A stretch of 22,503 nt of DNA from a virus, in IMG/VR virus record IMGVR_UViG_3300022885_000084, positions 1-22,503 of that record; one strand, 5' to 3'. Below, piece by piece: positions 1-22,503 of this stretch (position 1 is its first letter; every line of letters starts with the position of its first letter). A model generated the notes under the pieces. The model was not told the origin of the DNA, ran no database searches, and saw only the letters and a program-made list of their open reading frames with translations. The translations under genes were made by a program, and so were the position numbers.

Positions 1-625
1 CTCCAATAACACTATCTGCTATACAAATATAAACATTATTTAATTGACCAGCAGTTGTAGATTTAATCATATCTCTAATAGCATAAGCTGCTGTAGTTGT
101 TGTTGCGTCTGTACCTTGATATGTACCAAGTTCTTGTGTTACTGAAATTTCTCCAGAAGCATCAAAGGCTAAAATTTTATTTGCTCTATCTGTTGCACCT
201 ACAGTAAATTCTGTAGAAGTCATTGTGTTCGTTCTTGATAATTTTATTGATCTATCTGCTTGTTCTTGTTGTTCTTGTAATAAAGCTAAATTTTTATCAA
301 ATGCACTTTCAACACTATCAGCAGTAAATGGATCATTTTCTACTAAATCTAATGCTTGTGTTAATGTAGTTGATCTTCTTAAAATAACTGTTTCAGTTGC
401 AGAAGGTATTGCACCAGCTTCAAATACAACATTACCACCAGATGCTTCTCCAGCACCTGTTACTGTATAATGAGTAGTTAAAGTTTTAACAGTTTCAGCA
501 CCTGCCGCAGATCGGATAATAACCTGCATATCTGCCGTAGTAGATATCTTAAATTGATACGCAAAGGTATCATTACTAGCATCACCAGAATAACTGTTTT
601 TAATTATAGTTGTACTAATTGTCAT
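1..625 (-). CDS. Tail fibre or tailspike protein, N-terminal part (runs off the window)
   Basis: The first 208 codons are visible, starting at the ATG whose A is also the last base of the stop of the upstream 2308-residue gene (TAATG, coupled translation). The reading frame is open to the window edge. Residues about 75-130 contain ILRRSTTLTQ, VENDPF, a Glu-Ser-Ala-Phe-Asp stretch and LLQEQQEQADRSIKL. This pattern is typical of the N-terminal virion-attachment domain of T7 gp17-like fibres and podovirus tailspikes. The region after residue 150 looks like the start of a different domain, probably shaft or receptor binding, which cannot be judged here. Position after the gp16-like gene matches the T7 order. 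The role as the host-recognition fibre is inferred from family and position. Confidence 0.8.
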   Translation of the reverse strand, partial: MTISTTIIKNSYSGDASNDTFAYQFKISTTADMQVIIRSAAGAETVKTLTTHYTVTGAGEASGGNVVFEAGAIPSATETVILRRSTTLTQALDLVENDPFTADSVESAFDKNLALLQEQQEQADRSIKLSRTNTMTSTEFTVGATDRANKILAFDASGEISVTQELGTYQGTDATTTTAAYAIRDMIKSTTAGQLNNVYICIADSVIG

Positions 626-3600
626 TATTCTTCTACCTTATCACCTTTAGTTTTCTTTTTAAAGTTAAGATTTACTTTATTATCAGTTTTTCTAATAAAA
701 TCAATTAATCCTAACATCATCATTGCTTGTTTTTTCTTATCTGTTTCTGCCACAAACTCTTGTAATAACACATTACCACCAGTAGTTTTAGCTAATAATT
801 CTAATAGTAAAGGATTACTTTTTAAGCTATCCCTTCTTAATTGTAAAGCTTCTAAATGTTTTGCTTCTAATTTTTCTGATTCTCCATTTATAATATAAGC
901 TAATGCATCTTTAGCATCTATTGTAATATTAGCCATTGTCTTGTCATAGTCTTTTACATAAGAATTCATAGCTGTTTTTGCTGGATGACTTCCTATTTTA
1001 ACAAATCTACCTAATACTGTACCTACTATTGGATAACCTAATATTTCTTCTAATTGAGTTTGAACACCTACTAAATCTCTTTTTTTAAATTTATAAAAAC
1101 CTTGTCCAGTATATGAATTCATAAACCATTTAGCAATTTCAACATCTCTTTTCCAACCACCTGCTTTATCTAAAGTTTGATCTATAGCACTTGTTCCTCT
1201 AAAATCATCATAGGGTGTTTTACCACCCATCCATGTAACTAAATCAGCTATTAAACTAACAACAGGATTTACATTTGGTAATCCACTTGTTCCTAAAAAT
1301 GCAGCCATTTCACCAGCACCATCTGGCTCTCCCATTAATTGTTTATCATCATTAAGGCTCATTATTTTATACATTGTAGAAGTTAATACTCTAGCAGATT
1401 CATCTTGTGGTATTCTAAAATATACTGATCTGCCTTCATCATCATAACCTAATGGTATAATAATATAATTATCTCTATCCCATTTATTTACTCCATAAAA
1501 AAATGCAGCAACAGGTGCACCAAATGCACCTACTTCCAATGCTTTTTGCAATACTTTTGGTAATACATTGTATGCTATAAATTTTGAACTAACAGACCAA
1601 GGGGATTCTGCGGCTCTAACAGCTGTTGATCTCCAACCTTCTTTAAAAGCATTTAGATATAGTAATAAATTATTTGTTACTTGGTTATATTTACCTTGTC
1701 TTAAAAAAGATGGATGACCATAATCTCCTTGCATTCTTAAACCCATTTCTCTAGTAGTCATTTTTATTTCACCTCTTTCTATTGCATCTTTAATATACAT
1801 AGCAGATGCAATTTTAGGCATCCTAGCAATAGCTCTTGCATTATCTCCTAAAAATCCAAAGAAACCATTTACACCAAATATTTCATCATATAATTCATGG
1901 AAAGTACCTTGCATTTCTTTATAAGATTGTGTCTTTTTATCCCATTTTTTTACTTTACCTTTACCATCATTCCATCTTTTCATTAATTGTTCTAACATGA
2001 AAGTATCTTCATCAATTCCAAGCCTTGTAGCTTTTTGTCCAGCTTGTCCTCTGTAACCTTCAATAGAAGATATCAACATACTTTCATCTTCCATCATACG
2101 AGTTAATGGTGTTCCATTTTTAAAGATAGAACTGTATGCAGGTCTTACTGATTTATATAAATATTTAAGATATGAATGTTTAAATCCACCTTTTATATCT
2201 AAATAACTTGCACCTTCCAACATAACTACTGTTCTATTAGAATCTCTAACTAAATCCACAGGCCAAAATGCAGGGTTATATTCAGTAAATGCTTTTCTCA
2301 TAATTTCACCACTTAAACTTAATGCTCTTGTAGATAATCCTGATGTTAATGGACTACCATCAAATAAACCTGCTGCCCATTTATTAATATAGTATGTTTG
2401 TAATTCACCATTTTTCATATAGTGAAAAGGAACCATATCTTTTGGTGGTTTTTCAAATTTATTTTTACCAATAGCTTTAGGCTTCATAATAACTCTATCA
2501 GTTTTTGAACCACCCCAATTCCACAAACCTTTTCTATTTTCTAAATCTTTTTTATTTTCTTTTACCCACTCAACTAAAGATGACATTGCTTTATGTCTTC
2601 TTGCTTCAATAATTAAAATCATATCTGTTTCTACAGTAGCTTCATAAGGATTTCTTGTCATACTAAATGTACCTTGTGACTTACCTATAAAACTTGTAGC
2701 TGATGCATTTTCACCATATTTTTCTAATCTTGTTAAGAGATGTTTAAGTACATCATATTTTACATAAGTAGAATTATCTCTTAATTGTTCAATAAATGCC
2801 CTATCATACATTCCAGATTCTGCTAATTCACCAACAACATATTGTTGTCTAATATCACTAAATTTTTTCATTAAAGGAATTAAATCTGGGTAAGCCTCTT
2901 GATATTTTCCCCATGCTTGTTCAATAGTTCTAACATCAAATTTACCTTCTAATTCTTTTTGTAACACTTCATTTAATTTAAAATATCCACCAGTAACCAT
3001 TCCTTCTCTTTGTTTACTTTCAAATAAATTTCTTAATTTTAAACCAAAACCAAATTCATGTAAGTTGTAACCAAGATTAACAATTTGATTATTTACTTCT
3101 GAATTTAAAGTATCACTGTATAATTTTAATTTTGATGCTCTATATCTATATCTTTCTACATTTATATTAGCTTCTTTAGCAGATGGAGAATGCCATCTAT
3201 TCCAAGAATCTCCTATTCTTCTATAGAACCAAGTCATTGAATCATAAACTTCTGCACCTAATTGGTCAAATTTATCTACTTTATATTCATTTTCTATAAC
3301 TTTCATTTTTGCAACATTGGCATCTCTAGATTCTTTTATTCCTTCATTAATAAGTTTATCAATTCTAGTGGAACCTTTAGAGTTTAAATCTATTTGGATA
3401 TCTTCATATAATCTTTTTATTTCTGGTTTTCTATCAATATGGTGAATCCACATATCAAATGTTCTAGGTGCATTTAATTTAACCCATTGTGGTTTTAACA
3501 ACCAAGCCATCATATAATCAGCAAACAATTCTCTTGGGCTATATCTATATTTTGTATAATTTACACCATCTTTATCTGCTCTTGTTGCATCAAATGGTTT

Positions 3601-6600
3601 CCATTGCATAGTTAATTTTCTTAATTCAGTCATAATAAGTTCATTATTAACCAAACCTCTATCTTGTATTTCTTTTTCAAATAATGCTTTAAATAATTTA
3701 TTAGCTTCTGCATTTAATTTAGGATCAACTTTTGTACCATTAATTCTATCTGTAATAGCTTTTAAATGACTTGACATTAAACCTTTCATTGCATCCTTAA
3801 CTACTAATTTTTTTAAAGAATCAGATAATTTAACAAAGGCTTCATAAAATAATGGATTAATATTTTTTCTTGCATTAGCATCTTGAAATATTTGTAATAT
3901 AGTTTCTGGTGTAATTTCTAATTTTTTAATTTCTGCATTAGTTTCCTTTTCTTTACTTTTTGAATACTTTTCTGATAGTTTTTTTAACTCACTTATTTCT
4001 TTTTTACTTAAAGGTTTAGCTCCATTATTTTTACCATCTATCCATTCGTTCATAAACTTTTTCATTGTAGCTAATGAACCTAAAATGTTACCTCTTTTTA
4101 AACTAGCTTGGGGTAAATAATCAATTAAATGCCCAATTTCATGTGCCAATGTCATATACAAAGCAGCAGGTGATTTCTGTAAACTTTTAGCAATAGCTAT
4201 TTTAGGTGCATTCTTTCCTTTAAATTGAAAATATCCTCTTAATGTAGGAGATAGCTTTTTAAGTTCTGGTGATTTATCTATAAATACTCTTACAAGATCA
4301 ACAAGATCAAACAAATCTAATCCTTTTGCGTCATTGTATATTCTTTGCCAAGGCATTTCTTTATGACCAGCATATGAATCAGACTTACTATAAGGATCAG
4401 GTGGTACTTCAAATGTATTACCATCTCTTGTACTGTTTGATCTATCATAATAAAAGCCTTCTGTTTTATCTTTAGATGAATATTCTCGCCAATAGTTTTT
4501 AGCTTGGTTTTCAATACTACCATCAAGTTTTTGGCTCATTAATAACCCAATAGGTTTATTTGTTTCTGGATGTAAAAATACTAATTGTGTTCCAAATTTA
4601 CTACCTTCTGTAGCAAGTAATTTAGCTTTTTTAACTTTACCATCTTTATCAGTAAATTTGGATAATATTTCATATGCCTTTCTATTAAACTGTACAAATG
4701 TATTTCCTACTCTACCTACCAATACATCTAATCTTGACAATGATCCTTTTTTAATAGCAAACATAACATCAATTTTTTTATGTTGTTCTGTAAGACCTTT
4801 AAATAATTTGCTTTTAATTTCTTTACCTGTTTTAAATAGACCTTTGTAAGCTAACTTTTCATTTTTAAGAGTATCAAAGTATTTAGCCATTTTAGGATAA
4901 AATACTTTCTCAATTAACATATGACCATCACTAACTACTGTTTTGTCAATAGTTTCTACTTTTTCTCTATCACCTAATTCTTTTAATGTTTCTGCTGGAT
5001 TAGCTTTATAAGTTGTTCCATCCTTATTGACTATAGAACCTTCTTTTTTTACTAACTCAATTATGTCTGCTTCAAACTGGCCACTTTCTTGTTTTTTTAT
5101 AAAGTCATCTTTTTTAGTTTCTTTTATTTCAATCTTGTTGTTTTCGTTAATAACAATTTCTTTTTCTACTGCATCTATTTTTCTAGCTTGTGATTCTAAT
5201 ACTTGTACAGTTTCACCATTAGGTTTTCTAACAACTAATATAAGATCACTTCCTATAGATTCTTTAGCTACTATTTTTCCTGTATCTGCACCATGAGAAG
5301 ATATATGGACATCTTCATTTAATTTATATTTAGGTGCAGGAAGTAATTTTATGTCAGCAGTTTTTTCCATTCCTTTAATTATTTTTTTATCTGCATTTAA
5401 AATAACATCAGGCACTTCACCTTTTCTTAAAGATTCTAATACTGTATGATCTGCAAGTGCAAGAGTAACCATTTGTTTAGGATGTATAGAGTATTTTCTA
5501 TAAATATTTTTTAAAGCACCAACTGATCTAATACCTGCGTGTAAACCAAATATTAAAACTGTAGCATGGGCAAAATCATTTTTAGTAGGTATTTGTCCTT
5601 CTAACAAAGCACCTAAAGTTACCATAGTAGTTATTTCAGCACCTAACCTTGCAGCTGTTGTACCAGCTTTACCTGTTAAAGTTGGCCCTAATCTTGGCCC
5701 TAATACTTTAGTAACTTTACTTCCTACACCTAATGTAGCTCCACCTATAACCGCAGCTTTTGTTCCTGTTACAGTAGTTTTAACAGTAAAAAAATGTTTT
5801 AAAAATTGTTTAAAATTAGCAACTTCTCCAGATTCTATTGCTCTCATATATGAATCTGCAATAACTGCTGGAGCAGCAAATGCACCTGCACCACAAACAA
5901 CTGGAGCTGCTACAGCACCTAATCCACCAGTAGCAGCAGCAGCTGCACCACTTGCTGCCAAACATCCACCAATCATCCAAGGTAAATCATTTGCATCTGT
6001 AACAACTGATTGTATCATTTCTCTACCAAATGTTTGTTCTTGACGCATAAAAGTTTTTCTATATATTTCTTGTACATCTTCTATTTTTAATTTCTCTCCT
6101 TTTGCTTCTATAAGTTCAATATAATCTTGATGAAAATTTTCTATAAAACCATTGACTGATAAATTGTAACCATTAGTAAATACACTATATGTTCCTTGAC
6201 CACCCAAAGCCTTTACAATATTATCTCCAACTTTAGGTATTGCTGATAATGTTTTAGTGATAATGTTATCAGATGGTAAAAATGGTAATTGACCATTTTG
6301 GTAAATGTATTTATCTGTACCTAAAGTATCTACATATTCATTAATTCTATTATTTAATGCTTCACTAATTTCATAACCTTCATCTTGGTTTTTATCTTGT
6401 AAATGTAATTTATACAATTCTTTAACTGCTTCTTTATCTTTATCTACTAAAATTTTTTTCCATAGTTCTTTATCACCTTTTTCTAACAAATGAACTAATG
6501 CTAATGATCTTTGTTGATCGTCAGTTAATTTCATCATATCCATATGTTCATGTCCTTCTTTTATCCAATCTTCTGTTATGTAATCTTTATTATTTTTATA

Positions 6601-7551
6601 CATTCTATTACTATAACTTGTTAAAGAAGTTTTCATTTGATCTTTTGTTAATTGAAAATATCCTGCTGCTGAACTATTTTCACTTTTAATATTTCTATTA
6701 TTTGATTCTAATGATGAGAACATACTAACTACTTCGTTCCCAAATTGTACATCCCAATCATTTACATTAAAATCATTTTTTGTTTGTAGTAATACAGGCA
6801 TTGTTGCTTCACCTGTTGTAGTGTTTGAGTTAAGAATTTTTACTGTAGCTTCTTTTTCTTGCTTTTTAACTAATCTTTCTTCTTCTAGTTTAAGTAATTT
6901 TTCTACTTCAATTTTTTGAAATTCATCTGGGGGTATTGTATATTTTTGTTTATCAGTATTGTAACCTACATTACCTTCAATAATATCTCTAGCTTCCATA
7001 TCCTCTAACATTTTTTTTTGATCTTCATTTAGTAATGTTTCAATTACAGTTAAATCAGAATCATCTAAAAATTTTGTACTTTCTTTATCTACATTAGGTT
7101 GATTTTTATCAAACCATTCATTTACATAACCAACTTTTCCTTCATCATTATCTTTAAATAATGTTTTTGCATTTTCATACATTAATGAAATTTGATCTTG
7201 TTCAGCTTCAATTAAGTTATTGTAATTAGTGCCATCTATATTCTTATTATGATTATCATTAATTAAATTAGTATTAATAATGTTCTCGTTTTGTTTGTTA
7301 GTTTTATTTTCTAATGCAGTATTTTTACCTAATTCTTTATGTTGAGGAAAAACATCAGAAACAGATGATGACATATCTTTAGCAGTAATAGCTTTACTAT
7401 TTTGTTGTTTAAGACCATATGCTTCATTAATATCAAAATCACTAAACCCAGCAGTTTTTAAATATTGTCTTTGATTATCTATCCAATCAACTACTTGTGT
7501 ATCATTAAAACCTGCTTGTTTAAGCATTAATGGTGTAAATCTTGTACCCAT
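625..7551 (-). CDS. Giant gp16-like ejection protein with transglycosylase-like and metallopeptidase-like segments
   Basis: This 2308-residue protein sits where T7 carries gene 16 (1318 residues), so it is nearly twice that length. Residues about 270-305 resemble a lytic transglycosylase (SLT) core, with Glu282 in LESNN and SSAAGYFQLT at 293-302. Residues about 524-570 are rich in Ala and Gly and hydrophobic, with two further hydrophobic stretches to about 680, which suggests membrane insertion. Residues 1137-1141 read HEIGH, an HExxH zinc-binding motif, and 1341-1345 read ELFAD, which fits the ExxAD third-ligand motif of gluzincins. Residues about 1740-2060 (NPAFWPVDLVRD; later a run around IPLGYDD) resemble the LPD38-type polyvalent-protein domain. 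The expected role is to be ejected with the DNA, cut peptidoglycan and form a channel. The protease role is inferred. The start lies two bases after the upstream stop, with a weak GAAGAA purine run before it. Confidence 0.85.
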   Translation of the reverse strand: MGTRFTPLMLKQAGFNDTQVVDWIDNQRQYLKTAGFSDFDINEAYGLKQQNSKAITAKDMSSSVSDVFPQHKELGKNTALENKTNKQNENIINTNLINDNHNKNIDGTNYNNLIEAEQDQISLMYENAKTLFKDNDEGKVGYVNEWFDKNQPNVDKESTKFLDDSDLTVIETLLNEDQKKMLEDMEARDIIEGNVGYNTDKQKYTIPPDEFQKIEVEKLLKLEEERLVKKQEKEATVKILNSNTTTGEATMPVLLQTKNDFNVNDWDVQFGNEVVSMFSSLESNNRNIKSENSSAAGYFQLTKDQMKTSLTSYSNRMYKNNKDYITEDWIKEGHEHMDMMKLTDDQQRSLALVHLLEKGDKELWKKILVDKDKEAVKELYKLHLQDKNQDEGYEISEALNNRINEYVDTLGTDKYIYQNGQLPFLPSDNIITKTLSAIPKVGDNIVKALGGQGTYSVFTNGYNLSVNGFIENFHQDYIELIEAKGEKLKIEDVQEIYRKTFMRQEQTFGREMIQSVVTDANDLPWMIGGCLAASGAAAAATGGLGAVAAPVVCGAGAFAAPAVIADSYMRAIESGEVANFKQFLKHFFTVKTTVTGTKAAVIGGATLGVGSKVTKVLGPRLGPTLTGKAGTTAARLGAEITTMVTLGALLEGQIPTKNDFAHATVLIFGLHAGIRSVGALKNIYRKYSIHPKQMVTLALADHTVLESLRKGEVPDVILNADKKIIKGMEKTADIKLLPAPKYKLNEDVHISSHGADTGKIVAKESIGSDLILVVRKPNGETVQVLESQARKIDAVEKEIVINENNKIEIKETKKDDFIKKQESGQFEADIIELVKKEGSIVNKDGTTYKANPAETLKELGDREKVETIDKTVVSDGHMLIEKVFYPKMAKYFDTLKNEKLAYKGLFKTGKEIKSKLFKGLTEQHKKIDVMFAIKKGSLSRLDVLVGRVGNTFVQFNRKAYEILSKFTDKDGKVKKAKLLATEGSKFGTQLVFLHPETNKPIGLLMSQKLDGSIENQAKNYWREYSSKDKTEGFYYDRSNSTRDGNTFEVPPDPYSKSDSYAGHKEMPWQRIYNDAKGLDLFDLVDLVRVFIDKSPELKKLSPTLRGYFQFKGKNAPKIAIAKSLQKSPAALYMTLAHEIGHLIDYLPQASLKRGNILGSLATMKKFMNEWIDGKNNGAKPLSKKEISELKKLSEKYSKSKEKETNAEIKKLEITPETILQIFQDANARKNINPLFYEAFVKLSDSLKKLVVKDAMKGLMSSHLKAITDRINGTKVDPKLNAEANKLFKALFEKEIQDRGLVNNELIMTELRKLTMQWKPFDATRADKDGVNYTKYRYSPRELFADYMMAWLLKPQWVKLNAPRTFDMWIHHIDRKPEIKRLYEDIQIDLNSKGSTRIDKLINEGIKESRDANVAKMKVIENEYKVDKFDQLGAEVYDSMTWFYRRIGDSWNRWHSPSAKEANINVERYRYRASKLKLYSDTLNSEVNNQIVNLGYNLHEFGFGLKLRNLFESKQREGMVTGGYFKLNEVLQKELEGKFDVRTIEQAWGKYQEAYPDLIPLMKKFSDIRQQYVVGELAESGMYDRAFIEQLRDNSTYVKYDVLKHLLTRLEKYGENASATSFIGKSQGTFSMTRNPYEATVETDMILIIEARRHKAMSSLVEWVKENKKDLENRKGLWNWGGSKTDRVIMKPKAIGKNKFEKPPKDMVPFHYMKNGELQTYYINKWAAGLFDGSPLTSGLSTRALSLSGEIMRKAFTEYNPAFWPVDLVRDSNRTVVMLEGASYLDIKGGFKHSYLKYLYKSVRPAYSSIFKNGTPLTRMMEDESMLISSIEGYRGQAGQKATRLGIDEDTFMLEQLMKRWNDGKGKVKKWDKKTQSYKEMQGTFHELYDEIFGVNGFFGFLGDNARAIARMPKIASAMYIKDAIERGEIKMTTREMGLRMQGDYGHPSFLRQGKYNQVTNNLLLYLNAFKEGWRSTAVRAAESPWSVSSKFIAYNVLPKVLQKALEVGAFGAPVAAFFYGVNKWDRDNYIIIPLGYDDEGRSVYFRIPQDESARVLTSTMYKIMSLNDDKQLMGEPDGAGEMAAFLGTSGLPNVNPVVSLIADLVTWMGGKTPYDDFRGTSAIDQTLDKAGGWKRDVEIAKWFMNSYTGQGFYKFKKRDLVGVQTQLEEILGYPIVGTVLGRFVKIGSHPAKTAMNSYVKDYDKTMANITIDAKDALAYIINGESEKLEAKHLEALQLRRDSLKSNPLLLELLAKTTGGNVLLQEFVAETDKKKQAMMMLGLIDFIRKTDNKVNLNFKKKTKGDKVEE

Positions 7552-7552
7552 A

Positions 7553-9409
7553 TTATTCTTCTTTCGGTGTAATAATAAAAGAACTCATATCTAAAGAATC
7601 AGTTACAAAATTACCCGTTCCCCATTCTGGTAAATATTTATCTTTATTATTTTTAGTAACTTTTTGTACTCTTTCAATATATGAAAAAACACTTTCTCCT
7701 TCATTTTTTGTAGGTAATTGTACTGATGGTGCATCAGAACTTTTACCAGAAAAGTATTTAGTTGTATCAAATGAATAATCAAAACCACCTTTTGTAATTG
7801 CTGATACAGCTAATTGTTCATCTGCACTTAAAATTCCCATCCAATCTTTAACAACTTCTTCTTTAACTCTAGATTTATAAACTCCTATAAGATCGTTTAA
7901 AATATAATTAGGACTTTTTTCATCCATTAACATTTCTTTAATACTTATATTTTTACTTTCACCTTCTGCGACCATAGCAAACATTTGGTTCATTGCAGCA
8001 TATACTTCTTTAGGCATTTTACTATCTGATAAAAGTTGAGATAACATATCAGCAGAATTTATTTGTGTACCTTTGTCAAAATTGTCTAACATTCCTTGAA
8101 GATTAAAATCATCAACATTTAATTCTTTTGCTAATACACTTACTGCATTTTTAGTTACTGCTTTTTTCCATTGATGTCTTTCTTTAGTATTTTCTTTAGC
8201 ATTATTTAATAATGTAGTAGCATATTCTGGTTTTATATGACCATCAGCCATTGCATTATTAATAATAGCATACTCTCCTTTTGTATCAATAAAACCACCA
8301 TTAACTAAATAAGTCAATGTTGCTTTAACTTGTAAACCAGTAGGACTTTCATGTGTAGCTGTTCCACTAGCAAGATTATTTAATGTTGTATTGTATGCTG
8401 TTTTGAATGTTCTTTTAAGTTCTGGTGATAAACTAGCATCTGCTTCTAAATCTTTAAGAAAATTCTTACTATATTCAATTCCTTTTACTGAATTAGAAGC
8501 TATAGCTATTAGTTGATTAGTAAAAGTTTCATTAGATACTAATTGTTTTGCATCTTTTCTACTATCATATATAGCTTGTTGTGTAGTTGATTTTTCTTTT
8601 GCCCAGCTTAATAAAGATTCTTTTGTATCTTTTGGCATAGTTTTACCAAAATATTCTTGTGTAGATTTAGTTGAATTTAATTCATTATAGATTGATTTAT
8701 AATCAACTTCTTCTAATCCAGTCATATCATCTACATAATTTTTATCAGCTGATATTACTTTTTTCCATACTTTGTCTTGTATCATTTTTAAATGAGATTC
8801 ATAATCAACTGGAATTCCTAATGCGTCAGCTCTTATAAATCTTTCTTTTTCTTGTTTAATTAGTAATTCTGTTGACATCCAAATATTAGGAGTAACAGGT
8901 TGATTATCTAAATTTGTTGTAAATTCAGCATTAGTAGAATTAAAATTCATTTGTGCTTCTGCTAATACTTTTCTTCTTCTTGTAGTTCGCATAGTTTGTG
9001 AACCATTATTAATAACTGTGTATAAATCAGATTTCCATATAGCAAAGGCATCATCATCATTTTTGTAAATTTTTTTATATTTATCTTCTAATTTTTTAAC
9101 TCCAGAATTATAAACTCCATTATAACTTTCCATTGTTCCATCCGTAGAAAGTTTTGGATTATCATTAATATTTTCTAATAATAAATTAATATCACCTTGT
9201 AAATTTGCTTTATTAAGTGTATTTTTATTATCTACTCTTTGAGCTTCAATTTTATTACTATGTGCGGCAATTTTTTGACCAATAAAGTCTAATGTATTAG
9301 TTACTTTATCATAATCAATTTTATTACTTTGAACAGCACTCAACATACTGCTACCTCTATCTCCAACAGAAGGTGCTGCTATTTCACCTCTAGGTATTTT
9401 TATTGCCAT
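7553..9409 (-). CDS. gp15-like internal virion (ejection) protein
   Basis: This 618-residue hydrophilic, mostly helical-looking protein has no catalytic motif I can name. Its place between a gp14-like gene and the gp16-like giant, and its length (T7 gp15 is 747 residues), support a gp15-like core protein that is ejected into the periplasm with the genome. The start is well supported: GAGGAAGTAA lies just before the ATG. The gene begins 20 bases inside the 3' end of the preceding 63-residue gene and ends one base before the next start, so all three are likely made from one message. The identification rests on position and size more than on sequence. Confidence 0.7.
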   Translation of the reverse strand: MAIKIPRGEIAAPSVGDRGSSMLSAVQSNKIDYDKVTNTLDFIGQKIAAHSNKIEAQRVDNKNTLNKANLQGDINLLLENINDNPKLSTDGTMESYNGVYNSGVKKLEDKYKKIYKNDDDAFAIWKSDLYTVINNGSQTMRTTRRRKVLAEAQMNFNSTNAEFTTNLDNQPVTPNIWMSTELLIKQEKERFIRADALGIPVDYESHLKMIQDKVWKKVISADKNYVDDMTGLEEVDYKSIYNELNSTKSTQEYFGKTMPKDTKESLLSWAKEKSTTQQAIYDSRKDAKQLVSNETFTNQLIAIASNSVKGIEYSKNFLKDLEADASLSPELKRTFKTAYNTTLNNLASGTATHESPTGLQVKATLTYLVNGGFIDTKGEYAIINNAMADGHIKPEYATTLLNNAKENTKERHQWKKAVTKNAVSVLAKELNVDDFNLQGMLDNFDKGTQINSADMLSQLLSDSKMPKEVYAAMNQMFAMVAEGESKNISIKEMLMDEKSPNYILNDLIGVYKSRVKEEVVKDWMGILSADEQLAVSAITKGGFDYSFDTTKYFSGKSSDAPSVQLPTKNEGESVFSYIERVQKVTKNNKDKYLPEWGTGNFVTDSLDMSSFIITPKEE

Positions 9410-9581
9410 TTACTTCCTCGTAAGTTATTCTATATTGTGCTGGACTAAATTCTTTTTGTTCTGTTGAATTTCCATTTTTAGTTAAAGTCCATGCTTTAAA
9501 TTCTTCATCTGTTTTTGGTACTTTTTTACTATATCCTTCAAATATCATTGTATCATTATCCCATACTTTTATTTTAAACAT
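9390..9581 (-). CDS. Small protein of unknown function between the ejection genes
   Basis: This encodes 63 residues with alternating charged and aromatic residues and no signal peptide or membrane segment. The ATG lies two bases after the gp14-like gene's stop, and its 3' end overlaps the gp15-like gene by 20 bases, so it belongs to the same coupled run. I do not recognise the family. Its N-terminus (MFKIKVWDNDTMIFEGY) and the later run WTLTKNG look like a compact beta-rich fold. It may be a minor virion component or an assembly factor for the ejection proteins, but only position supports this. Confidence 0.75.
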   Translation of the reverse strand: MFKIKVWDNDTMIFEGYSKKVPKTDEEFKAWTLTKNGNSTEQKEFSPAQYRITYEEVNGNKNT

Positions 9582-9583
9582 AC

Positions 9584-10156
9584 TTATACTGTAGTTTTAC
9601 TTGTTGAATAAGCATTGGTCATTCCACTTAATAAACTAGTTTTTCTATCCCATGATTCTTTTGCTAATGCACCTGCAAGTCTTACATCCATAGTTCTTAA
9701 ATCCATTTCTACACCTTTATCTATCCAAAATAAAGTATCTTCTAAATTTTCTATAACACTTTCTTGTTCCATTAAACTTGAACCTGAAAATTGTATTCCT
9801 CTTGCACCAATAGTAGCTCTTTTTTCACTTAATAATTTTGCAGCTTGTTTATTAGCCATAATAGTATCTTGTGTTTTTTTAATGTTTAAATGGTATTGAT
9901 CCCATGCCGCAGCTGCTTTTATTTGTTTAGACTGTTGAAGGCTTCCCATGTAAGACATTCCTGTACTTAAAGCCATCATTCCTGCAACTATGTACATTGG
10001 ATTAAAAGAAGGTATTCCTGTTTCTTTAACTCTTTCTCCAGAACCACCTAAATTTTTTAATATTTGTTCTTCATCTTTATTAATGTATGCAAGAAACTCA
10101 CCTTTAGGTGCATATTGTTCTAATAATTTTTTAGCTTCTATTATTTTATTATTCAT
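9584..10156 (-). CDS. gp14-like internal virion protein
   Basis: This protein of about 190 residues has a short N-terminal tail. A hydrophobic segment follows (FNPMYIVAGMMALSTGMSY), then a long helical region with AAAAWDQY and GARGIQFSGSS. This pattern matches T7 gp14-type internal virion proteins, which insert in the host outer membrane at the start of DNA ejection. It directly follows tail tubular B, as in T7. I take the ATG at 10156, one base after the tubular B stop. A GTG at 10165 in the same frame would add three residues and overlap tubular B by eight bases. Neither start has a clear Shine-Dalgarno sequence, so coupling to upstream translation is likely. Confidence 0.8.
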   Translation of the reverse strand: MNNKIIEAKKLLEQYAPKGEFLAYINKDEEQILKNLGGSGERVKETGIPSFNPMYIVAGMMALSTGMSYMGSLQQSKQIKAAAAWDQYHLNIKKTQDTIMANKQAAKLLSEKRATIGARGIQFSGSSLMEQESVIENLEDTLFWIDKGVEMDLRTMDVRLAGALAKESWDRKTSLLSGMTNAYSTSKTTV

Positions 10157-10157
10157 A

Positions 10158-12623
10158 TTAATCACTTGTTACTAATGTTCCTGTTATACCTAAAACTGTC
10201 ATAGGTAGTGGTTGTGTTTGTTCAATTTCTATTTGACCATCTCTATTCCATCCTAGATTACTTACTCTTTTATCTCCAGTAAATTCTGCTATGTCTTGCC
10301 CCATTGGTGTAGAAGATGATCTAAAAGGTATTTGATCTCCATTAACAGTTAAACCTACACTTTTATATAATCTTACCACAACTTCATTATATCTTTTTTT
10401 CCTTGCTTGTGCAGTACCTGCTTGTGATCCTGATTCAATTCTCATAGTTTTAATTTTAGATGTATAACCAAGGCCAATTTCAATACTTTTAAAACTTGCT
10501 GATGTAGGTAGTGTAACACTAATACTACCCCCTGTAACTGTTTGATTTGGAAATACTGCATCTCCTACTAATACTTGTACGGATTCCCCTTCAAGATGGT
10601 TTAATCCTGTTACTACTGTTAGTCCATCATTTACTAATGCAGATAATGTACAATCCATATTTAATGTTGGGTCTAGATATTCTATGTATTGTCTTTTAGT
10701 ATCATTAATTCTTCTTTCGCATATTATCCAAACTTGGTTTTCAAGTGTTTCATTTATTGAAGTTATACTTTTTATTTTAGCTTTTGTTGATAAAGAGTGA
10801 CTTGCACCAATACCATCTGATATTCTTTTAATTGTTCTATCTACTGCTTGTGCATAAGTATCTGCTAGTTCTAATGTATTAGCATCTCTAGCAAAAACAT
10901 AATATGTTCCACCTTCTGTTAATTCTGGTATTTTAGTTCCACCACCAGCACTATAAGTTACTTCATCTCCTGTAGATAATCCATGTGCTGTTATAGTAAT
11001 GTATCCATTAAAATTAGCATCATTAAGATAATCAAGAACTCCAGTTGCACCATTAAATATAAATTTATTAGAACCACCAAAAATATGTCTATGCCATGCA
11101 ACAACATCTTCTTCTCTATGGTATGTCATTCCTAATAATGTTCCATCAGTTCTTGCAGCCCAATAAATAGAATCTGGCTCTTGTGCGTAATCAACATCAA
11201 CAATTCCTGTATCTGTTATATGTTCAGCAAGTAATGTCATATCTGGTGCTTGATATGCATCATCTTCAAAACGATATGCAAATGATCTAACTTTTCTTTG
11301 TTGTCTTTGTACAAATAAAACTTCACTACCTATTTGAATTGGTTGTGTTGTATATCCGCCATATGTAGTTTGTTGTGCAATATTAACATTGTCGGGCTTT
11401 AGAGGCTCACCAGCAGGTCTTCCAACTTTAAATTCACCACCAACAGTACCTACAATTAAATCTCTAGAAGGTGCTAACCATCTAATAACATTTACTTTGT
11501 TGGCTGCTATTGTATAAATAAATGCATCTGCTGCACTTCCATCTCCTACATCAAATTCTTCATATAAACCAGATTCACTTGCCCATATAGTTTGAGGATA
11601 ACTTGATGACCCCCCAAATACTAATCTTTGTTCAAAAAATGATACTGTTCTAGGATAACCTGTTGTTGCAGACCATGCTCCTAATGACCAAACCGCAGCC
11701 CCTGATCCTGTTGCAGCTACAGTAATAGTCCATGTTACAACAGTTGTGCTAGTTCTCGCTGTAATTTCTCCCCATCCATCTCCTAATTTTACCAATCTAC
11801 CTACATCAGTAGTTTGAAAACCAGTTCCACTATTAATTCCCGTTATAGCAGATGCTGTTAAAGTTCTTCCCGTTCCTACTGTTGTTGCACTTGTTGTTAG
11901 TGTTGTTGCTGTTGTATTTGTATCAAGAAAAGGGCCAACTTGAAAATCAACATCATCTAAAGTCCATGTTGTATGAGCTGTTCTTGATAATTTTGCAGGG
12001 GGATGATTTGGATGTACAATATACATAACATCTGCTGATTGTGTAAATTGTAATTCACTTAATTCTGCTGATGTATATGTTGTTGCTATTTCATATGTTT
12101 TAGATGCAGTTCCACCAGAACTATAAGCATCATAACTTGTGCTATCTTCACCAGTTAATTCAAATGTATTAGTTGTAGAACTTGCAACTGTAAATCTTCT
12201 TCCATTAAGTCTAGTCATTCCTACTACACCTGCAATCCAGACATCATTTCCATTTGAAAAACCATGACTAGTAGATGTAACTACAGCAGGATTAGCTGCT
12301 GTAATAGCTGTTATAGTTTTTGCAGCTTCTGTTATTTGACCATTATCTTTTAAAAATCTTATATAATTGTTTCCAAACTCTAAAACATATGCTTGTGTAA
12401 TATTAAACTCAAAAGAAATTAATCTAGTAATTGCAGTTGAATCTTTTACTTCACAAACAAATCTACTTCCATTTCTTCTTGACACTCCACCTTGTGGAAA
12501 TACTGTCATGTTTTCAAGTGTTTCTACACCATTGCTATATTTTTTAAAATCAACTTGACCAGCAAGTTTAGGTGTTAATTCTCCAGCAGTAAAGTTGGTT
12601 TGGAAAGGATGTACTCTAGCCAT
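10158..12623 (-). CDS. Tail tubular protein B (nozzle)
   Basis: This 821-residue protein forms the distal tail tube of podoviruses (T7 gp12-like). The N-terminus, with NFTAGELTPKLAGQVDFKKY and then NMTVFPQGGVSRRNGSRF, is diagnostic. Other family landmarks are RLVFGGSSSYPQTIWASESG near 333-352, a long conserved run around VNVIRWLAPSRDLIVGT at 377-393, the WHRH motif at 510-513 and RQYIEYLDP at 644-652. Two similar beta modules, about residues 105-180 and 537-612, interrupt the core and resemble the FCCH-type insert seen in some phage tail proteins. The start overlaps the tubular A stop by one base (TAATG). Assignment is strong; the function of the inserts is unknown. Confidence 0.93.
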   Translation of the reverse strand: MARVHPFQTNFTAGELTPKLAGQVDFKKYSNGVETLENMTVFPQGGVSRRNGSRFVCEVKDSTAITRLISFEFNITQAYVLEFGNNYIRFLKDNGQITEAAKTITAITAANPAVVTSTSHGFSNGNDVWIAGVVGMTRLNGRRFTVASSTTNTFELTGEDSTSYDAYSSGGTASKTYEIATTYTSAELSELQFTQSADVMYIVHPNHPPAKLSRTAHTTWTLDDVDFQVGPFLDTNTTATTLTTSATTVGTGRTLTASAITGINSGTGFQTTDVGRLVKLGDGWGEITARTSTTVVTWTITVAATGSGAAVWSLGAWSATTGYPRTVSFFEQRLVFGGSSSYPQTIWASESGLYEEFDVGDGSAADAFIYTIAANKVNVIRWLAPSRDLIVGTVGGEFKVGRPAGEPLKPDNVNIAQQTTYGGYTTQPIQIGSEVLFVQRQQRKVRSFAYRFEDDAYQAPDMTLLAEHITDTGIVDVDYAQEPDSIYWAARTDGTLLGMTYHREEDVVAWHRHIFGGSNKFIFNGATGVLDYLNDANFNGYITITAHGLSTGDEVTYSAGGGTKIPELTEGGTYYVFARDANTLELADTYAQAVDRTIKRISDGIGASHSLSTKAKIKSITSINETLENQVWIICERRINDTKRQYIEYLDPTLNMDCTLSALVNDGLTVVTGLNHLEGESVQVLVGDAVFPNQTVTGGSISVTLPTSASFKSIEIGLGYTSKIKTMRIESGSQAGTAQARKKRYNEVVVRLYKSVGLTVNGDQIPFRSSSTPMGQDIAEFTGDKRVSNLGWNRDGQIEIEQTQPLPMTVLGITGTLVTSD

Positions 12624-13204
12624 TAAGCCTTCCTAAAGTCAGTAAAAGTATCAGAAACAAGGTCATCAATAAAGCCTTCTTGTCCATCTATACTTCTTGC
12701 ATCAGAAAGTTTTAGTTGGTAAAGTTTTTGCATTTTATCTTGTAAAGATACACTATTAGTTATTGGATAACATAAGTCTAATGCTAATTTTGCAGTTAGT
12801 ACATCAACAAATAATGCATCAAATTGTGTTGTATCTGTAATTTTTGCTACATATAAAATCTTTGCAGAACTTTGATCTGTTAATAATACTCTACCTTGTG
12901 TAGAATAATTTTCTACTTTAAAAATATAGTCTTCATATTCCATTGCTAAAACTCTTAAACAATAAGGGCTAGTTGGTAATGAATATTGATATGCAAAACC
13001 ATATGATGGTGTATCTGATAGTTGTGCTAATGATGTTCTTGTGATTGCAAAATTCCAAGGATGTAATCTTAATACTGCATCTCTTGCATCTGCGTAAAAT
13101 GAATTACAAAGTCTTGCTCTTTCAGTATCGTCTGTCAAAGATGTAATAGGATTATCACCTAATCTTCTTAATGCATTTGAGCAAATTGATACTTCTGTAG
13201 CCAT
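12623..13204 (-). CDS. Tail tubular protein A (gatekeeper)
   Basis: This 193-residue protein matches T7 gp11-type adaptors, which form the ring between portal and nozzle. The N-terminal pattern SICSNALRRLGDNPITSL, then ERARLCNSFYADARDAVLRLHPWNFA, is very typical of the family, as are the length and the position just before tubular B. The stop and the tubular B start share one base. No Shine-Dalgarno sequence precedes the ATG: the upstream stretch is AAACTTAAAAAATT, directly after a hairpin terminator. Translation initiation here may therefore be weak, or depend on readthrough from the capsid message. Confidence 0.93.
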   Translation of the reverse strand: MATEVSICSNALRRLGDNPITSLTDDTERARLCNSFYADARDAVLRLHPWNFAITRTSLAQLSDTPSYGFAYQYSLPTSPYCLRVLAMEYEDYIFKVENYSTQGRVLLTDQSSAKILYVAKITDTTQFDALFVDVLTAKLALDLCYPITNSVSLQDKMQKLYQLKLSDARSIDGQEGFIDDLVSDTFTDFRKA

Positions 13205-13223
13205 AATTTTTTAAGTTTATAAA

Positions 13224-13245
13224 AGGGGCAGTATTATCCGCCCCT
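13224..13245 (-). terminator. Rho-independent-type terminator after the decoration-like gene
   Basis: On the minus strand AGGGGC pairs with GCCCCT, plus one inner G-U pair, around an 8-base loop. TTTT (the last T of the stem plus three more) then ATAAAC follow. It lies in the 55-base gap after the decoration-like gene and before tail tubular A. The U tract is short, so termination may be partial. Confidence 0.7.
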
Positions 13246-13259
13246 AATAATTGTTGTTA

Positions 13260-13751
13260 TTAATCTACTATGTAAGTGATTACACCAGCTAGATCATCAT
13301 CATCTGCTAAAGCCCCAATTGACTTTGCAGTAATGACAACTCCTTCTTTACTAGAGAAAGTAGCATTACCACCAAGCAATTTAGTTGCAGCAGTATTGCC
13401 TTCCATTGTAAAGTAACCAGCAGTATCAATGTCCAAGTTATCAACCATACCATCAACATCAACAGCAACCGCTGCTCCGTCTGCATCAGTATATGCTTCC
13501 CATCCAATATCCATTGTATTTGAACCAGCAGTCCAGTTACAATAAAATCTAGATAAACCGCCTATGATTTTAACTTTTCCTGCTGGAAGTTTTCCCAGCA
13601 CGACAATTGATCCTGCATCACCAACACCGTCTTGATTGTGAGTAAAAGTTAAAGTTCTTAACTTACCCTTATCATTAACAGCATCAGCAGTTACAAGAGG
13701 AGTAGCTATTCTATTAGTGTACTCGGCACTATTTTGTGTTGTTACAGCCAT
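13260..13751 (-). CDS. Probable capsid decoration or cement protein
   Basis: This 163-residue protein is beta-rich and acidic (ADAVNDKGKLRTLTFTH, KVKIIGGLSRFYCNW, then DIGWEAYTDADG and a run of four Asp near the C-terminus) and follows the major capsid gene by 15 bases. A good ribosome site (TAGGAG, nine bases before the ATG) is present. In BPP-1-like and other short-tailed phages a small jelly-roll cement protein is encoded here, and the pattern is compatible with it. The sequence alone does not prove it: a head fibre or minor structural protein is also possible. It shares the promoter and terminator of the capsid gene, which fits a protein needed in many copies. Confidence 0.65.
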   Translation of the reverse strand: MAVTTQNSAEYTNRIATPLVTADAVNDKGKLRTLTFTHNQDGVGDAGSIVVLGKLPAGKVKIIGGLSRFYCNWTAGSNTMDIGWEAYTDADGAAVAVDVDGMVDNLDIDTAGYFTMEGNTAATKLLGGNATFSSKEGVVITAKSIGALADDDDLAGVITYIVD

Positions 13752-13766
13752 ATCTATATACTCCTA

Positions 13767-14627
13767 TTACTCTGTACAAGCAATTTCAACCATTTTCTCG
13801 TCTTCTACTCTCGTAGCTCCGATAGTCATGGATAAAAATACTTGTGTTGCATAGTTCTTATCTGCTCTTTCAGATATCTTTGTAGATATATCTGATCCAA
13901 CAGCAAGACCTAATGCTGATTGATTAAATGCTAATACTTGTCTATTGCCATTTGCATCTGTTCCAAGTCTTTCTGTTCTGATAAACTTGAAGCCCATGAA
14001 TGAATCAATTTGACCTTGTACTAGTGCTTTTACTGAATTAAAATCAGAAGAAGTAATACTTGTTATTGCTAACAAATCAGAAATCTGACTTGCTGAACAT
14101 ACAAGATATTTAGCTTCGTCTGGGTTTGTTTCAGCGGCATCTAAAATTTCTTTAGCAGAAATTAGTTTTGCTACTGATAATCCAGCTGAACCATGAACCA
14201 CTTTTTGACCCGCTGGTAAAGCAATTGAACTTCCACCTGCAACTCCGCCAAGTGCATTGCCAGTAGCTGCCGCAATAATTGCGTCATCCATAGCTCTACC
14301 CATTGCGTATGCTCCAGCCTGTGCATATTCAGATTGTGGAGATATAAGCATTCTTACTTTATCTTCATTATCAATTAAATCTGCCCAGTCGTAGTCGTTC
14401 ATTGTCACTTTTCTTCTACTATGCGGAGTATCTACTCTTGGAGTATCAGAATGTCGTGATGTTCTTAATTGTGCCGCAGTTGACCCAATTCTTTCAAAAA
14501 AGTGTGCTTTCCCTGTAACCGTTTCAGTTTTAACCGCACCTCTTAATCTAGAACCTTTTTGTTGAGCCAAATGAAACACATTACTTTTGTATTGTTCTAC
14601 AAAAGCCGTTGTTATTTGTGTTGACAT
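13767..14627 (-). CDS. Major capsid protein
   Basis: This 286-residue protein builds the icosahedral shell. Features seen include an N-terminal helix region (FVEQYKSNVFHLAQQKGSRL), the DTPRVDTPHSRRKVTMNDYDWADLID region, and MDDAIIAAATGNALGGVAGG, all typical of the HK97-fold capsids of podoviruses like BPP-1. The C-terminus (IGATRVEDEKMVEIACTE) is typical of the same family. The upstream gene is the scaffold, which supports the call. A ribosome site AAAGGACAAAAAA precedes the ATG. It has its own promoter about 180 bases upstream, unlike its closely packed neighbours, as expected for the most abundant virion protein. Confidence 0.92.
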   Translation of the reverse strand: MSTQITTAFVEQYKSNVFHLAQQKGSRLRGAVKTETVTGKAHFFERIGSTAAQLRTSRHSDTPRVDTPHSRRKVTMNDYDWADLIDNEDKVRMLISPQSEYAQAGAYAMGRAMDDAIIAAATGNALGGVAGGSSIALPAGQKVVHGSAGLSVAKLISAKEILDAAETNPDEAKYLVCSASQISDLLAITSITSSDFNSVKALVQGQIDSFMGFKFIRTERLGTDANGNRQVLAFNQSALGLAVGSDISTKISERADKNYATQVFLSMTIGATRVEDEKMVEIACTE

Positions 14628-14804
14628 TTTTTTGTCCTTTTTTAAAAGTTAAGAATAGTGGGAATAATATAACTACTAATCCATATTCCATATTATCGGT
14701 CTTTGTCCTTGCGGGAAACCTTATCGTAAACGATACGATCAGATCGGAAGTTTAAAGCCAATCACGGCTACTTCTCCGTTCTCCTAAAATAGGGCGAATT
14801 AGAT
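14628..14804 (-). promoter_or_regulatory. Capsid mRNA leader with inverted repeats and a possible 8-codon leader ORF
   Basis: About 177 bases separate the likely transcription start from the capsid ATG. The leader holds two adjacent dyads on the minus strand: CGATC-T-GATCG at 14736-14746 and TATCG-TTTA-CGATA at 14722-14735. A GTG at 14765 with GGAG eight bases before it opens a frame of eight codons (V/M-I-G-F-K-L-P-I, stop at 14739). No known riboswitch pattern is apparent. Function is unproven. Confidence 0.45.
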
Positions 14805-14810
14805 TTTATA

Positions 14811-14839
14811 ATTATAGCAAATTTTTAACTATTTGCCAA
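14811..14839 (-). promoter_or_regulatory. Sigma70-type promoter of the capsid unit
   Basis: On the minus strand TTGGCA (14839-14834) is followed, after exactly 17 bases, by TATAAT (14816-14811). TG lies at the extended -10 position (TGCTATAAT). The -35 element overlaps the last codons and stop of the scaffold gene. The predicted start is near 14804. Confidence 0.75.
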
Positions 14840-15641
14840 ACCTTTTTTCATGTAATTGACGCATATACTCAACTCTATTCATATGATCTTTATGCATATT
14901 ATCATGGTAGGGATCGGTAGCATCACTAAAGATATTATCTATTTCAGATTGTGCATCTAATGGTGAAGTAGCTAGACTATTATTTTGTGTATTTTTAGCC
15001 ATGTCTTCTGTTACTTCTGAACCTAATCTAGCAAACAATTTAATGACTGCTGGTATATTACCTGCTTCTCCATTCATTAATTCATTTAGTTCTTCATTAC
15101 CATAAACTTGTAATGCTCTTTGTGCATTCCTAACTTGTTTATCATAATCATATCCCCATTCTTTTTTTAACGTATCTTCTGTAGTTTGTTTTGTTGCAGA
15201 TAAATTAATTGATTGTCTTTGTAATTCATGGTCAACAGATTTAACTTGAAAGTCTATTAATGCTTTTGTTTGTTCATTATTTAATCCTATTTGATGTGCA
15301 ACATTTCTAAACTCTTTAACTTGATCTTCATTAAAATGACTTTTATGAGTATCTGGAATAGTAAAATCATATGCTTCTCCAGATTCTGGTCTTCCTAATT
15401 TAGTATAAAGTTCTGATCTTTCTTCATCAGTTTTAGGTATAGGTATTCTACTACCTAATACTTTTTGTTGATGTACTACTGTTTTAGCAAGACTTTCTAC
15501 ATCTTTAAAGTTTTGCAAAGTTGCATCATTTTTAAGTTCATCTGGTAATGATGATCTCCAATCTTCTTGATTATCACTTCCCGATCCCAAAATTGTATTT
15601 TCTACTGGATTGTCGTTAGTGGTCGTTTGTTCATCAGCCAT
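14829..15641 (-). CDS. Capsid assembly scaffold protein
   Basis: This 270-residue, acidic and helical protein has a disordered, Asn/Asp-rich N-terminus (MADEQTTTNDNPVENT). The pattern WRSSLPDELKNDATLQNFKDV, then LAKTVVHQQKVLG and GRPESGEAYDF, is highly typical of phage scaffold proteins encoded between portal and capsid. Scaffold is expected to guide procapsid assembly and then leave. The C-terminus is basic (MRQLHEKRFGK), as in scaffolds that bind the coat through a charged tail helix. The start overlaps the preceding gene by eight bases and has AAGGAAAATAAAA before the ATG. Confidence 0.9.
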   Translation of the reverse strand: MADEQTTTNDNPVENTILGSGSDNQEDWRSSLPDELKNDATLQNFKDVESLAKTVVHQQKVLGSRIPIPKTDEERSELYTKLGRPESGEAYDFTIPDTHKSHFNEDQVKEFRNVAHQIGLNNEQTKALIDFQVKSVDHELQRQSINLSATKQTTEDTLKKEWGYDYDKQVRNAQRALQVYGNEELNELMNGEAGNIPAVIKLFARLGSEVTEDMAKNTQNNSLATSPLDAQSEIDNIFSDATDPYHDNMHKDHMNRVEYMRQLHEKRFGK

Positions 15642-15852
15642 TTTTATTTTCCTTCATTAGATTGATTATTCTTATTATTACCGATCTTTGTCCTTCTCGG
15701 TATGAAGTTTCATAAGAATCATTTTTTGTATATGATCCTCTATGATAATAAGCAGATGTTATATCTGCTAATACTCTTTCACCTTCTTTAGATGAAAATG
15801 TAATTTGATAATCTTGTTTTAATTGTTTTAAATCTTCGTCACTATCAGCCAT
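15634..15852 (-). CDS. Bbp19-like small phage protein
   Basis: This encodes 72 residues. The C-terminal part (ETSYREGQRSVIIRIINLM) matches the hallmark of small Bbp19-like proteins, in which an E/Y-REGQR-V pattern is followed by a hydrophobic helix, found near the portal gene of many podoviruses. Its function is not established. It overlaps the portal stop by one base (TAATG) and the scaffold start by eight bases, so it is co-translated with head assembly genes. A role in head assembly is inference from position. Confidence 0.75.
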   Translation of the reverse strand: MADSDEDLKQLKQDYQITFSSKEGERVLADITSAYYHRGSYTKNDSYETSYREGQRSVIIRIINLMKENKNG

Positions 15853-17513
15853 TAAATTAGACCTTCTTCTTGTGCTGCCTGTTCAGCTTGTGCCATACCT
15901 TCTTGTGCTTCTGGTGTACCTAATTCTGACATAGCTTGACCTTGTGTTAAAGCAGCTTGTGCGGCTTGTTGTTGTTGTTCAGCTTGTTGTTGTGCCATTT
16001 GTGCTTGTTGTCTTTGTTCTCTTAATTCTTCAACTTCATCTCTTGCTCTTAAAATAATTTTTGGAACACCTAATAAATCACCTCTTAATCTTATTGCTTC
16101 ATCATGGTTTATGTTATCCATAATTGAAGGATCAATTTGTACTACATTCATTGCTAATGCATATAATCTATCAATAGCAACTGATTCTTCCATTCTTTGT
16201 GAACGAGCAAGTGGCCCAACATATTCTATATCTATTTTTTGTCCTTTAATAACGTCTGGCTCTGGTAATAATCCACCTGCTCTTAACATAATACCAAATG
16301 TTCTTTCTATTAATGGATTTAAAAATTCTGTTTGAAATCTTCCTAAAGTTGGCCCAAGTAATCTTTGCATTAATTCATATCTAACTTGCACTTCTGTAGC
16401 TGTCATTTGTGGGCCATCTTGTAATTGTAATTGATCTGAATAATATGCTTGTCTAATAGATGTTCTTAATTGATTTTCTTTCAAATCAGTTATTTGCCAA
16501 TTAGAACCTATTTGTAATGGTTTAATAGCACCATCATGTCTAACTACTGTAACACCGCCAGGTGTCATTCTTACTCTACCAATTACACCATCATCTTGAA
16601 CAAGTAATGGTGGATCAATAGCTTTTGCCCATGCTTTTAATCCTATTTCAACTGCTTTGTTTAAAGTTTTAATATCTGGTAATGCATTGTAACTTGGTGA
16701 TCTTCCAAAAATTTCACCTGTTGCTTTAGACCATCTTGGAACTAAATATGGAAATTCGTTATAACCACCAGTACGAACAACCATTTTATCTTCTGTGCAA
16801 ACATGACAACTATGTACTGGTAATTTTGTAGATGATTTACCTACTGCTCTTTCATAATCTTCTGTTGGTTCAACTGCGTGTATAAAATTAAATTCTTTGT
16901 CTGGTTTTTCTTTTACAGATTCTAATATTTTTTCACCAACATTTTCTTCGCCAAATTCTTGTATTGCTTGTCTAGCTGTTAATTTATATTTTCTATAAAG
17001 TGTATCTACTTTACCATTAATATTTTCTTGAATAAAATATTCTGCTATATGTAAACAATTAAAATGTATTCCTTCTTTATCAAAACCTTTACTTCCTTCT
17101 TCTACAAATATTGCACCTGTACCTATTGATACTAAATCTAAATATAATTCATGCACTTCTGTATTAAAATTAGATTCATTAAAAATTTCATACATTCTTT
17201 TAGCAGAATCTTCTAACCACAATTGAACATCTCTATTTTGATTTGTTTCTGTATCTCTTAATTTTAAATGAAACCAAGGTAATGATGCTGACGTAAGTGT
17301 ACCTTGTAAACTTGCTGCTAATAAATTGTTTGCAGTTATTGCTGTACTATCATATAATACTTCGGTTCTTTTTTCACCTTTAGAACGAACAAAGGTAACA
17401 TCTGCTTTTCTTGGCATTACATAATCTAATATTTCTTGCCAATGATCTTCCCAAGTTGATCTAATAGATTCTAAATTAGCACATCTTTTTTTTATATACT
17501 CAAATGTTGCCAT
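15852..17513 (-). CDS. Portal (head-to-tail connector) protein
   Basis: This 553-residue protein forms the dodecameric ring through which DNA is packaged and ejected. The N-terminus (WEDHWQEILDYVMPRKADVT, then LLAASLQGTLTSASLPWFHL) is the characteristic head-tail connector pattern of T7-like and BPP-1-like phages. Other family features are FGRSPSYNALPDIKTLNK and LQLQDGPQMTATEVQVR. The last 59 residues (495-553) are Gln/Ala-rich and probably a helical, partly disordered tail. No Shine-Dalgarno sequence lies directly before the ATG (AAATAATTT), which starts seven bases after the previous stop. It is preceded by the terminase and two small proteins. Confidence 0.93.
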   Translation of the reverse strand: MATFEYIKKRCANLESIRSTWEDHWQEILDYVMPRKADVTFVRSKGEKRTEVLYDSTAITANNLLAASLQGTLTSASLPWFHLKLRDTETNQNRDVQLWLEDSAKRMYEIFNESNFNTEVHELYLDLVSIGTGAIFVEEGSKGFDKEGIHFNCLHIAEYFIQENINGKVDTLYRKYKLTARQAIQEFGEENVGEKILESVKEKPDKEFNFIHAVEPTEDYERAVGKSSTKLPVHSCHVCTEDKMVVRTGGYNEFPYLVPRWSKATGEIFGRSPSYNALPDIKTLNKAVEIGLKAWAKAIDPPLLVQDDGVIGRVRMTPGGVTVVRHDGAIKPLQIGSNWQITDLKENQLRTSIRQAYYSDQLQLQDGPQMTATEVQVRYELMQRLLGPTLGRFQTEFLNPLIERTFGIMLRAGGLLPEPDVIKGQKIDIEYVGPLARSQRMEESVAIDRLYALAMNVVQIDPSIMDNINHDEAIRLRGDLLGVPKIILRARDEVEELREQRQQAQMAQQQAEQQQQAAQAALTQGQAMSELGTPEAQEGMAQAEQAAQEEGLI

Positions 17514-17520
17514 AAATTAT

Positions 17521-17733
17521 TTAATATTTTTTTCCACCTAAAAGTGATCCAGATGTATCTGCTTCTTCTGTTACACCTTTTCCTGATGTAAGAATAGTTC
17601 CGTATTGGCCTTTTCTTTTTACACCCATAGCTTTTGATGTTTCACTTGCTAATTTAGCTTCTGATGCATCTAACTTATCTTGAACTGATGTATCTACTGC
17701 TGGTGGCATTTGTGGTTGTGGTTTTCCGCCCAT
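17521..17733 (-). CDS. Small head-module protein with ILTS...LLGG tail, related to the gene at 18179-18424
   Basis: This encodes 70 residues: an MGG start, a low-complexity N-terminal half, and a C-terminal motif GQYGTILTSGKGVTEEAD followed by SLLGGKKY (residues 42-70). Small proteins ending in a TLLG-like motif near the portal are common in tailed phages and are thought to be minor structural or head-tail components; their role is not known to me with certainty. The second copy of the same motif occurs in the gene on the other side of the acetyltransferase-like gene. AAGGAATAATT before the ATG is a suitable ribosome site. Confidence 0.75.
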   Translation of the reverse strand: MGGKPQPQMPPAVDTSVQDKLDASEAKLASETSKAMGVKRKGQYGTILTSGKGVTEEADTSGSLLGGKKY

Positions 17734-17749
17734 AATTATTCCTTTATTT

Positions 17750-18178
17750 TTATATCCATTTACATTCTTCTTTTAACATACCAAATACAGCTGCATCAAC
17801 AAATTCATTATCAATTTTCATAACTTGTCTTATGACACCTTCTTTAGTCCATCCAGTTCCAGACAAAATTCTTTCATTGCGTTTAAAGCCATTTTTACAA
17901 ACAGCTGTCATTCTTCCACAATTAATTTGTCTAAAACCATAGTCAAAAACATATCTTATATGCTTTCTAGTAAATAATCTAGGACTTTCTAAAGCTAAAT
18001 GGACATAAATATTATGACCATCAAAATCTGTAAAAAGAAAACCACCTAATATTTTATTATTTTCTATAAATCCAATATATGAAAATTGATCTCCTATATC
18101 AGCAGATATATGACATTTTTTTTTAAGATACTCTCCAATTGGTTTCCGCCAACTGTCGTCAGTAACTGTTTCAATCAC
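17750..18178 (-). CDS. GNAT-like acetyltransferase-family protein
   Basis: This encodes 142 residues. The layout (residues around FSYIGFIENNKILGGFLFTDF, a central IYVHLALESPRLFTRKHIR, and a C-terminal GWTKEGVIRQVMKIDNEFVDA followed by FGMLKEE) resembles the GNAT fold of small phage proteins in the same position in many podoviruses. The classical acetyl-CoA pyrophosphate loop (Q/R-x-x-G-x-G/A) is not obvious, so activity is uncertain. The frame opens with GTG, directly after the stop of the upstream gene (TAAGTG), without a Shine-Dalgarno site, so translation is probably coupled. Target unknown; it could modify a virion or host protein. Confidence 0.75.
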   Translation of the reverse strand: MIETVTDDSWRKPIGEYLKKKCHISADIGDQFSYIGFIENNKILGGFLFTDFDGHNIYVHLALESPRLFTRKHIRYVFDYGFRQINCGRMTAVCKNGFKRNERILSGTGWTKEGVIRQVMKIDNEFVDAAVFGMLKEECKWI

Positions 18179-18424
18179 TTAAATTTTTTTTCTTTTTTGA
18201 ACAACTCCACCAAGAACAGTTTTAGAAACATTAGCTTCGTCTTCTATTCCTTGTTGACTTGTTAAAATACTAGAACTACCATACCCACCAGATGCTAAAG
18301 TTTGTTTAGCTTTATCTTTTACTGCTGCTTGTGGTGCTGCAACTGTTTGCACAGGTGCTACTTGTTGTATTGGTGAAGATGGCATCTTCAACATTTTTGT
18401 TATAAATCTTGTAAATCCGCCCAT
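18179..18424 (-). CDS. Small head-module protein with ILTS...VLGG tail
   Basis: This encodes 81 residues: basic N-terminus (MGGFTRFITKMLKM), a Pro/Ala/Val linker, and a C-terminal half with GYGSSSILTSQQGIEDEANV followed by SKTVLGG at residues 47-73. It shares this tail with the 70-residue protein encoded at 17521-17733, which points to duplication. A good ribosome site (AAAAAGGATAT) precedes the ATG, nine bases after the terminase stop. The N-terminal half could be amphipathic. A minor head or head-tail role is inferred only from context. Confidence 0.75.
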   Translation of the reverse strand: MGGFTRFITKMLKMPSSPIQQVAPVQTVAAPQAAVKDKAKQTLASGGYGSSSILTSQQGIEDEANVSKTVLGGVVQKRKKI

Positions 18425-18433
18425 ATATCCTTT

Positions 18434-19852
18434 TTAGTTAAACACGTTAAATTCAGAATCAGTTTGGAATTGCATAGGCTGATAGTTTTTAATTCTTGCT
18501 TTTCTTAATGACATAACACAATATCTCATTGCAGATATTACATCATCATGTGCAGGAACTATTTTACCATCTTTTCTATGATACATCCTTAATTCTTCTA
18601 ACAGTTTACTTTGATTTCTAAAGATTTTCAACCTTTTAGTTTGCATTCTTGTTAATATTTCCATAATACCTGCTTCTACAGAATTTCCACCACTTCCTTC
18701 TTTCATTCCATTTGAAGGTGGATTACTAAAATGATCTCTTAACATATTAACACTTTCTCTTTTATATTGATCTGTAAGATTTTTTCCCGATCCTTTATCT
18801 GCTTGTCTTCCATCCATAGGCCATACTACAGGAATCCATTTACCTCTACCATTTATAGCAGATGCATGAACGGGTACTGTTTCTTGCCTCATAGCATAAC
18901 AATCATAAATATATACAATATCAGTATCTCTATCCCATGTTATCCAGACAACAGCAGTAGGGTGATCCCATCCAAAATCTATTCCACACAATCTGGGCCA
19001 ATGAGTAGGTATATCTATAGGATCGCATAATATATCTTCTTCTACTATTGGGAATACTAAACCAGAACCTAATTGTGGAATACCTCTTTCTCTCATTTTT
19101 CTTTCGTGTGGTGGTAATGCAGATAAAATTTGTTCTCTAATTTCTTTAGTCATGTGAGGTGCATCATCCCAACCTGCTGTAATTAATGCTTGACCTTCTT
19201 TTAAATTATTTACAAACTGTGCAACTGTTTCTGTCATCCCTTGTTCTGGAGTAAAAGTCATAAAAACAATGCCACCTTTATCAGCTGTTCTTGTTAATGA
19301 TTGTGAATATATACCTTGTGGTGGTTCTTCATCTAGCCAAACAACATCAACTGCTTCACCCATCCATTTTTCTTTACCCATATCATAAGATTTAAAACCT
19401 ATTCTAGAATAATTGCCAGATTTATGTTTTACCACTAATGAACTTAATGCATTTGGTACACCAGCTTTTCTAACTGTGTTTCCAATATCCTTTAAGGGAA
19501 TAGAGCCTGTGCCAAACGCAGATGGATCATCTGGCTGACCAGTAAGTTCTTTTTGACAGACATCCCTTGTAGTTTCATTTGAAACTCCCCCGACCCATAT
19601 ACGAACTGGTCTATCAAATTTTCTGCCTTCCCACCATGCAGGGTATTTACCTGTAGCATGATATGCAATTTCCATTGCCCCACTAAAAGACTTACCGACC
19701 CTATTTCCCGCCATTAATAATCTTTGTGTTGCTTTAGAATTATGAAATTTTTTTTGGTAGTCATAAGGAGCATATCGTTCTAAACGATTAGTGGATTCTC
19801 TCCTTTCTAATTCTTTTGCTATATGTACAGCTTTTTCTAAAAGGTCTTCCAT
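18434..19852 (-). CDS. Terminase large subunit
   Basis: This 472-residue ATPase-nuclease packages DNA. Residues 48-55 (AGNRVGKS) are the Walker A motif, and VVWLDEEPP (170-178) is Walker B with the catalytic Glu. The coupling region VFMTFTPEQG is at 196-205. The nuclease domain shows GIDFGWDHPTA at 290-300 (first metal Asp) and HDDVISAMRYC at 435-445 (last metal Asp). The ATG directly abuts the stop of the 55-residue gene upstream (TAAATG). Unlike T7, where the terminase lies after the fibre gene, the gene here lies upstream of the portal, as in BPP-1-type and HTVC010P-type phages. The last is from memory of those families. Confidence 0.95.
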   Translation of the reverse strand: MEDLLEKAVHIAKELERRESTNRLERYAPYDYQKKFHNSKATQRLLMAGNRVGKSFSGAMEIAYHATGKYPAWWEGRKFDRPVRIWVGGVSNETTRDVCQKELTGQPDDPSAFGTGSIPLKDIGNTVRKAGVPNALSSLVVKHKSGNYSRIGFKSYDMGKEKWMGEAVDVVWLDEEPPQGIYSQSLTRTADKGGIVFMTFTPEQGMTETVAQFVNNLKEGQALITAGWDDAPHMTKEIREQILSALPPHERKMRERGIPQLGSGLVFPIVEEDILCDPIDIPTHWPRLCGIDFGWDHPTAVVWITWDRDTDIVYIYDCYAMRQETVPVHASAINGRGKWIPVVWPMDGRQADKGSGKNLTDQYKRESVNMLRDHFSNPPSNGMKEGSGGNSVEAGIMEILTRMQTKRLKIFRNQSKLLEELRMYHRKDGKIVPAHDDVISAMRYCVMSLRKARIKNYQPMQFQTDSEFNVFN

Positions 19853-20020
19853 TTATTTTTTAGCTATTTTATCTTTATTAATTCCTTTTTTAATTACATA
19901 GCTTTGTGTGCCATTAGCACCTGTATTTACTTCTTTTTTTAAATTTTTAAACAAACTCATTTCAATAATTTTCTTATAGTTGTCTTTTAAATATTTTTCA
20001 ATTACTTTGTTATCTCTCAT
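19853..20020 (-). CDS. 55-residue protein directly upstream of the terminase large subunit
   Basis: A basic 55-residue protein (MRDNKVIEKYLKDNYKKIIE at the start, INKDKIAKK at the end) is encoded, and its stop abuts the terminase ATG. The start lies 11 bases inside the previous tiny gene. The N-terminal half looks helical. I do not recognise a family; its placement suggests co-translation with the terminase. It is not a recognisable small terminase subunit, which is encoded further right. Confidence 0.65.
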   Translation of the reverse strand: MRDNKVIEKYLKDNYKKIIEMSLFKNLKKEVNTGANGTQSYVIKKGINKDKIAKK

Positions 20021-20123
20021 TTTTATAACCTAAACCAGTTTTTCTATCACTATAAAGTTTTTGCCACGACCAAGAACTTAATTTAGTTGACCAATGATAT
20101 ATAAATAACACTATTGGCTTCAT
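20010..20123 (-). CDS. 37-residue Trp-rich small protein
   Basis: A short frame begins with MKPIVLFIYHW and continues with SSWSWQKLYSD and GLGYKNER. The ATG overlaps the stop of the preceding small gene (ATGA), and its own 3' end overlaps the next by 11 bases. Three Trp and several Tyr in 37 residues are distinctive. Similar tiny proteins occur, to my recollection, in marine phages, but their function is unknown. Confidence 0.55.
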   Translation of the reverse strand: MKPIVLFIYHWSTKLSSWSWQKLYSDRKTGLGYKNER

Positions 20124-20209
20124 CTTACTGGCCCACCAAAGACAGCCAATAAACAGATCATTATAATCAATATTCCTGTAAAATAATAATTCATCCTATC
20201 AGTCTCCAT
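20120..20209 (-). CDS. 29-residue single-span membrane peptide
   Basis: This frame is METDRMNYYFTGILIIMICL followed by LAVFGGPVR. One hydrophobic span of about 18 residues is flanked by charged ends. The first ATG overlaps the upstream stop (TAATG); an alternative ATG at 20194, with GGAG nine bases before it, would give 24 residues. It could be a small membrane protein or lysis-related peptide, but nothing beyond hydrophobicity supports this. Confidence 0.5.
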   Translation of the reverse strand: METDRMNYYFTGILIIMICLLAVFGGPVR

Positions 20210-20364
20210 TATTCGTATTCAACCTCATTTTCCCAAGTTTTATCATCAGCTTTTGTTTTACAATTACAATACTCACAAGTACATACCCCATACTCATCTG
20301 CATGAAGTTCCTCTTTACAATGACAATCGTGATGACAGTTAGTGCATTTATCTACCTTGGCCAT
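20209..20364 (-). CDS. 51-residue Cys-rich, probable zinc-binding protein
   Basis: Eight Cys occur in two clusters: C7-x2-C10-x3-C14-x-C16 and C28-x-C30-x2-C33-x-C35, with His at 11, 12, 15 and 21. The middle reads EELHADEYGVCTCEY and the C-terminal tail is acidic. This looks like a compact zinc-binding protein. AAGAGG precedes the ATG. The start overlaps the previous gene by 17 bases and the end overlaps the next by one. Partner and function are unknown. Confidence 0.7.
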   Translation of the reverse strand: MAKVDKCTNCHHDCHCKEELHADEYGVCTCEYCNCKTKADDKTWENEVEYE

Positions 20365-20470
20365 TATACCTCTTAAATGTTGAGCTTTTATTTAACGACT
20401 TACTATGCCTACGAGGCCTTTTAGGTGGCTTATCTCTAGGAGTATAAGTTGAAAAATTTTGTTTAGCCAT
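20348..20470 (-). CDS. 40-residue Arg/Lys-rich small protein
   Basis: This highly basic frame contains YTPRDKPPKRPRRHSKSLNK and ends TFKRYNGQGR. Small basic proteins of this design (KRP-R-H-KSLNK...KRY-GQGR) recur in marine phages as far as I recall, with no known function; nucleic acid binding is plausible from the charge alone. The ATG begins six bases after a TATAAT box, so its mRNA may have almost no leader. The 3' end overlaps the Cys-rich gene by 17 bases. Confidence 0.65.
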   Translation of the reverse strand: MAKQNFSTYTPRDKPPKRPRRHSKSLNKSSTFKRYNGQGR

Positions 20471-20476
20471 AATATA

Positions 20477-20504
20477 ATTATAGCATTATTTATCTTTTTG
20501 TATA
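20477..20504 (-). promoter_or_regulatory. Extended -10 promoter at the head of the tiny-gene and terminase unit
   Basis: TGCTATAATTATA occurs here with TATAAT at 20482-20477. The same 13 bases occur in the capsid promoter. A weak -35 (TATACA) lies 16 bases upstream. The predicted start falls on or next to the ATG at 20470, implying a leaderless or nearly leaderless mRNA. Confidence 0.5.
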
Positions 20505-20725
20505 TATTTTCTGCGTAGCTTCCTAGGTGTTGCTAACTCAAAAATTTCTGCGGTGGTCATATGTTCTTTATCGTCAAAGCCATTATGATTTGTTTTAGTA
20601 ACTTCGTATCTATCAACCAGTACATACCTATATACATAGTTACCCTTTTGAAAGTGTAGCAAAGCATTCGGTTTAACTATTTGTATAAACTTACGCATAC
20701 CCTTACATAGTTTACTTTTTATCAT
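20486..20725 (-). CDS. 79-residue basic protein of unknown function
   Basis: The protein starts MIKSKLCKGMRKFIQIVKPN and contains QKGNYVYRYVLVDRYEVTKT, then MTTAEIFELATPRKLRRKYI. It is basic and looks like a small mixed alpha/beta domain. TAGGT lies about eight bases before the ATG. The GTTAA dyad just upstream could regulate it. No family is recognised; a DNA-binding role is possible from charge only. Confidence 0.65.
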   Translation of the reverse strand: MIKSKLCKGMRKFIQIVKPNALLHFQKGNYVYRYVLVDRYEVTKTNHNGFDDKEHMTTAEIFELATPRKLRRKYIQKDK

Positions 20726-20736
20726 TATTCAACCTA

Positions 20737-20757
20737 TTAACTTTGGTTAATATTAAC
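20737..20757. promoter_or_regulatory. Operator-like dyad upstream of the 79-residue gene
   Basis: TTAAC-TTTG-GTTAA is an inverted repeat, followed by an overlapping perfect palindrome GTTAATATTAAC (20746-20757). A near copy lies in the divergent control region at 21586-21600. A repressor site is suggested, not shown. Confidence 0.4.
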
Positions 20758-21000
20758 AAATACTCCCCGCTGGGCGAAAGGAAGCATTATTATTATAGGC
20801 AAAGTGAAGTTTGGGGGGTAGGGGGGTGTTAAAACCTCTTTATTTTTAAGAAATGATGATCTTCTCTATGCGTGACGTAGAGCTGTCACACCTATTACAT
20901 AGGGAACATGGGGGAATTGTACCAGATCAAGCCTGTTTGCCCTCGTGTGTGCGTGTGTGTGTGATGTAAAGGGTATTCTTGCCTTATACCTAGCCTTCTC

Positions 21001-21070
21001 TATCTCTTATCTTGTGTGTTGTCTTATCTCTTATGTTGTGGCCCTATGTTATGGGCCTTATGTTCTCGCC
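21001..21070. repeat. Degenerate direct repeats beside terS
   Basis: TATCTCTTATCTTGTG (21001) and TATCTCTTATGTTGTG (21025) differ at one position and are 24 bases apart. They run into CTTATGTTGTGGCC, CTATGTTATGGGCC and CTTATGTTCTCGCC (21030-21070), an array of 13-14 base units. The middle two form a GGCCC/GGGCC hairpin. The array ends just downstream of the terS stop. Confidence 0.6.
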
Positions 21071-21084
21071 CTCTCTCTTACTGT

Positions 21085-21498
21085 TTAATTGAGTTCGTTC
21101 TTATTGATTGCTAGAGTATTAATAAGATGATCTAATTCCGCCCGAAGTTCTTGATCTGTCTTTCTATGCGTCACGTCCTCGATCTTCGTAGTTGTTTGAT
21201 AGCCTGTTCTATCAAGTAAAGAATTCACCGCTTGAAGTCTGGTACTCGGTGGGATTTTAGGGTCACTAACTAACTTTGTTAATACATCAACCGCTATTGG
21301 TACTGATCCGCTTAATATCTTTTTTGTTGCTGTTTCAATCTCGGTGTGTAGTTTGTTTTTAAGTTCGTAGCCTTGTTGCTCCGCCGTTGCTTTAGAATAT
21401 CCCGCCTTGATACATGAGGCCGTAGCGTTGCCCGTAGAGCTAAAGTATTCAATAAACAATTTTTGTTTGTCTGTAAGGTTTCTAATCATATTAGGCAT
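21085..21498 (-). CDS. terS: Terminase small subunit
   Basis: This 137-residue protein has a classic terminase small subunit N-terminus: LTDKQKLFIEYFSSTGNATA, then IKAGYSKATAEQQGYELKNK, the DNA-binding helix-turn-helix pattern of the Terminase_2 family. The middle region (VDVLTKLVSDPKIPPSTRLQ, then AVNSLLDRTG) is the family's oligomerisation part. It would select phage DNA and stimulate the large subunit, which is about 1.2 kb away on the same strand. The ATG at 21498 abuts a TATAAT; a second ATG at 21489 (MIRNLTDKQ) is equally possible if transcription starts at that promoter, as the first would then fall outside the transcript. Confidence 0.9.
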   Translation of the reverse strand: MPNMIRNLTDKQKLFIEYFSSTGNATASCIKAGYSKATAEQQGYELKNKLHTEIETATKKILSGSVPIAVDVLTKLVSDPKIPPSTRLQAVNSLLDRTGYQTTTKIEDVTHRKTDQELRAELDHLINTLAINKNELN

Positions 21499-21527
21499 AT
21501 TATAACCTAAAGGTTTAAAAAGAACAA
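21499..21527 (-). promoter_or_regulatory. Candidate leftward promoter for terS
   Basis: On the minus strand TTGTTC (21527-21522), 17 bases, then TATAAT (21504-21499). The -10 abuts the first ATG. The -35 matches consensus at only three positions. Confidence 0.5.
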
Positions 21528-21556
21528 TACATGAACAAATATAATTTAATTAACTG

Positions 21557-21586
21557 TTGACATATGTTTTATGTTGGTTTAATACT
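21557..21586 (+). promoter_or_regulatory. Candidate rightward promoter of the plus-strand genes
   Basis: A perfect TTGACA (21557-21562) is followed by 17-18 bases and TAATACT. The -10 is imperfect. An operator-like dyad overlaps the expected start. Confidence 0.6.
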
Positions 21587-21600
21587 TAACTTATGTTAAT
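21586..21600. promoter_or_regulatory. Operator-like dyad at the rightward promoter
   Basis: TTAACTTATGTTAAT matches the 20737 site at 13 of 15 bases and is a TTAAC/GTTAA inverted repeat with a 4-base spacer. Another TTAAC half-site lies at 21550-21554. Its place near the start of transcription suits repression. Confidence 0.4.
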
Positions 21601-21619
21601 TAAAATAGGAGATAGAACA

Positions 21620-21685
21620 ATGGAGCATTTTTATTTAGCTTTAGTAATAGCGGTTGTAATAACTTTAATATGGGGTCAAAAATGA
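21620..21685 (+). CDS. 21-residue small hydrophobic peptide
   Basis: MEHFYLALVIAVVITLIWGQ then K, a single hydrophobic span. A strong ribosome site (AGGAGATAGAACA) precedes the ATG, and the stop overlaps the next start (ATGA). The clean ribosome site and overlap support a real gene; its function is unknown, and a small membrane protein is likely. Confidence 0.6.
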   Translation: MEHFYLALVIAVVITLIWGQK

Positions 21686-21828
21686 ATTGGATAGAATATA
21701 TTAAACAAGCGATCAAGGTAGGATTAGAAAGCCCTATCCCGTACAAAGTAATACCTTACAAAAATGGTATTGGAATTAGAAAAATTGAATTTATTAATAA
21801 AAACTTAACAACACAAAGGGGGGTTTAA
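21682..21828 (+). CDS. 48-residue protein of unknown function
   Basis: The frame starts MNWIEYIKQAIKVGLESPIP and continues YKVIPYKNGIGIRKIEFINK, ending NLTTQRGV. It begins in the ATGA overlap with the small membrane peptide. An amphipathic N-terminal helix is followed by beta-like segments. No family recognised. Confidence 0.6.
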   Translation: MNWIEYIKQAIKVGLESPIPYKVIPYKNGIGIRKIEFINKNLTTQRGV

Positions 21829-21829
21829 T

Positions 21830-22246
21830 ATGGGTACTAGAGCGGTTTATACATTTATTGATGATACTGAAAAAACGCACCATGTCTTTAAACATTGGGA
21901 CAACTATCCTAGCGGGGCTATGGAATTTTTAAACAATGCATTGCCTTATGCTTGGGAGTTGCCTCGTTTTGAGGCTTGTGAGTTTAGTGCGTCATTTATT
22001 GCAAGTAATAAGCAGAAGGGTGGCGGTGATTTTAGATTGGCTAAACATTGGGACAAGTTCGGTGATCTTGATTATCGTTATGAAATCACTCTAAAAGATA
22101 AAAAATTATATGTTAAAATCTTTGAGAGGGATTGGTTAAAAACAAAAGGCTTTAGTGATAAAAAGTATTTTTTATTAGATGAGGGTTTTTTGTTTAATTT
22201 AATCGAAAAATATAAGGGAGATGAGAATGCTAGAGCAATCAATTAA
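21830..22246 (+). CDS. Conserved-looking phage protein of unknown function (138 residues)
   Basis: The N-terminus MGTRAVYTFIDDTEKTHHVF then KHWDNYPSGA resembles a family of small phage and bacterial proteins that open MGTRA and contain a KHWDNYP-like motif; to my knowledge they lack an assigned function. A second aromatic KHWDKFGDLDYRYEI follows near residue 72. A G-rich ribosome site (AAAGGGGGGTTTAAT) precedes the ATG, one base after the previous stop. The 3' end overlaps the next gene by 20 bases. It is probably an early gene, judged from strand and promoter. Confidence 0.8.
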   Translation: MGTRAVYTFIDDTEKTHHVFKHWDNYPSGAMEFLNNALPYAWELPRFEACEFSASFIASNKQKGGGDFRLAKHWDKFGDLDYRYEITLKDKKLYVKIFERDWLKTKGFSDKKYFLLDEGFLFNLIEKYKGDENARAIN

Positions 22247-22397
22247 AGTTAATGAGCCTAAAATAATTGAGCCTAAAGACGAATTAACTCAAAAAGAAGA
22301 TGATTTTTTAGATAATCTTGGGCTATCTCGTGACGATTTAGATGATAGCGGGGATATGCTAGACGATTTAAAACAAATTGCGGGGTTTGATGAGTAA
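22227..22397 (+). CDS. 56-residue acidic protein
   Basis: The frame starts MLEQSIKVNEPKIIEPKDEL and contains DDFLDNLGLSRDDLDDSGDM, then LDDLKQIAGFDE. It is strongly acidic, with repeated Asp-Asp-Leu. GGGAG lies six bases before the ATG; an ATG at 22221 in the same frame is less well placed. It overlaps the genes on both sides. A DNA-mimic or protein-binding role is only suggested by the charge. Confidence 0.6.
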   Translation: MLEQSIKVNEPKIIEPKDELTQKEDDFLDNLGLSRDDLDDSGDMLDDLKQIAGFDE

Positions 22398-22503
22398 ATA
22401 CAGTTTTAAAATAACAAAGGGGGTTTATGTTTTAAAAACTAAAAATGAAACAATTACGGGGCGGTCATATTTTGATTGCCTCGTAAAAATGGCAAAAACA
22501 CCG
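22390..22503 (+). CDS. Unknown protein, 5' part (runs off the window)
   Basis: The first 38 codons are visible (MSKYSFKITKGVYVLKTKNE then TITGRSYFDCLVKMA). The ATG lies within the last codons of the acidic gene, with GGGG four bases before it. The frame is open to the window edge. No family recognised. Confidence 0.5.
   Translation, partial: MSKYSFKITKGVYVLKTKNETITGRSYFDCLVKMAKTP

What the first reader, a model, noticed from the sequence alone, without database searches (positions are those of the whole stretch)
3517..4143. Metallopeptidase-like HEIGH plus ELFAD signature inside a giant ejection protein
Residues 1137-1141 are HEIGH within LYMTLAHEIGHLIDYLP, a hydrophobic context typical of zincins. 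About 200 residues later YSPRELFADYM supplies an ExxAD-like third ligand. T7 gp16 has no such domain that I know of. A protease delivered into the cell with the DNA could clear a host or virion protein. The two motifs are seen; activity is inferred.
Basis: partly seen in the sequence, partly recalled or inferred. Interest (0 to 1): 0.65.

Follow-up and report, generated by a model that had tools for sequence, protein, structure and literature searches.

The report
Protease domain in a phage protein
A 2,308-residue protein of a phage related to one that infects the ocean bacterium Pelagibacter carries what looks like a working zinc-protease domain, fused to a constant tail end while the front end varies between relatives; such domains are already known in 'polyvalent' phage proteins, so this is a well-supported new member rather than a new kind.

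Summary
Confirmed. HEIGH (residues 1137-1141) and ELFAD (1341-1345) lie in a 2308-aa ORF (625-7551, minus strand) of a virus contig whose terminase is 90% identical to that of Pelagibacter phage Baldr. Both motifs are intact in 46 of 46 loci found with patterns lacking HExxH, and in 12 of 12 found through the C-terminal region alone. The motifs lie 73-222 residues apart in relatives: the window's 204-residue gap holds an insertion that compact relatives lack. The predicted model (pLDDT 85) is a zincin core: helix, three strands, HExxH helix, inserted helices, Glu helix. The best structural matches are zinc proteases, led by the lethal-factor protease domain. The domain is the best conserved part of the protein. 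It forms a constant module with the following ~900 residues, while the N-terminal part varies (muramidase-like, DdrB-ParB, ART/GGDEF, helicase, RadC). This is the zincin domain described in phage polyvalent proteins (Iyer 2017). Most likely it cuts its own giant protein during maturation or after delivery; a host-directed effector is second. Activity, target and packaging are inferred. 'T7 gp16-like' holds by position only. New member of a known kind.

The parts
625..7551 (-). giant protein, 2308 aa, carrier of the domain
   Evidence: full-length homologue in phage Baldr, 34% identity over 100%
3397..4329 (-). zincin-like metallopeptidase domain, residues about 1075-1385
   Evidence: alignment A6, AlphaFold2 model pLDDT 85.3, pTM 0.74, structural matches to zinc proteases over model 20-321
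4129..4143 (-). HEIGH, zinc-binding His1137 and His1141, general base Glu1138
   Evidence: invariant in 46/46 and 12/12 loci not selected on it; on model helix 69-86
4120..4122 (-). Asp1144, three residues after HExxH, predicted active-site residue of phage-type polyvalent MPTases
   Evidence: invariant in 96 sequences; described in PMC5512222
3601..4086 (-). region between the two motif helices, mostly inserted helices, residues about 1156-1317
   Evidence: model helices 97-258; gap between motifs is 73-222 residues across relatives
3517..3531 (-). ELFAD, Glu1341 = predicted third zinc ligand
   Evidence: Glu invariant; on model helix 280-293
6367..6768 (-). muramidase / lytic-transglycosylase-like domain, residues 262-395 (ES-NRNI...AxGxFQ)
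   Evidence: Glu, Gly and Gln invariant in 14 sequences; best PDB profile hits are phage endolysin gp144 and its lytic transglycosylase entry, E 0.14, not significant
5482..5994 (-). Gly/Ala-rich hydrophobic region, residues about 520-690
   Evidence: sequence; shared with a Manatee Spring podovirus protein, E 6.6e-38
628..3354 (-). conserved C-terminal region, residues 1400-2308, constant partner of the metallopeptidase
   Evidence: part 1720-2060 found in 95 of 102 distant metallopeptidase proteins; weak LPD38 match, E 0.058, below Pfam cut-off
7553..9409 (-). 618-aa protein in the position of T7 gp15
   Evidence: gene order as in Baldr
9584..10165 (-). 193-aa gp14-like internal virion protein (weak)
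   Evidence: phrog_418 internal virion protein, E 0.008
10158..12623 (-). tail tubular protein B
   Evidence: phrog_376 E 8e-193; 76% identical to Baldr
18434..19852 (-). terminase large subunit
   Evidence: phrog_2 E 9e-40; 90% identical to Baldr

Best explanation
Residues about 1075-1385 are a catalytically competent zincin-like metallopeptidase of the kind found in phage polyvalent proteins. Zinc is held by His1137, His1141 and Glu1341, with Glu1138 as general base and Asp1144 nearby. The domain and the ~900 residues after it are a constant module to which different N-terminal domains are fused in different phages; here the front carries a muramidase-like domain. The protein is made late with the virion proteins, is probably packaged and delivered with the DNA, and the peptidase most likely cuts the giant polypeptide itself, either while the virion matures or once in the host, to separate the front domains from the C-terminal part. 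Shown by computation: motifs, conservation, fold, modularity. Inferred: zinc, catalysis, packaging, self-cleavage and its timing.
For: Metal ligands and general base conserved without exception in sets not selected on HExxH. Model has the zincin core order helix, 3 strands, HExxH helix, Glu helix at high confidence, as Iyer et al. define it. Zinc proteases lead the structural comparison: lethal-factor protease domain Z 8.1 over 130 residues spanning model 20-321, PPEP-1 5.6, SPRTN 5.5, abylysin 5.2; other rows match mainly the inserted helices. Highest invariance of the protein (30-40% of residues against about 15%) and lowest dN/dS, 0.21 against 0.34-0.57. Module: C-terminal part present in 95 of 102 distant proteins, N-terminal parts in at most 7; HExxH lies 870-1245 residues from the C-terminus in nearly all complete proteins while the N-terminal length varies from about 460 to over 2600; the front carries ddrB-ParB, ART, GGDEF, SNF2 helicase/methylase or RadC. 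A constant protease beside changing partners fits processing in cis. Precedent: phage P1 DdrB is processed to 76 kDa before packaging, attributed to its own MPTase (PMC5512222).
Against: No activity, zinc or cleavage site is shown. N4 virion RNA polymerase, with an MPTase, is packaged uncut (PMC5512222). Z near 8 is at the level that unrelated folds can reach, and Foldseek gave no hit below E 0.001 in the PDB. A constant module could equally be a packaging or delivery signal whose protease acts elsewhere. No direct evidence that this protein is in the virion.
Confidence: 0.55

Rival explanations
1. Host-directed effector: the peptidase is delivered into the cell with the DNA and cleaves a host protein (defence, transcription or envelope factor).
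For: Iyer et al. keep this open for polyvalent MPTases; relatives carry other likely host-acting domains such as ART; the best structural match is a host-protein-cutting protease domain.
Against: The domain sits mid-protein in a fixed partnership with the C-terminal region in phages and MAGs from very different hosts, and is better conserved than the front of the protein, unlike a typical host-adapted effector.
Confidence: 0.22
2. Packaging or delivery domain: the fold is needed to load or thread the protein through the virion, as the MPTase region is for N4 virion RNA polymerase, and proteolysis is secondary.
For: Constant MPTase-C-terminal module; N4 precedent.
Against: A purely structural role does not explain why exactly the metal ligands and general base are the invariant residues.
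Confidence: 0.12
3. Virion maturation protease acting in trans on scaffold, capsid or other internal proteins.
For: Gene lies in the structural module.
Against: Relatives with the same head genes but without the domain exist: HTVC010P-type pelagiphages with related tail tubes gave no match, so capsid assembly of this type does not need it.
Confidence: 0.08
4. Chance HExxH or a dead relic of a peptidase.
For: HExxH occurs by chance in 3% of shuffled versions of so long a protein.
Against: Full conservation of the four catalytic positions across deep divergence, confident zincin model.
Confidence: 0.02

Closest known systems
Zincin-like MPTase domains of phage polyvalent proteins (Iyer et al. 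2017, PMC5512222)
   Same: Core of helix, three strands, HExxH helix and Glu helix; Asp three residues after HExxH; [quoted passage not shown] fusion in giant phage proteins to lysozyme, ParB, ART, GGDEF, helicase domains.
   Different: No Pfam, PHROG or NCBIfam model claims the clade above its cut-off level as far as listed; which of the 12 published clades it falls into could not be tested because the supplementary tree is not at hand.
Pelagibacter phage EXVC032P Baldr WDQ27601.1 (hypothetical protein)
   Same: Full-length homologue, same gene order, same motifs at the same spacing.
   Different: 34-37% identical overall although the terminase is 90% identical; annotated only as hypothetical.
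Phage N4 virion RNA polymerase and phage P1 DdrB MPTases
   Same: Giant or large virion-associated proteins with HExxH MPTase (PMC5512222; HELVH at 2228 and HELGH at 872).
   Different: No significant sequence similarity to this clade.
Anthrax lethal factor protease domain (M34), PPEP-1, SPRTN and minigluzincins
   Same: Best structural matches over the core.
   Different: Z 5 to 8 only, 12-19% identity, no insertion of this size.
Phage T7 gp16
   Same: Position in the gene order; a muramidase-like domain in the N-terminal half (from general knowledge, gp16 has one).
   Different: No homology found to any region of the giant protein; no metallopeptidase in gp16.

Membership tests
Zincin-like MPTase of phage polyvalent proteins | HExxH on one helix and a Glu on a following helix | tested here: met
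Zincin-like MPTase of phage polyvalent proteins | core of N-terminal helix, three strands, two C-terminal helices | tested here: met
   model helix 21-32, strands 37-39, 47-50, 58-62, helices 69-86 and 280-293
Zincin-like MPTase of phage polyvalent proteins | phage-type clade: Asp three residues downstream of HExxH | tested here: met
   D1144 invariant
Zincin-like MPTase of phage polyvalent proteins | phage-type clade: His at the end of strand 2 | tested here: inconclusive
   some relatives have His after the second strand; the window and its nearest relatives do not at the aligned place; strand register not checked residue by residue
Zincin-like MPTase of phage polyvalent proteins | fused to unrelated enzymatic domains in one polypeptide | tested here: met
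   relatives carry ddrB-ParB, ART, GGDEF, SNF2, RadC; in the window only a muramidase-like domain, itself sub-threshold
Zincin-like MPTase of phage polyvalent proteins | delivered with the DNA | not testable with these tools
   gene position only
Pfam metallopeptidases SprT-like, M48, M78 | match above the family's curated cut-off | tested here: not met
   window domain: SprT-like 12.5 bits against 25.6; members match best SprT-like 6e-6 and M48 1e-6, none for the window at E 0.1 with the shorter domain
Metzincins | HExxHxxGxxH/D | tested here: not met
   HEIGHLIDYLP: Asp in place of Gly and Pro in place of the third ligand, conserved
T7 gp16 internal virion protein | sequence homology | tested here: inconclusive
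   no match by profile or BLASTP; distant homology not excluded
LPD38 (PF18857), C-terminal region | match above Pfam cut-off | tested here: not met
   13.9 bits, cut-off 27

The most novel reading that the evidence does not exclude
The metallopeptidase-C-terminal module is a general self-releasing carrier of podovirus-like phages: a constant virion-loading end with a built-in protease that cuts loose whatever N-terminal cargo is fused to it once inside the cell, comparable to the cargo release of polymorphic toxins.
Probability: 0.25. Interest if true: 0.75.

Novelty: new member of a known kind. Interest (0 to 1): 0.42.

Why it matters
Giant phage proteins of unknown function are common in the sea. 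This one links an abundant marine phage group to a protease module with a testable active site, found in over 190 virus contigs but, in tblastn searches with several queries, in only one of 50,697 named phage records (Baldr). Baldr is in culture, so whether such proteases process the virion's own cargo, an open question since 2017, becomes directly testable.

Tried and rejected
Pfam, PHROGs and PDB scans with the single protein gave no domain. A first structure prediction with 4 sequences failed (pLDDT 40); only the 96-sequence one is used. Foldseek against the PDB gave no E below 0.001, probably because of the inserted helices; its predicted-virus library gave two pieces of one close homologue at 49-50% identity. 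Homology to T7 gp14, gp15, gp16, P1 DdrB and N4 virion RNA polymerase was tested and not found. Profile of the C-terminal region was too diverse for a collection scan, so one diverse member was used instead. Papers on ejection proteins with metallopeptidases: none held. Bcep22, relative of a virion-associated DarB-like protein with LT and LPD38 domains (PMC9144972), could not be fetched, so whether it carries the same peptidase is untested.

Full report
What was checked. The window is a 22,503-base virus contig. The minus-strand ORF 625-7551 encodes 2308 residues; HEIGH is at 1137-1141 and ELFAD at 1341-1345, at the coordinates given. Upstream genes are terminase, portal, scaffold, capsid, tail tubular A and B, a weak gp14-like protein and a 618-aa protein in the gp15 position. 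The nearest named phage is Pelagibacter phage EXVC032P Baldr: terminase 90%, tail tubular B 76%, giant protein 34% identical over its full length.

More than chance. HExxH appears by chance in 3% of shuffled versions of the protein, with a suitable Glu motif in 1%. Conservation is what counts. Searching with the domain found 46 virus loci through patterns that do not contain HExxH; all keep HExGH and the Glu motif. Twelve loci found only through the C-terminal region also all keep both. A wider search reported 196 virus loci (80 kept) and 15 in bacterial MAGs, mostly Planctomycetes, Verrucomicrobia-group and other uncultured lineages. In 96 aligned domains the invariant positions are H1137, E1138, H1141, D1144, E1341, A1344 and P1362; for the motif residues this is partly by construction because members were filtered on the two motifs. 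Across four diverged full-length proteins, residues 1141-1380 are 30-40% invariant against about 15% elsewhere, and dN/dS between the window and its 92% relative is lowest here, 0.21.

Fold. In compact relatives the Glu motif follows HExxH after only 73-82 residues; in the window the gap is 204. The two motifs therefore belong to one core and the window's version has a long insertion. The 96-sequence model is confident (mean pLDDT 85.3, pTM 0.74; core blocks about 95) and shows a helix, three strands, the HExxH helix, inserted helices and the Glu helix. The best structural alignments are zinc proteases that span both motifs: lethal-factor protease domain Z 8.1 (130 residues, rmsd 3.3), PPEP-1 5.6, SPRTN 5.5, abylysin 5.2; rows without a zinc-protease link mostly match only the inserted helices, 118-240. 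These Z values are moderate, and the claim rests on fold, motif and conservation together. Sequence profiles point the same way: SprT-like, M48 and M78 families are the commonest weak Pfam matches of the members, and snake-venom metalloproteinase, Ste24 and BepA lead the PDB profile search.

Architecture. The region 1720-2060 is present in 95 of 102 distant proteins that carry the peptidase, whereas the N-terminal regions are found in at most 7. HExxH lies at a nearly constant distance from the C-terminus while the N-terminal length varies widely. The front end carries a muramidase-like domain in the window group, and ddrB-ParB, ART, GGDEF, SNF2/methylase or RadC domains elsewhere. A Manatee Spring podovirus has a 1282-aa protein sharing the N-terminal and hydrophobic parts without the peptidase, and HTVC203P has the muramidase-like domain at the end of a separate protein, so the parts are exchanged.

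Mechanism. Iyer et al. 2017 (PMC5512222) describe exactly such domains as the commonest in phage polyvalent proteins and propose processing of the polypeptide, with P1 DdrB as a processed example and N4 virion RNA polymerase as an unprocessed one, or action on host proteins. The constant protease-C-terminal module with varying partners favours processing in cis. The timing, and whether the protein is in the virion, are not shown here; a DarB-like giant protein with LT and LPD38 domains is virion-associated in Burkholderia phage JC1 (PMC9144972), which is an analogy only.

Relation to known families. The domain meets the fold and motif definition of polyvalent-protein MPTases. It is not a member of SprT, M48, M78 or the metzincins by their defining features. 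No significant link to T7 gp16, P1 DdrB or N4 virion RNA polymerase sequences was found.

Noticed in passing
window 625-7551 and 18434-19852: Against Baldr the terminase is 90% and tail tubular B 76% identical but the giant protein only 34%: the putative delivery protein diverges far faster than the rest.
   Followed up: partly
L007 5529-8432: In Pelagibacter phage HTVC203P the muramidase-like domain sits at the C-terminal end of a separate 964-aa protein, not fused to a peptidase.
   Followed up: partly
L006 7455-11297: Manatee Spring podovirus protein (annotated 'type I restriction enzyme methylase') shares the N-terminal motif and hydrophobic region, E 6.6e-38, but lacks the peptidase.
   Followed up: partly
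L049 and L050: Relatives carry GGDEF domains, and L050 an ART-PolyVal domain, in the same giant protein.
   Followed up: no
L056 492-11240: 3583-aa protein on a Parcubacteria MAG contig with ART, Eco57I methylase and SNF2 helicase domains ahead of the peptidase; probably phage DNA binned with the MAG.
   Followed up: no
window 17750-18178: Small protein in the packaging module in the place where Baldr has a gene annotated as putative acetyltransferase.
   Followed up: no
window residues 1-50 of the giant protein (7402-7551): Two near-repeats of an AGFxDxxI-type motif at the N-terminus, also seen at the N-terminus of distant relatives.
   Followed up: no
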